From an uncultured Clostridia bacterium (GTDB lineage: Bacteria; Bacillota; Clostridia; Oscillospirales; Ruminococcaceae), in the NCBI GenBank assembly GCA_947627235.1, contig CANQVG010000003.1, forward strand, positions 1 through 64,000: a DNA stretch of 64,000 nucleotides. The letters are read 5' to 3'. Both the position numbers and the translations under genes were made by a program. Every line of letters begins with the position of its first letter. Position 1 is the first letter of the stretch. Shown piece after piece: positions 1 through 64,000 of this stretch. The notes under the pieces are model-generated. The model saw only the letters and a program-made list of their open reading frames with translations, was not told the origin of the DNA and made no database searches.

Positions 1-77
1 TTTTCGTCTGTGAAAAGGGTACGGAAAGAGAAATAGGGGCCCCGAAACGCGAAGCGTTTTGGGGAAAAGGAGCGGCA
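1..77. repeat. 77-bp direct repeat, copy 1
   Basis: Bases 1-77 recur without change at 327-403. The unit carries an internal hairpin (CCCCGAAACGC / GCGTTTTGGGG). No protein-coding signal is seen. Between the copies (78-326) there are further palindromes but no gene I can support. Confidence 0.85.
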
Positions 78-107
78 ACAAAAGAAGCGCTAAAACTTGC
101 TTTTCGG

Positions 108-138
108 GCTTCGCAATCGTAGACGATTGATTGCTCGC
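108..138. repeat. Dispersed palindromic repeat, copy 1
   Basis: This 31-bp palindromic element (GCTTCGCAATCGT near the left, ACGATTGATTGCTCGC at the right) recurs with one mismatch at 15576-15606. It resembles REP-type intergenic repeats. Its function is unknown. Confidence 0.7.
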
Positions 139-173
139 CCTCAAAGAGTTTTAGGCGCATCTTTGTCGAGCGA

Positions 174-202
174 AGCCAAAAGGGCTCGCCGCGACGTGGT
201 GC
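174..202. repeat. 29-bp repeat shared with the tRNA-Leu 3' flank
   Basis: Bases 174-202 match 446-474 with one mismatch. The second copy runs into the tRNA-Leu gene and includes the complement of its CCA end (TGGTGC). The first copy keeps the TGGTGC end but no tRNA follows, so it may be the scar of a deleted or displaced tRNA copy. Confidence 0.7.
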
Positions 203-326
203 CAATAGAAGCGTTATTTCTTGCCGTTCGATCTCGCTCGCCGTTACGGCTTGGCTCGCGGAGCTCACGGAGAAATAATCGCGTCTATGCGCACAAAGAA
301 AAAATCCGCATACGCGGATTCTTAGA

Positions 327-403
327 TTTTCGTCTGTGAAAAGGGTACGGAAAGAGAAATAGGGGCCCCGAAACGCGAAGCGTTTTGGGGAAAAGGAGCG
401 GCA
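327..403. repeat. 77-bp direct repeat, copy 2
   Basis: Second copy of the repeat at 1-77, located just downstream (in the tRNA's reading direction) of tRNA-Leu. The hairpin is retained. Bases 404-468 hold more short palindromes and the 29-bp repeat. Confidence 0.85.
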
Positions 404-468
404 GCCCGTCAAGCGAAGCCGTGATTTGCATAGCAAATCGCGGCGAGCCAAAAGGACTCGCCGCGACG

Positions 469-553
469 TGGTGCGGCAAATGGGACTTGAACCCATACGT
501 CGTTCGACACACGCCCCTCAAACGTGCCTGTCTGCCTATTCCAGCACTGCCGC
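469..553 (-). tRNA. tRNA-Leu(GAG)
   Basis: On the minus strand the sequence folds as a class II tRNA. The 7-bp acceptor stem is GCGGCAG paired with UUGCCGC, the discriminator is A and CCA is encoded. The anticodon stem CACGU/GCGUG closes the loop UUGAGGG with anticodon GAG. A variable arm and the T-arm GUUCAAGUCC follow. It reads CUC leucine codons. Confidence 0.93.
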
Positions 554-640
554 ATATTCAAGCTCCCTCAAAGAGAGCGTTCATATTATATCACCGCTTT
601 TCGGTGTTGTCAAGGGGTTTGCGCAAATTTTTTTCTTCGC

Positions 641-670
641 AAAAAAGGGAACCCCCTCGGAGTTCCCTTT
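641..670 (-). terminator. Rho-independent terminator of the M23 peptidase gene
   Basis: Stem AAGGGAAC/GTTCCCTT around a GC loop, followed on the minus strand by a run of T. It lies just after the peptidase stop codon. Confidence 0.8.
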
Positions 671-679
671 TATCTGCTT

Positions 680-2857
680 TTACGCCATATTGTACCTGTG
701 CCCGCCGGTGCCGCCGAGAGCTATCAGCGGATTGATGCGGGTGTCGTTATGCCGCACTTCAAAGTGCAGGTGATATCCCGATGCGTTGCCGGTCATTCCC
801 ACCTTTGCAATCACGTCGCCTTTTTCAACCCTGTCTCCCACGTTGACCAAAAGCTCGTTGCAGTGACCATAATAGGTCTCATAGCCGTGACCGTGGTCGA
901 TAATAACCAGCTTGCCGTATGCTCCCTTGGTACCAGAAAATACAACCTTGCCGTCGCAGGCGGCATAGATATCCGTCCCGCGCGGGATTCCCGCTATGTC
1001 TATGGCGCGGTGGTTGGAATGGTCCCAGCTGCGGTAGCCGAAGTCCGAGCTTATGTAGCAGTCCTCGTCGCCAACCGGCCAGATAAACGTGCCGAGCGTG
1101 TCAAGAATATCGGTGTCGTCGCCGATATAGGTGTTCTCCTTGGTTCCGGTGCGGATTATCATAGGAACCATCGCCTCGGTGACCGTCCTCGAAACTATAA
1201 CGCGGTCAGATTCCTTGCCGTTGGTGGAGGTGACGAGCGCGGTGACGTTTTCATAGCCGTCCGAGCCGTGCTGTCTCAGAACCTCGCAGTACTGCTCCCT
1301 GCGGGAGGTGTAATCATACTGTACCGTCCTCTCGATGACCTGACCGTAGTTCTCGTAATGCGTGGAAATGACGTTCAGATGCGGTTCGAGATAGTGGTAC
1401 GTTACAATATTGCCCCTGCTTATGCCGCCTTTGAGCGACGGATTGTCGGCATCAAACTCGTCACGGGTTATGCCGAGAGCAGAACAGACCGACGAAATGC
1501 TGTCTCCCTTCTGAACAACGTAATACGCCTCTACCTCGGTGGAGCCGTTTATAAGTTCGAGCGCGCTGTCGGGAGATGTCAGGGTAGTCTCTATAAAGCG
1601 CCCCTGAGTTATCGAGATGTCGTCCTCAAAGTACACGTTTACAGAGTTGGGCTCGGTGTAATATTCAAGACGGGCGTCAAGCGCCGAGCGTATCTTCTCC
1701 ATATCCTCATCGGAATAAACTCCCCATAGCTCGCCGTTTATATTCAGTCCGTAGGCGTAAACAATCGGGACTTCGCCGGTCTCTATCATAATCTCGGAAA
1801 GAGCGTCGATATCCGAAACGGGCTGATCCTGCGGGTTCTGCATATTCCTGACCGTGACCGTGAACTTCGGCGTGGTAAGAATAGGCTTATCGTCCTCGGT
1901 GAAGGTGATTTTGTCCTGAATCAGCTGCTGGGCCTCGTTATAGGCAGCTTCGCTCTCTATTGTCGCAATCTGGCTGCCGTTGTACTCAAGGTTTATGGCG
2001 TACTGTAGGGTAGAGGAATACCTTACAAGCGATATTAAGAACACTATTGCAACCGCCGGAGCCACGTAGTTAAACGTGAACCTGAGTATCTCGAAAATTC
2101 CGCAGAGAAGCTTCCACAGCGCCGAAAAAACAGAACCTACCGCCGGGAAGAAGCCTCGCTTGCAAGCTTTTCTGAAGCTCTGGACGCAGTTTGCCGCTTC
2201 GCCGTAAGCGTGGGCAAACGGAGTCAGCAAAAAGCACCAGATGTCGTAGAGGGGCTGCCTGAGCTTTTTCGCAAACCAGCGGAACATCTTGCCGAATGTC
2301 GCCGACATAAACGACGCGAACAGTCTAAAGACAAATGCCGCAAAGGCGCGCAGGATTTCCCACGCACAGCGTCCAATTCCCGCGAGAAAACCGATTGCCG
2401 CGGGCATTATCGCCCCAAGATGCTTCTTTACCGACAAATACGCCGATAAACCCGCCGCGAGACTTCCGTAAAAGATTCCGGCGAAAATTTTATATACGGT
2501 TCTGCACACGGCAGAGCCTATGTATGACAGGAATCCGACAAGTCCGGTAAATATTCGGGCGAGATTCACTTTTACGCATTTATAAGAGACGGACGCGCAT
2601 TTTCCGAGAAACATTACCGCCGCCGTTATGGCAGTAAGTACGGTTTTCGTGCCGAACCCGGTCTTTTTGCGCTTCTTCGCAGGCTCAGTCTTTTCCGCCT
2701 CGCCGGTTTCCGCAGACGATTCGGCAAAACCGCTGTCCTCGGGTTTCGGTTCCGTCGAATCCACCGAAAGCGTTTTCTCGGCGTCCCCGTCGGCTAAGGA
2801 AGCCGCTTCCTCCGCAGCCCCGCGTTCACCCGTCAGCTCTGCGACTGTTTCTTCCAT
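680..2857 (-). CDS. Membrane-anchored LysM-G5-M23 peptidase
   Basis: Likely a cell-wall endopeptidase acting outside the membrane. The C-terminal quarter (about residues 605-715) is an M23/LytM domain with the metal-binding pattern HRAID (H618, D622) and HLHFEV. Before it come a LysM domain (about 447-493, VVQKGDSISSVCSALG) and a G5-like domain (about 498-575). A clear membrane helix lies near 265-285. The first 260 residues are unusual: an acidic start, a KKRKK cluster and several amphipathic or hydrophobic stretches that do not look like a plain signal peptide. A GTG at 2863 and an ATG at 2857 are both possible starts; the ATG has better spacing (10 bases) from AGGAGG. It stands alone with its own terminator. 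M23 proteins with LysM-G5 in Clostridia often act in division or sporulation, but nothing here decides which. Confidence 0.88.
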   Translation of the reverse strand: MEETVAELTGERGAAEEAASLADGDAEKTLSVDSTEPKPEDSGFAESSAETGEAEKTEPAKKRKKTGFGTKTVLTAITAAVMFLGKCASVSYKCVKVNLARIFTGLVGFLSYIGSAVCRTVYKIFAGIFYGSLAAGLSAYLSVKKHLGAIMPAAIGFLAGIGRCAWEILRAFAAFVFRLFASFMSATFGKMFRWFAKKLRQPLYDIWCFLLTPFAHAYGEAANCVQSFRKACKRGFFPAVGSVFSALWKLLCGIFEILRFTFNYVAPAVAIVFLISLVRYSSTLQYAINLEYNGSQIATIESEAAYNEAQQLIQDKITFTEDDKPILTTPKFTVTVRNMQNPQDQPVSDIDALSEIMIETGEVPIVYAYGLNINGELWGVYSDEDMEKIRSALDARLEYYTEPNSVNVYFEDDISITQGRFIETTLTSPDSALELINGSTEVEAYYVVQKGDSISSVCSALGITRDEFDADNPSLKGGISRGNIVTYHYLEPHLNVISTHYENYGQVIERTVQYDYTSRREQYCEVLRQHGSDGYENVTALVTSTNGKESDRVIVSRTVTEAMVPMIIRTGTKENTYIGDDTDILDTLGTFIWPVGDEDCYISSDFGYRSWDHSNHRAIDIAGIPRGTDIYAACDGKVVFSGTKGAYGKLVIIDHGHGYETYYGHCNELLVNVGDRVEKGDVIAKVGMTGNASGYHLHFEVRHNDTRINPLIALGGTGGHRYNMA

Positions 2858-3043
2858 CTGCACCCCGCCTCCTTTCTTAATAATTACAAAACGGTAACAA
2901 ATTTACATCATTATATCACGGTTCGATTAAAAAATCAAGTACCGCCAAATGTGCAGGAAAATATTGCCTGCACAAGAAACTGTGTCCTCGGGGCTATTGC
3001 CTTTTTCACCGCCGTGAGTTATAATCTTCACGGAGGAATGGCT

Positions 3044-3973
3044 ATGAATTATCTCAGACCAAATTATTATGACGCCTTTACCTGCTCGGCGGGGCGCTGC
3101 ACCGACAGTTGCTGCCGTGCCGGATGGCTCATTCCGCTCGACGCCGACACCTTTGAGCATTATAAAACCGTCGGCGCGGATATTGAATCGAACACCTTCA
3201 CCGATTCCGACGGCGACCGCGTCTTTAATCTCCGCCCCGACCGCTCCTGCCCGTACCTCGACGCCGACGGTCTTTGCACGCTTTACACAAAAACAGACGG
3301 TCGGCTTTGTGAGATATGCTCAAAATATCCCCGCTTTTTTGAGGAATACGACGGCTTTTCCGAGACGGGACTGTCGGTTTCCTGTCCGACTGCGGCGGCT
3401 CTCATACTCTCGCAGACCGATAATCCGTATCCCGACCTCAGGCGCGAGACCTCCGACGAGCTTCTCGGATTTTTGTGCCGCGCGAGAGAGCGCACTATGA
3501 AAATGATTTTTTCCGAGCCTGACCCCGACGCCGCCATGCGAAAACTTGTTTTCTACGGCGGCGAGCTTCAGGAACTCATCGACTACGGTGAACTTGAGCT
3601 TGTCGGCGAGGCGGAATTTTACGACGGCGGCGAGCCTTCCCCAAACCTCGGAGAAGCAAAGCGGTTTATTCTCGAAAATACCGAGATACTCTCGGAAAGG
3701 TGGCGCGGACTTCTCAAAAACGACGGTGAAAACGCGTCGGGAAGCCCCAACGAGCGTAGAAATTACCTTACTTATCTCGTCTACAGGTATTTTCTCAAGG
3801 CGGTGAACACCGAGGATATCCTGACCGAGTGTCGGTTTATCGGGCTTCTCTACCGCCTTGCAGAGACGCTCTGCGGCGATTATGCAGAGGCTGTGAAGCT
3901 CGTCTCGCGTGAGATTGAGCATGACGACGAAAACGTCGCGGCGCTCATTGACTATCTCGCGAAAGAAGAATAA
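3044..3973 (+). CDS. FliB-like flagellin lysine-N-methylase family protein
   Basis: A 309-residue cytosolic protein of the FliB/YkgJ type. The N-terminal half has the cysteine pattern of the family: CSAGRCTDSCC, then CPYLDADGLC and LCEICSKYPRFF. These would hold a metal or Fe-S cluster. Family members are annotated as flagellin lysine-N-methylases that modify flagellin using S-adenosylmethionine. No flagellar gene is in the window, so the true substrate here is open. The start is the second of two close ATGs (3038 and 3044), because GGAGG at 3032-3036 sits 7 bases before 3044. A terminator follows at once. Confidence 0.75.
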   Translation: MNYLRPNYYDAFTCSAGRCTDSCCRAGWLIPLDADTFEHYKTVGADIESNTFTDSDGDRVFNLRPDRSCPYLDADGLCTLYTKTDGRLCEICSKYPRFFEEYDGFSETGLSVSCPTAAALILSQTDNPYPDLRRETSDELLGFLCRARERTMKMIFSEPDPDAAMRKLVFYGGELQELIDYGELELVGEAEFYDGGEPSPNLGEAKRFILENTEILSERWRGLLKNDGENASGSPNERRNYLTYLVYRYFLKAVNTEDILTECRFIGLLYRLAETLCGDYAEAVKLVSREIEHDDENVAALIDYLAKEE

Positions 3974-3984
3974 AAACAAAAGCT

Positions 3985-4020
3985 CCGCGCCGGACAAGAC
4001 CGTCCGACGCGGTTTTAATT
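3985..4020 (+). terminator. Terminator after the FliB-like gene
   Basis: Stem CCGCGCCGGAC pairs with GTCCGACGCGG with one mismatch and is followed by TTTTAATTT. Confidence 0.7.
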
Positions 4021-4055
4021 TCGCTGAAAAATTGAATTAAGTAGTTAAAAAACGC

Positions 4056-4499
4056 CTATTTTTGCGGCTTCTCCGAATCTTTCTTCTTAAAAATCAGCTT
4101 TTTCTGAACAACGTAGTTGATGACGAACATCGCCGCCTCCGATATAGGCATCGCAATCGCGAGGGACAGTCGGAGCAGCCTCACCATAATTTCGATAAAT
4201 ACATAGGTCTTGACCGCAAAGCTCACCAGTGCAAGGGAATAGTAGCCCCCAAGCTCAGGCAGCGGCGGTTTTTTTGATTTAAAGACCCAAGAGCGGTTCA
4301 TCCAGAAATTGACCTGCGAGCTTATTATAAACGCAGCCGCCGTAGCCGCTTCGACAGAAAAGGCAGTGACCCCGCCGAGCGCGGCGTCGAGCGCCAGCGC
4401 TACACAGTAGCTGACCGCAAACGCAACACAAGAGGAGATTAAATATCTCACCGACTGCGCCGACAGCAGTCTTTTTATAAACGACATGATTTTTTGCAC
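4056..4499 (-). CDS. GtrA-like membrane protein
   Basis: A 147-residue protein with four predicted membrane helices and the GtrA signature (RYLISSCVAFAVSY near the start, FIISSQVNFWMNRSWVF in the middle, FVINYVVQKKLIFK at the end). GtrA proteins help move or present lipid-linked sugars for polysaccharide modification, usually next to a glycosyltransferase; no such partner is adjacent here. The GTG start at 4499 is chosen because AGGAGG lies 7 bases upstream; an ATG 12 bases further in is the alternative. A longer upstream reading frame exists but has no ribosome binding site. Confidence 0.82.
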   Translation of the reverse strand: MQKIMSFIKRLLSAQSVRYLISSCVAFAVSYCVALALDAALGGVTAFSVEAATAAAFIISSQVNFWMNRSWVFKSKKPPLPELGGYYSLALVSFAVKTYVFIEIMVRLLRLSLAIAMPISEAAMFVINYVVQKKLIFKKKDSEKPQK

Positions 4500-4652
4500 T
4501 TCACCGCCTCCTTCCGCACTATTATATACACTTTTTTCGTGAATTTCAAGACCCGCTGATTTTTGCCCTCGCGCCCGAATCCTTTTTCCCATTCCAAAAC
4601 CCTAACCGCTTGCAATTTTTCCAGCCTGCCCTTTATATATACCACATTTTGC

Positions 4653-4668
4653 GTCCGTTTGTACGGAC
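4653..4668. promoter_or_regulatory. Inverted repeat, possible second operator
   Basis: GTCCGT-TTGT-ACGGAC is a perfect 6+6 inverted repeat ending 9 bases before the -35 box of the lysis cassette. It could bind another regulator. It is not a LexA box. Confidence 0.45.
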
Positions 4669-4677
4669 TCAAAAGAC

Positions 4678-4705
4678 TTGACGAACGTTTGTTCGCGACT
4701 ATAAT
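4678..4705 (+). promoter_or_regulatory. Sigma70-type promoter of the lysis cassette
   Basis: TTGACG (4678-4683), a 16-base spacer and TATAAT (4700-4705), followed by the cassette start about 50 bases on. The spacer is filled by the SOS box. Confidence 0.8.
4682..4695. promoter_or_regulatory. LexA (SOS) box
   Basis: CGAACGTTTGTTCG matches the Gram-positive LexA/DinR consensus CGAACNNNNGTTCG at every fixed position. It overlaps the last two bases of the -35 box and fills most of the spacer, so LexA bound here would block RNA polymerase. Induction by DNA damage is inferred. Confidence 0.85.
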
Positions 4706-4754
4706 AGTAATTAACGGCTTCGGCCTTGACATAGATTCATCACAATGAAAGGAC

Positions 4755-5123
4755 TTGATAAAAATAATCGAAAACACACTGGTAATCAGGGTAGAGGAAC
4801 GCACGCCCGTGTTGGCGGCGGGAAGTCTTCCCGTATCCGGAAGCCGCGGCTGCGACTCCTGCATGTTCATTGTTTCGGAGGACGACTGGGGCGGACTTGA
4901 AAAGTCGGCGGTATTCTGGCAGACAGCCGACAAAAGATACGAAGTCCCGCTCGGCAAAGGCGACACCTGCCGCATACCTGACGAAGCTCTTTCGGAGGAC
5001 GGTCAGCTTTTTATCGGGCTTCTTGGCAAAAAAGGAAATGTTCTTCAGAACACAAAGGCGCTGCTTGTGCCGCTCTGCGAGGGCGCGCGCGAGGGCAATT
5101 CGAAGGTGGGCGAAGCCGTATGA
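4755..5123 (+). CDS. Phage baseplate-like protein, lysis cassette gene 1
   Basis: A 122-residue protein resembling the N-terminal domain of phage baseplate or tail-tip proteins found just before lysis genes in Firmicutes phages (pattern YEVPLGKGDTCRIPDEAL, then LFIGLLGKKG). It has no signal peptide or membrane segment. The start is uncertain: the best in-frame candidate is TTG at 4755, but AAAGGA ends only one base before it. Its last four bases overlap the next gene (ATGA). In the cassette it is the only structural-type gene and may be a leftover or have been kept for another role. Confidence 0.6.
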   Translation: MIKIIENTLVIRVEERTPVLAAGSLPVSGSRGCDSCMFIVSEDDWGGLEKSAVFWQTADKRYEVPLGKGDTCRIPDEALSEDGQLFIGLLGKKGNVLQNTKALLVPLCEGAREGNSKVGEAV

Positions 5124-5392
5124 ACGAAATCTTAGCCGGTATCGCCGCAGCGGCGTCGGCGCTCGGAGGCTCCGCCGCAATAATAGGAGCGGTCACTGCG
5201 GCTGTGCGGTGGCTTGACCGTCAGTCGAAGCAGGACTGCGATATACAAAACATCAAAAAAGAGAATATGATGATAGTGTCGGCGCTGTCTGCCTGCCTCG
5301 ACGGTCTCACACAGCTCGGCGCAAACCACTCTGTCACCGACGAAAAGGAAAAGCTCGACCGCTATCTTCTCGAACGCGCGCATAGCAACTGA
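5120..5392 (+). CDS. Small holin-like membrane protein, lysis cassette gene 2
   Basis: A 90-residue protein with one hydrophobic segment rich in Ala and Gly (about residues 5-30) followed by a charged cytosolic helix (RQSKQDCDIQNIKKEN). This is the layout of small phage holin or holin-associated proteins. It overlaps the preceding gene by four bases and precedes the LLH-type holin. The exact family is not recognised; the holin role is inferred from size, topology and place. Confidence 0.6.
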   Translation: MNEILAGIAAAASALGGSAAIIGAVTAAVRWLDRQSKQDCDIQNIKKENMMIVSALSACLDGLTQLGANHSVTDEKEKLDRYLLERAHSN

Positions 5393-5403
5393 GAGGTGAG
5401 ATA

Positions 5404-5706
5404 ATGATTGACCTGACACCGATTTTTGAAGCCCTCATAACCATAGCCGCTTCGCTTATCGCAGCCTTTTTGGTACCATGGCTCAGGGAAAAATGCGGCT
5501 GCGAGCGTCTTGAACGGATAAAGGTATGGGTACGTGCGGCTGCTGCCGCCGCAGAGCAGCTATACAAAGGCTCCGGACGCGGAGGCGAGAAGCTTGAATA
5601 CGTACTCGACTTCCTTGAAAGCCGCGGCTTCGGACTTGACCGAGACAGCCTTGAAAAGCTCGTCGAGGCGGAGCTGTACGCGCTCGGCATTAAACAGCCC
5701 GATTGA
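5404..5706 (+). CDS. Phage holin, LLH-like
   Basis: A 100-residue protein with an N-terminal membrane helix (about residues 9-27, ALITIAASLIAAFLVPWL) and a long charged C-terminal half containing KVWVRAAAAAAEQLY and DFLESRGFGLD, as in LLH-family holins. It would open the membrane to let the lysozyme out. GAGGTGAG lies just before the ATG. It sits between the small holin-like gene and the GH25 lysozyme. Confidence 0.75.
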   Translation: MIDLTPIFEALITIAASLIAAFLVPWLREKCGCERLERIKVWVRAAAAAAEQLYKGSGRGGEKLEYVLDFLESRGFGLDRDSLEKLVEAELYALGIKQPD

Positions 5707-5719
5707 AAGGACAGATTTT

Positions 5720-6358
5720 ATGCAGATAAAGGGCATCGACGTTTCGAGATACCAGAATCCGAAGAAGCTCGACTATAAAGCGCTGAAAGACGCGGGCTAC
5801 GGCTTTGTGATGATTCGCGCGGGCTATGGCATGTATCCGGCTCAGTATGATACCGCGTTTGAAGAACACTGGAAAGCCGCCGGCAGGGCGGGGGTGTGCC
5901 GCGGAGCGTATCACTACAGCTACGCCCTCAACACCGACGAGGCAAAGCGCGAGGCGGACTGCTTTCTCAGATGGATAAAAGGAAAAAAGCTTGAATATCC
6001 CGTCGCGTTTGACATCGAAGACGCCTCACAGAAGTCGCTTTCCGACGCCCGTCGCACCGACATCGCTCTCGCGTTTATGAGCAAAGTCGAGGACGCGGGG
6101 TATTACACAATGATATACTCCTCGGCGAACTGGTTCAGCAAAATGCTTGAGCAAAACCGGCTCAGACATTTTGACGTGTGGCTTGCCTGCTACACCGACG
6201 AAAAGCGCCGTGACGAGCTTTACAACGGCAATATCGGCATCTGGCAGAAAAGCTCGTCGCTTATGCTTCCCAAGGTATACGGCGGCAGGCTCGACGAAAA
6301 CGTGGCGTATAAGGATTATGAGTCGATAATCCGCCGCGCGGGACTGAATAATAGGTAA
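5720..6358 (+). CDS. GH25 lysozyme (endolysin)
   Basis: A 212-residue N-acetylmuramidase. It starts with the family signature GIDVSRYQ, keeps the catalytic acids in VAFDIEDA (DIE) and the surrounding AGYGFVMIRAGYG and GAYHYSYA motifs, and ends at the barrel without a cell-wall-binding domain. It lacks a signal peptide, so it needs the holins encoded just upstream to reach the wall. The start at 5720 follows GAAAGG; a longer frame upstream overlaps the holin gene and is rejected. It is the last gene of the cassette and is followed by a terminator. Confidence 0.92.
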   Translation: MQIKGIDVSRYQNPKKLDYKALKDAGYGFVMIRAGYGMYPAQYDTAFEEHWKAAGRAGVCRGAYHYSYALNTDEAKREADCFLRWIKGKKLEYPVAFDIEDASQKSLSDARRTDIALAFMSKVEDAGYYTMIYSSANWFSKMLEQNRLRHFDVWLACYTDEKRRDELYNGNIGIWQKSSSLMLPKVYGGRLDENVAYKDYESIIRRAGLNNR

Positions 6359-6416
6359 AAAGCCGACGCTTGCGGCAAAAGACCGTTCACAAGGACGGCG
6401 ACGTCTCCGGCATATG

Positions 6417-6447
6417 AAAAGGCGCCCAGTTGGGCGCCTTTTTTTAT
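6417..6447. terminator. Bidirectional terminator
   Basis: GGCGCCC-AGTT-GGGCGCC (6421-6438) with T-run to the right and A-run to the left, serving the lysozyme and the convergent membrane-protein gene. Confidence 0.9.
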
Positions 6448-7067
6448 TCTTCTGCCGAAAGGTTTGCGTCGTCGGTCTTATAATCGCAGCCGACGATATA
6501 CCAGCTTTTGCCGCTCTTGACCGAATAGCACTCAAGCTCAATGAGGTCCGCCGACTTCGAGCCGCTGAAATACGCCGCTACGTCTATTTCAAGCGCTCTG
6601 CCGAGCTTCGGCGTTTCGCCGTAAATGTCCTCATACGACTCCTTGAACATATCCACAAATTCCGCGTCCACCCTCGAACGCCCCGTAATCTCGATATCAA
6701 TGCTCAGGTCGTCGCCGAATTCGCCGTAATAGTCGCTGTAGAGCAGCTCCATATATTCAACCGGCGTTATGCCGCGCTCGGCGAGGTCGTTTCGGTAATC
6801 CTCCGCCATAAGCGGAAGCATCGCTGAGGTATACGCCTCGAAATCCTTGTCGGCTATCGCCTGAAGATACTGCTCAACAGGCTTCTCGCCCGAACCGCCG
6901 CCGATCACGCCGTTTCTGTAGAATATAAACAGCACTCCCGCAATGACAGCTATGAGAATAATCAGGAGAAATATCTGCTGCTTTTGCTGCTGCTTTGCCG
7001 GTACTTTATTCGACGGACGCTTTTCAAGCACCTGTTCCTGACTGACTTCCGCTCCCGATTCTTCCAT
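6444..7067 (-). CDS. Membrane-anchored protein of unknown function
   Basis: A 207-residue protein not recognised as a known family. It has a short Gln/Lys-rich cytosolic start, one membrane helix (about residues 32-50, IFLLIILIAVIAGVLFIFY) and a soluble outer domain beginning VEQYLQAIADKDFEAY, which resembles small alpha+beta domains that sit outside the membrane in Clostridia. Its stop codon overlaps the shared terminator. It lies 32 bases after the DegV gene on the same strand, so the two are probably co-transcribed. Confidence 0.7.
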   Translation of the reverse strand: MEESGAEVSQEQVLEKRPSNKVPAKQQQKQQIFLLIILIAVIAGVLFIFYRNGVIGGGSGEKPVEQYLQAIADKDFEAYTSAMLPLMAEDYRNDLAERGITPVEYMELLYSDYYGEFGDDLSIDIEITGRSRVDAEFVDMFKESYEDIYGETPKLGRALEIDVAAYFSGSKSADLIELECYSVKSGKSWYIVGCDYKTDDANLSAEE

Positions 7068-7099
7068 TTTGTTCGCTCCTTTCGGTCAAATAACTTCTG

Positions 7100-7966
7100 C
7101 TACCTGTGCGTTCCCACGAAGAAAACCGCAAGGGTTCCGGGGCCGGAATGAGCCCCTATTACCGGTCCGATGTCGGTTATAAGCTCGGCTTTTACCCCGA
7201 AGCGCTCCGCAAGCATATCCGCGAGAGCCGCGGCGTCGGCGGGGCAGTCTCCGTTTGAGATGAAAACGGTTTTATCACCCGATTCGTCGCGGAGTTCTCC
7301 GTATTTGTCGGCAAGAGCCTTTATAGATGCCTTTCTGCCTCTCACCTTCGCCATATTTATCAGATGCCCCTCGTCGTCGACGTGAAGCACGGGCTTGATT
7401 CCGAGAACAGCACCCGCAAGAGCCGCCGTCGCGCTGACCCTGCCTCCGCGTTTGAGATAGACAAGGTCGTCGACCGTGAACCAGTGGCATATTTTCAGAC
7501 GGATTCCTTCGCAGTATTCGGTGAGTTCCTCAATAGTCGCGCCCTCGTCCCTCTTTTTGACCGCAAGCCACAAAAGAAGTCCGTAGCCTGCGGACGCCGC
7601 AAGCGAGTCGACAACCGAAATCCTGCGGTCGGGATACTGCTCGGCAAGGTCTTCGGCTGCGGTGCAGGCGGAGGCGTATGTAGAGCTTAGTCCCGACGAA
7701 AACGTCAGGTAAAACACGTCGTTGCCTGCCTTCAGCTCCGGCTCGAAATAGCTCTTCGCGGTCTCAATGTTCATCGCCGCAGTCCTTGCGATTCCGCCCG
7801 CGCGCATACGGTCATAAAATTCCTTTACGGGCATATCCCCGCCGTTGTGGGATTTCCCCTCGCCCTCAAACGTGAACGTAAGCGGGCAGTGCTTTACCTT
7901 CCATTCGCTAAGACGCGATACCGAAATATCGGCTCCGGTGTCTGCAAAAATTACATAGCTGCTCAT
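7100..7966 (-). CDS. DegV family protein (fatty-acid-binding)
   Basis: A 288-residue two-domain DegV protein. DegV proteins bind a fatty acid between the domains and in Firmicutes hand fatty acids to the FakA kinase. Visible marks are the N-terminal IFADTGADI, the loop FYLTFSSGLSSTYASA, VDSLAASAGYG, YLKRGGRVSATAALAG and the C-terminal GAHSGPGTLAVFF. A second DegV lies at 43729. No fakA is in the window. Confidence 0.9.
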   Translation of the reverse strand: MSSYVIFADTGADISVSRLSEWKVKHCPLTFTFEGEGKSHNGGDMPVKEFYDRMRAGGIARTAAMNIETAKSYFEPELKAGNDVFYLTFSSGLSSTYASACTAAEDLAEQYPDRRISVVDSLAASAGYGLLLWLAVKKRDEGATIEELTEYCEGIRLKICHWFTVDDLVYLKRGGRVSATAALAGAVLGIKPVLHVDDEGHLINMAKVRGRKASIKALADKYGELRDESGDKTVFISNGDCPADAAALADMLAERFGVKAELITDIGPVIGAHSGPGTLAVFFVGTHR

Positions 7967-8098
7967 ACTTTAAACCTCCCTTTGAAAATCTTCCTTTTTA
8001 TGTTATTATACATCCGGCAGAAGCAGGTGTCAAGCGGCAAAAGACGGACTGCGGTCTGCAAAAATACAAATATTTTAGGATATTTTTGCGGATATGCG

Positions 8099-8127
8099 TT
8101 GATTATTTCAGGCATTTGTGATATACT
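8099..8127 (+). promoter_or_regulatory. Promoter of the rnf operon
   Basis: TTGATT (8099-8104), 17-base spacer, TATACT (8122-8127), about 55 bases before the rnfC start. No riboswitch or operator is recognised in 7967-8182. Confidence 0.75.
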
Positions 8128-8182
8128 GTCTATATATAATTAAAGAATACAGATATTTTTTACATACAGGGAGGTAATAACC

Positions 8183-9514
8183 GTGATTGCAAAAACCTTC
8201 AGCGGAGGCGTTCACCCGAAAGGTCATAAGGCGCTTTCGGAAAACTCGCAGACCGTAAGGCTTGAGGCAAAGGGTGAGCTTACATATCTTATGAACCAGC
8301 ACATCGGCGCTCCTGCAAAGCCGCTTGTAAAGGCGGGCGACAGAGTTCTGCTCGGGCAGATTATCGCAGAGGCGGGAGGCTTCGTTTCGGCGCCGGTCGC
8401 GGCGTCGGTATCGGGAACCGTAAAGTCGGTGGGGCTTAAAATGACCCAGTCGGGCGACGAAGCTATGGCGATAACCGTCGAAAACGACTGCGAATACGAG
8501 GCGGTGGAGGGCTTAGGCGAGCCTCGCGACTACGCCTCGATGTCAAAGGACGAAATCCGCGCGGCAATCAAAAACGCGGGCATCGTGGGAATGGGAGGCG
8601 CCGGCTTCCCGACAGCCGTCAAGGTCACCGTCAAGGACGACTCCAAGATAGATTACGTCATCTGCAACGGCGCGGAGTGCGAGCCGTATATCACCTGCGA
8701 CTACCGTCTGATGCTTGAAAAACCGCAGGACGCCGTCCTCGGAATGAAAATTCTTCTTAAACTCTTTGAAAACGCCGTCGGGGTCTTCGGAATCGAAAAC
8801 AACAAGCCCGCAGGAATCGCCTCCGTATCCGACGCCTGCGAGGGCTCGGAGAGAATAAGCGTTGTCCCGCTCAAAAAGAAATACCCTCAGGGCGGAGAAC
8901 GTATGCTTATAAAGGCAATTACCGGACGCAAAATCAACTCCAAAATGCTCCCCGCCGACGCCGGCTGCGTTGTCGTGAACTACTCCACCCTCATAGCTAT
9001 CGCCGACGCCGTGTCCAGAAACATACCTCTTGTGCGCAGGGTGGTGACAGTCACGGGAGACGCCGTCAAAAACCCCTCCAACTTCGACGTGCCGATAGGA
9101 ATAAGCGCCGCCGAACTGATTGAAGCGGCAGGCGGATATACCGAGGAGCCGGAAAAGCTCATCTTCGGCGGACCTATGATGGGCGCCGCCGTGTACACCG
9201 CAGACCTCCCGATAACAAAGGCGTCATCCTGCATTCTGGCTCTTAAGAAAGACGAGACTGCGGGTCTGGAGCCGTCGGAGTGCATAAGGTGCGGAAAATG
9301 CCTGTACGCCTGTCCCGAACACCTTATGCCGATAAAGCTCAAAAACACCGCCGACGCCGGCGACTATGCCGCGTTTGAGGCCGCACACGGACTTGAGTGC
9401 ATAGGCTGCGGCTGCTGCACATACGTCTGCCCCGCGCGCAGACGCCTGTCTCAGACAATAACTATGGCGAAACGCTACGTCCTCGCCGAGAAAAAGAAAG
9501 GAGCGGCAAAATGA
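8183..9514 (+). CDS. rnfC: Rnf complex subunit C
   Basis: The peripheral cytosolic subunit of the Rnf complex that meets NADH/NAD. It is 443 residues, as usual for Clostridia. It has the N-terminal biotinyl-lipoyl-like region (GGVHPKGHK), the flavin/NADH region GIVGMGGAGFPTAVK and VICNGAECEPYITCD, and two [4Fe-4S] motifs CIRCGKCLYACP and CIGCGCCTYVCP near the end. The start is GTG at 8183, eight bases after GGGAGG. Its stop overlaps the rnfD start (ATGA), showing translational coupling. Confidence 0.96.
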   Translation: MIAKTFSGGVHPKGHKALSENSQTVRLEAKGELTYLMNQHIGAPAKPLVKAGDRVLLGQIIAEAGGFVSAPVAASVSGTVKSVGLKMTQSGDEAMAITVENDCEYEAVEGLGEPRDYASMSKDEIRAAIKNAGIVGMGGAGFPTAVKVTVKDDSKIDYVICNGAECEPYITCDYRLMLEKPQDAVLGMKILLKLFENAVGVFGIENNKPAGIASVSDACEGSERISVVPLKKKYPQGGERMLIKAITGRKINSKMLPADAGCVVVNYSTLIAIADAVSRNIPLVRRVVTVTGDAVKNPSNFDVPIGISAAELIEAAGGYTEEPEKLIFGGPMMGAAVYTADLPITKASSCILALKKDETAGLEPSECIRCGKCLYACPEHLMPIKLKNTADAGDYAAFEAAHGLECIGCGCCTYVCPARRRLSQTITMAKRYVLAEKKKGAAK

Positions 9515-10461
9515 GCAAGACCTTAAACGTTTCGATTTCGCCGCATATCCGCGCCCGCGAAACCACCGCCACCATTATGGCGGACGTAATCGTCGCGCTG
9601 CTGCCCGCAGTCGCCGTCGGGGTATACGTCTTCGGCGCGAGGGCGTTCGCGATAACCGTCCTCTCGATCGTGAGCTGCGTAGCGTCGGAGTACATATACG
9701 AAAAACTCCTCAAAAAGCCGATTACAATAACCGACCTCAGCGCCGTCGTGACCGGACTGATTCTCGCGGTAAACCTCTACTCCACAGCGCCGTGGTGGCT
9801 GCCCGTCCTCGGAGGGGCGTTCGCGATCATCGTCGTGAAAATGCTTTACGGCGGCATCGGACAGAATTTTATGAACCCTGCCCTCGCCGCAAGATGCTTC
9901 CTGCTTCTGAGCTTCTCACGGATTATGACCGACTATCCCCAAATTGACGGCGTTTCGAGTCCGACCCCGCTCGTCCTCGCAAAGCAGGGGACGGTCGTCC
10001 CGATAAGCGACCTGCTCATCGGCACCCACTCCGGCACCATCGGCGAGACCTCGGCTATAGCGATAATCATAGGCTTTGTATACCTCTGCGTCCGCGGAGT
10101 AATCAAGCCCCGCGAACCGCTGTCGGTCATAATCTCGACAGGCGTTTTCGTCACTCTCTTCAGTCTTATTCAGGGAATACCGGTAACTCTCAACTACCTT
10201 GCGGTGCATATGCTCGGCGGCGGTATGCTTCTCGGAGCCGTCTTTATGGCTTCGGACTACGCAACCACCCCCGTCACCCCGTGGGGACAGGTTATCTTCG
10301 GCTGCTGCGTGGGCTTCATAACCGCGCTGATTCGCTGCGTGGGCGGCGGCGTAGAGGGCGTCTCCTACGCCATAATCATCTCAAACCTGCTCACGCCGTT
10401 TATTGAAAAGCTCACCGCTCCGAGACCCTTCGGCGTGAGAAAGGAGCGTGCCGAAAAATGA
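9511..10461 (+). CDS. rnfD: Rnf complex subunit D
   Basis: A 316-residue integral membrane subunit with about nine helices. It carries flavin on the outer face. The residue expected to receive FMN from ApbE is T152 in DGVSSPTPL, where most RnfD/NqrB proteins have a closer match to S(T)GAT. Other family marks are GGIGQNFMNPALAAR and MASDYATTPVTPWGQ. The start overlaps rnfC by four bases and the stop overlaps rnfG. Confidence 0.95.
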   Translation: MSKTLNVSISPHIRARETTATIMADVIVALLPAVAVGVYVFGARAFAITVLSIVSCVASEYIYEKLLKKPITITDLSAVVTGLILAVNLYSTAPWWLPVLGGAFAIIVVKMLYGGIGQNFMNPALAARCFLLLSFSRIMTDYPQIDGVSSPTPLVLAKQGTVVPISDLLIGTHSGTIGETSAIAIIIGFVYLCVRGVIKPREPLSVIISTGVFVTLFSLIQGIPVTLNYLAVHMLGGGMLLGAVFMASDYATTPVTPWGQVIFGCCVGFITALIRCVGGGVEGVSYAIIISNLLTPFIEKLTAPRPFGVRKERAEK

Positions 10462-11048
10462 TGAAGACAATCGTAAAAGACACTCTGCGTCTTGTTGTCA
10501 TAACCCTCTGCGCGGCGGTCTGCCTCTCGTTTGTACACGAAATCACCGCCGAAACCATAGAGGCTGCGAAGGCAGAGGAACGTGCGGCGTCCTACCGACA
10601 GGTATTTCCCGAAGCCGCGTCGTTTGAGCCCGCCGAAAGCTATCCGCTGCCCGAGCTTCCCGCAGGCGTCTCGATAGGCGATCTCCTTTACGCCGTAAAC
10701 GCCTCGGGCGAACGCATAGGCTGCGTTATCTCGGCGACCTCCGCCAACGGCTACGTCGGCGACATCACGCTCTCCGTCGGAATAGACTCGGAGGGAACTA
10801 TAACCGGAATGACCGTCACCTCGATGAGCGAGACCTCGGGACTCGGCTCCCACTGTCAGGACGAAGACTTTCAGGCGCAGTTTAAGGGAATCGCCGGAGA
10901 GGTCGAATACGTCAAGGGCGGAAAATCCGCCCCCAACGAAATTGATATGATATCCGGCGCGACATTCACAACCCGCGCCGTGACCGAAGCCGTCAACGGT
11001 GCCCTGAGCACCGCGGCGGAACTGTTTGCCGGAGGTGAAGCAAAGTGA
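10458..11048 (+). CDS. rnfG: Rnf complex subunit G
   Basis: A 196-residue protein with one N-terminal membrane helix and an outer FMN-binding domain. The covalent flavin site is the classic SGATFTT (T169) after EIDMI. ApbE, encoded in the same operon, would attach FMN. It overlaps rnfD by four bases (ATGATG) and rnfE by four (GTGA). Electron transfer from RnfD to the rest of the complex is its expected role. Confidence 0.95.
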   Translation: MMKTIVKDTLRLVVITLCAAVCLSFVHEITAETIEAAKAEERAASYRQVFPEAASFEPAESYPLPELPAGVSIGDLLYAVNASGERIGCVISATSANGYVGDITLSVGIDSEGTITGMTVTSMSETSGLGSHCQDEDFQAQFKGIAGEVEYVKGGKSAPNEIDMISGATFTTRAVTEAVNGALSTAAELFAGGEAK

Positions 11049-11734
11049 AAAGCAATACGCCCGTTGAACGCCTTTACAACGGCATCATCAGAGAAAACCC
11101 GACCTTTGTCCTGATGCTCGGAATGTGTCCGACCCTCGCCGTCACCACAAGCGCAATAAACGGTCTCGGAATGGGTCTTTCGACCTGCGCGGTGCTTATG
11201 ATGTCAAACCTCATCATATCGCTTTTGCGCAAATTTATCCCCGACCGCGTCCGTATGCCGGCATACATAGTGGTCGTGGCGTCGTTTGTGACCGTGGTCG
11301 ACCTTTTAATGCAGGCATACTTCCGTCCGCTCTACTCGGCGCTCGGGCTTTATATTCCGCTAATAGTCGTCAACTGCATCATCCTCGGCAGAGCCGAAAG
11401 CTATGCCTCGAAAAATCCGCCTCTCGCCTCCTTCTTCGACGGCTTGGGAATGGGACTCGGTTTCACCGCCGCGCTGACGATAATCGGTCTTGTCCGCGAG
11501 TTTCTTGGCGCCGGGGAGCTGTTCGGACTCAAGGTTATGCCGGACGCCTTTGAGCCGATATCCATAATGATAATGGCTCCCGGAGCGTTCTTCGTTCTCG
11601 CGGTGCTAACCGCTCTTCAGAATAAATTCAAGGCGCCCTCCGCCACCAACAAGAGCGATAAGTTCTGCTCGGGCAACTGTGCCGGCTGTATGGACAAAAC
11701 CTGCAATATCACCGAAAGGAGAGATGAGAAGTGA
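11045..11734 (+). CDS. rnfE: Rnf complex subunit E with extra cysteine-rich tail
   Basis: A six-helix membrane subunit related to RnfA (motifs NPTFVLMLGMCPTLAV and FDGLGMGLGFTAAL). With RnfA it holds an iron site in the membrane. It is 229 residues; the last 25 or so extend past the usual end and carry C208, C212, C215 and C220 in the pattern CX3CX2CX4C (CSGNCAGCMDKTC). This tail could bind a metal or Fe-S cluster, which is inference. The start is GTG at 11045, overlapping rnfG; its stop overlaps rnfA. Confidence 0.94.
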   Translation: MKSNTPVERLYNGIIRENPTFVLMLGMCPTLAVTTSAINGLGMGLSTCAVLMMSNLIISLLRKFIPDRVRMPAYIVVVASFVTVVDLLMQAYFRPLYSALGLYIPLIVVNCIILGRAESYASKNPPLASFFDGLGMGLGFTAALTIIGLVREFLGAGELFGLKVMPDAFEPISIMIMAPGAFFVLAVLTALQNKFKAPSATNKSDKFCSGNCAGCMDKTCNITERRDEK

Positions 11735-12315
11735 ACTTTTTATCAACTCTGTTCATCGGAATAATTTCGGCAGCGCTCGTAAACAACGTAGTTCTGAGCC
11801 GCTTCTTGGGACTTTGCCCGTTTCTCGGAGTGTCGAAGAAAACGTCAACCGCTCTCGGAATGGGAACCGCCGTTATCGCCGTCATCACGCTTTCCTCGGC
11901 AATAACCTACGTCATCGACCACGTCGTTCTGAGGGATAAGCTCGTATATCTTAGGACGATAATCTTTATCCTCATAATCGCGGCGCTCGTCCAGACCGTC
12001 GAAATAATCCTCAAGAAAAAGATTCCCTCGCTCTATAAGGCGCTCGGCGTCTACCTGCCGCTGATAACCACCAACTGCGCGGTTCTCGGCGTGGCGATAG
12101 ATTCCGCCCAGAAAAACTACAGCTTCGCCGAAACGATGATTTATTCCGTCGGCACGGCGGTGGGCTTCCTTATAGCGATTGTGCTGATGTCGGGCATAAG
12201 GGAAAGAATCGAAAACAACGACATTCCCGAGAGCTTTAAGGGTATGCCGATAGTCCTCGTGACAGCGGGACTTATGGCTATCGCTTTCTTCGGCTTCAAG
12301 GGTACCATAGCGTAA
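11731..12315 (+). CDS. rnfA: Rnf complex subunit A
   Basis: A 194-residue, six-helix membrane subunit with the family motifs NNVVLSRFLGLCPFLGVS and LPLITTNCAVLGVA, whose cysteines face each other with those of RnfE. GTG start at 11731, overlapping rnfE by four bases. It is followed after 12 bases by rnfB with a GGGGGAGAG ribosome binding site. Confidence 0.96.
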   Translation: MNFLSTLFIGIISAALVNNVVLSRFLGLCPFLGVSKKTSTALGMGTAVIAVITLSSAITYVIDHVVLRDKLVYLRTIIFILIIAALVQTVEIILKKKIPSLYKALGVYLPLITTNCAVLGVAIDSAQKNYSFAETMIYSVGTAVGFLIAIVLMSGIRERIENNDIPESFKGMPIVLVTAGLMAIAFFGFKGTIA

Positions 12316-12327
12316 GGGGGAGAGAAA

Positions 12328-13119
12328 ATGTTGAACGCAATTTTACTCGCCGCCGCCGTTATCGCGATTATCAGCGTGGCTATAGGTCTGCTGCTCGGGT
12401 TTATGTCGGAAAAATTCAAGGTTGAGGTCGACCCGCGCGAGTCGCAGATTCGCGACTGCCTCGCCGGCTCTAACTGCGGAGGCTGCGGCTATGCCGGCTG
12501 CGACGCCTACGCTCACGCAATCGTCTACGAAGGTGCGGCGATGAACCTCTGTCCCTCCTCGGACAAAAAGAAAATCGGCGACGTTATGGGCGTGTGCGTC
12601 ATCGAAGGACCTAAGATGGTCGCCTTCGTGAAGTGCAACGGAAACTGTCACAACACCCGCTGCAACTACAACTACGGCGACGAACGCGACTGCCGCATCG
12701 CCTACTCCGCTCCCGGACACGGCGCGAAAAAGTGCGTCTACGGCTGTTGCGGGCTCGGCACCTGCGCCTCCGTCTGCCCCTATGACGCCATACGCATCGT
12801 CGACGGTCTTGCAAAAATCGACCGCACAAAATGCCAAGCCTGCGGAAAATGCGTCTCTGTCTGCCCGAACCGCCTTATAGAAATCATCCCCGACTCCGCA
12901 CCCTACGCCGTCGCCTGCTCGTCCCGCTCAAAGGGCAAGGACGTAAAGGCTGCCTGCGACACCGGCTGCATCGGCTGCTCGATGTGCGCAAGGGTCTGCG
13001 AAAGCGGCGCGATAACCGTCGAGAACAACCTCGCTAAGATAGATTACAAAAAATGCACCGGCTGCGGCAAGTGCGCCGAAAAATGCCCCTGCAAAATCAT
13101 TACTATGCGTAATATATAA
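12328..13119 (+). CDS. rnfB: Rnf complex subunit B (ferredoxin-oxidising)
   Basis: A 263-residue iron-sulfur protein that takes electrons from reduced ferredoxin. It has an N-terminal membrane helix, then the Fe-S module GSNCGGCGYAGCDAYAHA...CP, then several ferredoxin-type [4Fe-4S] motifs: CGLGTCASVCP, CQACGKCVSVCP, CIGCSMCARVC and CTGCGKCAEKCP. This multi-cluster form is typical of Clostridia. Its stop codon shares one base with the apbE start (TAATG). Confidence 0.95.
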   Translation: MLNAILLAAAVIAIISVAIGLLLGFMSEKFKVEVDPRESQIRDCLAGSNCGGCGYAGCDAYAHAIVYEGAAMNLCPSSDKKKIGDVMGVCVIEGPKMVAFVKCNGNCHNTRCNYNYGDERDCRIAYSAPGHGAKKCVYGCCGLGTCASVCPYDAIRIVDGLAKIDRTKCQACGKCVSVCPNRLIEIIPDSAPYAVACSSRSKGKDVKAACDTGCIGCSMCARVCESGAITVENNLAKIDYKKCTGCGKCAEKCPCKIITMRNI

Positions 13120-14093
13120 TGAAAAAATTACTCTGCGTTACTGTCGTTTTGCTGCTCCTGACGGGCTGCGAAGCCTATCCGAAGCGCTTCAGCGCGACCT
13201 ATACCGACGTCTTTGACACCGTGACCGAGTTTACGGCATACTGCGGCTCCGAGGAGGAGTTTGAAGCCCTCGCCGGCGCCGTTCACGGAGAGCTTAAGCG
13301 TCTGCACGAAATTTTTGACATATATAACAACTATGAGGGTCTTGACAACGCCAAGACCCTCAACGATGCCGCGGGACAAACCGTCTTTCCGCCCGAGGAG
13401 CTTGTCGGACTGATTGAGGCCGGCAGGGACTGGTACTCGCTTTCGGGCGGGAAGCTTAATATCGCCTTTGGTACCGTGCTGTCGCTATGGCACCGCTGCC
13501 GCGAGGAGGGCTTACTACCCGACCCCGAAGAGCTTTCGGAGCGCGCGAAGCACTGCGACATTTCGCTTGTCGATGTCGGCGGCGAGGGTGTTACTCTCGC
13601 AGACCCCGTGATGAGCCTTGATTTCGGCGCGATTGCAAAAGGCTATGCCGCGCAGAAAGCGGCGGAGCTTGCCGCGGGTATGGGTGGGGAAAGCTTTGCG
13701 CTGTCGGTCGGCGGAAACGTCGTTACGCGAGGCAGAAAGCCGTCGGGAAAATGGGAAATCGGCATACAGAACCCCGACGGTGGTCTTTTAACCACGGTAA
13801 AGGTGTCGGGCGAGGCGGTCGTCACGAGCGGCGACTACCAACGGTTTTACGAGGTCGACGGAGTGAAGTACCACCACATCATCGACCCGGATACGCTTTA
13901 TCCCGCGTCGCTCTGGCGCTCGGTGACTGTAATAGCCGAAAATTCCGCCGACGCCGACGCTCTCTCGACCTCGCTCTTTCTGCTTCCGCTCGAGGACGGA
14001 AAGGCGCTTGCGGAGAAATTCGGCGCTGAGGCGCTTTGGGTTTCGCCCGACGGCGGCGTCGTAAGAACGGAGGGCTTTTCGGGCTATGAATAA
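13119..14093 (+). CDS. apbE: FAD:protein FMN transferase lipoprotein
   Basis: This 324-residue enzyme transfers FMN from FAD to threonine on outer-facing proteins such as RnfG and RnfD. It has a lipoprotein signal (LLLTGCEAY, Cys17). Catalytic motifs are SLDFGAIAKGYAA, GGNVVTRG, VVTSGDYQRFYEVDG and the metal-binding HHIIDPDTLYPA, followed by ADALSTSLFLL. Its place directly after rnfB supports its job in maturing Rnf. It overlaps the next gene by eight bases. Confidence 0.95.
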   Translation: MKKLLCVTVVLLLLTGCEAYPKRFSATYTDVFDTVTEFTAYCGSEEEFEALAGAVHGELKRLHEIFDIYNNYEGLDNAKTLNDAAGQTVFPPEELVGLIEAGRDWYSLSGGKLNIAFGTVLSLWHRCREEGLLPDPEELSERAKHCDISLVDVGGEGVTLADPVMSLDFGAIAKGYAAQKAAELAAGMGGESFALSVGGNVVTRGRKPSGKWEIGIQNPDGGLLTTVKVSGEAVVTSGDYQRFYEVDGVKYHHIIDPDTLYPASLWRSVTVIAENSADADALSTSLFLLPLEDGKALAEKFGAEALWVSPDGGVVRTEGFSGYE

Positions 14094-14439
14094 GCTTTTT
14101 AGACACGACCTTGCGCTGATTCTTGCCATTGTTCTGACCGCTCTCGCTCTCGGTGCGGCGTCAACGCTACTTACAAAAGAGGGCGAGACTGTAGAGGTGA
14201 GGCTTCGCGGGGAGCTATACGCCGAGCTTCCGCTCTCGCGAGACGCCGAACTTGACGTAGACGGCCTCTGCACGGTAGTCGTAAAAGACGGCGGGGCATA
14301 TGTCAGAAACTCGTCCTGCCGGAACAAGATATGCCAAAGGCACCCCCCTATAAGCCGTGCGGGCGAGACCATCGCCTGCCTGCCAAACGGCGTCACGGTG
14401 AGAGTGGCAGGAGAGGGAGGCGCTGACTTCTATGTCTGA
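14086..14439 (+). CDS. NusG domain II-containing membrane-anchored protein
   Basis: A 117-residue protein with an N-terminal membrane helix (about residues 9-27) and a NusG_II domain outside, including the end motif SSCRNKICQRHPPIS and IACLPNGVTVRV. In Clostridia this small protein commonly sits between apbE and a Gx transporter, and it is part of extracytosolic flavin or electron-transfer gene sets. The CRNKIC cysteines may be functional. It overlaps both neighbours by eight bases. Confidence 0.85.
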   Translation: MNKLFRHDLALILAIVLTALALGAASTLLTKEGETVEVRLRGELYAELPLSRDAELDVDGLCTVVVKDGGAYVRNSSCRNKICQRHPPISRAGETIACLPNGVTVRVAGEGGADFYV

Positions 14440-14938
14440 CAAGACACGCAGGATAGCGCTTTTAGGTCTTCTGACGGCGCTCTGCTTCGGACTGTCATAT
14501 TTGGAGCTTATGCTGCCCGCACTGTCGGTGGGCGTCCCGGGGATTAAGGCGGGACTTGCCAACATCTGCGTAGTGGCGGCGCTCTACCTGCTCGGTCCGT
14601 GGGAGGCGGCTGCGGTAAATCTCGCGCGAATACTTCTGAACTGGCTGCTTTTCGGCAGCTTCACCGGACTTTTATACAGTCTTGCCGGCGGAGCGCTCAG
14701 CTTCGGCGTAATGATTGTGCTGAAAAAATCCGGAGCTTTTTCACCTGTCGGCGTGAGCGCCGCAGGAGGAGCCGCCCACAATATCGGTCAGCTCGGCGTG
14801 GCGGCTCTGATGACGGGAACCCCGGCGCTGATGTTATATCTTCCCGTGCTGCTTACCTTCGGCACAGCGGCGGGAGCGCTCAACGGACTTATTTTTACCG
14901 CAGTGCAAAAGCGCATAAAACCGCGGAGAAAGGAATAA
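14432..14938 (+). CDS. Gx transporter family protein
   Basis: A 168-residue membrane protein with about five helices and Gly-rich helices (GVPGIKAGLANICVVAALYLLG, broken here for length). The family is often labelled heptaprenyl diphosphate synthase component I, but its membrane topology is closer to ECF S components. Linked in many genomes to apbE/NusG_II; a role in quinone or flavin supply to the outer face is inferred. Confidence 0.82.
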   Translation: MSDKTRRIALLGLLTALCFGLSYLELMLPALSVGVPGIKAGLANICVVAALYLLGPWEAAAVNLARILLNWLLFGSFTGLLYSLAGGALSFGVMIVLKKSGAFSPVGVSAAGGAAHNIGQLGVAALMTGTPALMLYLPVLLTFGTAAGALNGLIFTAVQKRIKPRRKE

Positions 14939-14941
14939 ATA

Positions 14942-15478
14942 ATGTCAAAAAACCTTAAACTTTTATGCCTTTCGGCAATGTTCGTGGCGGTAGGCTTCCT
15001 GCTGCCGTTTGTCACCGGCAATATCCCGACGGTGGGACGCTATCTCTGCCCTATGCACATTCCCGTCTTTCTCTGCGGACTCATCTGCGGCAAAAAATAC
15101 GGTCTTGCGGTCGGCTTCCTGACTCCGATGCTCAGAAGTCTCATCATACATATGCCTTCGCTTTACCCAAACGCTCTCGGTATGGCGTTTGAGCTTGCCG
15201 CCTACGGCTTTTTCGTCGGACTTATATACGAGCATTTTAAAAAGAAAAACGTCGGCGCGGTCTACGGCGCGCTGATTCCCTCTATGCTTCTCGGCAGACT
15301 TGTATGGGGTGTCGCCCGCACCGTGATGCTCGGTCTGAGCGGTCCCGAAACGGCGAGTTTCAGCTTCAGCTACTTTATCACTTCCGGCTTTTTGGAAGCT
15401 CTGCCGGGACTTTTATTGCAGCTCATTTTTATTCCCGCGATAATGGCGGGACTCAGGCGTGCAAAGCTGCTTAACTGA
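14942..15478 (+). CDS. ECF transporter S component
   Basis: A 178-residue protein with six hydrophobic segments and an S-component look (RYLCPMHIPVFLCGLICGKKYG). S components bind a vitamin-like substrate and dock on a shared EcfAAT module, which is not in the window. As the last gene of the rnf-apbE operon it may supply a flavin or precursor, but the substrate cannot be read from sequence. Starts three bases after the previous stop and is followed by two strong hairpins. Confidence 0.82.
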   Translation: MSKNLKLLCLSAMFVAVGFLLPFVTGNIPTVGRYLCPMHIPVFLCGLICGKKYGLAVGFLTPMLRSLIIHMPSLYPNALGMAFELAAYGFFVGLIYEHFKKKNVGAVYGALIPSMLLGRLVWGVARTVMLGLSGPETASFSFSYFITSGFLEALPGLLLQLIFIPAIMAGLRRAKLLN

Positions 15479-15483
15479 ATACA

Positions 15484-15540
15484 AAACGCGCTTTCCGAGT
15501 GAAAGCGCGTTTGAGGCTGTCGAAAAAATTCGACAGCCTC
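15484..15540 (+). terminator. Double hairpin ending the rnf operon
   Basis: Two hairpins in a row: AAACGCGCTTTC/GAAAGCGCGTTT (15484-15512) and GAGGCTGTCG/CGACAGCCTC (15513-15540). The first is followed by TTT only because the second starts at once. Confidence 0.7.
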
Positions 15541-15804
15541 TGACGGAAATAAAAGCTGGTTTTGTATCCGCTTGCGCTTCGCAATCGTAAACGATTGATT
15601 GCTCGCGCTCGCGGACAAAGCCAGCGTTTATCACCCCTGTTGGTTTTTCCGTAATCTTTTCCTGCATCGCCTGCGCATACGCTCACGCTCATAAACCGCG
15701 CACTTGTGCGGTTTATGAGCTGCGGCGATTAAGGTATAAAAATCGCGGCAAAGCCCCGATTTTTATAATTTTTAAAAGCTGTGCGTAAACAGGGTTTATC
15801 GACA
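15541..15804. other. Gene-free, hairpin-rich spacer
   Basis: No gene is supported here. It contains the second copy of the 31-bp palindromic repeat (15576-15606), a perfect 13-bp-stem hairpin GCTCATAAACCGC/GCGGTTTATGAGC (15687-15720) and a shorter palindrome ATAAAAATCG/CGATTTTTAT near 15738-15768. Confidence 0.6.
15576..15606. repeat. Dispersed palindromic repeat, copy 2
   Basis: Matches 108-138 at 30 of 31 bases in the same orientation. Confidence 0.7.
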
Positions 15805-15810
15805 AGCTGA

Positions 15811-15837
15811 AGCCCCCTTTAAAGGGGGCTTTTATTC
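15811..15837 (+). terminator. Terminator-like hairpin
   Basis: AGCCCCCTTT/AAAGGGGGCT followed by TTTATT. The T-run is on the plus side, although the nearest gene end is on the minus strand. Confidence 0.6.
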
Positions 15838-15878
15838 ACTGCTATGCCGCCGCGACATTTGAGCCTGACGCGCTTGCG

Positions 15879-16361
15879 TCAAAGTATCCTCACGCCGTCT
15901 ATGTGTATGTACCTCGCCGACGCAAAGTAGTAATCGCTGAGCGGAACGTTCAACGCGTCGTAAGTGTGCGCGCACAAAAGAATCCTCGGTCGCACTGCCG
16001 TCACGAGCAGCGAGTGGTAGAAACTGCCGCTTGCCGTTCCGAGCTGAATCACATCGCCCTGAATGATTTCTCCCTCGGCGACTGTATGACCAAAAGGCCC
16101 AGCGCCCCTGTTTTGGGTGATGAATCTGAAAAAGTCCTCCACCGAAGTCCACGCCGCCGCACGGTCGTAGGACGAACGGTAGTACCACCCGACGTCACGG
16201 GTGTAGTTCATAACCCCCGCCCCCGCATAGACGCACTGTGAAATAAAATTCGTACAGTCGCCGCCGATATCCTCAAAGTCGTAGTAAGCGGGATTCCTGC
16301 CGAGCGCCCACCTTTGAGCATATGCCGACGCAGCCGCACGGTCATACTGTATCTGTCTCAT
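15879..16361 (-). CDS. Amidase-domain (Amidase_6-like) protein
   Basis: A 160-residue single-domain protein with the cysteine/histidine peptidase pattern GDCTNFISQCVYAG (catalytic Cys), WTSVEDFFRFI and FYHSLLVTA (catalytic His). It shares this fold signature with the C-terminal part of the secreted protein at 35538. No signal peptide is seen. The ATG at 16361 is chosen over an in-frame GTG at 16370, because AAAGAGG overlaps that GTG. It probably cuts peptidoglycan peptides or acts as a regulator; the target is unknown. Confidence 0.8.
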   Translation of the reverse strand: MRQIQYDRAAASAYAQRWALGRNPAYYDFEDIGGDCTNFISQCVYAGAGVMNYTRDVGWYYRSSYDRAAAWTSVEDFFRFITQNRGAGPFGHTVAEGEIIQGDVIQLGTASGSFYHSLLVTAVRPRILLCAHTYDALNVPLSDYYFASARYIHIDGVRIL

Positions 16362-16407
16362 ATTTTCCACCTCTTTAACAGAATATGCTGCCGCACGGCG
16401 TTTGTTA

Positions 16408-16441
16408 AACCGACAGTTTAGTGAAATTTCAACCGACAGTT
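16408..16441. repeat. Direct repeat AACCGACAGTT x2
   Basis: AACCGACAGTT occurs at 16408-16418 and 16431-16441, 23 bases apart (about two helical turns), just upstream of the small amidase gene. It could be a regulator site; no regulator is known. Confidence 0.4.
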
Positions 16442-16592
16442 CACAAAAACCGCAAATTTAAACCGCCGGTCGCTTCACTTTGGCGAAAACCCGTGATACC
16501 ATATACCTGTCGGTCGACAAAAACGAAAGGTGAAAATCCGGGTGTGAAGCGCGCAAAAAGGCTCCGACGGGTGTCGGCGCCTTGAATCTTAT

Positions 16593-16634
16593 CAAAAAAT
16601 CCCCCCTGAACAGTCCGCCGACTGTACAGAGGGG
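16593..16634 (-). terminator. Terminator of tRNA-Pro
   Basis: GC-rich imperfect hairpin followed on the minus strand by six T, directly downstream of the tRNA. Confidence 0.75.
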
Positions 16635-16637
16635 ATT

Positions 16638-16714
16638 TGGTCGAGGTGACGGGATTCGAACCCACGGCCTCCACGTCCCGAACGTGGCGCTCTACCAAAC
16701 TGAGCCACACCTCG
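16638..16714 (-). tRNA. tRNA-Pro(CGG)
   Basis: Minus-strand cloverleaf with acceptor stem CGAGGTG/CACCTCG, anticodon stem CCACG/CGTGG, loop TTCGGGA (anticodon CGG), T-arm GGTTCGAATCC and encoded CCA. Confidence 0.95.
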
Positions 16715-16907
16715 TTGAACGGCTTCAATAGCCGCTCGAATATAATACCACAAATTCGCTGAAATGTCAACGCTTTCACAAAAGTTTTTCTCGAGCATTT
16801 TATTTCCAAACAAACGGAGAATTTTTTACCGCCGAATTGTCCAACCGATATGTTTACAACCCGTCGCGCATTTGGTAAAATAAACTCAACGGGTCCGAAA
16901 AACGAAA

Positions 16908-17221
16908 AAGACATTCAAACGGCTCTACTACACGTTTTCCGAGCTTTGGAAGCTTTCGCCGCTCGCAGAAGCAAAGAAGACTTGGCTTCAAGGCTCGGCG
17001 GCTTTCCTGCGTTTCAAATAAGAACGGCTGCGTCACCGAGACGGGCTCTTTCGGCTTTGTGGACACGTCCTTAAGACGCCGGACGGCGGCAGAATTTTTG
17101 AGGACGACTATACCGCCCGCGCTATGGCGAAGCTCGCGCAGAAAAACGACTACACCGTCGGTCCCGACTGTCACCGCGTAACGGAAATCTGCGCGGCAAC
17201 GGGACTTTCGGAGGATTTCTG
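16908..17221 (+). pseudogene. Broken gene remnant of unknown family
   Basis: Three protein-like stretches in changing frames suggest a decayed gene. One frame reads YYTFSELWKLSPLAEAKKTW then hits TAA at 17020; a second reads NKNGCVTETGSFGFVDTS from about 17017; the first frame then resumes as LKTPDGGRIFEDDY through VGPDCHRVTEICAATG and stops at 17219-17221. At least two frameshifts would be needed to join them. No start or ribosome binding site is seen. The family is not recognised, and a sequencing error is an alternative to true decay. Confidence 0.45.
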
Positions 17222-17230
17222 AAAGCAATA

Positions 17231-17260
17231 TAAAGCGCCCTTTTTACAGGGCGCTTTTAT
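17231..17260. terminator. Bidirectional terminator
   Basis: AAGCGCCC/GGGCGCTT with a short loop, T-run on one side and A-run on the other; ends the carbohydrate operon on the minus strand. Confidence 0.85.
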
Positions 17261-17262
17261 TC

Positions 17263-19020
17263 TTATTTAAGCTTTACCGTGATATCCCTCATATTCTCGG
17301 GCAAATCCTTTTCCTCAACTAAATCAAGTACAGGCTCGCCGTCGAAGCCGAAGTGTACACGCCTTATCCCGGACGAGCGGGGTGCGTGTATGCCCGGGCG
17401 AGCGTGGTAGGTGTTCCATACGTCGCCATATTCGTCGGTAACATACGCGTTGTGACCGGGGCCGTACTCGCCGGGGGCCACGAGCGAGTGCATCAGCGGG
17501 TAGTTGCCCTTAGTCCAGACAGACGGGTCCAGAAGGTCGGCGCCCTGCTTCGCGGTCAGCATACCTACACAGTAGGTCGTATCTACAAGCGCGGAGCTGA
17601 AAGTCAGGTAAATCATACCGTCGCGGTAAAGGGCAAAAGGTCCCTCGTCGACAAGAGTGTGGTTATTCTGCCAGCCGTATTCGGGCAGCGTGAGCAGAAC
17701 TGGGTCGCTTACGAGTTTCCAAGGCTCGTCGGGGTTGATTTCGGCGATGTATACCCACGCGCCGAGGTCAATAGGGTTGAACTGACGCTGACTCCACGCG
17801 ACGTACACCTTTCCGCCGCTCTCAATCGTCGTCATATCGAGGGTGATGCCCTTGTCGTAGAGCGGGGTGCCGTCCTTTTTGAGCACCTTGCGGGGAGCCT
17901 CCCAGCTTTCGCGGTCGTCCAGCTCGCCGCCCTCTTTCAGAACCATTACGTGCGACTGCTCGTCGCCGAACTCTTTCGGCGTGCAGGCGTGGAAGATGTA
18001 TTCCTTTCCCGCGACGTTATGGAACTCGGGCGCCCAGAGCAGCCCTCCGACGTGCGGATAGGTCTCGGAATCGAGAATAAGCTTTTCGGGGGCGGTTACA
18101 AGCCCGGGAATCGTCTTCGCGCGGCGGACGTAGATGGTGTGGTTGCCGTCGGCGTCGTTGGTAGCGATAAAGTAGTAGTCTCCCTTGTAGCGGTAAACGC
18201 AGGGGTCGGCGCGGTTGACGGCAATCGGGAAGTCATAGTGGTCGGCGTGGATACGTCCTTTTGCCTCGCCGTTTGCTGTGGTCTCCCAGTCGACGCGCTT
18301 TGAATGGGTCGAGCCGTCGGAGTAGCGTACAGTCACTCTGAAGTCCGCAAGCTTATCCGCCTCGACCTCTTTTTCGTATTTGAGCGACACCGCCACGGGC
18401 GTCAGCAGCTTTTTAAGGGCATAGTCGGCTTTATCGTCCGCAACCTCAAAGGTCCTCGCATCATAAGCGCCCTCGATTCCGGTTTCGACATACTCAAAAT
18501 GCCCGCCGTGATGATGGCAGCAGCCCTCGCCGTTTCCGATTTCTTTTACGTCATCGGTGGGCTCGGTGAGGGATTTAAGCTTGCGGCGGAATATCTTCCC
18601 GCCGGCTTCAAACTTCGCGACAAGGCTTTGACAGTTGGGGCAGACCTTGAGCATAACGTCGTCGAGGTATTCGTCGCAGAGTTTAAGAAGTCCCAGCTCG
18701 GTATAGTGGACGAGGTCGGGGGTCTCAAAGACCACTGCGCAGCCCTTGGACTCGGGGTCAGGCTCACCGTTTGCCTCGGTGCGTACCGCGATGACCTTAA
18801 AACCGCCATCGCAGGGCATCACAAAGGGCTTTTTGAGGCTCTTCGGGTGAAGCGCGTGACTGACGGGGTCCTGCGTCGCCTTGACGAACAGAACACCGTA
18901 GTTGTGGTTGAGCGGCGCGAAAGCACCGTCCTTTTCATAGCCGAGATGCATACTCAAACCGAGCCGCGGGGCATATTCCGCCTCACTGACCGGCTTTCGG
19001 GTGTAACATACAAACTTCAT
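17263..19020 (-). CDS. GH43-like glycosidase, cytosolic
   Basis: A 585-residue protein whose C-terminal half (about 262-575) is a GH43-type five-bladed propeller. Likely catalytic residues are D272 (NRADPCVYRY), D395 (GITLDMTTIE) and E459 (LVDEGPFAL). GH43 enzymes are arabinofuranosidases or xylosidases that act on hemicellulose oligomers. The first 260 residues are an unassigned region with CPNC and GCCHHHGGH, which may bind metal. There is no signal peptide, so it should work on imported sugars. It starts just after the GH30 stop (TAGTATG) and ends the operon. Confidence 0.85.
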   Translation of the reverse strand: MKFVCYTRKPVSEAEYAPRLGLSMHLGYEKDGAFAPLNHNYGVLFVKATQDPVSHALHPKSLKKPFVMPCDGGFKVIAVRTEANGEPDPESKGCAVVFETPDLVHYTELGLLKLCDEYLDDVMLKVCPNCQSLVAKFEAGGKIFRRKLKSLTEPTDDVKEIGNGEGCCHHHGGHFEYVETGIEGAYDARTFEVADDKADYALKKLLTPVAVSLKYEKEVEADKLADFRVTVRYSDGSTHSKRVDWETTANGEAKGRIHADHYDFPIAVNRADPCVYRYKGDYYFIATNDADGNHTIYVRRAKTIPGLVTAPEKLILDSETYPHVGGLLWAPEFHNVAGKEYIFHACTPKEFGDEQSHVMVLKEGGELDDRESWEAPRKVLKKDGTPLYDKGITLDMTTIESGGKVYVAWSQRQFNPIDLGAWVYIAEINPDEPWKLVSDPVLLTLPEYGWQNNHTLVDEGPFALYRDGMIYLTFSSALVDTTYCVGMLTAKQGADLLDPSVWTKGNYPLMHSLVAPGEYGPGHNAYVTDEYGDVWNTYHARPGIHAPRSSGIRRVHFGFDGEPVLDLVEEKDLPENMRDITVKLK

Positions 19021-19021
19021 A

Positions 19022-20623
19022 CTATTCTCCTTTATTCTCGTTTTCTTCGGCTTTTGCTATCTTTTTGGTGTGCTTTGAGGTGATTGCAAACGTCATAATT
19101 ATCGCGACAACGATGATTGCTCCGGTGCATACAAGCGCTATGATGACCTGCATCGAAAGTCCCGCGCTCTTGGAGGGGTCCTTTACGAACGGATTTACCT
19201 TTTCCTCAACGACGGGAGCCGTGTAATTCGGATCGGCTTCGAGGTCGATGTCGATAGTCATAAGGCTCCTTGCGGGAATTAAAAGTTCGTCCTCGTACTT
19301 GCCGTTGTCCAGCATATACTTGTTTTTAAAGCGGTTCTCGCCCTCGGTGGAGAGCCAACAGGCGGAATCAAGTATCGTTTTGCCGCCGAGGTCGAGGGTC
19401 ATATACTCCTCGGTCTCGGAGGGGTTCATCACTACCACCACGAGCTTCGAGCCGTCGGGCGATTTGAACGCCGCGACCTTTGATTTGAGGCTCTCCTGAA
19501 CGTCGACGCGCTGATAGCCGTTCTTTATGAATTTTGAGTAGTGCTGCATTATGTAGTGATTGCCGTTTCGCTTTATGGCGGCGTCTGCATCGGCGCCGCC
19601 TATCTCGATAAGGCATCTGCCGAGGTCGGATACCCAGACGCCATTCCAGTAGAGATATGCGGTTACGTTTTCATACGTCAGCTCATCCATAATGACTTCG
19701 GCGTGCTCAAACGGAAAGTCGCTCCACCACTCGGTCTCCCAGATGCGGTAGCCTTCCATAGCGTTTTTAACGGCTGTCATATTGGCTTCGCCGAGATCCA
19801 TTCCGTAGAGGTGATGCGCGACTACTTCGAGGCTCTCGGGACAGTTCTCTATTACCGGGTCAAGATAACCCTTGAGAAGGTCGGGGAATCCCGCCATAGT
19901 CTCGGCGCCTAAAAGCTTGGGGGCGTATTCGCCGAAAGCTTCCTTAAACGCCTCGTAGACGGCGATATGAGCCTTCCAGTAGGCGCAGTGATCCTCGTTC
20001 TCCTCCTGACCGAAGAAAAAGCCGGCGCTTTTCGGGTCGCCCGTCTCTTCAAAATTGCGCTCCTGGAACTCGATTTCGTTGGATATCGAGAAGTAATCTA
20101 CGGGTATTCCGGCGTCGAAGAAAAGCTTTATCGACTCCACGCAGAAGTCTGCCAGCTCGTCATACATATACTCGCCGTTTTCGTCCTTTGCGAGAGTGTA
20201 GTATCTTAGACCGTCGTCCGGCTTTTCGGTATAGGCGATCCACGGGAGGTCGCGGTCATACTGACCCCACGATGTGACCATAACTATCGGCTTTATACCG
20301 CGATTCAAGGCTGCCTTGTAATAGGCATAATAGGCGGGATATCCGTTGAGAGCGTTCTGATACTCCTCGCCGACGTGATTGAGGTCGCGGAACCTGAGAA
20401 TGTTGAACTCGGTGTCGTTGAATATCCAGTCATAGCCCTCCTCGGCGTTGTTGTTGGTGGTGAGCCAGTCGCCGTACCATGTATATGACGCGCCGAAGCC
20501 GTCTATGGTCTGATATTTTGTGCCGAAGTCGACCTTGACAAGATCCTCCTCAGCCGCTGCGGCGCTTGACCCGAGCGACGCCGCCATCACAATCGCAGCT
20601 ATGAACGCAAACAGCTTTTTCAT
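19022..20623 (-). CDS. GH30 family glycosidase, secreted and membrane-anchored
   Basis: A 533-residue enzyme with a signal peptide (residues 1-23), a GH30 barrel and side beta domain, and a C-terminal membrane helix (about 492-515) that would tether it to the cell. The acid/base is E183 in SISNEIEF and the nucleophile E298 in IWETEWW. GH30 members include glucuronoxylanases and other beta-glycosidases; the start QTIDGFGASYTWYGDW fits. With GH43 and four binding lipoproteins it suggests surface cutting of a plant or host polymer followed by uptake. Confidence 0.88.
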   Translation of the reverse strand: MKKLFAFIAAIVMAASLGSSAAAAEEDLVKVDFGTKYQTIDGFGASYTWYGDWLTTNNNAEEGYDWIFNDTEFNILRFRDLNHVGEEYQNALNGYPAYYAYYKAALNRGIKPIVMVTSWGQYDRDLPWIAYTEKPDDGLRYYTLAKDENGEYMYDELADFCVESIKLFFDAGIPVDYFSISNEIEFQERNFEETGDPKSAGFFFGQEENEDHCAYWKAHIAVYEAFKEAFGEYAPKLLGAETMAGFPDLLKGYLDPVIENCPESLEVVAHHLYGMDLGEANMTAVKNAMEGYRIWETEWWSDFPFEHAEVIMDELTYENVTAYLYWNGVWVSDLGRCLIEIGGADADAAIKRNGNHYIMQHYSKFIKNGYQRVDVQESLKSKVAAFKSPDGSKLVVVVMNPSETEEYMTLDLGGKTILDSACWLSTEGENRFKNKYMLDNGKYEDELLIPARSLMTIDIDLEADPNYTAPVVEEKVNPFVKDPSKSAGLSMQVIIALVCTGAIIVVAIIMTFAITSKHTKKIAKAEENENKGE

Positions 20624-20640
20624 TAAAAATCCCCTTTCAG

Positions 20641-20674
20641 GACAAAACTCCGCCCGCCGACTTTCGGCGGGCGG
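20641..20674 (-). terminator. Intercistronic hairpin between binding protein 1 and GH30
   Basis: CCGCCCGCCGA/TCGGCGGGCGG, 11-bp perfect stem, followed on the minus strand by TTTTG. It ends 18 bases before the GH30 start, so it may partly stop or stabilise the transcript. Confidence 0.65.
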
Positions 20675-20688
20675 AACGCAAAATTTGC

Positions 20689-22137
20689 TTATTCGTTATT
20701 GAAGTCTTCTATCATTTGGTTGAGATCTTCGACATAATACTCAATCTGCTCTCCGTACTGCTCCTTGAGCTGAGCCCAGGATGACGGGTTGGTACCGGAG
20801 CGTATAATGTCGTTCGACATATGAGCAAGCGCATTGCCGAGACCGTCGGGCAGGTTGTTGTTGATATCGAGAACAGGATGCTCGGCGGCAAGCCTGTAGC
20901 ACTCCTTGTGCATCTCAATCATTTCATCAGTCCACAGATATTTTTCTCTGAGCTGATTTTCGTCAATCTGAATGACGATAGGGTCAATCTTCTTGAATCT
21001 GTCGCACATCGCCAAAAGCGCAACGCCCTCGGGGTTATTTGCGTGCATTACTATGCTGTAGCCCTCAATACCGGCTCGCATGTAGTAGTTGCCGTCGCCG
21101 TTGGGGTCTCTCGGAAGCGGGGCAAACATTACCTCGTGCTGCGCAACATCTCCCCAACGTGAAGACACCACATCAACCGTGTCTGTGAAGCCCCACTCGG
21201 CGATTATGTAGAAGAGGGTCAGACCTTCTTTCATACCTTCGCCGAAATCTCCGCTGCCTCTTAAGGACCATGAGCCGTTCAGAGACTGATAGGTGCAGTT
21301 ATTCTTTACGAGGTTATAGATGACGTCCTGCGAACGCTCGATTTCCGGCGAATCTATATTTGATACAAACTTGCCGGTCTCTTCGTCGATGCCGAAGAAC
21401 AACTGACCGGTGGACTCTAAAAGTCCTCCCGCGTAGGCGTTGCCGTCGAGGGCAAAGTGGTCGGTGTCGGGGTCGTTGAAATCCAGACACATGTCATAAA
21501 ATTCATCCCAAGTCCACTCGTCGTTCCAGTAGAGTTTGGCAGGGTCTTCATAGCCGTATTCGTTAATTACTCTGCGGTTATAAACGACAACGTTGCTTAC
21601 GCCGAAATCGGTGACGATATGATAGTGCTTACCCTTGAGGACGAAATAATCGGCGGCTGCCTTCATCGGGGCAAACAGCGGGTCGTCAAAGTCTATCCAC
21701 TGATCAACCGGCTGGATCATTTCCTTGATGCAGTTCATCGGGTAGAGCGCCATAACGCCGTTAGACGCCTGAGTTGCATCGGGGGGGGTACCGGAAGCGA
21801 TATACCTCGCGAGGTCGTCGTAGTAGTCAAAGTATCCGCACTCAAGCCATTCTACGGAGCCGCCGTATTTATGGGTAAACGTCCAGTTACCGGTATTTAC
21901 GACCTGATCTTCTTCGTAGTTCTGAAGCGGGTCATACCAAGAATACCAGATTACGTGGCTTCCTGCGCCGGGAGCGGTCGCTTCGTCGGGCAGCCTTATG
22001 CCGGCGGCGTTAAGTATCGCTTCCGAGTCCTCTGAATTGAGTGTAAGTTGAATCGGCTTACGCTTGTTGTTTTTGCCGCATCCGACGAGGGAAACGATCA
22101 TTAAAAGCACAAGCGCGACAGCTAAAGCTCTTTTCAT
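20689..22137 (-). CDS. Solute-binding lipoprotein, paralog 1
   Basis: A 482-residue sugar-type (family 1) extracellular binding protein. The lipobox is LVGCG. It shares with its three neighbours the opening KRKPIQLTL-SEDSEAILNAAG-RLP and the core NRRVINEYGYEDPAKLYWNDEW. It would bind a sugar outside the membrane and pass it to an ABC permease, but no permease or ATPase is in the window. Of the four it is the most distant in the ligand-facing middle (for instance MALYPMNCIKEM). Good RBS (AAGGAG) before ATG at 22137. It is the last binding protein before the hairpin and GH30. Confidence 0.88.
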   Translation of the reverse strand: MKRALAVALVLLMIVSLVGCGKNNKRKPIQLTLNSEDSEAILNAAGIRLPDEATAPGAGSHVIWYSWYDPLQNYEEDQVVNTGNWTFTHKYGGSVEWLECGYFDYYDDLARYIASGTPPDATQASNGVMALYPMNCIKEMIQPVDQWIDFDDPLFAPMKAAADYFVLKGKHYHIVTDFGVSNVVVYNRRVINEYGYEDPAKLYWNDEWTWDEFYDMCLDFNDPDTDHFALDGNAYAGGLLESTGQLFFGIDEETGKFVSNIDSPEIERSQDVIYNLVKNNCTYQSLNGSWSLRGSGDFGEGMKEGLTLFYIIAEWGFTDTVDVVSSRWGDVAQHEVMFAPLPRDPNGDGNYYMRAGIEGYSIVMHANNPEGVALLAMCDRFKKIDPIVIQIDENQLREKYLWTDEMIEMHKECYRLAAEHPVLDINNNLPDGLGNALAHMSNDIIRSGTNPSSWAQLKEQYGEQIEYYVEDLNQMIEDFNNE

Positions 22138-22158
22138 TGAATATCTCCTTTTTTTAGT

Positions 22159-23598
22159 TTAATTTTCAGCAGAAAAGTCTGCTACCATTTGGTTAAGTTC
22201 TTCGATATAATAATCGAAGCTCTCCTTGTTTGCCTCCTTGAGCTGAGCCCATGTGGAGGGATTGGTTCCTCCGCTGCGCATGATGCTGTTGTTGAATTTG
22301 TCAAAAACAGCCTGAAGCCCGTCGGGAAGATTGCCGCCCACTCCGGTGGTAAAGTTTGCCATAGCAAGCCTCTGGCACTCCTTGGACATCTCTAACATTT
22401 CGTCGTTCCAGAGATAAATCTCTCTTAGCTGTTTTTCGTCAATCTGCTGAACAACAGGGTCAATAATTTTGAAGCGGATGCATGACGCGAGAAAGGCGGC
22501 GCCCTCCGGGTTGGGGGCCTCGCTGATAAGAACCATCGAGCCTTTGATATCGTTGAAGCTCGAAGCAAGATAGTAAACGCCGTCGCCGCTTTCGTCGCGC
22601 GGCAGGGGAGCGTACATAACCTCGTTGTTAGCGATATCTCCCCATTTGGCAGATACTTCATCAACCGGCTCTTGGAAGAAAACCTCTCCGATGATATAGA
22701 ACAGACAGAGACCGTCCTTAAGTCCGACTCCGAAATCGCCGCCTCGGATACTCCAAGTGCCGCGACCGTAGCAGCAATCGTTCTTAATGAGGTTATAGAG
22801 GTAATCCTGACCGCGTTCGATTTCGGGAGAATCGAGGTTGGAATAGAACAGTCCGGTTTCGTCCCTCTGGAGGAACTGCTGACCCGAAGCCTCTATAAAC
22901 ATCCCCTGAAACGCGTATCCGTCGAGGGCAAATCTGTCGGCGTCCGGCTCCGAAAAGTCCACACACATATCGTAAAACTTATCCCAAGTCCACTCGTCGT
23001 TCCAGTAAAGATCGGCGGGGTCGTCGTAGCCGTATTCCTCGATAACTCTGCGGTTATAGACGCACACATTGGACGGTGCGGTCTCTATACATATGTAGTA
23101 GTGCTTACCGTTGAGCGAAAATTTATCGGCAAGGCTCTTCATCGGCGCCCAAAGCGGGTCGTCGTAATTTATCCACGGGTCTACGGGCTGAATGGTGCCT
23201 TTTATCGCGCCCATCGGGAAAGAATATCCGCCCGTGTAGATATCAGGCGGGGTCCCGCCCACGATAAGCGCCGCCAGACCGTCGGGAGCGTCTTCGTACG
23301 TCGTTTCGATATAGTCGAGATTTCCGTGATACTTTTGCTGGAACGTCCAAAATCCGGTGTTGACGATTTCATCTTCGTCATAGTTGCGGAACGGGTCGCC
23401 CCAGCCGTACCATGTTACCGTAGAACCCGCGCCGGCGGCATCGGATTCGTCCGGAAGTCTGACGCCGGCGGCGTTAAGTATCGCCTCGGAATCCTCGCTC
23501 GAAAGCGTGAGCTGAATCGGCTTGCGCTTGTTGCTTCCGCAGCCTACAAGCGCAACTATCATCAGCAGTGCAAGCAAAATTGCCGCATATCTTTTCAT
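22159..23598 (-). CDS. Solute-binding lipoprotein, paralog 2
   Basis: A 479-residue paralog with lipobox LVGCG and the conserved opening block. The middle reads FPMGAIKGTIQPVDPWINYDD and NRRVIEEYGYDDPADLYWND. It is closest to paralog 3 by eye. It lies 21 bases after... that is, between paralogs 3 and 1 on the same strand with short gaps, so all three are probably one transcript. The likely role is sugar capture; the ligand cannot be read from sequence. Confidence 0.88.
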   Translation of the reverse strand: MKRYAAILLALLMIVALVGCGSNKRKPIQLTLSSEDSEAILNAAGVRLPDESDAAGAGSTVTWYGWGDPFRNYDEDEIVNTGFWTFQQKYHGNLDYIETTYEDAPDGLAALIVGGTPPDIYTGGYSFPMGAIKGTIQPVDPWINYDDPLWAPMKSLADKFSLNGKHYYICIETAPSNVCVYNRRVIEEYGYDDPADLYWNDEWTWDKFYDMCVDFSEPDADRFALDGYAFQGMFIEASGQQFLQRDETGLFYSNLDSPEIERGQDYLYNLIKNDCCYGRGTWSIRGGDFGVGLKDGLCLFYIIGEVFFQEPVDEVSAKWGDIANNEVMYAPLPRDESGDGVYYLASSFNDIKGSMVLISEAPNPEGAAFLASCIRFKIIDPVVQQIDEKQLREIYLWNDEMLEMSKECQRLAMANFTTGVGGNLPDGLQAVFDKFNNSIMRSGGTNPSTWAQLKEANKESFDYYIEELNQMVADFSAEN

Positions 23599-23633
23599 GC
23601 GTTTTCTCCTATAATGTTCCTTTGGGCGGAGTT

Positions 23634-25088
23634 TTATGCCTCAAGATCATCAATCATAGTGTTGAGTTCTTCTATGTAATAGTCAAAGCTTTCGCGGTTT
23701 GCCTCTTTTAGCTGAGCCCACGACGAGCCTTCCATTCCGCTGCGAACCATACTTTGGCAGAGACGATAGCAAGCTTCGCCGAGACCGTCGGGCAGGTTGC
23801 CGGTGTAGTCAATAAGGAAGTTACTGTCGGCGATTCTCTGACATTCCTTGGACATTTCGAGCATTTCGTCGGTGTAGCAGAGTCTTTCCTTAAGCTGCTT
23901 CTCATCTATCTGTCTTACAATGGGGTCGATATCCTTGAAGCGGATGCAGGAAGCAAGAAGCGCAGCGCCCTCGGGGTTGGGAGCGTCGGTAATGATGACC
24001 ATAGCGCCTCTGATGTTGTCGAAGCTCGAAGCGCAGTAGTATACGCCGTCGCCGTTTTCGTCACGCGGCAGAGGAACAAACATAAGCTCATGCTGTGTCA
24101 GGTCGCCCCAAGTCTTGCCAAGAGATTCGACGGTGCAGGCGCGGTCGGTCCAGAACGCTTCGCCTATTACATAAAACAGGCATAGACCGTCTTTAACGCC
24201 GGCGCCCCACGCTCCGTTATCGCGGAGGTTGTAGGTACCCTTGCTGTAGATGCAGTTGTTCTTCAGGAGCTGATAAAGCATATCCTGACCGCGCTCGATC
24301 TCGGGCGAGTCAATATTTGAATAATATCTGCCGTTCTCATCGTTCATAAGAACCTGCTGACCGGTAGACTCAATGAACATTCCTTCATAGGCATAGCCGT
24401 CAAGGGCATAGCGGTCTTCGTCGGGGTCAGAGAAGTCCATACACATTTCGTAGAACTTCTGCCAAGTCCACTCGTCGTTCCAGTAGAGGTCGGCGGGATC
24501 GTCGTAGCCGTATTCCTCGATAACTCTGCGGTTGTAGGGAACGACGTTCGCGGGAGTAGTCTTAATGCATATCTGATAGTGCTTGCCTCCGATGGAAAAC
24601 TTCTCGGCAAGACCCTTCATCGGCGACCACAGCGGATCGTCATAATCAATCCACGGGTCAACGGGCTGTATGGTGCCCTTGATGGCTCTCATCGGGAAGG
24701 ATGCGGTGGAGTTGGTTCCTCCGGTCATAATATCCGGAGGGGTACCGCCAACCATAAGCTGTGCAAGTTCGTCAGCAAAGGTCTGATACGTGGTCTCGTG
24801 ATAACTGATAGAGCCGCCGTATTTATTCTGGAAAGTCCAGTATCCTGTGTTTACCAGCTCACCTTCGCTGTAGTTCTGGAAAGGGTCGCCCCAGCCGAAC
24901 CAAGTTACTACCGAATCCGCACCGGCGGCTACCGATTTGTCCGGCAGTCTGACGCCGGCGGCGTTAAGTATCGCCTCGGAGTCCTCACTCGAAAGAGTGA
25001 GCTGAATAGGCTTACGCTTATTGCTGCCGCAGCCGACAAGCGCGACTATCATTAGCAAGACAAACGCAAGCGAAATGAATCTTTTCAT
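23634..25088 (-). CDS. Solute-binding lipoprotein, paralog 3
   Basis: A 484-residue paralog, first gene of the transcript that runs into GH30 and GH43. Lipobox LVGCG, then the shared opening block and the TVGGTPPDI-type loop (LMVGGTPPDIMTGG). A strong promoter lies upstream at 25139-25167 and AGGAGG before the ATG. The nearly fixed opening block against a varied middle suggests that the part that docks to a common partner is kept while ligand specificity has drifted. Confidence 0.88.
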   Translation of the reverse strand: MKRFISLAFVLLMIVALVGCGSNKRKPIQLTLSSEDSEAILNAAGVRLPDKSVAAGADSVVTWFGWGDPFQNYSEGELVNTGYWTFQNKYGGSISYHETTYQTFADELAQLMVGGTPPDIMTGGTNSTASFPMRAIKGTIQPVDPWIDYDDPLWSPMKGLAEKFSIGGKHYQICIKTTPANVVPYNRRVIEEYGYDDPADLYWNDEWTWQKFYEMCMDFSDPDEDRYALDGYAYEGMFIESTGQQVLMNDENGRYYSNIDSPEIERGQDMLYQLLKNNCIYSKGTYNLRDNGAWGAGVKDGLCLFYVIGEAFWTDRACTVESLGKTWGDLTQHELMFVPLPRDENGDGVYYCASSFDNIRGAMVIITDAPNPEGAALLASCIRFKDIDPIVRQIDEKQLKERLCYTDEMLEMSKECQRIADSNFLIDYTGNLPDGLGEACYRLCQSMVRSGMEGSSWAQLKEANRESFDYYIEELNTMIDDLEA

Positions 25089-25138
25089 AATATTGCCTCC
25101 TGATTTTTTAAAAGGGTTGGTGACAAAATACCACTATC

Positions 25139-25167
25139 ATTATACCATTATTATCGGTCGCCCGCAA
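25139..25167 (-). promoter_or_regulatory. Promoter of the binding-protein/GH operon
   Basis: On the minus strand: TTGCGG (25162-25167), 17-base spacer, TATAAT (25139-25144), about 50 bases before the ATG of paralog 3. Confidence 0.75.
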
Positions 25168-25277
25168 GAGTAATTATTGACATTTTTTAATGCGGTGTTT
25201 TGTCTACACTGCTTAATTGGCGGAAATTTTTCGTAAATAATTGACTTTTTATTATAAGATTTCCAACATTTATACAT

Positions 25278-25304
25278 AAAATCCCCCGACTCCAAGGTCG
25301 GGGG
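25278..25304 (-). terminator. Terminator of binding-protein paralog 4
   Basis: CCCCCGAC/GTCGGGGG with TTTTA after it on the minus strand. It separates paralog 4 from the other three. Confidence 0.88.
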
Positions 25305-25327
25305 ACTGTGTGTAGTATTTACCTAAA

Positions 25328-26785
25328 TTATGGGTTTTCTGCTATGTAATCGTCTATAATCTTGTTTTGTTCTTCGCAGTAGTAGTCCAATTGATCGCTG
25401 TACTGCTCCTTGAGCTGCGCCCATGTTTTGGAAGCGCCGGAGCGGCGGATATTGTAATCGAGGGCGTCATAAGCGGCGCGGAGGTTTTCGTCAAGGGCGC
25501 CGGTGTTGAATATTCTGGTGTTTGCCTGAACAAGCTCCTTGCAGTGGTCATACATTTCGAGCATCTCATCGGTCCAGAGGTAAACCTCTTTGAGCTGTTT
25601 CTTGTCGATATCGACTACAACAGGGTCTACAATCTTAAATCTCAGGCACTGAAGCAGCAGGATAGCTCCCTCGGGGTTCGGTGCGTTGTTCACGAGCATC
25701 GCGCCGTCGGGGTTGGCGGAGAGGTAGTAGGTGCCGTCGCCCTCTTTGTGCCTCGGCAGGGGAACAAACATGACCTCTTCCTTTCTCGGGTCGCCCCAGA
25801 CCTGCTCGAACTCAGCTACGGGAAGAAGGAAATGATCCTTACTTATGTCGCTGATCCAGAAGAGGCACTTGCCGTCCTTTACTCCGGCGCCGTACTGCGC
25901 TTCGTTGCGGTTTGCCCAGTAGTAGGTGCCTTCGCGGTAGAACAGGTCTTCCTTGACCCACGAGTAAACAAGGTTTTCCGCAACCTCGATGAGCGGGTCG
26001 TCAATGTTGGAGTAATAGTGACCGTTTTCATCCTTTTGAATTAGATACTGTCCGGTCGACTGCTCAACGCAGGCGTTCGGAACATACCAGCCGTCGAAAG
26101 CAAAGCGGTCGTCGTCGGGGTCGGAGAAGTCGATAGCCATTTCGGTGACGACGTCCCAAGTCCACTCGTCATTGGCATAAAGGTCGGCGGGGTCGTCAAA
26201 ACCGTATTCGTCTATGACTCTGCGGTTGTAGGGGACTACGTCCTTAAAGGCGACGTCGGTGACAATGCCGAAGTGGCGGTCGCCAAGGGCAAAATACTCA
26301 GCGGCGTCTTTCATAGGCGCCCAAAGCGGATCGTTATCATAATCAATCCAAGCGTCTACGGTCTGATAAGTACCCTTGACGCAGGGCATCGGGAATACAA
26401 ATATCTGTGAAATTCCCAGCATAGTCAGGTCGGGAGGGGTGCCTCCGACCATAAGCGCTGCAAGTTTATCGGTAAAATCATAATATGTACACTCAACATA
26501 GTCGAGACCTCCGCCGTACCTCTGCTGGAAAGTCCAGTAGCCGGTCTGAATGATCTCATCTGCGCTGTAGTTCTGGAACGGGTCGAACCAACCCAGCCAC
26601 GTCACAATAGAGTTTGCTCCCACGGCGGTCTCCGGCTCGGGAAGATATATTCCCGCAGCGTTGAGGATTGCCGTAGAGTCCTCTGAGCTAAGCGTGAGCT
26701 GAATGGGCTTGCGCTTATTGCTGCCGCAGCCGACAAGCGCGACTATCAAAACGGCGGCAAGCGCTAAAGATAACAATCTTTTCAT
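25328..26785 (-). CDS. Solute-binding lipoprotein, paralog 4
   Basis: A 485-residue paralog with its own promoter and terminator. Lipobox LVGCG and the shared opening are kept (SEDSTAILNAAGIYLPEPET), while the middle differs (FPMPCVKGTYQTVDAWIDYD, NRRVIDEYGFDDPADLYAND). Separate transcription suggests it is used under other conditions than paralogs 1-3 or at a different level. Confidence 0.88.
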   Translation of the reverse strand: MKRLLSLALAAVLIVALVGCGSNKRKPIQLTLSSEDSTAILNAAGIYLPEPETAVGANSIVTWLGWFDPFQNYSADEIIQTGYWTFQQRYGGGLDYVECTYYDFTDKLAALMVGGTPPDLTMLGISQIFVFPMPCVKGTYQTVDAWIDYDNDPLWAPMKDAAEYFALGDRHFGIVTDVAFKDVVPYNRRVIDEYGFDDPADLYANDEWTWDVVTEMAIDFSDPDDDRFAFDGWYVPNACVEQSTGQYLIQKDENGHYYSNIDDPLIEVAENLVYSWVKEDLFYREGTYYWANRNEAQYGAGVKDGKCLFWISDISKDHFLLPVAEFEQVWGDPRKEEVMFVPLPRHKEGDGTYYLSANPDGAMLVNNAPNPEGAILLLQCLRFKIVDPVVVDIDKKQLKEVYLWTDEMLEMYDHCKELVQANTRIFNTGALDENLRAAYDALDYNIRRSGASKTWAQLKEQYSDQLDYYCEEQNKIIDDYIAENP

Positions 26786-26855
26786 AGTTTCCTACCTTTC
26801 TTTATATTTAATCGCGGAATCATAAGCTTCCGCTTTTTGATATTTTGACTTAATT

Positions 26856-26884
26856 ATTATAACATATGTATAGATTTTTTACAA
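26856..26884 (-). promoter_or_regulatory. Promoter of binding-protein paralog 4
   Basis: Minus strand TTGTAA (26879-26884), 17-base spacer, TATAAT (26856-26861). A run of nine C lies just upstream (26906-26914). Confidence 0.65.
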
Positions 26885-26943
26885 TTGTCACAATCAACAA
26901 CATTACCCCCCCCCGTTAGTAAAAAAGTCACAATGGCAGATAC

Positions 26944-26976
26944 AAAAACCGACCGCCCGAAAAACGGACGGTCGGT
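26944..26976 (-). terminator. Terminator of the collagen-like gene
   Basis: ACCGACCGCCCG/CGGACGGTCGGT hairpin followed by TTTTTG on the minus strand, 12 bases after the stop codon. Confidence 0.88.
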
Positions 26977-26988
26977 ATTCCGACGAGT

Positions 26989-28092
26989 TTACGCTACTGC
27001 CGTGGCTATACGCTGAACGAGCAGCGAAGCGTTTACCGCTCCCGCGGGGTCGGACGCGGGAAGCGTTGCCGAGGTATCGGCTGAGGCGTTCACAAGGGTG
27101 AGAGTGTCGCCGGCGTTTGCGGTGAATGACACAAGACCCGAAGCCGAACTGCCGTTTACGGGCAGCACTCCGCCCGGAATGTCGGCGCCGTTGAGCCTCA
27201 AAGCGAACGGACCTGCATCGGTACCCTCAACCTGAGCCCAGGCGACATAGGTTCCCGTCTCGCCAAGAACTACGCCGTCAGAGGCGGCTGCCGGACTGAT
27301 TCTCCCAGCGACTGGACCTGTCTGTGCAAGCGCGACTGCCGCGCCGGGGGCGACCGTCTGTGCGGCGGTGCTGTAGAGCTGAGCGATGTCGCTTACTGCG
27401 GCGGGACCTGTAGCGCCGGAAGGTCCGGTAGGACCGGAAGGACCTGTCGGACCGGACGGACCCGTGGTGCCGGTTGCGCCTGTAGCACCCGTAGCGCCCG
27501 TAGGACCGGTGGGACCCGTGGCACCTGTTGCCCCGGTGGGACCGGTAGGCCCAACTGCGCCGTCTGCACCCGTGGCGCCTGTTGCCCCGGTGGGACCGGT
27601 AGGCCCGACTGCGCCGTCTGCGCCCGTGGCGCCTGTTGCCCCGGTGGGACCCGTAGGTCCGGTAGGTCCGACTGCACCGTCTGCGCCCGTGGCGCCTGTT
27701 GCTCCGGTAGGACCCATAGGTCCGACTGCACCGTCTGCGCCCGTGGCACCTGTTGCCCCGGTAGGTCCGGTAGGTCCGACTGCACCGTCTGCGCCCGTGG
27801 CGCCTGTTGCTCCGGTAGGACCCGTAGGTCCGACTACTGCAAGACCGGCAGGTCCGGTTGCGCCTGTTGCGCCTGTAGCGCCGGTCGCACCGGTAGGGCC
27901 GGTGGGACCTACCGCACCCGCGGCGCCGGTGGCTCCGGTAGCCCCCGTGGGACCTGCGGGGCCTGTCACGCCGGTGGGACCTATAACCATACCCCCGCCG
28001 CAGCCGCAGCCTCCGCCGCAGCCGAAGTTATAGACGTTTGTGCCGTTCGGGAGGTTCTGTCCGCAGTCGTTAGGGCAATTATTGTTTGCCAT
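26989..28092 (-). CDS. Collagen-like surface (BclA-type) protein
   Basis: A 367-residue protein in three parts: a Cys/Gly-rich start ([13 protein letters not shown]), a long run of Gly-X-Thr triplets (about residues 38-240, [19 protein letters not shown] units) and a C-terminal domain of about 130 residues like the trimer-forming head of BclA-type exosporium proteins (ending [11 protein letters not shown]). Triplet threonines are typical O-glycan sites. There is no usual signal peptide, as in spore-surface BclA proteins. Its ATG shares one base with the stop of the upstream glycosyltransferase (TAATG), so the two are translationally coupled. The repeat number probably varies between strains. 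Confidence 0.92.
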
Positions 28093-29207
28093 TAGTTTTC
28101 CTCCTTCTGAGAAATTGTCGCTTCAACTTCCTCTTTAAAGGGGGAGACCGCCTTTATTCCCGCGAAATAAGCCCTGTTTGCAAGGTAGGCTTCGCTGTCG
28201 GGTCTGATTTTTCCGGCTGACTCGTTATATTCTTCGGCGACGGCGTGTTCTCCGAGGCGGTCGTATATCACGCAAAGCTGCAAATAGGGAATATAGCCGC
28301 CGTAGTCGGCGTGAACAAATCCGCCGGGATTTGTTCCGAACTGCTTCGGCGCAAGCTCATACCAGAACTTTGCCGCCGCAAGGTCGCCCTTTTCGAGAAA
28401 GCGCCGCCCTATTTCGCAGCAGAGGTCGGCTCTCGGCGCTCCGAGCCTAAGCGTCTTAAACAGCGCCTCGTCCGACTCCTCCCGTCTGCCGAGACACAGC
28501 AGACAGTCCGAAAGCTCTTTCTGCGCAGACACGCGGTTTTCAATCCACGCTGAGCCGTCTTCGGCGCAAAGTCTGAAATTCTCCGCAGCTTCGCCTAAGC
28601 GTCCCGCCTCGAAAAGTTCCCGCGCGTAATAGTATCTCATACGCGGCTCAAGACCGCGTTTTGCAAGCTTTTCAAGTATGCTCAGGTTTCTGCCGGGTGG
28701 ATTTGGACGCAGTTTTCGGTGTGAAACCGCCGCCCGACCGTGAATCACCTTTCCGCGGGGCGCTATCGCCTCGTGAACCGCTCCCTCAAATCTCATCCCC
28801 GACGACGCGCGTATTATCCTCTCGCGCTCGTAGCTCAATGTCACCCTGCCGTTTTCGTCAAATCCGACGTTATACGGCAGCATCACGACGTCCGGCATAT
28901 CCGCGTCAAGCGCGGCAATCTGCTCGCTGAGCAGCGCGCGGTTTTCTCCCTCGATGACGTCGTCGGCGTCGAGCCACATCAGCCAGTCGCCCTTTGCGAG
29001 CGAAAACGCGTAGTTGCGTGCCGCCGAGAAGTCGTCGACCCATTTGAAGTCATAAACTTTGCCGACTCTTTCCTCCGCGATTTCGCGGGTGGAATCCTTC
29101 GAGCCGGTGTCGACGATGATTATTTCGTCAAAAATCCCCTCCACGCTGTCGAGGCAGCGCGGAAGAACGAGTTCCTCATCGCGGACTATCATACATAGGC
29201 TTATCAT
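28092..29207 (-). CDS. Family 2 glycosyltransferase with TPR-like C-terminus
   Basis: A 371-residue cytosolic enzyme. The N-terminal GT2 domain opens with [12 protein letters not shown] and has [12 protein letters not shown] and the donor-binding WLMWLDADD. The C-terminal part is alpha-helical and TPR-like ([40 protein letters not shown] in pieces). This layout is common among glycosyltransferases next to collagen-like proteins, and coupling to the next gene suggests it glycosylates those Thr repeats. The ATG at 29207 follows AAAGGAG; a longer upstream frame lacks a ribosome binding site. Confidence 0.9.
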
Positions 29208-29310
29208 ACCCTGGCTCCTTTCGGGGTCTCCCCGAGAGTATAATATGCTCGGGCGGGAGGGGAGGTGAAAAGCCTCTTTGTTACCGTGACCGCGAAGCCG
29301 TCCCACGGCA

Positions 29311-29337
29311 CAAAAAATCCCCCTCCGAGGAGGGGGA
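29311..29337 (-). terminator. Terminator of the nucleotidyltransferase gene
   Basis: TCCCCCTC/GAGGAGGGGGA-type hairpin followed by six T on the minus strand. Confidence 0.85.
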
Positions 29338-29341
29338 CACT

Positions 29342-30220
29342 TTATCCGAACAGTTTTTCGGGGTACGCACCCGCGGCGTGAAGCCTCAAAAGCTTACTCT
29401 CGGTGTCGGGCTTGTCTTCCTTGTAGGTGATGCCGAACCACCTGTCGTTCGACGGCTCCGCGAGAACCTCAAGCTCGCCCGACGCCAGCATATCGTTGAC
29501 CATAATCGGCAGCAGACACTCCGACTTGATATCGGTTATCCTGCGCAAAAATTCCTCAAAATAGCGCTCCATCGCGGGGATTGTCTTGTGGCTGAAGCCC
29601 CAGAAGTTCATCGAGACCTGCGCGTCGGGGTCGATTTCTCCGCTTTCGCCGACAATTTTGCCGTCTTTAAGGAGTATTCCGCCCGTCTCGGTCACGCTTA
29701 AAAGCTTTCCGTCGGATATATTGCAGACGCCTCTTGTGACCCCGCCGTTCTCGCTGACGGTGTTTTTCAGGATATACGGCACCATAGACGCACAGTCCGC
29801 GTCCGCCTTCGGGAGCATACGCATCATAATTTTAAAGCACTCCGCTCCGTAATAGTCGTCGGCGTTCACCGTAACAAACGGCTCGGTGAGATATTCCTTG
29901 GCGGAAAGCACCGCCTGAACGGTCCCCAAAGGCTTGACCCTCTCTTTCGGGACGCTGTACCACGCCGGCAGAGAGGAATAATCCTGAACCGCATAGCACA
30001 CCTCGGCGCGGTCTGAAATCTTATCGCCGACCTCCCGTCTGATAATCTCCGTCATATCGTTCTTGAGAATGAAAACAACTTTCTCAAACCCTGCGTTTAA
30101 AGCGTCGTATATAGAATATTCCATCAAAAATTCGCCGTTTGGCCCCACGTGAGATATCTGCTTATCGCCGCCGAAACGCGATCCGAGTCCCGCCGCCAGC
30201 ACTAAAAGCGTAGATTTCAT
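29342..30220 (-). CDS. Sugar nucleotidyltransferase family protein
   Basis: A 292-residue NTP-transferase with the signature LVLAAGLGSRFGGDKQ at the start and the metal-binding VNADDYYG in the middle, plus GTVQAVLSAKEYL. It would make a nucleotide-activated sugar for cell-surface glycans; the sugar is unknown. Unlike GlmU it has no hexapeptide-repeat domain. RBS AAAGGAG before the ATG. It stands as a single gene with its own terminator. Confidence 0.85.
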   Translation of the reverse strand: MKSTLLVLAAGLGSRFGGDKQISHVGPNGEFLMEYSIYDALNAGFEKVVFILKNDMTEIIRREVGDKISDRAEVCYAVQDYSSLPAWYSVPKERVKPLGTVQAVLSAKEYLTEPFVTVNADDYYGAECFKIMMRMLPKADADCASMVPYILKNTVSENGGVTRGVCNISDGKLLSVTETGGILLKDGKIVGESGEIDPDAQVSMNFWGFSHKTIPAMERYFEEFLRRITDIKSECLLPIMVNDMLASGELEVLAEPSNDRWFGITYKEDKPDTESKLLRLHAAGAYPEKLFG

Positions 30221-30288
30221 ATAAAGTCTCCTTTTAACATTTTAGACAAGTATAGCGCAATCGCGCGACGTTGTCAATAAACGCGCGC

Positions 30289-30320
30289 AAAAAATGCGGG
30301 AAGCGCATCGGCTTCCCGCA
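30289..30320 (-). terminator. Terminator of the LCP/kinase operon
   Basis: TGCGGGAAGC/GCTTCCCGCA with six-base loop, then six T on the minus strand. Confidence 0.88.
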
Positions 30321-30326
30321 TAAAGC

Positions 30327-31580
30327 TTATTTGTAGTAAAGCTCCTGAACCAGCTTGCCTACCTCGTCGTAGTCGGGATAGGTGCAGCGGGCGCCGTGCT
30401 TGCGCTCGCCCTCCGTTCCGTCTATGCGGTAGAAGCCCTTGAACTCGTAGTCGTAACCGGTCAGAATCCATTTCGTTATTTCCGACTGACTCATATCCGT
30501 CACGACCGTATCCATAAGGTCGTCAAAGAGGTCGACAGCCTGATTGGCAGTAAGGGTCTGCTTTGCCTTTTTGACGAAAGAGTTCATAAAGTCAATCTGT
30601 CTCGTCATTCTGGCCGAGTTATGGGTGTCGTCCGGCATATACATCCTCGAACGGACAAAAGTCTCTGCCTGTTTGCCTTTCAGAAGAACCGTCTCGCCCA
30701 TAACAAACGAGTCTTCAACACCCTCGAAGTTGTCCTTTATCGTAACTTCAACTCCGCCTACGGCGTCCGCAAGAGTCTGGACTATCGGTATAGGAGCGGC
30801 GATAAAGCCCTCAAACGAAATCTCGTCGCCCAAAAGCGCGTTGAGCGACTTTATGGTGTTTCTGCCGCTCAGACGGGTTCCGTCGCCATAGGCGTAGGAA
30901 AGGGCAATCTGCTCGTCTACAAAGCCGTAGGAGTAACCGATGGTGGAGTAGTTCTCAACCGGTACCGAGAGGTCGCGGTTTACATAGAGTATAAAATACT
31001 CTTTGGTTTTAAGATTCATCGAAAGAATCATAATGACGTCGCTCTGCCCGGCTGTTCTGAAAATCGGGTTTTCGCCCAGCTCCTGCTTGTCCACTCCCAG
31101 AAGAACGATGTTTTTGATGTTATAATTGTAACCTTTGTCGGCGTCGCTGTCGGGAAGCTTTTCCCCGCTCTCCGCAGCCGTTGTGACGGCAGTAGGTCTT
31201 GCATCGGGCGGAGAACCGGTGTCTTCCGGCATAACAAGGTCGTTTGCCGACGCAGATACCGTATCTGCCCTTTCGCCTTCCAAAGACGTCTCTCCGGTGG
31301 TCTGAGGCGTGTCGGACGCCTGAGACGGGTCGGTGACGGCAGGCGCCGAAGGCTCGCCGGTTACGGTTATCGCGGGGAGAGCGGTCTGCGAAGACTGCTC
31401 CGGCTGGGTATCTTCAGGAGCGGCAGTCACGTCCTGCGACGGGGTGCCGAGGTCGACTTTTGGCCTCGACTGACTGTGCTCTATTATTTCGGAAGCGGCT
31501 ATCACTATCACCAGAACGACTGCGACAGCTATCGCCGCCCAAAGAAAATCACGCTTTCTGGGCTTTGGAGCCTTTGCCAT
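30327..31580 (-). CDS. LytR-CpsA-Psr (LCP) family glycopolymer ligase
   Basis: A 417-residue membrane-bound enzyme that joins surface polymers to peptidoglycan. It has a membrane helix at residues 13-33, a low-complexity Thr/Ser/Pro stalk to about 150, and an LCP domain starting NIVLLGVDKQE with VNRDLSVPV, the core DAVGGVEVTI and FVRSRMYMPDDTHNSARMTRQ (arginines that hold the lipid phosphates). It is the last gene in the kinase operon, matching its role after polymer synthesis. Confidence 0.9.
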   Translation of the reverse strand: MAKAPKPRKRDFLWAAIAVAVVLVIVIAASEIIEHSQSRPKVDLGTPSQDVTAAPEDTQPEQSSQTALPAITVTGEPSAPAVTDPSQASDTPQTTGETSLEGERADTVSASANDLVMPEDTGSPPDARPTAVTTAAESGEKLPDSDADKGYNYNIKNIVLLGVDKQELGENPIFRTAGQSDVIMILSMNLKTKEYFILYVNRDLSVPVENYSTIGYSYGFVDEQIALSYAYGDGTRLSGRNTIKSLNALLGDEISFEGFIAAPIPIVQTLADAVGGVEVTIKDNFEGVEDSFVMGETVLLKGKQAETFVRSRMYMPDDTHNSARMTRQIDFMNSFVKKAKQTLTANQAVDLFDDLMDTVVTDMSQSEITKWILTGYDYEFKGFYRIDGTEGERKHGARCTYPDYDEVGKLVQELYYK

Positions 31581-31594
31581 ATTAACACCTGCTT

Positions 31595-32299
31595 TTAATA
31601 GCGGTATTCGGAATTATACCTCTTGTAATATTTATATTTTCCGCCGTATCTCGAATTTTCGGAGCCGACCTTATTGAGCACACAGCCCAGAACATTGGCG
31701 CCTACTCTGAGAAGCTGGTTTTTCGCATCGTTTACCTGACGGTAATCGACTTCGTTCGCGCCCACTACTATTATCGCACCGTTGCAGTTGGGGGCGATGA
31801 TGGCGGCGTCGATAACTCTGCCGAGCGGGGGAGTGTCGATAATGATGAAGTCAAACGCTTTTTTCAATACTTCGAGCATTGCGTTGAAAATCTTTCCGCT
31901 GAACAGCGGGGTGGGGTTGAGAACGTAGTTTCCGACAGGCAGAACATAGGCGTTCGGAATGTTTGTTTTATAAACGGCATCGTTTATCTCTCCCTTGCCC
32001 GAAAGCACGTCCGCGAGACCGGTAAACGGAAGTTCATCATCGACGTTGGCTCCGTATCTCGCCGAGAAGACCGACTTTCTGAGGTCGGCGTCGATAAGCA
32101 GGGTCTTAAGACCCGCGTTGGCGTAGTTGCGCATCATCTCAAAGGATATGATGGACTTACCGGCGTTTTCGTCGACGCTTGTTATCGCGACAAGCTTCAC
32201 GCCTTCGCCCGAGTAGGAGACGTTGGTACGAAGAACGTTCATAGCCTCGCTCATTTCATAGGAGGGGTCCTTTATGTCGGCAATCGTTATGCTTCTCAT
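31595..32299 (-). CDS. CpsD/CapB-type tyrosine-protein kinase
   Basis: A 234-residue bacterial tyrosine kinase. Walker A is degenerate as ENAGKSIISFEMM, Walker A' is LLIDADLRKS and Walker B is FIIIDTPPL. The tail YGGKYKYYKRYNSEYRY is the usual tyrosine cluster for autophosphorylation. It needs the Wzz-like adaptor encoded just upstream; the two overlap by four bases (ATGA). It controls surface polysaccharide assembly. Confidence 0.92.
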   Translation of the reverse strand: MRSITIADIKDPSYEMSEAMNVLRTNVSYSGEGVKLVAITSVDENAGKSIISFEMMRNYANAGLKTLLIDADLRKSVFSARYGANVDDELPFTGLADVLSGKGEINDAVYKTNIPNAYVLPVGNYVLNPTPLFSGKIFNAMLEVLKKAFDFIIIDTPPLGRVIDAAIIAPNCNGAIIVVGANEVDYRQVNDAKNQLLRVGANVLGCVLNKVGSENSRYGGKYKYYKRYNSEYRY

Positions 32300-33231
32300 T
32301 TCTTCGCACCCCCGTTCTTGTCAGACTTGGCATTTTTATCGGTGCTTCCGCTTCCCTTGCCGTAATAGCCGTATCCGTAACCGTAGCTGCCATAGCTGCC
32401 GTAGCCGTAGCCTTTCTTCTTCTTTCCGCCTTCATAGTAAACCTTTGTCAGCGTGACCATTCCGCAACGGTTTTCAATATCCTCGGCAGTCTTGACAGTG
32501 GTATCCATAACGGCAATGAAGATTATAACGCCTGCGGCAAGCACTGCGCCGAGCACAAAAGCGATAACGACCGTTTTCGTCAGGCTCGGATAGCTCGGCT
32601 CGTCCGGCGCGACCGCCTGATCGTAAACGTTAGGAACCGAAATGCCCATAATATCGGCGAGTCGGTCTACGACGTAATAAGTAAGGGTGTTGGCAATGTC
32701 ACGCGCCAGAATCGGGTCGGCGTCGGTGACGGTGATTTTTATGATATGCGTATCGGTCGGGTTGACAACCGAGATCTTATTGTAAAATTCCTCATATTCG
32801 TAGTCAAGACGCTCCTTCATAGTTGTCGGCAGACCGGCAGCAGTCTGAGCGTCGTAATCGGCATTCATCTTGTTGATGACCGCCTCGAGAACCGTTCTGC
32901 TCTTAATGATGTCGGAATAGTCGCCTATGATGCTGTTTGAAAGGCTGAGGTCGGCTGCCGAGAGGAGCTGACCTATCGCCCCGGACGAGCCGCTCGTCGA
33001 AACAAGATAGGTGGATGTAGTAGCCTCATAAAGCGGAGTGATAAAGAACTGCACCACTATTCCCGCGACAAGCGCAAACACCAGCGCCACGGCGATGATG
33101 ACAAGAATATGCCTTCTAAGCGCGTTGAAAAGCATCAGAAGGTCAATTTCCTGCGTTTCCTCCGCCTGCGCGCCGCTCACGGCATTGCGCTTGGCGAGCG
33201 CGGCATCGGTCTGATATTGATTCTGATCCAT
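32296..33231 (-). CDS. Wzz/CpsC-type chain-length protein and kinase activator
   Basis: A 311-residue protein with two membrane helices (about residues 45-65 and 220-245) around an outer Wzz domain. The end contains a striking Gly-Tyr-rich run (GYGYGSYGSYGYGYGYYGKG) not usual for the adaptor; in most pairs only the kinase has a tyrosine tail. The start is the ATG at 33231 after GAGG; an upstream GTG is rejected for lack of spacing. First gene of adaptor-kinase-LCP. Confidence 0.9.
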   Translation of the reverse strand: MDQNQYQTDAALAKRNAVSGAQAEETQEIDLLMLFNALRRHILVIIAVALVFALVAGIVVQFFITPLYEATTSTYLVSTSGSSGAIGQLLSAADLSLSNSIIGDYSDIIKSRTVLEAVINKMNADYDAQTAAGLPTTMKERLDYEYEEFYNKISVVNPTDTHIIKITVTDADPILARDIANTLTYYVVDRLADIMGISVPNVYDQAVAPDEPSYPSLTKTVVIAFVLGAVLAAGVIIFIAVMDTTVKTAEDIENRCGMVTLTKVYYEGGKKKKGYGYGSYGSYGYGYGYYGKGSGSTDKNAKSDKNGGAKK

Positions 33232-33323
33232 AAATACCTCAAAAATATACACTTATTGAAATCAGCAAACCGGAGGGCTTGCTGACTTCATTAGTTTGTT
33301 TTGTTTTTCGGTCGGGCTATAAA

Positions 33324-34016
33324 TTATCTCTTCTTGGAGATAACGATAGCGGCAGCAGCAACGATCATAGGAATAACCGCGAGAACAACGCCCGTAGGAG
33401 GGTTCTCCGACTCCGAGGGAGCGGGAGTGTTGTCTTCTTCCTTGGGATCTTCGGTCTGATCGCCGGCGTTCATCTCATCGCCGTCGGCGGGATCGTCGGT
33501 GACGTTGCCGGTGTCCTGCTTGGGATCTTCGACTTCAACGGTGTTGAAGTCCTTGACAATGGCGAAGTACTTCCACTGCTTTACGGTGCCGGCAGGAACG
33601 GTAAAGGTAGCTCTGTTGCCGTTGACCTTGAGGTTGGCGCCTTCGAGCACGTCCCACTCGTCGCGGACAAGAACGATATCGTTTTCGCTTGCGCCGGGAG
33701 CATAAACATCAAAGGTGACGTTTACACCGTCGTCTACAGCGGAACGAATGTCGATCGCATATACGGCAACGGGAGTGTTGTCCTTAAGCTCTGCGGCAAT
33801 AGGATCTGCAGAGGGAAGAACGGTAACGCTCGCGTCAACGCGAGAACCGTTGGCAGCGGTGGCGCTTGAAACAAGTTTGCCTATTTCAGGGTTGCTTATA
33901 TCGGGAGTGCTGGGAGTTTCGGGCTCAGGGCTAGGACTTACTTCGGACGCGAAAGCAACAACGCTGAGCGAAAGAGTCAGGCATACAGCCAGAAGGATTG
34001 CAAGAATTTTCTTCAT
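33324..34016 (-). CDS. Secreted surface protein with NPPTG sorting-like tail
   Basis: A 230-residue protein with a signal peptide (residues 1-22), a beta-rich middle of unknown family, an acidic Pro/Thr linker and the tail NPPTG, a hydrophobic helix and KKR. This is an LPXTG-like sorting signal, so it may be fixed to the wall by a sortase; no sortase is in the window. It lies between the kinase genes and the phosphatase and may be a separate transcript. Confidence 0.7.
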   Translation of the reverse strand: MKKILAILLAVCLTLSLSVVAFASEVSPSPEPETPSTPDISNPEIGKLVSSATAANGSRVDASVTVLPSADPIAAELKDNTPVAVYAIDIRSAVDDGVNVTFDVYAPGASENDIVLVRDEWDVLEGANLKVNGNRATFTVPAGTVKQWKYFAIVKDFNTVEVEDPKQDTGNVTDDPADGDEMNAGDQTEDPKEEDNTPAPSESENPPTGVVLAVIPMIVAAAAIVISKKR

Positions 34017-34217
34017 GAGTTAGTCCCCACTTTCATTTACGTATAAATTTGAAATTCTTCGGAACATTATACGGCGTTCCGCGCCGATAAATTCAACTGT
34101 CACGACACAATGCCCCGAAGTGAATCCACGCTTATGATACACCCGAAGCCGTTCTCATGTCAAGCCTTTAAACCGAAATTTAAACATTTTCGTCAAATCA
34201 GCCAAATATACCCCTTG

Positions 34218-34967
34218 CTATTTTTCAATTATGTTCAAAATGCTTGACGGTCTTGAAACAAACAGCGCATGAGCCGCTCTTTCGCCGAACTTCTGCGCCA
34301 CAAAGGAATAACATTCGGCCATATCCGGATTGCCGCGCGTGTGGTTATGCCTGTCGTCGGCAACCACATCTATAATACCCCGCTCGACAAGTTTTGATAC
34401 AAATTTTTTTCGCGGTCCCGAAAACGCCTCGGTATTTATCTGGAACTTCACACCGAGACTCTTCAGCTCCATTATATCCTTCGGTTCGGTGAGCTTTTCG
34501 TAGCGCTCAATGTGCGCGAGAAGCGGCGTTTTACCGTTTGAGAGAAGCTTGACGACATAAAGCCGCATTTCGTCGTAGGTCATCGACGGCGAAAACTCGG
34601 TCAGCACGGTGCGGGTGCCGCCGAGAGCCCGACAGCTTCCGTCGCGAAGACGCTCTACGGTATCAGGCCGCATAAACACTTCGTTGCCGAGATAAACGCT
34701 CATATCGGGGAGGTTTTCGCTCACAAACAGTTTTGCCTTTTCAAATGACTCCGCGATTTTTTCCGGCTTGGGAGTGAAAATAGCCGGGTTGTAGTGAGGC
34801 GTAAAGCACAGATGCCGCACGCCGCAATCGTATTCGAGGCGAATCAGGTCATACATCTGCGCGTCGTCGCGGGCGCCGTCGTCCACTCCCGCAAGAATGT
34901 GGCAGTGAAGGTCTACAAGCCCCACGGGCGCTTCGGCGTGCGCTCTGTTGTTTTTTCCGAAAAGCAT
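34218..34967 (-). CDS. CpsB/CapC-type tyrosine-protein phosphatase (PHP)
   Basis: A 249-residue metal-dependent phosphatase of the PHP type that reverses CpsD phosphorylation. Marks are LVDLHCHILAGVDDGARD at the start, CFTPHYNP, LAHIERYEKL and VVADDRHNHTRG, which together give the metal ligands. The ATG at 34967 is used: AAAGGAG lies 8 bases before it, while it overlaps the upstream GTG. It belongs functionally with the kinase pair. Confidence 0.92.
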   Translation of the reverse strand: MLFGKNNRAHAEAPVGLVDLHCHILAGVDDGARDDAQMYDLIRLEYDCGVRHLCFTPHYNPAIFTPKPEKIAESFEKAKLFVSENLPDMSVYLGNEVFMRPDTVERLRDGSCRALGGTRTVLTEFSPSMTYDEMRLYVVKLLSNGKTPLLAHIERYEKLTEPKDIMELKSLGVKFQINTEAFSGPRKKFVSKLVERGIIDVVADDRHNHTRGNPDMAECYSFVAQKFGERAAHALFVSRPSSILNIIEK

Positions 34968-35105
34968 ACGCTTCACTCCTTTGTTTTTTGCAATTTTATG
35001 TCATTATACTACATTGCGCGGAAAAATGCAACCGTTATTGACGCGATGACGTCTGCGAACGCTCCATCGTGGGCTTTTTATTGCCCAAAAAGTTATAATT
35101 TCCTC

Positions 35106-35134
35106 TTTACAAATCGTAAAAAAGATGTTAATAT
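35106..35134 (+). promoter_or_regulatory. Promoter, copy 1
   Basis: TTTACA (35106-35111), 17-base spacer, TAATAT (35129-35134). Confidence 0.75.
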
Positions 35135-35140
35135 ATAGGG

Positions 35141-35173
35141 TGCAAAGTTATGCGGGAAACCGTAACGCCATAA
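35141..35173 (+). other. Conserved hairpin in the duplicated leader, copy 1
   Basis: GTTA-TG-CGG-GAAA-CCG-TAAC can fold as a stem with a GNRA-type tetraloop and a two-base bulge, inside the part of the leader kept without change in both copies. I do not recognise a known riboswitch. Confidence 0.45.
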
Positions 35174-35211
35174 AATCTATTTTAAACTTACTTTTTAAGG
35201 AGGATATTTTA

Positions 35212-35475
35212 ATGGCAAGAAATATGAAGCATCTTGTTTTAACCGTTATTTTTTCCGTTCTGCTTCTCGTATCCTGCGGCGCTCAGCCCTCATCTGCACT
35301 GACACCCGCGCCCGAGACCGAAGCTCCCGAAACAACGGCTGCTGAGCCTGCGGAAACCGAAGCACCCGAAACGACCGCTGAGGACGCCGACGCTCTTGAC
35401 GAATATATTCTGAGTCTCGGCTTTGACCATAACGCTTTTGAGCTATACGTCCTGCCGTATGCCAACCCCGTCTGA
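35212..35475 (+). CDS. Small lipoprotein under a copied nifJ leader
   Basis: An 87-residue protein. The first six residues (MARNMK) match the nifJ start, then comes a lipoprotein signal ending VSCG (Cys at 23), a low-complexity Thr/Pro/Glu linker (APETEAPETTA repeats) and a short end DEYILSLGFDHNAFELYVLP. No family is recognised. It seems to have gained its promoter, leader and start codon from nifJ by duplication, or to be a truncated longer lipoprotein. Confidence 0.7.
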   Translation: MARNMKHLVLTVIFSVLLLVSCGAQPSSALTPAPETEAPETTAAEPAETEAPETTAEDADALDEYILSLGFDHNAFELYVLPYANPV

Positions 35476-35537
35476 AAACAGCGCTTCTTTACAACGCACA
35501 GAAAACATGCTATAATCAAATTAAAAGGAGGAATTTT

Positions 35538-36821
35538 ATGCCTATTAAGACGCAAACTTCCGTCCGCGCGATGCTGCTGGCGGCGCTTATTGTTTTAATG
35601 ACAATTATATCGGCGGCTCCCGCTTACGCCTCGGGCATCGACGAGGAGGAGGCAAAGGCGCTCGCTGTCGCTATGACCGAAGAATACATTTATGCCACGC
35701 GAAAAAACCGACCGCATGATTTTTCTCAATTCACAAGCATTGATTATCTTGTGGAATATGTCGATTCTATAGTCGCTGAAATACAGGAGAGCGGGGGACT
35801 GCCAAGCGTCAACGACGACACCTTCAAAGTGACGGTTTCGGTAGCTGAGTATAAAAACCAAGAGTATCATGACTACGGCGATTATGTGCGTATTATGGTC
35901 CACTCCTATGAAGAGGAGAATGGCGGCACAAGCTCGTTTGGCGATTATTATTATGTCATTGTCGCCGAAAAAGAGGGCGGCGGTCTCGAGATAAGGGACT
36001 GGTCATTAGACAATAACGGTTATGAATACAGATTCAGAGGCAAGGACTATGTCTGCTTTGATCCCGACTACTGGCTCGACGAAGACAACGCAAAAGAAGT
36101 GCTCGCGCGAGCGCGCAAGGAACGGGAAATCGGTCTGAAAACAATTTGGGAACAGGCACAGAATAATTTGATGACTCAGTATTCGCGCGAAAACACGGAG
36201 CAGCCAAGTATAATGGAAGAAAGTAGCAGTATAACATTAAACAAGGATCTAATTGCATGGTGGGCAACTCAAAACTGTACAAAAAACCCTCCCACTTCAG
36301 CTATTCCCGGTGTAGACTATTGCGATTTTAGCCAATGGAATGACTATGATGATCCAACTGCCCCTAAGAACTGGGATTGCACAAATTTTGCCTCTCATGC
36401 TCTTATCTACGGCGGGGCTATTATGAATAGCGATTCCTGGTATTATTACGGAGCGAGTTCGTCTCAACGCTCCACCTCGTGGTCAGATGTAGATAAGTTT
36501 TATAATTTTTTAGTTAACAACAAGTCTACCGGTCCTTACGGTAAAGCGCTTGCATATTCTGACTCACTTGATAATAGCCTTCTTTTCGACGAGGGAGACA
36601 TAATTCAATTCGATATTGATTACGATGATTCAGATTGGACGCATACCACTATATTAACAGGTTTTTCGATGACAGGAACCAACACTAACGAAGCAACGGT
36701 TTCAGGGCGTTCTTCCACAAGGAGTGAAGATCAGCAAGATGATTCAAGGGTCTCTGTGGTGAAGCAAAAGCGGGGATATACTCGAGTAAGAGCTATTAAG
36801 ATTCTTGGTTGCCGAAAATAA
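35538..36821 (+). CDS. Secreted protein with C-terminal Amidase_6-like domain
   Basis: A 427-residue exported protein. A signal peptide (about 1-34, ending AYASG) is followed by a region of unknown fold and a C-terminal amidase domain (about 265-425) with WDCTNFASHALIYGG (catalytic Cys), WSDVDKFYNFLV and DWTHTTILTG (catalytic His). The same signature is in the small protein at 15879. Base use shifts within the gene: bases 36361-36720 are about 42% GC by hand count, while nifJ next door is in the high 50s. This suggests the C-terminal part, or the gene, was acquired. AAAGGAGG before the ATG. Confidence 0.82.
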   Translation: MPIKTQTSVRAMLLAALIVLMTIISAAPAYASGIDEEEAKALAVAMTEEYIYATRKNRPHDFSQFTSIDYLVEYVDSIVAEIQESGGLPSVNDDTFKVTVSVAEYKNQEYHDYGDYVRIMVHSYEEENGGTSSFGDYYYVIVAEKEGGGLEIRDWSLDNNGYEYRFRGKDYVCFDPDYWLDEDNAKEVLARARKEREIGLKTIWEQAQNNLMTQYSRENTEQPSIMEESSSITLNKDLIAWWATQNCTKNPPTSAIPGVDYCDFSQWNDYDDPTAPKNWDCTNFASHALIYGGAIMNSDSWYYYGASSSQRSTSWSDVDKFYNFLVNNKSTGPYGKALAYSDSLDNSLLFDEGDIIQFDIDYDDSDWTHTTILTGFSMTGTNTNEATVSGRSSTRSEDQQDDSRVSVVKQKRGYTRVRAIKILGCRK

Positions 36822-36837
36822 TACCTATTTACAATCT

Positions 36838-36860
36838 GCCCCCCTTAGGGGGCTTTTTTG
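36838..36860 (+). terminator. Terminator of the secreted amidase gene
   Basis: GCCCCC-TTA-GGGGGC followed by six T, just before the nifJ leader. Confidence 0.88.
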
Positions 36861-36879
36861 TTCGCGAAAATTCAAATTC

Positions 36880-37004
36880 CCTCTTTACAAATCGTAAAAA
36901 AGATGTTAATATATAGGGTGCAAAGTTATGCGGGAAACCGTAACGCCATAAAATCTATTTTTTAAACTCATTCTAAGGAGGATGTTTTAATGGCAAGAAA
37001 AATG
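36880..37004 (+). repeat. Duplicated nifJ promoter and leader, copy 2
   Basis: Second copy of 35102-35226; this is presumably the original, as it drives the conserved nifJ gene. Confidence 0.9.
36884..36912 (+). promoter_or_regulatory. Promoter of nifJ
   Basis: TTTACA (36884-36889), 17-base spacer, TAATAT (36907-36912). A 70-odd base leader with the conserved hairpin follows. Confidence 0.78.
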
Positions 37005-40000
37005 AAAACTATGGATGGCAACAATGCCGCCGCGTGGGCGTCTTATCCGTTCACCGAAGTAGCAGCCATCTACCCTATCACCCCGTCGTCCCCGATGGCG
37101 GAAGTCACCGACTCATGGGCGGCTAAGGGTCAGACCAACATCTTCGGCACACCCGTCAAAATTGCCGAGATGCAGTCTGAAGCGGGCGCAGCGGGCGCCG
37201 TTCACGGCTCGCTGTCGGCAGGCGCTCTCACCACCACCTATACCGCTTCGCAGGGTCTTCTTCTGATGATCCCGAATATGTACAAGATCGCGGGCGAGCT
37301 GCTTCCGAGCGTTATCCACGTTTCGGCAAGATGCGTAGCTTCTCACGCGCTCAACATCTTCGGCGACCACTCCGACATCTATGCCTGCCGTCAGACCGGC
37401 TACGCGATGCTCTGCTCCACCAACCCTCAGGAAATTATGGACCTCGGCACCGTCGCTCACCTCGCCACCCTCAAGGCAAGAGTTCCTTTCCTCCACTTCT
37501 TCGACGGCTTCAGAACCTCCCACGAGATTCAGAAGATCGAAACCTGGGATAAGTCGGACATCGAGGAAATGATAGATATGGACGCCGTGGAAGCCTTCCG
37601 CAGCCGCTCCATTAACCCCGAACACCCCGTCCTCAGAGGCTCCGCACAGAACCCCGACATCTTCTTCCAGGCACGCGAAGCCTGCAATACTTACTACGAC
37701 GCCGTTCCCGGCATTGTCGAGGAATATATGGACGTCGTAAACAAGAAAATCGGCACCAACTATCAGCTCTTCAACTACTACGGCGCTCCCGACGCCGAAA
37801 AGGTCATCGTGGCTATGGGCTCCGTGTGCGACACCATCGAGGAAACCGTAGACTGCCTCAACGCCAAGGGTGAAAAGCTCGGTCTTGTAAAGGTACGCCT
37901 TTACAGACCTTTCCGCGCCGACAAGCTTCTCGCCGCCATTCCGAAGACCGTAAAGCAGATAGCCGTTCTCGACAGAACCAAAGAGCCCGGCTCTATGGGC
38001 GAACCCCTCTGGCTCGACGTTGTCGCAGCTCTCAAGGGTACCGAGCTTGAAAGCGTTCCCGTCTCGAGCGGACGCTACGGTCTCGGCTCTAAGGACACCA
38101 CCCCCGACCAGATCAAGGCTGTTTACGACAACTGCCACTGCAAGGCGGACTACAAGCCCCGCTTCACCATCGGCATCGACGACGACGTCACTCATCTTTC
38201 CCTTAAGACCGAGGGCTCTCTCGATTCCGCTCCCGCAGGCACCGTTTCCTGCAAATTCTGGGGTCTCGGTTCCGACGGTACCGTCGGCGCCAACAAAAAC
38301 TCCATCAAGATCATCGGCGACCATACCAACAAGTATGTTCAGGCCTACTTCAGCTACGACTCCAAGAAGTCGGGCGGCGTAACCGTTTCTCACCTCAGAT
38401 TCGGCGACACTCCCATCAAGTCCACATACCTTATAAACAGAGCCGACTTCGTCGCCTGCCACAACGAGTCCTACATCACAAAATACGATATGGTTCAGGA
38501 CGTCAAGCCGGGCGGAACCTTCCTCCTCAACTGCCAGTGGTCGGAGAGCGAGCTTGAAGACAGACTTCCCGGTCAGGTAAAGAGATACATCGCTCAGAAC
38601 AACGTCAAGTTCTACATCATCAACGGCGTTGAGATAGGCCGCAAGATAGGTCTCGGTTCAAGAATCAATACCGTTTTGCAGTCCGCGTTCTTCAGCCTCG
38701 CGAAAATCATCCCGATTGAAGACGCCGTCAAGTATATGAAGGACGCCGCCACCGCTTCCTACGGCAAGAAGGGCGAAGCCGTCGTAAAGATGAACCACGA
38801 CGCCATCGACGCCGGCTATAAGGAAGTCGTCGAGGTCAAGGTCCCCGAGTCCTGGAAGACCGCTCCCGACACCGCTATGGGTATGCCCGCCGTCACCGGC
38901 GACAATGAGAAGCTCGTGAAATTTATCAACGGCGTTCTCATTCCCTGCAACGCTCAGCAGGGCGACAAGCTCCCCGTTTCCACCTTCGTGGATACCGCCG
39001 ACGGCACCTTCCCGCAGGGCTCCGCGGCTTATGAGAAGCGCGGCATCGCCATCGACGTTCCCGCGTGGGATTCCTCAAACTGCATTCAGTGCAACTTCTG
39101 CTCTTACGTCTGCCCGCACGCGGTCATCAGACCCGTAATTATGACCGACGCCGAGCTTGAAGCCGCTCCCGAGCTTGCAAAGCAAAAGGCCGTTCCCGTC
39201 ACCGGTATGCCCGGCTATCACTTCGTGATGACTATGTCGGCTCTCGACTGCACCGGCTGCGGAAGCTGCGTAAACGTCTGCCCCGGCAAGAAAGGCAATA
39301 AGGCTCTCTCTATGAGACCTCTCGACGAACAGCTCGCCGAGCAGGAGGTCTTCAACTACGCCCTCACCCTCGCCGATAAGCCCGAGGTTCACGAAAAATT
39401 CAAGGAGACCACCGTCAAGGGTTCGCAGTTCAAGCAGCCGCTTCTCGAATTCTCCGGCGCCTGCGCCGGCTGCGGCGAAACTCCTTACGCCAAGCTCATT
39501 ACCCAGCTCTTCGGCGACAGAATGTATATCGCCAACGCTACCGGCTGCTCCTCGATTTGGGGCGGTTCGGCTCCCTCCACTCCTTACACCACCAACAAGG
39601 CGGGCAAGGGTCCGGCTTGGGCGAACTCCCTCTTTGAAGACAACGCCGAGTACGGCTACGGAATGTTCCTCGCCCAGAGCACCATCCGCAACCGCGCTAT
39701 AGCAAAGATTCTTGAGCTTTCCAAGACCGTAGAGTGCGAGCACTGCAAGGGCGTTATCGAAAACTACCTCGCTACCGTCGACGACGGAAGCGCCAACTCC
39801 AAAGCCACCGACGAGCTTATTGAAGTCCTCGAAAAGATGGATAAGCCCGAGGCAAAGGCGATTCTCAAGGACAAAGATTACCTCCGCAAGAAGTCGGTAT
39901 GGATCTTCGGCGGCGACGGCTGGGCTTACGATATCGGATTCGGAGGCTTGGACCACGTCATCGCTCAGAACGAAGACGTCAACATCTTCGTCTTTGACAC

Positions 40001-40535
40001 CGAGGTTTACTCCAACACCGGCGGACAGTCCTCCAAGGCGACTCCTACCGGAGCCATTGCGCAGTTTGCGGCTGCCGGCAAGGTCACCAAGAAGAAGGAC
40101 CTCGCGGGAATCGCTATGACCTACGGTTATGTTTACGTCGCTCACGTCGCAATGGGCGCCGACTACAACCAGTGCATCAAGGCCATCGCCGAGGCGGAGA
40201 GCTATCACGGCCCGTCGCTCATCATCGGCTACGCGCCCTGCATCAACCACGGCATCAAGGGCGGTATGAGCATAGCTCAGACCGAGGAGAAGAAGGCTGT
40301 CGAAGCCGGCTACTGGCACCTTTACAGGTATGACCCGAGGCTCGCCGCCGAGGGCAAGAACCCGTTCCAGCTCGACTCCAAGGCTCCCACTGCCGATTAC
40401 AAGGACTTCATTATGGGCGAAGTCCGCTACAATTCGCTCGCGCGCTCCAACCCCGAAAGAGCCGAAAAGCTCTTCAACAACGCCGTTGAAACCGCGAAAG
40501 AGACCTACGACCACCTCGTAGAACTCGCGAAGTAA
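36990..40535 (+). CDS. nifJ: Pyruvate:ferredoxin (flavodoxin) oxidoreductase
   Basis: This 1181-residue single-chain enzyme turns pyruvate and CoA into acetyl-CoA and CO2 and reduces ferredoxin, the electron source for the Rnf complex encoded at 8.2-13.1 kb. It starts with the pyruvate-binding domain (YPFTEVAAIYPITPSSPMAE). Two [4Fe-4S] clusters are in CIQCNFCSYVCPH and CTGCGSCVNVCPG, a third near the thiamine site starts with CAGCGETPY, and the thiamine-diphosphate motif is GGDGWAYDIGFGGLDHV with NTGGQSSKATPTG. Full length for the family. Strong codon bias suggests high expression. Single gene with own promoter and terminator. Confidence 0.98.
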   Translation: MARKMKTMDGNNAAAWASYPFTEVAAIYPITPSSPMAEVTDSWAAKGQTNIFGTPVKIAEMQSEAGAAGAVHGSLSAGALTTTYTASQGLLLMIPNMYKIAGELLPSVIHVSARCVASHALNIFGDHSDIYACRQTGYAMLCSTNPQEIMDLGTVAHLATLKARVPFLHFFDGFRTSHEIQKIETWDKSDIEEMIDMDAVEAFRSRSINPEHPVLRGSAQNPDIFFQAREACNTYYDAVPGIVEEYMDVVNKKIGTNYQLFNYYGAPDAEKVIVAMGSVCDTIEETVDCLNAKGEKLGLVKVRLYRPFRADKLLAAIPKTVKQIAVLDRTKEPGSMGEPLWLDVVAALKGTELESVPVSSGRYGLGSKDTTPDQIKAVYDNCHCKADYKPRFTIGIDDDVTHLSLKTEGSLDSAPAGTVSCKFWGLGSDGTVGANKNSIKIIGDHTNKYVQAYFSYDSKKSGGVTVSHLRFGDTPIKSTYLINRADFVACHNESYITKYDMVQDVKPGGTFLLNCQWSESELEDRLPGQVKRYIAQNNVKFYIINGVEIGRKIGLGSRINTVLQSAFFSLAKIIPIEDAVKYMKDAATASYGKKGEAVVKMNHDAIDAGYKEVVEVKVPESWKTAPDTAMGMPAVTGDNEKLVKFINGVLIPCNAQQGDKLPVSTFVDTADGTFPQGSAAYEKRGIAIDVPAWDSSNCIQCNFCSYVCPHAVIRPVIMTDAELEAAPELAKQKAVPVTGMPGYHFVMTMSALDCTGCGSCVNVCPGKKGNKALSMRPLDEQLAEQEVFNYALTLADKPEVHEKFKETTVKGSQFKQPLLEFSGACAGCGETPYAKLITQLFGDRMYIANATGCSSIWGGSAPSTPYTTNKAGKGPAWANSLFEDNAEYGYGMFLAQSTIRNRAIAKILELSKTVECEHCKGVIENYLATVDDGSANSKATDELIEVLEKMDKPEAKAILKDKDYLRKKSVWIFGGDGWAYDIGFGGLDHVIAQNEDVNIFVFDTEVYSNTGGQSSKATPTGAIAQFAAAGKVTKKKDLAGIAMTYGYVYVAHVAMGADYNQCIKAIAEAESYHGPSLIIGYAPCINHGIKGGMSIAQTEEKKAVEAGYWHLYRYDPRLAAEGKNPFQLDSKAPTADYKDFIMGEVRYNSLARSNPERAEKLFNNAVETAKETYDHLVELAK

Positions 40536-40546
40536 AAGATTTCCGA

Positions 40547-40577
40547 GAATCCCTCCCGAACAATCGGGAGGGATTTT
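40547..40577 (+). terminator. Terminator of nifJ
   Basis: TCCCTCCCGA/TCGGGAGGGA followed by TTTTT. Confidence 0.9.
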
Positions 40578-40642
40578 TGCGTATGTAATTAAAAGGTTAG
40601 AGGTCACTGACCGCGCGGACGCCTACTTTTAAAATCTGCCTG

Positions 40643-40671
40643 TTTACAAAGTCGAAATTTTATGCTATACT
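40643..40671 (+). promoter_or_regulatory. Promoter of the CotH gene
   Basis: TTTACA (40643-40648), 17-base spacer, TATACT (40666-40671), about 40 bases before the start. Confidence 0.75.
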
Positions 40672-40712
40672 TTTATATATGTGAAATCACAGCTTTACGG
40701 AGGTGTCCCCCG

Positions 40713-43214
40713 ATGAAATCGCTAAAAGCTAAGAAAATCGCACTCGTGCTTTTTCTGGCGGCTCTGCTTCTGACCGTCTCTCTTGCCGCGCTTTGGGCGG
40801 ACTCCTATATCTTTGCAAACCCGCTGCCGGTCGAGAATACCGCCGCAGACCCCGAGGCGGAAGAGCCCGCGGCTGAAATCCTCGTCGGCGCCACCGACGG
40901 CTGCGCTGTGCAGTTTTCACTGCGCGCGGGTTTTTATTCGACTTCCCAGAAGCTCACGCTTTCCGCCGAGGGCGCCCAAGCGATATACTACACCCGCGAC
41001 GGCTCCGACCCCACTGAAGACGGAAGCAAGTTTTACAACGTGATAGACCTTAAGTGCGGCGACGAAATCAGAATATATACTATCTCGGCAGCGGCTAAGT
41101 ATCCCGACGGCAGCTTCAGCAAACCGGTCACCCGCTCATATATCTGCGGAAACGGTGTCGACAGCCGCTTTGACTGTCTTGTCTTTTCGGTATCAATCGA
41201 CCCGGATTACCTGTATAACTACGAAGACGGAATATTTATCGCGGGAAAAATGCGGGACGACTACCTTGCAACCGACCCGCAGCGCGAAATCCAGCCCACC
41301 GACCCCGCTAACTGGAACCAGCGCGGCAGGGCGGGGGAACGTCCGGCATATGTCGAGGTGTTTGAGTATGACGGCGAATGTGTAATATCACAGGACTGCG
41401 GTCTGAGAATCTTCGGCGGCTGGAGCCGCTCAAACAGCCAGAAAAATCTGCGTCTGTACGCCCGCTCCGAGTACGACAGCGTAAACAACCGCTTCCGTTA
41501 TGAGTTTTTCCCGGACGCTCTCGACTCCGAAGGAAACAAGATCGTCTCATATAAAAAGCTGTCGCTGCGCGCCTGCGCCAACGATAACGGCGCTATGTTC
41601 GAGCGCGACGACGCCATATCCGCACTCGCGGAGGCGACCGGTCTCGAGGTCAAAAAGAGCCGTCCTGCGGCAGTCTTTCTCAACGGCGAATATTACGGCT
41701 TTGCGTGGTGCCAACAGGTGTTTTCGGAGGATCTGTTGGATCACAAATACAACGTCGAGGACGGAGAGTGGGACATCCTCAAAGGAAGCGAGTACCTTAT
41801 GACCGAGGACCCCGAAGACCCCGAATGGGCAAAGATGAACGACGACTGGCACAAAATGTATGACTACGCCTATAAAGACCTCACCGACGACGCCGTTTTT
41901 GCCGAGCTTGAGGAGCTTCTGGATATTGATAACTTTTTGACTTACTATGCTTTTGAGTCATATGTCGGCAATGGCGACTGGCCTACAAACAACTATAAAG
42001 TTTTCCGGTACAAGTCGGGCTCGGTACCCAAAAGCGACAAGCCGCCGTTCGACGGTAAATGGCGGTTTATGCTCTTTGACACCGATTTCGGACTGGGGCT
42101 TTACGGCGAAGACTTCCTTTCGCAGCATATGCTCGACCTCTTTGACGAGGAGTATTTCGGACTTTATCCCAACGACTGGCGCGACGACGTTCACGACCAG
42201 AGCGAAAAATACAAGCGTAGCGACCTTTTGATTTCCCTTTGCAAGCGTGAGGACATAAGAGACCGTTTCCTCGGAATCCTCTCGGACATCTCGGGCTATT
42301 ACCTCAACGCCGAACGCACTTCCGACTATCTCGACAGATATAACACACTGAGGCTGCACGAGCTTGTGGCGGCGTCTGAGGCGGGAGCGGCAAACGTCTG
42401 GAGCGTATCAGGAGAGCTTGACGCCGCAAAGGAATGGATTCAGAAACGTCCCTACGCCGCGCGGTTGCATATGTCAAGGGCGTTTCCCGTCTACGGAAGC
42501 GAGAATTACTACACCGTTTACTGCGAACCCGCCGACGGCGCGGTCATAAATCTGAACACCGCGAAAATCGTCCCCGACGGCGCGGAGTTCGGCGGGTGGT
42601 ATTTCGACGGGATAGAGGTTCCGCTGAGCTGCACTCTCGAAGACGGAGCGGAATTTGTGAGCTGGGAGATAAACGGCAGCAAAATAACCCGTCCGGAAAC
42701 CGTGATATCCTCGGAGCTTTACGGGGAAAGGGTCGAAATCAGGCTGAATGTAAAGCGGACGGGCGGCATAAAGATATATGAGACGGCATATAAAGGCAGC
42801 GCCGGCGGCGACTGCGTGATTCTAAAAAACTTCGGCTCCGAGACCGCCTCGACCTCGGGAATGACCTTGAGCGACGGATCGAACGACTTCGTCCTGCCCA
42901 CGACGGCTATCCCCGCGGGTAAGACGCTGAAAATCATCGGCAAGAATTACTCCCGTCCCGACGCCATAGGAAGCGTTGAGTGCGGATTCAATCTCAAAGA
43001 GGGCGAAACCCTGACGCTTACCTCGGCGGAGGGAGAGGTGCTTTCGCGGGTGGAACTGCGTGAGGCGCATCGGCACACGGCGCTGCGTCTTGACCCTTAC
43101 AGCGGAAATTACATAGAGGCTTCCTGCAATTATAAAGACCGTATTCTCGAAGCCGAGCTGCCCGAGTGGAACTGGGGCGGCTGGGGAGGCTGGGGCGGCG
43201 GCTGGGGTTGGTAA
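40713..43214 (+). CDS. CotH-kinase-domain surface protein
   Basis: An 833-residue exported protein. After a membrane or signal segment (about residues 7-28) comes a chitobiase/FN3-like domain (IYYTRDGSDPTEDGSKFYN), then a CotH kinase domain (about 155-560; FGGWSRSNSQKNLRLYAR, LNGEYYGFAWCQQVF and the metal-binding FMLFDTDFGLGLYG) and a C-terminal lamin-tail-like beta domain. CotH proteins phosphorylate spore-coat or surface proteins. The very end is odd: a Trp/Gly run WNWGGWGGWGGGWGW. Start at 40713 after GGAGG. Confidence 0.87.
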   Translation: MKSLKAKKIALVLFLAALLLTVSLAALWADSYIFANPLPVENTAADPEAEEPAAEILVGATDGCAVQFSLRAGFYSTSQKLTLSAEGAQAIYYTRDGSDPTEDGSKFYNVIDLKCGDEIRIYTISAAAKYPDGSFSKPVTRSYICGNGVDSRFDCLVFSVSIDPDYLYNYEDGIFIAGKMRDDYLATDPQREIQPTDPANWNQRGRAGERPAYVEVFEYDGECVISQDCGLRIFGGWSRSNSQKNLRLYARSEYDSVNNRFRYEFFPDALDSEGNKIVSYKKLSLRACANDNGAMFERDDAISALAEATGLEVKKSRPAAVFLNGEYYGFAWCQQVFSEDLLDHKYNVEDGEWDILKGSEYLMTEDPEDPEWAKMNDDWHKMYDYAYKDLTDDAVFAELEELLDIDNFLTYYAFESYVGNGDWPTNNYKVFRYKSGSVPKSDKPPFDGKWRFMLFDTDFGLGLYGEDFLSQHMLDLFDEEYFGLYPNDWRDDVHDQSEKYKRSDLLISLCKREDIRDRFLGILSDISGYYLNAERTSDYLDRYNTLRLHELVAASEAGAANVWSVSGELDAAKEWIQKRPYAARLHMSRAFPVYGSENYYTVYCEPADGAVINLNTAKIVPDGAEFGGWYFDGIEVPLSCTLEDGAEFVSWEINGSKITRPETVISSELYGERVEIRLNVKRTGGIKIYETAYKGSAGGDCVILKNFGSETASTSGMTLSDGSNDFVLPTTAIPAGKTLKIIGKNYSRPDAIGSVECGFNLKEGETLTLTSAEGEVLSRVELREAHRHTALRLDPYSGNYIEASCNYKDRILEAELPEWNWGGWGGWGGGWGW

Positions 43215-43728
43215 TTTTTATTGCCTTCTACCGCAAATGCCCTGCGGGGTATGGGTGCGCCGACTGACGGCGGTTTGGCGGACGCAGAAGCGCCAACGCT
43301 TCCTCTCCCCCACCCCCTTACAGACGGGAAAGGTTTGTTCACTTTTCTGTTCGTGCAGAAAAGTGAACCGAAAAGACACTCCAAAGGGGGATTGCGATTT
43401 CCCCCTTTGGAATCCCCTTAAAACGCTATCAGCAGCCGCGCCTGCTAAATGACTTTTGCCGAAGCGGTCACAGAGGGAAACGGCGCGGCGATGCGCATTC
43501 GCGCCCGAAAGAGCCGCGCCAATTCCGACCGTCGAACGCGTTTTCAAGGAACCCTAATACCCCTCCCCTCGAGGGGAGGGGTCGTGTCGTTCGCCGAACG
43601 GCGAGCGACCGGGTGACGGGGTGAAGCCCCTTCCTCTCTATGAGGGGGAGGGGTTTGGGGAGAGGAAGTAGCTTCTCCCTCCCCCCCGCCAATTAAATCG
43701 TTACAATTTACCACGGAGGTATCACCAT
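43215..43728. other. Repeat-rich intergenic stretch
   Basis: No gene is supported. It has GC-rich palindromes, including a 68-bp element at 43556-43623 that returns inverted at 62433-62500, and many CCCCTCCCC/GGGGAGGGG blocks. Confidence 0.65.
43556..43623 (+). repeat. 68-bp intergenic repeat, copy 1
   Basis: Matches the reverse complement of 62433-62500 with one mismatch. It opens with the palindrome CCCCTCCCCTCGAGGGGAGG and then has a second hairpin around TCGTTCGCCGAACGGCGA. Confidence 0.85.
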
Positions 43729-44577
43729 ATGTCAAAAATCAAAATCACCTGCGATTCCACCTGTGACCTTACCGCCGAGCTGTATCGGCGCTGCGAAGCC
43801 GACGTTATCCCGCTCGGAGTGCTCTTGGGCGACGAGCTTCACCGCGACGGCGTCGACGTAAGCGTTCAGGAACTCTACGACTACGTCGCTAAAACAGGCG
43901 TTCTGCCGAAAACATCGGCGATATCGCAGTTTGAGTACGCCGAGCGCTGGAAGCCCTACATCGACGAGGGCTACAGCATCATACATATCAACATCTCAAG
44001 CGCGATTTCCGCCTGCCACCAGAACGCGATGATGGCTGCATCGGAGCTTAAAAACGTCTATCCCATAGACTCGCTCAGTCTTTCGAGCGGCTCGGGAATG
44101 TTGGTTTTAAAGGCGGCGGAGCTAAGAGCGCAGGGTCTTGAAGCCCCCGAAATCGCATCGGAGCTTAAAAGGCTTCGCGGACTTCTGGACGTAAGCTTTG
44201 TTTTGCAGACTCTTGAATATCTCCAAAAAGGCGGTCGCTGTTCAAGCGTTCTTGCCTTCGGCGCAAATCTTTTAAAGCTCAGACCCGAAATCGTCCTCCA
44301 GCCCGACGGCTCTATGGACGTCGGCAGAAAGTATCGCGGAAACGCGGAAAAATCCATTATCGACTACGTCCACGGCAGACTCAAGGGTCGCGACGACATC
44401 GACAAATCGGTTATATTCGTAGTGAACACCTATGCCGACCCTCAGACGGTCGAGGAAGTAAAAAGGATAGTAAAAGAGGAGTACGGCTTTGAAACCGTCT
44501 ACGCAACAGAGGCCGGAAGCACCATTTCAAGCCACTGCGGAGCCGGAACCCTCGGGATAATGTTCTTTAAAAAATAA
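43729..44577 (+). CDS. DegV family protein, second copy
   Basis: A 282-residue fatty-acid-binding DegV protein (ITCDSTCDLT at the start, HINISSAISACHQNA, LEYLQKGGRCSSVLAFG and SSHCGAGTLGIMFF). It is followed after 42 bases by a membrane protein and then a PlsC-like acyltransferase, so here DegV may feed phospholipid synthesis. It is distinct from the copy at 7100. Confidence 0.9.
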   Translation: MSKIKITCDSTCDLTAELYRRCEADVIPLGVLLGDELHRDGVDVSVQELYDYVAKTGVLPKTSAISQFEYAERWKPYIDEGYSIIHINISSAISACHQNAMMAASELKNVYPIDSLSLSSGSGMLVLKAAELRAQGLEAPEIASELKRLRGLLDVSFVLQTLEYLQKGGRCSSVLAFGANLLKLRPEIVLQPDGSMDVGRKYRGNAEKSIIDYVHGRLKGRDDIDKSVIFVVNTYADPQTVEEVKRIVKEEYGFETVYATEAGSTISSHCGAGTLGIMFFKK

Positions 44578-44619
44578 GTCCGCGCCAAGGCGATAAAACC
44601 ATAAGCTCCGGAGGAAAAT

Positions 44620-45288
44620 ATGAAATCTATTTATTTCGTTTACTTTCTGAAGGCTGTCTGGCTTTATATTGCCGCGAGCCTCGCCGAATATTACCCTGAA
44701 TACCCCTACTTTGGTTTAACTCTCGCCGCGGTGCTTATACTGCTTTCGGTTTTGCAGAGCGCGGCTATGAGCCGTTTTTACCGAAAGGGGCGGTTTGGAC
44801 TCGGAAAATTTCTCGGTGTGACGGCCCTCAGTGCGATTCCGTCGCTTTTAAATGCCGTCGGTTTTGCCTTTTTCACATATGTATTTTGTATGAAGTCGCC
44901 GCCCGCGGAATACAGCCTTTTCGGCGCTCTCTTCGCGGTTTTCACCGTCGCGGCGATCTCTGCCGCGTGCGTTTTAAGCTGCTTTGTCCTTACAAAAGAC
45001 GGCTTCTGCATATTCAAAGAGCCGTCGGTGCGCGACTCTGCGCGCTCGGGAGCTTTAATCATCGGCCTTATTGCGCTCGCGGTGAATATTCTCTGCTTGA
45101 TCGAGATCTGCCACTCTCGTTTTTCCGAGCGCACCGCTCCCGCAATCGTGGAACTTCTCACGGCGGTAATTATTGTGATCGCCGACTTTTTGCTCGAAGC
45201 GGCGCTGACATTTAAGCTCGCCGTAACTCATAAAAACGCGCCGGATATGCTCGACGTCCTGCGGGCGCAGCAATCCCAAAAACCGTGA
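44620..45288 (+). CDS. Multi-helix membrane protein of unknown function
   Basis: A 222-residue protein with about six hydrophobic segments spread along its length and short charged loops (SRFYRKGRFGLGKF after helix 2). The family is not recognised. It is the middle gene of DegV-membrane protein-PlsC with gaps under 45 bases, so a lipid-related role is plausible but unproven. RBS GGAGGAAA before the ATG. Confidence 0.7.
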   Translation: MKSIYFVYFLKAVWLYIAASLAEYYPEYPYFGLTLAAVLILLSVLQSAAMSRFYRKGRFGLGKFLGVTALSAIPSLLNAVGFAFFTYVFCMKSPPAEYSLFGALFAVFTVAAISAACVLSCFVLTKDGFCIFKEPSVRDSARSGALIIGLIALAVNILCLIEICHSRFSERTAPAIVELLTAVIIVIADFLLEAALTFKLAVTHKNAPDMLDVLRAQQSQKP

Positions 45289-45313
45289 TATCAAACTGAA
45301 AAGAGGTAATAGA

Positions 45314-46579
45314 ATGTCCGATAAAAAATTCGACACCAAGCGCAAGCCCTGCAAGGCAAAGCCCTATCTGATGCCGATAGAATGGGGCGGCACCGCATAT
45401 TTTTCAAAAATCGCCGGCGGCGCAAAAATTGAACGCATCAACTGCGAGGGCCTCAAGCCGCCCTATCTCATTCTCTGCAACCACGGCTCGTTCTTTGATT
45501 TCCCGCTCGTAGTAAAGGCGATTTTCCCGCACCGATGCAGTTGGGTTATCTCAATTGAGGAGTTTATCGGCAGAGAGTGGCTGATGAGAGGCGTTGGCGG
45601 CATTTATAAGCGCAAATTCACTCGGGACCTCACCGTCGTTAAGCACATCTTAAACGCTCTCACGCGTCAAAAGGTCTGCTGCACGATTTACCCCGAGGCG
45701 AGATTCTCCCTCGCCGGAATCAACGAACAGATAGACGGCGCCCTCGGAAAGCTCGCGAAAACCGCGAAAGTACCGGTTGTAATCTTCATTTCAAAGGGCA
45801 ACTTCATCCGCTCGCCGCAGTGGAATAAGCACCCTTACCGAAAAGTCCCGATAGAATGTACCTTTAAACAGATAGTCACCCGCGAGGAGGTTGCCAAGCT
45901 CTCCGCCGCCGAAATCCAGAAGCGCATCGAGTCTGAATTTGTCTATGACGACTACGCCTATATCCGCGACAACAGGCTGTCGATGAAGTGCGACAAACGC
46001 GCCCAGAATATCCACAAGATACTCTATCAGTGTCCCGTCTGCAACACCGAGTTCTCAACCGACTCAAAAGACTCCCGAATCTGGTGTTCCCATTGCGGCG
46101 CGAGCTGGGAGATGGACGACTTCGGCAGGCTCCACCGCGAAAACGGTCCCGACGTTTTCACCCACGTCCCCGACTGGTACCGCTGGGAACGCGAAAACGT
46201 CCGCAAAGAGGTCGAGGAAGGCAGATACCGTTTCGAGGATATGGCACGTCTCGAAAGAATGGAAAACGGCAGCATCGGCTTCAAGACCATCGGCACCGTG
46301 ACGCTCACTCACGACAAAAACGGCTTCACTATGCACGGCGACTTCGGAGACGGTCAGACCTTTGACTTTAACCGCACGGTGGCGTCGATGCGGTCTGTGC
46401 ATATCGAGTACGACTTCAAGGGCAGGGGAGACGCTTTAGACCTCTGCACCCTCGAAGACACATATTTCGTATTCCCGCTGACCGCCCGCAACGTACTGAC
46501 AAAGATACATTTTGCCACGGAAGAGCTGCATAAGATTGAGGAGAAGGAAAAAGCCTCGGCATTACAGGCGGCAAAATAA
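45314..46579 (+). CDS. PlsC-type acyltransferase with C-terminal zinc ribbon
   Basis: A 421-residue protein. The N-terminal half is a 1-acylglycerol-3-phosphate acyltransferase with NHGSFFDFP (catalytic NHX4D) and YPEARFSLAG. After it comes a domain with CPVCNTEF...WCSHCGASW, four cysteines that make a zinc ribbon, and then about 160 further residues of unknown fold. Normal PlsC is about 200-250 residues, so this is a fusion. Start after GAGGTAAT. Confidence 0.82.
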   Translation: MSDKKFDTKRKPCKAKPYLMPIEWGGTAYFSKIAGGAKIERINCEGLKPPYLILCNHGSFFDFPLVVKAIFPHRCSWVISIEEFIGREWLMRGVGGIYKRKFTRDLTVVKHILNALTRQKVCCTIYPEARFSLAGINEQIDGALGKLAKTAKVPVVIFISKGNFIRSPQWNKHPYRKVPIECTFKQIVTREEVAKLSAAEIQKRIESEFVYDDYAYIRDNRLSMKCDKRAQNIHKILYQCPVCNTEFSTDSKDSRIWCSHCGASWEMDDFGRLHRENGPDVFTHVPDWYRWERENVRKEVEEGRYRFEDMARLERMENGSIGFKTIGTVTLTHDKNGFTMHGDFGDGQTFDFNRTVASMRSVHIEYDFKGRGDALDLCTLEDTYFVFPLTARNVLTKIHFATEELHKIEEKEKASALQAAK

Positions 46580-46928
46580 ATCCGCGTCCAAAGCTTTCGC
46601 TTTCGGATGGGTACGGCTTTTTGAGAATATGTTCGTTATGAGTGCATAAAACAAAAAGTTTTCGGTCAAGCCTTTTTCAAAAGGCTTGCAAGGTCGAGGG
46701 GCGGCGCCCCTCGGCGCAGCCCGCAGGCTGCGAAATCCTTGCGAAGCGAAGCGCAGGAGGGTAGGCAAAACAGTCCGGTGGACTGTTTTGCCGTAGGGAA
46801 CCCTCGCCGGGGGTTCCCTGAAATGTCTGCGGAGTGTATACATCTTTTTCAATTCCTCTTGCACCTCAAGCCAAAATACTATATACTATTATAAAATCCT
46901 GATGAAATTCAAAAAGGAGGCGTCCCGT
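46580..46928. other. Intergenic hairpin array
   Basis: No gene is supported. Four hairpins follow one another: CGAGGGGC/GCCCCTCG (46695-46713), GCAGCC/GGCTGC (46716-46731), GGCAAAACAGTCC/GGACTGTTTTGCC (46764-46792) and AGGGAACCC/GGGTTCCCT (46795-46819). Confidence 0.7.
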
Positions 46929-47630
46929 ATGAACGGCTTTCGACACGAAATAAAGCTGCTGCTTTCCCCCGCCGAAGCCGCAGTCCTGCGCACAAAGCTG
47001 CGGGCTCTCCTACCCCTTGACCCCAACTCGGGCGAAAAGGGCGAATACTTTATTCGCAGCCTGTATTTCGACGACCTCTCCCGCACCTCATACTTCGAGA
47101 AGCTTGCCGGCGTCAGCGACCGCAAAAAATACCGTCTGCGCGTTTACAACTGCTCCGACTCGGTCATAAAGCTCGAATGTAAGGAAAAGCGCGGCGACCG
47201 CATCAGAAAACGCTCGGCTTCGGTAACAAGAGAGTGCGCCGAGGCTATGTCGAAAGGCGATTTCTCGCTTCTCTACGGCTGCGACGACCCTCTCTGCTGC
47301 GAGGTCCTGAGTCTCGCGACCGGAAAGGGACTTAAACCGTCGGTTATAGTCGACTACGACCGCGAAGCTTATCTTCACCCCGTTTCAAACGTCCGACTCA
47401 CATTTGACAAGGCGCTTCACGCCGTAGTCGAAAGCGCCGATATCTTTGACTCAAGCTTATTGAGCCTACCCGTCTTCCCCGACGGAAGCGTTATCTTCGA
47501 GGTCAAATACGACGATATTCTGCCCAAATTTTTGCAGCAGGTCATCTCCGGCGTTCGCGGACAGCGGCTCGCGCTCTCGAAATTTACCCTCTGTCTCGAC
47601 GAACTGCACAGACTTAAGCCGAAGCTGTAA
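46929..47630 (+). CDS. VTC-domain polyphosphate polymerase-like protein
   Basis: A 233-residue protein made of a single VTC domain, a beta-tunnel that makes polyphosphate from ATP in yeast Vtc4. Visible motifs are RHEIKLLL at the start, YFIRSLYFDD, KKYRLRVYN, KLECKEKRGDRIRKRS (basic tunnel lining) and IFEVKYDDILPKFL near the end. It is probably made with the next two genes, among them a DUF4956 membrane protein, a pairing often seen in Clostridia with CotH genes. ATG at 46929 follows AGGAGG. Confidence 0.88.
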   Translation: MNGFRHEIKLLLSPAEAAVLRTKLRALLPLDPNSGEKGEYFIRSLYFDDLSRTSYFEKLAGVSDRKKYRLRVYNCSDSVIKLECKEKRGDRIRKRSASVTRECAEAMSKGDFSLLYGCDDPLCCEVLSLATGKGLKPSVIVDYDREAYLHPVSNVRLTFDKALHAVVESADIFDSSLLSLPVFPDGSVIFEVKYDDILPKFLQQVISGVRGQRLALSKFTLCLDELHRLKPKL

Positions 47631-47675
47631 GATTTTATGTTTTCCGAAGTCATATAGGCGAAAGGACGTGTTTTT

Positions 47676-48278
47676 ATGTATGATCTTACGGTTTCGGCAC
47701 TCATAGGCTTTACGGCTGCCGCAGTTTTGCAGACCGCGCTGCTCTCCAAAACGAAAAAACGCGTTATTAAACTGCTTCCCGCCATTATCTGCGCGGCGGG
47801 AATGGTCTTATCGGCGGTCGCGCTTGCGTTATGCTTTATGACTCCCGGTAGCGACGCGTCGGCGGAAAACGCATACATCCTGCTTCTTGCAACTGCACTT
47901 TTCGGTGCGGGACTTATCGGCTGCGGTACAGCGGCTCTGTGCGGCGTCCTTATGAAATCAAAGGCCGCGGTGATAGTGCCGATCGCCGCGGTGATACTTT
48001 CGGTCGGCGCGGTTTTTGCCGCCGAGTGGGCGCAGGGAAGCTATCAGCACAACTGGGATCTTCGCGTCAACGTCGACGAAATTTCAGTTGCGGAAAGCGG
48101 AGATCTGAGCCTCAAAGCAAGCGACATATGGGGAGAGGATTTGTCATATTCGCTGACCGTTCCGAAAAAGCTCGCTGAAAAATACAATCTCTATGAGGGA
48201 ATGGTGCTCTCCTGCGATGTCAAGGAGAGCGGCGGAGAAAAAATCGTTACAAAAATAGAGAAACTCTATAAAAAATAA
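47676..48278 (+). CDS. Membrane protein of unknown function between VTC and DUF4956 genes
   Basis: A 200-residue protein with four N-terminal hydrophobic segments (up to about residue 115) and a soluble C-terminal domain (LRVNVDEISVAESGDLSLKA on). The family is not recognised. Gaps of about 40 bases on both sides suggest one operon with the polyphosphate-related genes. Confidence 0.68.
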   Translation: MYDLTVSALIGFTAAAVLQTALLSKTKKRVIKLLPAIICAAGMVLSAVALALCFMTPGSDASAENAYILLLATALFGAGLIGCGTAALCGVLMKSKAAVIVPIAAVILSVGAVFAAEWAQGSYQHNWDLRVNVDEISVAESGDLSLKASDIWGEDLSYSLTVPKKLAEKYNLYEGMVLSCDVKESGGEKIVTKIEKLYKK

Positions 48279-48318
48279 GCCGTAAAACCGGCAAAAACCG
48301 TATGAAAGGAAAATTAAA

Positions 48319-48978
48319 ATGCAGTCAATCCGTTCAGTCCTCCGCGAATCAATCGAACAGCTCGGCCTCGTCGAGCATCTGACAGTCGCCTATATTTTGG
48401 TGTCGCTTGTCTGCGCCGCCCTCTGCGGGCTGATTATCTATCTCGTCTACAGAATCTTCTACCGAGGCGCAGTCTACAGCGAAAATTTTGCGTTGCTCAT
48501 CGTTCTCACGACGGTGGTCACGGCGTTTATCGTCATTACTATAGGCTCTAACCTCGTCCTGTCGCTCGGAATGGTAGGCGCGCTCTCGATAGTCAGGTTC
48601 CGCTCGGCGGTCAAGGACCCTCTCGACGTGGGCTTTCTCTTCTGGGGAATCGCCGTGGGAATAACCTCCGGCGCGGGGCTGTATCCGTTTGCGATAATCG
48701 CAACCGCCGCCATCTCGATTTTATACATACTCTTTACCGTTCTCGGCAGGGGCAGACGCACCTTTGCCGTCGTCGTGAAGTATGAGGACAGGGCGGAAGA
48801 GGAGCTGAACAAGGTTCTTGAAACCGCGCGCCCGAAAGTAAGGGGACGCGCGAAATACAAAGACGAAAACGAGCTTACCGCCGACGTAAAGGTGAAGCGC
48901 GACAGCGACCTGCTCAAAAAGCTCAACGCCGTCGACGGCGTGATAAGCGCGGTAATGGTGGAATATACCGGAGACTGA
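48319..48978 (+). CDS. DUF4956 membrane protein
   Basis: A 219-residue membrane protein with about four helices and the family hallmark SLGMVGALSIVRFRSAVKDP, followed by a cytosolic C-terminal domain (residues 150-219). DUF4956 proteins are regularly coupled with VTC-domain polyphosphate polymerases; a part in polyphosphate export or membrane placement is inference. Convergent with gyrA across a shared terminator. Confidence 0.88.
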   Translation: MQSIRSVLRESIEQLGLVEHLTVAYILVSLVCAALCGLIIYLVYRIFYRGAVYSENFALLIVLTTVVTAFIVITIGSNLVLSLGMVGALSIVRFRSAVKDPLDVGFLFWGIAVGITSGAGLYPFAIIATAAISILYILFTVLGRGRRTFAVVVKYEDRAEEELNKVLETARPKVRGRAKYKDENELTADVKVKRDSDLLKKLNAVDGVISAVMVEYTGD

Positions 48979-48984
48979 GCCGCA

Positions 48985-49014
48985 AAAAAGCACCCCTTTT
49001 GGGGTGCTTTTTTC
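48985..49014. terminator. Bidirectional terminator between DUF4956 and gyrA
   Basis: AAGCACCCC-TTTT-GGGGTGCTT with A-run and T-run on both sides. Confidence 0.9.
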
Positions 49015-49016
49015 AT

Positions 49017-51569
49017 TTATTCTTCGCTTTCGTCCTCGGGTTCGTCGCTGACCGCGTCTTCGGCGGCTTCCGCTTCCGCCTCTGCGGCGGCAATCTCGGC
49101 AAGCTCCTCCGGACTGAGCTGCTCTACCTGCTCGATTTCGGCTTCGTCGTCGTGCTCGGCGGCGGTAAACGCAGCCACACGCCTGTACTCGACGCCCTTT
49201 GTGCGCATAATGGTCACGCCGCCCGAATACCTGCCCATCATACTTATATCCGCCGCGCGGACTCTTATGATGATGCCGTCGTTTGAAATTAAAATGACGT
49301 CTTCGTCGTCGTCGACAACCTTTATGCCGCAAACCTCGCCCTTGGCGCCGGTGCGGTAGTTGAGGATTCCGTAGCCGCCGCGGTTCTGCGGTCGGTACTG
49401 CGAAAGCTCCACCCGCCTGCCGTAGCCCCTGTCGGTGACGGTAAGCACCGCCGCGCCCTCTCTTGCCGCTTCCATCGAGACTACCTCGTCGCCGTCGCGG
49501 AGTTTTATCGCTCTCACGCCGTGGGCGGAGCGTCCCATATTGCGCAGACTCTTTACCGCAAATCTTATAATTCTTCCGCCTCTCGTCGCGACCAAAAGCT
49601 CATCTTCGTCGGAACAGAGCAGCGCGCCTCTGATTTCGTCGCCCTCGTCGAGACCTATAGCTATAAGCCCGTTCTTGCGGACGTTCCTATAGTCTTCAAG
49701 ACGGGTTTTCTTTATCTTTCCGTCGCGTGTGACCATTATCACATATTTATCCTCGTCAAAGTCGCGGCAATAAAGCATAGCGGCTATTTTCTCGCCGTTC
49801 TGGAGCGGCAGGAGATTGATAATATTGGTTCCCCTCGAAGCCTTTGAGCCCTCGGGAATCTCAAAGCACTTGAGCTTATACATAATTCCGCGGTCGGTGA
49901 CAAACAGCACGTTGTCGTGAGTCGAGCAGACGTGCATCGAGGCGACAAAGTCCTCCTCGCGCTGCTTCATACCCGAAACTCCCTTGCCGCCGCGCTTCTG
50001 CACGGTATACTCCGAAGAGCTTGTCCTCTTGATATAGCCGTTGTTGGTGAGCGCGATGACGTTCATATCCTCCGGAATGAGGTCCTCGATATCTACCTCG
50101 CCGCTTATCGACTGAATCTCGGTTCTGCGTTCGTCGGAGAACTTCTCGGCTATCTGCTCGCTCTCGCTTATGACAATGTCGACAACCCTTTGGTGGTTCG
50201 CGAGAATGTCCTCAAGGTCGGCTATCTTCTCCTCAAGGGCGGCAAGTTCGTCGTAAATCTTCTGCCTTTCAAGACCCGAAAGCTGAATCAGTCTCATATT
50301 CGCGATGTACTCAGCCTGAATATCGGTTATTCCGAAGCGCTCTACAAGCGCCGCCTTCGCCTCGGCAGGACCCGCGCTCGCACGGATTATCTTTATGACC
50401 TCGTCGATGTAGTCGAGCGCGATAACGAGTCCCTGCAAGATATGCTCGCGTTCGCGGGCTTTTTTGAGGTCAAACCTCGTTCTTCGGGTGATGACCTCGA
50501 CCTGAAAATCAAGGTATTCCTCAAGTATCTCCTTAAGACTCAGTACCTTCGGAACGCCCCTGACGAGCGCCAGCATAATGACGCCTACGGTGTCCTGAAG
50601 CTGGGTGAACGAAAACAGCTTGTTGAGCACAATCTGCGGGTTCGCCTCTTTTTTCAGCTCGATGACGATTCTCATACCCGAGCGGTCGGACTCGTCGCGC
50701 AGATTATGGATTCCGTCGACCCTCTTGTCCTTGACGAGCTGGGCTATCGACTCAATCAGCCTCGCCTTGTTGACCATATAGGGTATCTCGGTGACGATAA
50801 TGCAGTTTCTGCCGTGAACTTCCTCTATGTTGGTCTTCGAGCGCAGAGTTATCTTGGCGCGTCCGGTGGCGTATGCCGCACGGATGCCCGCTCTGCCCAT
50901 AATTATGCCGCCAGTCGGGAAGTCCGGACCCTTTATCTTCTCCATAAGCTCGTCGAGAGTGCAGTCGGGGTTGCGGGCGACGAGCTTTAAGCCCTCTATG
51001 ACCTCTCCCAAATTGTGCGGCGGGATATTTGTCGCCATACCTACGGCGATACCCACCGAACCGTTTACCAGTATGTTCGGATACCTCGACGGCAAAACAA
51101 CAGGCTCCTGCAAGCGGTCGTCATAGTTGGGCATCCAGTCCACGGTGTCCTTGTCGATGTCGGTGAGCATATTCATCGCCATCTTAGCCATCTTCGACTC
51201 GGTATAACGGTATGCAGCCGGCGGGTCGCCGTCGACGGAGCCGAAGTTTCCGTGACCGTCGACTAAGGGATATCTCATCGAGAATTTCTGCGCCAGACGG
51301 ACCATAGCGTCATAGACGGAAGCGTCGCCGTGAGGGTGGTATCGTCCGAGTGTGTCGCCGACGGTTGTCGCGCATTTTAAGTATTTTTTGTCGGGAGTCA
51401 GACCGTCTTCATACATCGTGTAGAGAATCCTGCGGTGAACGGGCTTTAAGCCGTCGCGAACATCCGGCAGGGCGCGCTGTATGATTACCGACATCGAGTA
51501 GGCGAGAAAGCTTTGGCGCATCTCGTCGTTAAGCTCTTTTAAAATTATCTTTTTATCTTCAGCAAACAA
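49017..51569 (-). CDS. gyrA: DNA gyrase subunit A
   Basis: An 850-residue topoisomerase subunit that cuts and rejoins DNA. The active tyrosine is Y122 ([10 protein letters not shown]). The GyrA box is QKRGGKG, and six propeller blades follow. The quinolone region reads [16 protein letters not shown]: at position 83 (E. coli numbering is the same) it has Ala where sensitive enzymes usually have Ser, followed by Ser84 and Asp87. The tail is very acidic (about residues 820-850). Third in gyrB-YcxB-gyrA. Confidence 0.98.
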
Positions 51570-51585
51570 AAAATCACACTCTTTC

Positions 51586-52116
51586 TTATTTTTCCGTCTT
51601 TTCCTGCTTTGTAATCAGCACCGACCTCAACGCTTCCTGCTCGTCGGCTGAGAGACTCTTTTTCGGCACCACTATACTCGCCGCCTTTGTGAACGCTCCG
51701 AAGATATTTTCGGTCTCGACGCCTTTAAAGCTTCGGTCCGAAAGCTCGACGACCGTCGGCTGCTTAGGAATCTCGGAATCGGGAGCGCTCACCGTAGTGA
51801 GGACAAGTCTGCTTCCCTCGACGCTCAGCTCGTAGCTGTCGCCCTCAAGATACTCAGCCGCGTGCTCGTAGGAACGGCGCTCAAGCTTCGGGGTCGCCAG
51901 AATACACAAAACGGCAGCCGCACAGACGGCTATACATATATATCCCATAGTATAATTTGGGTCAACAATTACGCCTTGTATAAATAAAATCAGAGGTATA
52001 ACGAACAGTGCCGCTTTAATATAGGTAAATTTACGCTTATAGAGCTTATAGGCGACGCCGTAGCCCTCGAGCCAATCCTCCTTGGAAAAAGCGTATCTGA
52101 AAACAGTATTTTCCAT
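51586..52116 (-). CDS. YcxB-like membrane protein inserted between gyrB and gyrA
   Basis: A 176-residue protein with two membrane helices (about residues 34-54 and 58-74) and a soluble C-terminal half ([16 protein letters not shown]) like YcxB-domain proteins. The function is unknown. It sits 14 bases after gyrB and 16 before gyrA on the same strand, so it is co-transcribed with gyrase, an uncommon place for a membrane protein. Confidence 0.7.
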
Positions 52117-52130
52117 AGACCTTTCGCGGC

Positions 52131-54107
<1,977 letters not shown>

Positions 54108-54204
54108 TTATATTAACGCATTTTTATACAAATAGTTTGCATATTTTGCCTGACGGCGCGGGATATTCTCTCTCCTAACAGCGTATTAGAAAATAAAATA
54201 AACC

Positions 54205-54477
54205 TTATTTCAAATCCTTTGTTTTCAATCTTTTTATCAGCGTCTGCGCGGCGACGGCGCAAATATACACGCGCTCGGTGAGGTCTTTGTCAAGGCTCAC
54301 GACAAAGCTTTTTGGCAGGTCGTAAGAACAGGTGACCACCCGTCCTGCCTTTCCCGCCGCCGCAAGGTATTCGCGGGTATATCGCTGGGTCGAGGCTTTT
54401 TCTATATCCATTATCGCGACGACGTCCTTCGAGTAAACAAAAAACCCGTTTCCGAGATGCAGAACCACGCCGTTCAC
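54205..54477 (-). CDS. remB: RemB-like (DUF370) protein
   Basis: A 90-residue protein of the DUF370/RemB type found between recF and gyrB in many Firmicutes (HLGNGFFVYSKDVVAIMDIE and GRVVTCSYDLPKSFVV). RemA/RemB proteins act as DNA-binding regulators of matrix genes in Bacillus. It overlaps the recF stop by four bases. The start could be slightly further upstream, but ATG at 54477 fits the overlap. Confidence 0.85.
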   Translation of the reverse strand: MNGVVLHLGNGFFVYSKDVVAIMDIEKASTQRYTREYLAAAGKAGRVVTCSYDLPKSFVVSLDKDLTERVYICAVAAQTLIKRLKTKDLK

Positions 54478-55619
54478 TCCTTTGCGCCGGTTTTTTCAAC
54501 ACGCCTTGAACGCTTGTTTAAAATTTCACCGTTTTTCATTTCAAAGCGTCTGCCCTTAAGTCTTCCGGCGGGTTCGCAGCAGGTTATAAAAACCTGCATT
54601 CCCGAAAGCTTTGAAATTATAAACTCTCGCCGCGACTTGTCAAGCTCGGAAAGCACGTCGTCGAGCAGAATTACCGGCATTTCCGAGGTCTCCTCGTTGA
54701 GAATAAACGCCTGCCCGAGCTTCATAGCGAGAGCCGCCGAGCGGTTCTGTCCCTGAGAACCGAAGTCCTTTGCGAGCGCGCCGTTTATAACCACACTGAC
54801 GTCGTCGCGGTGAACGCCCGCAGTGGTGAATCCCACCCGAATATCCTCGCTTCGGTTACGTCGCAGCATCTCAAGATATTCCGACGCCATTTTGCCCGAC
54901 CAGTCTTCCAGTCTGTCGAGGTCGCTGTAAACTGTAGAAAAATAGCTTAGATAAAAGTCCTCCCTGTGCTGAGAAATCTCGTCGTAAAGGCGCTTTGCAA
55001 AGATGCTCAGCTTTTTGGTGTACTGATATTTCAGCACCGAAATGTACGCGCCGAGACGAGCCATCTGTTCGTCCCAGACATCGAGGTCATTCTGAGAACA
55101 GACGCCGAGCGATATATTTTTTAAAAGAGCGTTTCGCTGCAAAAGCACGTTTTCATACTTCGCGACCGTTTTTGAGTAAGCGGGTTTTATCTGCGAAATG
55201 CAAAGGTCTATAAAATCTCGGCGATTTTCGGGCGAACCTTTGGAAAGTTCGAGATCCTCCGGCGTGAAAACAACGCATTTCAGCGTGCCGAAAAGTCCCG
55301 AAAGATACCGCTGCCTCACGCCGTTGAGAGTAATTTTTCTCTCCCGCGGGTTCTTTGAAACGACGGCTTCAATAACCTGCTCGCGCCAACTGTCTCTGAG
55401 TTTAAGACCGAGTCTTGCAAAATCGCGGTCAAAGGCGACCATATCCTTTTCCTTGGAGCCTCGAAAGCTCCGTGCGCCCGAAAGAATCCAGACAGCTTCG
55501 ATAAGATTGGTTTTGCCCTGCGCATTCTCGCCGTGGATAACGTTCACGCCATCAGACGGCGTTATGGAAATATTTTTAAGATTTTTAAAGCCGTCGGCGG
55601 TAAATTCTGTGATTATCAT
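54474..55619 (-). CDS. recF: DNA replication/repair protein RecF
   Basis: A 381-residue SMC-like ATPase that loads RecA at gaps. Walker A is GENAQGKTNLIEA, the signature is FGSQGQNRSAALAMKLG and Walker B is MPVILLDDVLSELD. Normal size. It lies in the expected order yaaA-recF-remB. Confidence 0.97.
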   Translation of the reverse strand: MIITEFTADGFKNLKNISITPSDGVNVIHGENAQGKTNLIEAVWILSGARSFRGSKEKDMVAFDRDFARLGLKLRDSWREQVIEAVVSKNPRERKITLNGVRQRYLSGLFGTLKCVVFTPEDLELSKGSPENRRDFIDLCISQIKPAYSKTVAKYENVLLQRNALLKNISLGVCSQNDLDVWDEQMARLGAYISVLKYQYTKKLSIFAKRLYDEISQHREDFYLSYFSTVYSDLDRLEDWSGKMASEYLEMLRRNRSEDIRVGFTTAGVHRDDVSVVINGALAKDFGSQGQNRSAALAMKLGQAFILNEETSEMPVILLDDVLSELDKSRREFIISKLSGMQVFITCCEPAGRLKGRRFEMKNGEILNKRSRRVEKTGAKE

Positions 55620-55661
55620 ATAAAACCCGATAAAAATTATTTTTTATGCGAAAGTATGATC

Positions 55662-55883
55662 TTAGACGACTTCAAGCTCAACGTCTATCTCGTCTATCCT
55701 CACCCTGTCGCCGCGGCGAATCTTCTTTCCGCGCTGAGTGCAGACTTCGCCGTTTACCTTTACCTTTCCCTGCTGGACTATTTCTTTTGCGATGCCGCCG
55801 GTCTCGGTAACTCCGGAAAACTTTAAAAGCGAGTCAAGCTTGATATATTCTCCGGTTATTGAAATTTTTTCAGAATCTGCCAT
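55662..55883 (-). CDS. yaaA: S4-domain RNA-binding protein YaaA
   Basis: A 73-residue protein made of one S4 domain ([40 protein letters not shown] and [11 protein letters not shown]). It is the small gene regularly placed between dnaN and recF in Firmicutes and probably binds RNA or ribosomal subunits. Confidence 0.93.
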
Positions 55884-55912
55884 CTTGTTACCTCAAAACT
55901 ATTTTTATTACG

Positions 55913-57019
55913 TTATTCGTTCCTGAGTCTTACCGGCAGAACGAGATATGTATACTCCTCCGTGTCTATCGGGACTATCTTCATCGGCAGATTTCCGCCG
56001 TTCATCAAAAGCTTAAGTTTTTCGTCCTTTATCACCTTGAGAGGGTCGAGCAGGAATTTGCAGTTAAAGCCTATCTCTATTTTAGGTCCCGTGACTTCTG
56101 CGGCTATCTCGTCATTTATCTTTCCGATTGAGGTCTGACAGCTCAGCTTGAGCGAACCGCTGTCAAACAGACATTTGACCGGATTCTTTATTCTCTCGTT
56201 TATCAGAAGCGACGCCCTGTCGAGACAGTCTATAAGCTCGCGCTTTGAAATTATCACTTCGGTCACGCTGTTCTGAGGAATAGAGCCGCGATAGTTGTGG
56301 AACTCTCCCTCCAAAAGCCTTGAAAATACGGTGTAGCCCGAAAAATCAAAAACAACCTGCTTTTTTGTGACTCTTATCTCACAGGTCTCGCCGTCCTCGT
56401 CCTTTAAAAGACGCGATACCTCTTGCAGCGTCTTTGACGGAACTATAAATTTGAGGTCGCCGTCGTGCTTTATGCTCTCGGTACGCACCGCAAGTCTGAA
56501 ACCGTCGATTGCCACAACATTGAGCTTATTGTCGGAAATTTCGAAGAGCTCGCCTTTCAGAATGGGCTTTGTGTCGTTGGTTGAAACCGCAAAAACCGTC
56601 TCCGAAATAAGGCTCTTTAAAACTGCCTGTGAAATCTTTATGGCTTCGCCGTCGCCGAGTTCGGGTATAGCAGGATATTCCTGAGCACTCAGAGCGTTTA
56701 TCGCAAGATGAGTCTGACCGCTTGAAATTGTGACATTCAGGTTTTCGGATATTTCAATTTCAATTTCGTCCGACGGCATTTTTTTGATTATATCAGAGAA
56801 AAGCCGCGAATTAACCACAAACTCGCCGCTGTCCGACGAAATCGCCGGAATAAAGGTATTGATGCCGATTTCAAGGTCATAACCCGTGAGCATAAGAGTT
56901 GAATCCGAAAGCTTGATTCTCACGCCCTCGAGCGCCGGTATCGTAGATTTATCGGCCGCTGCCTTTGAAACGTTTACCAAGGCTTCGTAAAGCGCCTGTT
57001 TGTTGCAGATAATTCTCAT
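55913..57019 (-). CDS. dnaN: DNA polymerase III sliding clamp (beta)
   Basis: A 368-residue beta clamp of three similar domains (start MRIICNKQALYEALVNVSKA, end TYLVLPVRLRNE). It holds polymerase III on DNA. It follows the dnaA-dnaN spacer, where the unwinding region is found. AGGAGG before the ATG. Confidence 0.97.
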   Translation of the reverse strand: MRIICNKQALYEALVNVSKAAADKSTIPALEGVRIKLSDSTLMLTGYDLEIGINTFIPAISSDSGEFVVNSRLFSDIIKKMPSDEIEIEISENLNVTISSGQTHLAINALSAQEYPAIPELGDGEAIKISQAVLKSLISETVFAVSTNDTKPILKGELFEISDNKLNVVAIDGFRLAVRTESIKHDGDLKFIVPSKTLQEVSRLLKDEDGETCEIRVTKKQVVFDFSGYTVFSRLLEGEFHNYRGSIPQNSVTEVIISKRELIDCLDRASLLINERIKNPVKCLFDSGSLKLSCQTSIGKINDEIAAEVTGPKIEIGFNCKFLLDPLKVIKDEKLKLLMNGGNLPMKIVPIDTEEYTYLVLPVRLRNE

Positions 57020-57408
57020 AATATACCTCCTGTGCGATAGTAAATGTAAAATTCAGCTTTGTTAAAACATTCCGAAAACCGAATGGTTTTTTTCAGAAAT
57101 AAATGAATACATGAATATAAAAATTTAGTATTAGTATTAGAGGCTGCCGAAAAGTTGAAAACCCTCAGATTTCATTTGCAGACGCGGTTTTGCGGACAAA
57201 CATTCTTTCAACACGTTTTTTCGGAATCTTTGAAAGAAAATTTCGGCTTTGAAAATCGCAAAGTCTGTCGGTTAAAAGTTGAAAACTCTTTTAAAAAACG
57301 CGCGTTTTTGAAAACTTGACTGTGAGTTCCTTTGATAACTTTGAAAAAGTGAGGAATAAAGCGCGTTTGAGACGTTGAAAAAAGCGTTGAAAACCTGAAA
57401 ATTTTGTG
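57020..57408. other. dnaA-dnaN spacer, probable origin unwinding region
   Basis: A 389-bp gene-free stretch. From left to right: an AT-rich run (57096-57125), five trinucleotides TAG TAT TAG TAT TAG (57126-57140), a GC-rich block AGGCTGCCG (57141-57149) and GTTGAAAA (57154-57161). More GTTGAAAA elements are at 57278, 57374 and 57386, and TTTCAACA at 57206. The order AT-rich / DnaA-trio / GC block / DnaA box matches the basal unwinding system known from Bacillus. Confidence 0.7.
57126..57140 (+). other. DnaA-trio-like element
   Basis: Five in-phase trinucleotides, TAG TAT TAG TAT TAG, between an AT-rich run and a GC block. They fit the DnaA-trio pattern at which DnaA melts the origin. Confidence 0.6.
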
Positions 57409-58773
57409 TTACACTACTTTCAGATTGTTTATGATTTCGTCGACGGTCTCTTTAAGGTCGCTGTTTTTTTGCATCATTTTCTTTATGTCAGAGTAGCTTA
57501 TGGTCATAGTGGAGTGGTTGCGGTGAAACTCGTCGCCGATAGCCGTAAACGACATTCCCTTTACCTCTCTGATTATGTATACGGCTACCTTTCTCGCCGT
57601 TGAAATCTGAGCGTTGCGGTTGGCTGAACGGATGTCCTCAGCCTGAACCCCGAATACCGCGCCTACGTCGTTGAGAATCCTGTCGACGGTAATCTCGGCG
57701 GGCTGTGAGTCTATGAGAGTTTCTTTTATAACCCTCTGAGCCATAGAGATCGACGGCGATTCGTTTGAGAACATAGTCAGACCTTTCATCTTGTTGACGG
57801 CGCCCTCGAGCTGGCGGATATTGTTTTTTATTTTCTCGGAAATAATTCTCGCCACCGGATCGGGCAGATTGAGGTCCAAAAGCTCGGCTTTGCGCTTGAC
57901 TATTGCCATTCTCGTTTCAAAGTCCGGCGGCTGGACGTCGGCCTGAACGCCGAGAGCAAATCTTGTTTTGATTCGCTCTTCAAGCTTTTTGATGCGGTTT
58001 GGCGAGATGTCAGAGGTAATGACGATCTGTTTGCCGGAATTGTAAAGCTCGTTGAAGGTGTGGAAAAATTCTTCCTGAGTCATTTCCTTGCCGGCGATGA
58101 ACTGTATGTCGTCGAGCAGAAGATAATCGGCTTTGCGGTATTTTTCGTGGAAAGAATAAGTGTCGCGGTCGGAAACGGCTTTAACTATTTCGTTTGTAAA
58201 GCTTTCGCCTGTGGTATATATGACGTTTAGCTCGGGTCTGCGGTTTCTCACCTCATGTTCTATCGCTCTTAAAAGGTGGGTTTTTCCGAGACCCGAGTCG
58301 CCGTAGATAAACAGCGGATTAAAAACGGTTCTGCTCTCCTGATTTGAGTTGCTTTTGCCCGAAACGGCGGTACAGTAAGCGTAGGCAAGCTCGTTTGACT
58401 TGCCTTTGATAAAGTTTTCAAAGGTGAGTTCGTAGTCGCTTTTTTGGTGGCTCGATAAAAGCGCCGCCATTCTCTGCTCGATATCGCTGAAACCGTCAGA
58501 GGCTTCGACGCTTTCCTTGCTTCCGCTGACTACAAACTGAACGTCCACCGGAAAACCGAGTACGTGTTCAAAAGCTCTTTTAAGGGTTTCGCCGTAGGCT
58601 TCCTCGGTGGTGCGGCGCATAAAATCGTTTGCCGCCCCGAGAACCGCTACGCCGTTTTCAAATTTTACGGCTTCAAGGCTCTTTATCCATTTGTTATAGC
58701 CAATTTCACTCACTCTCGGGTCTGCCTGACAGGCGCGCTTGACGTTTTCCAACAGTTCAAAAAACGAATCCAT
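57409..58773 (-). CDS. dnaA: Chromosomal replication initiator DnaA
   Basis: A 454-residue AAA+ protein. Walker A is GDSGLGKTHLL, Walker B is LLLDDIQFIAG, and sensor/arginine regions follow. In domain IV the DNA-recognition signature reads GDEFHRNHSTMTIS, whereas most bacteria have RDHTTV; the Asp and second Thr that touch the DnaA box are Asn and Ser here. This may go with the altered repeats near the gene. Transcribed away from rpmH, as in most Firmicutes. Confidence 0.97.
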   Translation of the reverse strand: MDSFFELLENVKRACQADPRVSEIGYNKWIKSLEAVKFENGVAVLGAANDFMRRTTEEAYGETLKRAFEHVLGFPVDVQFVVSGSKESVEASDGFSDIEQRMAALLSSHQKSDYELTFENFIKGKSNELAYAYCTAVSGKSNSNQESRTVFNPLFIYGDSGLGKTHLLRAIEHEVRNRRPELNVIYTTGESFTNEIVKAVSDRDTYSFHEKYRKADYLLLDDIQFIAGKEMTQEEFFHTFNELYNSGKQIVITSDISPNRIKKLEERIKTRFALGVQADVQPPDFETRMAIVKRKAELLDLNLPDPVARIISEKIKNNIRQLEGAVNKMKGLTMFSNESPSISMAQRVIKETLIDSQPAEITVDRILNDVGAVFGVQAEDIRSANRNAQISTARKVAVYIIREVKGMSFTAIGDEFHRNHSTMTISYSDIKKMMQKNSDLKETVDEIINNLKVV

Positions 58774-58850
58774 TTGTATTTTCCTTTCTTTTTATTATCG
58801 CGTTTATCGGGGAATAAAGTGCATTATCGCCCAGTATCTATCTATAAAAT

Positions 58851-58879
58851 ATGATACCACATTTTGTCCGTTTTTTCAA
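58851..58879 (-). promoter_or_regulatory. Candidate dnaA promoter
   Basis: On the minus strand TTGAAA (58874-58879), 17-base spacer, TATCAT (58851-58856). The -35 overlaps a TTTTCAAG motif. Confidence 0.45.
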
Positions 58880-59006
58880 GACTTTTTCAAAAGTTGCTTA
58901 TTATAAAATAGTATCTTCCGCGACGGCGGTTTTTGTCTTTTTTCAACAAAACCGGTGTGAACGGGCGGTTTTGGAATAAAATTTCAAAAAATTGCGCGGT
59001 TTCCTA

Positions 59007-59036
59007 TTGACAATCTGCCGTCGACTGTTATATAAT
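59007..59036 (+). promoter_or_regulatory. Promoter of rpmH
   Basis: TTGACA (59007-59012), 18-base spacer, TATAAT (59031-59036). Confidence 0.85.
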
Positions 59037-59111
59037 ACTACCTTGTAAGGGTGTCCGACCGTACAGGTCAGGACTTTTGCCCATAATTTTATGGACAAGG
59101 AGGCAAGAAAA

Positions 59112-59255
59112 ATGGCTCAGATTAAAAGAACCTATCAGCCTAAGAAAATACACAGAAAAAAGGAGCACGGCTTCTTTAAGAGAATGGCCACCAAGAACGG
59201 CCGCAAGGTTTTGGCCCGCAGACGCGCAAAGGGCAGAGCAAGGCTCACTTATTAG
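59112..59255 (+). CDS. rpmH: 50S ribosomal protein L34
   Basis: A 47-residue basic protein, [17 protein letters not shown] at the start and [18 protein letters not shown] at the end, as in all L34. It is part of the large ribosomal subunit. AAGGAGG lies before the ATG. Its place next to dnaA marks the origin. Confidence 0.98.
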
Positions 59256-59391
59256 TTATTGGTGCTCGGTTGTCAGTAATCGGTTTTAAAAGCAGAGTGA
59301 AACAAAGCTTTAAAACGCTCATATTATGTGAGCGGATGACAAAATCATATCGGGGGCGGGATTGCTTTCTGCCGAACGCTAATCGCTGACT

Positions 59392-59421
59392 GACCACATC
59401 CTTTGAATGTGGTCTTTATTT
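59392..59421 (+). terminator. Terminator between rpmH and rnpA
   Basis: GACCACAT/ATGTGGTC with TTTATTTTT. It lies 19 bases before the rnpA start, so it may reduce read-through from rpmH into rnpA. The stretch 59256-59391 holds no gene. Confidence 0.8.
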
Positions 59422-59439
59422 TTAACAGGCGGTAACAGT

Positions 59440-59790
59440 ATGCTTTACACCGAAATATTAAAAGATGCGGGAGTTTTTTCCCGTCTTTATAAAAACGGCT
59501 GCCGCACCTCGGGCTGCGGCGCCGCCGCGTATTATTCCCTGAACCGCCGCCCCTACAACCGCTTCGGCATCACTGCCGGAAAAAAGGTCGGCTGCGCCGT
59601 GGAGCGCAACCGCGCGAAGAGAATAATCCGCGCGGCATACCGAAAAAACGAGCTTTTACTCCCCATAGGCTATGATATTGTCATAGTGGCGAGACCGGAT
59701 ATCGCCCAAAAAAAATCAACCGAGCTCGACGGCTTTATGAAAAAGCTTTCCAAAGAAATGATTAAAAACTGTGAAAAAGCTTCTCGTTAG
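59440..59790 (+). CDS. rnpA: Ribonuclease P protein component
   Basis: A 116-residue protein that helps RNase P RNA cut tRNA precursors. The family motif is in GCAVERNRAKRIIRAAYR, preceded by NRFGITAGKKVG. The ATG at 59440 follows AGGCGG and gives the usual length; a longer upstream start is rejected. It overlaps yidD by 20 bases. Confidence 0.95.
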   Translation: MLYTEILKDAGVFSRLYKNGCRTSGCGAAAYYSLNRRPYNRFGITAGKKVGCAVERNRAKRIIRAAYRKNELLLPIGYDIVIVARPDIAQKKSTELDGFMKKLSKEMIKNCEKASR

Positions 59791-60034
59791 TATAATCGGT
59801 CTGTATAAAAAATATATCTCGCCTCATAAACCCGCTTTGTGCAAATACTATCCCACCTGTTCGGAATATGCGGAGCAGGCGGTGAAAAAGCACGGCGCCG
59901 CAAAGGGAACGGTTCTTGCGTTGTGGCGGATTCTGCGCTGCAACCCTTGGAGCGGCGGCGGGGTAGATTATGTGCCGGAAAAATTTCATCTTTACACTCT
60001 AAAGGGAGAAGCGCGCCGTCGTGGAAAAATATGA
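59771..60034 (+). CDS. yidD: Membrane protein insertion efficiency factor YidD
   Basis: An 87-residue protein with the YidD pattern YKKYISPHKPALCKYYPTCS, then YAEQAVKKHGAAKG and RILRCNPWSGGGVDYVP. It assists YidC in placing membrane proteins. GTG start at 59771, inside the end of rnpA. Confidence 0.95.
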   Translation: MKKLLVSIIGLYKKYISPHKPALCKYYPTCSEYAEQAVKKHGAAKGTVLALWRILRCNPWSGGGVDYVPEKFHLYTLKGEARRRGKI

Positions 60035-60056
60035 CTGAAAGGTCGGAAAATTATTT

Positions 60057-61403
60057 ATGATGAGAATACTCGCCACCCCGTTCGGGTGGATAATGAAATT
60101 CTGCTATACGCTCTTTAAAAACTACGGCGTCGCGCTGTTTCTGTTCACGCTCGTGACAAAGCTTCTTATGCTCCCCTCGAGCATAAAACAGCAGAAATCG
60201 TCCGCAAAAATGGCAAAGCTTCAGCCCAAGCTCGAGCAGATAAAGAAAAAATACGCCAACAACCGCGATAAGCTCAACGAAGCCACGATGGAGCTTTACA
60301 ATCAGGAGGGCGTAAGCCCTACCGGCGGCTGCGGCTCTATGATTATAACCTATATTCTGCTCTTTGCGGTTATCGAGGTTGTTTACGCCCCTATGAGCTA
60401 CATCTCGGGACTTCCCTCCCAGAAGGTCAACGAGGCCGTGCAGACCGTTGTTGAGCTGAATCAGATATCGTCAGCCGTTAAAAACGACCACGGCGAAGAC
60501 CGCGAAACCGGCTTTACCATCTCGGAACGCCTTGAACAGGGAACCGACCTCCGAGAGCTTCTTGCGAGCTATAACGTTCCGGCAAAGGATGGGGAAAACC
60601 CTCCGTTTACCGAGGAAAGGCTCGAAGAGCTTGCGGTCATCTTTGAGGAGAACCCCGGGCTCGACGAGTACTTCAACAACCCGAAAAAGGTCTCGGCAAG
60701 GCTTCTTGCCGGCGGAACCACAAGAGCGCAGCTCATTGTTCTTTCAATCGCAAAGGATTACCCGCAGCTCTTTGACCCCGAAGTCGCGGAGTTCTGCGAC
60801 GGATTCAACTATACGTTCTGCGGACTCTATCTCGGAGAATACCCGAGTTGGTCTACGGTCTATATTCTCATACCTATAGTCTCGCTGATATCGCAGCTCG
60901 CGCTGACGATAGTTATGCAGGTCTTCCAGAAGCGCAACGGAATGAACGTACAGCAGGGCAGGGGAATGATGGGATTCCTCTACGCAATGCCTGTTATTTC
61001 GTTCATCATAGCGTTCAGCTTCCCTGCCGGTATCGGTATCTACTGGATATTCAGCTCGGTGCTGTCGCTGGCGCAGTCGGTGGCGCTCCAGCTCTACTTC
61101 ACCCCCGAGAGGCTCGACAAAATCCTCGCCAAGGAAGCCAAGAAAAAGGGCAGAAGACCGTCGCTCTATCAGCTCGCGCTTGAGCAGCAGAAGGCTCAGC
61201 AGGGTTCAAACTCCGGAAGTCTGCTCGACGACCTTGATGACGCCGAGGTTAAACTCTCCAAAAACGAACGCAAGGAGATTGAGCGTCTGAAGATAAACGA
61301 AGCCAGAAAGCGCCTTGCCGACGACGATGAGGACGAAGACCCGAGAGTCGTTGAGGCGAGAAAGAGAATGGCGGAAAAATACGGTGACGGCAGTCCCGAA
61401 TAA
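60057..61403 (+). CDS. yidC: Membrane protein insertase YidC
   Basis: A 448-residue insertase, longer than most Gram-positive YidC (about 260). The N-terminal helix and the basic loop KQQKSSAKMAKLQPKLEQIK are followed by helix 2 (SMIITYILLFAVIEVVYAP), then an insert of about 140 residues (about 110-250) before the remaining helices (GFLYAMPVISFIIAF). The C-terminal tail is charged. Either ATG of ATGATG at 60057 could start it. Confidence 0.94.
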   Translation: MMRILATPFGWIMKFCYTLFKNYGVALFLFTLVTKLLMLPSSIKQQKSSAKMAKLQPKLEQIKKKYANNRDKLNEATMELYNQEGVSPTGGCGSMIITYILLFAVIEVVYAPMSYISGLPSQKVNEAVQTVVELNQISSAVKNDHGEDRETGFTISERLEQGTDLRELLASYNVPAKDGENPPFTEERLEELAVIFEENPGLDEYFNNPKKVSARLLAGGTTRAQLIVLSIAKDYPQLFDPEVAEFCDGFNYTFCGLYLGEYPSWSTVYILIPIVSLISQLALTIVMQVFQKRNGMNVQQGRGMMGFLYAMPVISFIIAFSFPAGIGIYWIFSSVLSLAQSVALQLYFTPERLDKILAKEAKKKGRRPSLYQLALEQQKAQQGSNSGSLLDDLDDAEVKLSKNERKEIERLKINEARKRLADDDEDEDPRVVEARKRMAEKYGDGSPE

Positions 61404-61466
61404 ATAAGGATATAACTTCAGCACAGGAGTTGTAAATAGAAAAGACCTACACAGGAGGAGTGTAAA

Positions 61467-62279
61467 ATGAAGCAGGTATTTACCGGTAAAACAGTCGAAG
61501 AGGCCAAGGCTCTGGCGGCTCAGACATTCAAAACCGACGTCGAAAAAATAACCTTTACGGTTCTCGAAGAGCCTAAAAAGGGACTTTTCGGAATGAAAGG
61601 CGAGGCTAAGGTCGAGGCGGAATATGAAAAATCAAAACCCGAAATCGCCGCGGACTACATCGTCTCCGTTATGGAGTCGATGGGTTTTGAGAACCCCACC
61701 GTTGAAATTTCGGAGATAGAGGGAGGTTCCCTGCTTGAAATCAAAGGCGAAGGCGCAGAAGGAATAATCGGCCGCAGAGGCGAAACTCTTGACTCGCTTC
61801 AGTATCTCGCTTCGCTCGTCGCAAACCGCGCCGATAAGAATTATTACCGCATCGCAACCGATTGCTGCGGATTCAGGGCAAAAAGAAAGGTTCAGCTTGA
61901 GGAGCTTGCGAGGAAGATGGTTGCCAAGGCAAAAAGAACCGGCAGAACCGTTGCTCTTGAACCGATGAACCCCTACGAGCGCAGAATCATTCACGCGGCA
62001 GTGTCGGAGATTGAAAACGCAAGCTCGCGTTCCGTCGGCGAGGAGCCGTACAGAAAGGTACTCATCAGCACCACCGAGCGCAGAGAGGGCGGTTATCGCG
62101 GACGCAGAAACGACCACGGAAACGGCGACCGCAGGAACAACGGCCGCAAGGGCGGACGCCGCCGCGAAGAGTTCAAGGCGCGCAGCCTTGATATCTCGTC
62201 GAGCTTTGAGAAAGACTACAAGAAGCCGAAGCCCGAGGACGATATGGGCGCGGGGCTTTACTCGAAGATTGAATTTTAA
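61467..62279 (+). CDS. jag: Jag/KhpB RNA-binding protein
   Basis: A 270-residue protein with a Jag_N domain (1-50, KKGLFGMKGEAKVEA), a KH domain (about 75-150, GIIGRRGETLDSLQYLAS) and an R3H domain (about 155-215, NPYERRIIHAAVSE). The tail is rich in Arg and Gly and probably binds RNA. Normal partner of yidC near the origin. RBS AGGAGG. Confidence 0.94.
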   Translation: MKQVFTGKTVEEAKALAAQTFKTDVEKITFTVLEEPKKGLFGMKGEAKVEAEYEKSKPEIAADYIVSVMESMGFENPTVEISEIEGGSLLEIKGEGAEGIIGRRGETLDSLQYLASLVANRADKNYYRIATDCCGFRAKRKVQLEELARKMVAKAKRTGRTVALEPMNPYERRIIHAAVSEIENASSRSVGEEPYRKVLISTTERREGGYRGRRNDHGNGDRRNNGRKGGRRREEFKARSLDISSSFEKDYKKPKPEDDMGAGLYSKIEF

Positions 62280-62635
62280 GGAAAGTTTTTAAACCTTTGA
62301 CCCGGTTTTACTTTCCTATGACCCTGCTTGTGAAAAGTACGCCGCCTGACGGCGGGGAATAGTTTTATAGCACCGCAGGAACTTTTTTCCACACCCCCTG
62401 CCCCCTCTCCCTTTTCAAGGAAGAGGGGGTTCCACCCCGTCACCCGGTCGCTCGCCGTTCGACGAACGACACGACCCCTCCCCTCGAGGGGAGGGGTATT
62501 TAAAGCTCTCCGAAATCTTGTTTGGCAGTAAAAAGTGACGGAGCTTTCCCCTGTGGAAAGGTAGTAATGTAAATTTATTGTAAAGAAATATCAGTCTCAG
62601 GGCGTCAGCCCTGTTAATTTTATAGGGAGGCGCAA
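62280..62635. other. Intergenic stretch with inverted repeat copy
   Basis: A 356-bp stretch without a gene. It holds the second copy of the 68-bp repeat (62433-62500), GC-rich stems and a GGGAGG before mnmE. Confidence 0.6.
62433..62500 (-). repeat. 68-bp intergenic repeat, copy 2 (inverted)
   Basis: Reverse complement of 43556-43623 with one mismatch. Confidence 0.85.
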
Positions 62636-63991
62636 ATGTCCACTGTTGCCGCAATTTCCACTCCCGCCGCCGCGGGCGGCATTGCCGTCATACGGATTTC
62701 GGGCGAAAAAGCCCTTGATATCGCCGAAAAACTCTTTTGTCCGTTCGGTTCAAAGCGCGTCGGGGATATGGAGGGTCACACCTGCGCCTACGGACGCATA
62801 GTCTCGGGCGGCGAGGCGCTCGACGATGTTTTGCTGACGGTTTTCCGCGCGCCACGCAGTTACACCGGTGAGGACACCGTTGAAATCTCCTGCCACGGGG
62901 GAATATATGTGACGCGGAGAATCTTGCGCGAAGTAATTTCTTTGGGAGCGGAGCCCGCTGCTGCGGGGGAGTTCACAAAACGTGCCTTTTTGAACGGCAA
63001 GCTCTCGCTGACACAGGCGGAGGCGGTTGCCGACATCATTTCGGCCGAGGGACAGAGCGCCCTTGCAAGCGCAAATCTTATGAGCGAGGGAGCGCTTTTT
63101 AAGGAGATAAAGTCAGTCTCGGACGGGCTGGTATCGCTCCTCGGTGCGCTCGCCGCGTGGACCGATTACCCCGACGAGGATCTTCCCGAAACCGACCCTG
63201 AGACTATCCTTAAAACCTTGCGTGAAAGCGAAACCGTGCTCGAAAAAATCCTGCGGGACTACGATTGCGGACTGGTCTTTCGCGAGGGCATCGACTGCGT
63301 CATCGTAGGGCGGCCCAACGTCGGAAAATCTACGCTTATGAACGCGCTTTTGGGCTACGAGCGCTCTATTGTGACCGCCGTTGAGGGAACCACCCGCGAT
63401 GTGGTAGAGGAATCGCTCCGGCTCGGTGACGTATTGCTGAAAATCTCCGACACCGCAGGTCTGAGGGAGACGTCGGACGAGGTTGAGCGCATCGGAGTAA
63501 TGCTGGCTAATAAGGCTATTGAGCGTGCGCAGCTCGTTTTTGCGGTGTTCGACGGCTCGGAGGAGTTGTCCGACGCCGACCGCGAAATCCTTGAAAAGCT
63601 GCAAACAAAACGCAGCATCGTTATCATTAACAAGTCGGATTTGCCGCAAAAGTTAGACAAAAAGTATATAAACGCCGACATTATACTTGAAGTATCGGCA
63701 AAAGAGCGTCTCGGTGTCGATAAAATCCGAGACGAGGTGTATAAAATGTTTGGGCTTTCGGGCTGTGCCGAGAACCCGACCGTCTTTGCGAACGAGCGCC
63801 AGAAGCTCTGCTGCGACCGCGCGCTCGGACACATTCGCACTGCGATTGCCGCGCTCGGCAGCGGCGAGACTCTTGACGCCGTGACCGTCTGCATCGACGG
63901 GGCGGCGGAGGCGCTGCTGGAGCTTAGCGGCGAAAGAGTCTCGGACGCGGTCGTAAACGACGTATTTTCGCGTTTCTGCGTGGGGAAGTGA
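62636..63991 (+). CDS. mnmE: tRNA modification GTPase MnmE
   Basis: A 451-residue GTPase that, with MnmG, adds the carboxymethylaminomethyl group to wobble uridine 34 of tRNA. N-terminal folate-binding domain (STVAAISTPAAAGGIAVIRI), helical domain (GEFTKRAFLNGKLSLTQAEA), then a G domain with GRPNVGKSTLMNALLG, GTTRDVVEE, DTAG and NKSD. The C-terminal FCVGK gives the catalytic Cys. Complete; stop at 63989-63991 just before the window end. Confidence 0.97.
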   Translation: MSTVAAISTPAAAGGIAVIRISGEKALDIAEKLFCPFGSKRVGDMEGHTCAYGRIVSGGEALDDVLLTVFRAPRSYTGEDTVEISCHGGIYVTRRILREVISLGAEPAAAGEFTKRAFLNGKLSLTQAEAVADIISAEGQSALASANLMSEGALFKEIKSVSDGLVSLLGALAAWTDYPDEDLPETDPETILKTLRESETVLEKILRDYDCGLVFREGIDCVIVGRPNVGKSTLMNALLGYERSIVTAVEGTTRDVVEESLRLGDVLLKISDTAGLRETSDEVERIGVMLANKAIERAQLVFAVFDGSEELSDADREILEKLQTKRSIVIINKSDLPQKLDKKYINADIILEVSAKERLGVDKIRDEVYKMFGLSGCAENPTVFANERQKLCCDRALGHIRTAIAALGSGETLDAVTVCIDGAAEALLELSGERVSDAVVNDVFSRFCVGK

Positions 63992-64000
63992 TGTTATGGA

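Follow-up and report, generated by a model that had tools for sequence, protein, structure and literature searches.

What does a phage-type lysis operon do among the ordinary genes of a Clostridia chromosome, and what would switch it on? The window analyzed here is a stretch of 64,000 nucleotides with which contig C3 of a draft genome (G000; 1.65 Mb, 97.6% complete) begins. Its cassette, at 4755-6358, consists of four tightly packed plus-strand genes, g1 to g4, all with open frames. The features of the cassette and its promoter are as follows, with protein identities to the counterparts in G016, a second species of the genus.

4653..4668, no strand: second operator GTCCGTTTGTACGGAC, the exact palindrome GTCCG-TTTGTA-CGGAC, upstream of the −35 hexamer and separated from it by 9 bp
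4678..4683, plus strand: −35 hexamer TTGACG, kept in G016
4682..4695, no strand: LexA box CGAACGTTTGTTCG, 0 mismatches, spanning the last two −35 bases and most of the spacer
4700..4705, plus strand: −10 hexamer TATAAT, kept in G016
4755..5123, plus strand: g1, 122 aa, TTG start, no counterpart in the G016 cassette
5120..5392, plus strand: g2, 90 aa, hydrophobic N-terminus by eye, 67% identical to G016
5404..5706, plus strand: g3, 100 aa, LLH superfamily holin, 73% identical to G016
5720..6358, plus strand: g4, 212 aa, GH25 endolysin, 70-71% identical to G016 and 61% to a prophage of G023
6416..6443, plus strand: terminator-like hairpin and T run, 3' of the cassette

The original prediction described a four-gene unit between ordinary genes with no adjacent phage gene, and the open reading frames and profile matches at the locus bear this out. 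The neighbours are host genes: a GtrA family gene on the minus strand lies upstream, and lipoprotein-like and DegV-like genes, both on the minus strand and labelled from reading their translations, lie downstream. Neither decay nor further phage genes, the marks of an ordinary prophage or a prophage end, were found there. The predicted gene identities fared less evenly. The GH25 lysozyme is confirmed as g4 (GH25 profile, E 7.6e-31; PHROG endolysins also match). Of the two genes called holin-like, g3 is indeed a holin (Pfam Phage_holin_6_1/Holin_LLH, E 4.9e-10; PHROG holin, 8.4e-22), and for g2, which gave no significant match in family profile searches, the label is unsupported. The supposedly baseplate-like g1 has a sole match, phrog_19695, a PHROG family without assigned function; a baseplate role is unsupported, and the single-sequence AlphaFold model of the protein is poor (mean pLDDT 45). 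A scan with g1 returned no relatives in viral contigs.

The cassette promoter, TTGACG-16-TATAAT at 4678-4705, agrees with the consensus at 11 of 12 positions, and the LexA box that had been placed within its spacer is perfect, reaching also into the −35 hexamer. The box type, GAACN4GTTC/T, is reported from Clostridium difficile as well (PMC4234289). The one lexA gene found in G000 carries the box GAACGTTTGTTT in its promoter, and the cassette core GAACGTTTGTTC differs from it by one base, the last; as at lexA, the cassette box lies over the promoter. Likewise, GAACAAATGTTC stands just upstream of a Pol IV-like gene (labelled from reading), and GAACATACGTTC lies in the promoter of a divergent operon on contig C2. 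A LexA-type operator is common to the cassette, lexA, the Pol IV-like gene and a sigma-like operon. By its pattern the box is no rarer than chance would make it: the window has one GAACN4GTTC where 1.44 are expected, and the 14-mer of the cassette box is found three times in the 1.65-Mb genome, on both other occasions inside long frames, as compared with 8 times for the reversed control. Nor did placement inside or outside frames discriminate, as 16 of the 17 GAACN4GTTC sites examined (of 20) lie in frames of at least 100 aa, the cassette and Pol IV sites included. We judge the box to be real because of its position, the matching box in the genome's own lexA promoter and its conservation in a second species, and it is on these grounds, not on rarity, that a chance match was set aside. 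From this promoter architecture we infer that DNA damage would induce the cassette. Across the genome as a whole there are 20 GAACN4GTTC sites per strand and 57 of the reversed control, a shortage that would fit selection against stray LexA sites.

Is this arrangement kept in related genomes? Among 31 genomes of the genus, the cassette is present in two, G000 and G016. In G016 a lysine-methylase-like gene (from reading), GtrA, g2-g3-g4, a lipoprotein-like gene and DegV mark the same site, and the promoter, TTGACG-17-TATAAT, has the LexA box GAACAAACGTTT at the corresponding place in the spacer. Across g2 to g4 (67%, 73% and 70% protein identity, respectively) pN is 0.18-0.22 and pS 0.63-0.86; these genes are under purifying selection at near-saturated synonymous divergence. 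Phage-type lysis genes, at least g3 and g4, are stable with a conserved LexA box in the chromosomes of two species, and this orthologue at the same site rules out a random, decayed prophage end in one strain. Relatives of g3 occur in seven of the 31 genomes, and the other five places (G003, G004, G018, G023 and G028) are phage contexts by eye; the holin matches in G003, G018 and G028 belong to ordinary prophages adjoining a metK-like gene, and the G004 match stands with the same phage genes. A LexA-like box within 800 bp upstream of an LLH holin was found at the two cassettes and at none of the other 48 of 50 distinct places (56 loci were scanned, six of which repeat a single place; the sequence upstream was shorter than 800 bp at four places and shorter than 400 bp at three of these), which rules out LexA control as a general trait of LLH-holin modules. 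No cassette genes were found in viral contigs bearing the operator or promoter pattern (20 and 38 stretches), and a single viral stretch with a distant TerL match (28%) was read as chance. In G009 the site is bare, GtrA directly adjoining the lipoprotein gene; in G003 and G010, the closest genomes to G000 by recA, the cassette is absent and the locus rearranged. G000 and G016 do not fall together in the recA tree, so the distribution requires losses or transfer.

The predicted feature began at 4653, which is the exact start of a palindrome that the prediction did not mention. The G016 promoter carries GTCCGATTGTACGGAC, likewise 9 bp short of the −35 hexamer, and the alignment of the two cassette promoters shows a conserved block, GTCCG(T/A)TTGTACGGAC. 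The only other exact copy in the G000 draft, at C12:11365, precedes a TerS operon, and the two sites share 24 identical bases, GTCCGTTTGTACGGACTCAAAAGA. The exact palindrome also precedes this head operon in G003, G004, G009, G010 and G018; in G016 a palindrome with two mismatches stands 626 bp before TerL, the G000 equivalent standing at 618 bp. The cassette is thus not the stand-alone unit of the original prediction: its promoter has a second operator, which is found also before a phage-derived packaging operon and before recA. For the same reason, the proposed release of colicin-like cargo, toxins or vesicles is less likely than that of gene transfer agent particles.

The operon 3' of the palindrome on C12 encodes TerS (Pfam Terminase_2), TerL, portal, a fourth protein, the major head protein and three further products. 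The fourth gene, whose best match is phrog_16951, a PHROG family without assigned function, reads by position as a protease or scaffold gene. An argS-like gene flanks the operon on one side and ilvD/ilvC-like genes on the other (from reading translations), and no integrase was seen by eye in these flanks. No LexA-like box precedes the operon, and no full tail set was found in it.

The probable explanation, we propose, is a domesticated-phage gene transfer agent resembling FpGTA; the cassette would be its detached lysis operon, under the control of LexA and of a second damage-linked regulator, probably a WYL protein. We favor this reading because the exact palindrome precedes both the cassette and the head operon, its only two exact copies in the draft; because Ruminococcus albus KH2T6 carries an endolysin within its head operon; and because published agents offer precedents for the split and for one regulator on both promoters. 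FpGTA, the gene transfer agent of Faecalibacterium prausnitzii (Borodovich et al. 2026, published January 2026, PMC12946183), is described as a 10.5-kb head operon (TerS, TerL, portal, scaffold, capsid) and a second operon of 5.5 kb, in one strain about 125 kb distant, that encodes baseplate, tail fibre, RBP, holin and endolysin; according to its authors it lacks replication genes, and about 9 kb of host DNA is packed into its 40-nm capsids (PMC12946183). The same paper reports packaged fragments of 4.6 kb in R. callidus. Compared on the gene content so described, the present system is alike in having a compact head operon of TerS, TerL, portal, scaffold-type and capsid genes (G000:C12) and a separate holin and endolysin operon in gut Clostridia. 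It is unlike FpGTA in that the lysis operon has g1, itself absent in G016, and lacks the baseplate, tail fibre and RBP genes, and in that it shows a LexA box and a shared palindrome, belongs to a different genus and has particles predicted from its genes. The main text of the FpGTA paper contains neither "lexa" nor "promoter" and mentions SOS once, in general terms. In RcGTA of Rhodobacter capsulatus, GafA is reported to bind at three promoters, those of the structural genes, of the lysis cassette and of its own gene (PMC6363796), which is the arrangement that we propose here for one regulator; RcGTA differs, by that account, in its GafA/CtrA control, starvation trigger, unrelated proteins and merely indirect action of LexA.

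The proposed sequence of events would be as follows. LexA would repress the cassette until DNA damage inactivated it, and the same damage would engage the palindrome regulator, most likely the WYL protein, acting either as activator or as repressor. The head gene products would then package host DNA and, once LexA was gone, the holin and GH25 endolysin would lyse the same cell and release particles with host DNA. Double control of the lysis promoter would stop lysis from firing without the rest of the program.

How widespread is the packaging operon? At least 591 stretches in a species-level genome set carry relatives of the G000 TerL; a TerL relative alone does not prove a gene transfer agent. 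In the best 80 of these at least 591, all five core genes are present at 73 loci; of the seven without the full set, four lie on contigs of 3-9 kb and three lack a TerS match. The carriers among these 80 are Ruminococcus (including named R. flavefaciens and R. albus strains), Oscillospiraceae and rabbit-gut Clostridia, and in many Ruminococcus loci the capsid gene comes ahead of the fourth gene. In R. albus KH2T6 the last gene of the head operon encodes a GH25 endolysin with 45% identity to g4, and no other of these best 80 loci has a g4 match; the small ORF preceding that endolysin does not match g1 (E 0.087). The palindrome is absent from 72 of 79 head-operon loci scanned, and of the seven that have one, two are records of the same genome and another probably has its site by chance; it is therefore a feature of part of the genus.

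Could the cassette instead serve a purpose unrelated to particles? It might be a LexA-controlled suicide unit of the explosive-lysis type, releasing DNA, vesicles or public goods, with the palindrome read by a general damage regulator. Such a unit would use the same lysis parts under the same SOS control, and the closest relatives of G000 possess head genes without the cassette. The wider occurrence of the palindrome also speaks for it. The palindrome precedes recA at five (G000, G009, G016, G020 and G022) of 28 placed loci, one of the 28 having only 144 bp upstream, and it is missing from 23, including those of G003, G004, G010 and G018, which carry it before the head operon; in G009 it also precedes addB. 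A conserved gene of about 185 aa, gene X, has the palindrome nearby in 14 genomes of the genus (L207, L223, L225, L211 and L219 are among the loci), a count drawn from 19 loci chosen because X was seen there. Its protein has no Pfam, PHROG or NCBIfam match, and an AAA ATPase lies beside it in G000, G003, G010, G014 and G028 (from reading). With any six central bases, GTCCG-N6-CGGAC occurs at 116 sites in the 31 genomes versus 60 in the reversed control, so many of these sites must be chance; G000 has five, four of them among the matches listed. The distance from palindrome to −10 differs among targets. The operator is common to the cassette, the intact TerS-TerL-portal-capsid operon, recA and gene X, and is degenerate at a DUF896-WYL locus; because it also precedes recA and gene X, it probably marks a wider, damage-linked gene set and not the particle system alone. 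Against a unit unrelated to particles, the draft genome has just two copies of the exact 16-mer, each in front of a phage-derived operon, the R. albus endolysin sits inside a head operon, and the division into head and lysis operons has the published precedent of FpGTA (PMC12946183). On balance we consider release of this kind unlikely.

We next weigh a second alternative, that the cassette lyses cells on behalf of a tailocin or bacteriocin encoded elsewhere in the genome. Such systems typically combine SOS control with a holin-endolysin pair, which gives this idea its appeal. Just one phage-derived operon was found to share the operator, however, and it encodes terminase, portal and capsid and not sheath or tail; we regard a tailocin or bacteriocin as distinctly improbable. 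PBSX of Bacillus subtilis is an SOS-induced, contiguous defective prophage with a sigma-like positive factor; the present system differs in its scattered parts and in the LexA box on its lysis promoter. PBSX also packages host DNA, as noted in the FpGTA paper (PMC12946183).

The G023 prophage (L037) resembles the cassette in its LLH holin (48% identical) and GH25 (61%) families and in the order small protein, holin, GH25, and differs in that the cassette is detached from a prophage and has a LexA box, none being found within 800 bp upstream of the prophage holin. That the cassette is merely a remnant kept by chance, the lysis genes of a G023-like phage with the phage's own SOS promoter, undecayed so far, would fit these identities and the loss of g1 already in G016, but is hardly credible given the same site in two species, frames open at saturated synonymous divergence, both operators kept, and the box-less prophage holin.

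Several observations weigh against the reading of the cassette as the lysis operon of an FpGTA-like agent. The distribution is narrow, with the cassette in two of 31 genomes; most recA genes and most head operons have no palindrome before them; a LexA-like box is lacking before the G000 head operon; G016 has no g1; and no tail set was found. G003 and G010 keep the head operon and the palindrome without the cassette, and therefore must lyse otherwise or not at all.

Which protein would read the palindrome? In G016 the palindrome accompanies a DUF896-WYL regulator operon, and the orthologous WYL protein of G000 (77% identical) is encoded on contig C2. The divergent promoter of this locus has a perfect GAACN4GTTC and the palindrome in all three located copies (G000, G003 and G016), the palindrome being degenerate in G000 and G003. 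We predict that the WYL protein is probably the regulator. DriD and PafBC are WYL regulators of damage responses apart from LexA (PMC12340889, PMC6789036, PMC11804915), and DriD is reported to have a site before its own gene (PMC12340889). The present case is like them, as they are described, in combining a WYL regulator with a palindromic site before its own gene, as in DriD, and at a minority of loci before repair genes; it is unlike them in that the target set includes phage-derived operons. When eight further genomes were searched around gene X (13 stretches), a WYL gene was found nearby in G003 only. The G000 WYL promoter is flanked on its opposite side by a small operon, which encodes a sigma-70-region-4-like protein. 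This protein is a candidate activator of the particle genes, by analogy with Xpf of PBSX. We also note that at L044:972-1486 (G000:C2) a LexA box precedes the sigma-70-region-4-like operon, divergent from DUF896-WYL.

More broadly, and only tentatively, gut Clostridia such as Ruminococcus and relatives may possess an ancestral split gene transfer agent within their damage response, in which LexA and WYL-type tiers would jointly switch recA, packaging and lysis, and damaged cells would donate genome fragments to kin for repair. The circuit described here is concrete, a lysis promoter with a LexA box and an operator common to the packaging operon and recA, and the packaging operon extends more widely than Faecalibacterium. 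If the proposal is true, DNA damage in the gut, such as quinolones cause, would lead fibre degraders to lyse and to donate genes to one another. Among the titles and abstract openings listed from the open-licence literature, no LexA-controlled lysis operon of a gene transfer agent in Clostridia was found; FpGTA was the one matching system among gene transfer agents tied to Ruminococcus or Oscillospiraceae, and within that literature it was described in PMC12946183 only.

Finally, the individual head-operon loci yielded a number of minor observations. Between −700 and −560, LexA boxes before head operons were counted at three of 77 loci, with five of 78 in the next bin and 0 to 2 in the others; we do not rely on them as a general feature, and the four listed between −560 and −500 are one sequence, GAACGGTGGTTT. 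In three Ruminococcus-type genomes (L271, L274 and L330) a LexA-like box, GAACATATGTTC and two weaker forms, stands at −631 from TerL, before TerS, and these boxes may confer direct LexA control there. Between the operator and TerS, about 525-765 bp upstream of TerL, there is a conserved inverted repeat, GTTGYAC..GTRCAAC, often with a T run behind it (L257, L258, L318 and others). The strict pattern occurs at 17 of 75 loci with paired changes, GCAC/GTGC to GTAC/GTAC, and by its form it looks like an attenuator or a second operator of the head operon. Three loci from human faeces (L342, which is MT835508.1, L341 and L343) were deposited as "Bacteriophage sp." and look like pieces of bacterial chromosome; in L342, ribosomal-protein, RNA polymerase and Rnf-like genes surround the head operon by eye. 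Likewise, a genome titled Alistipes sp. (L286) carries this Clostridia-type head operon and is probably a mislabelled MAG.
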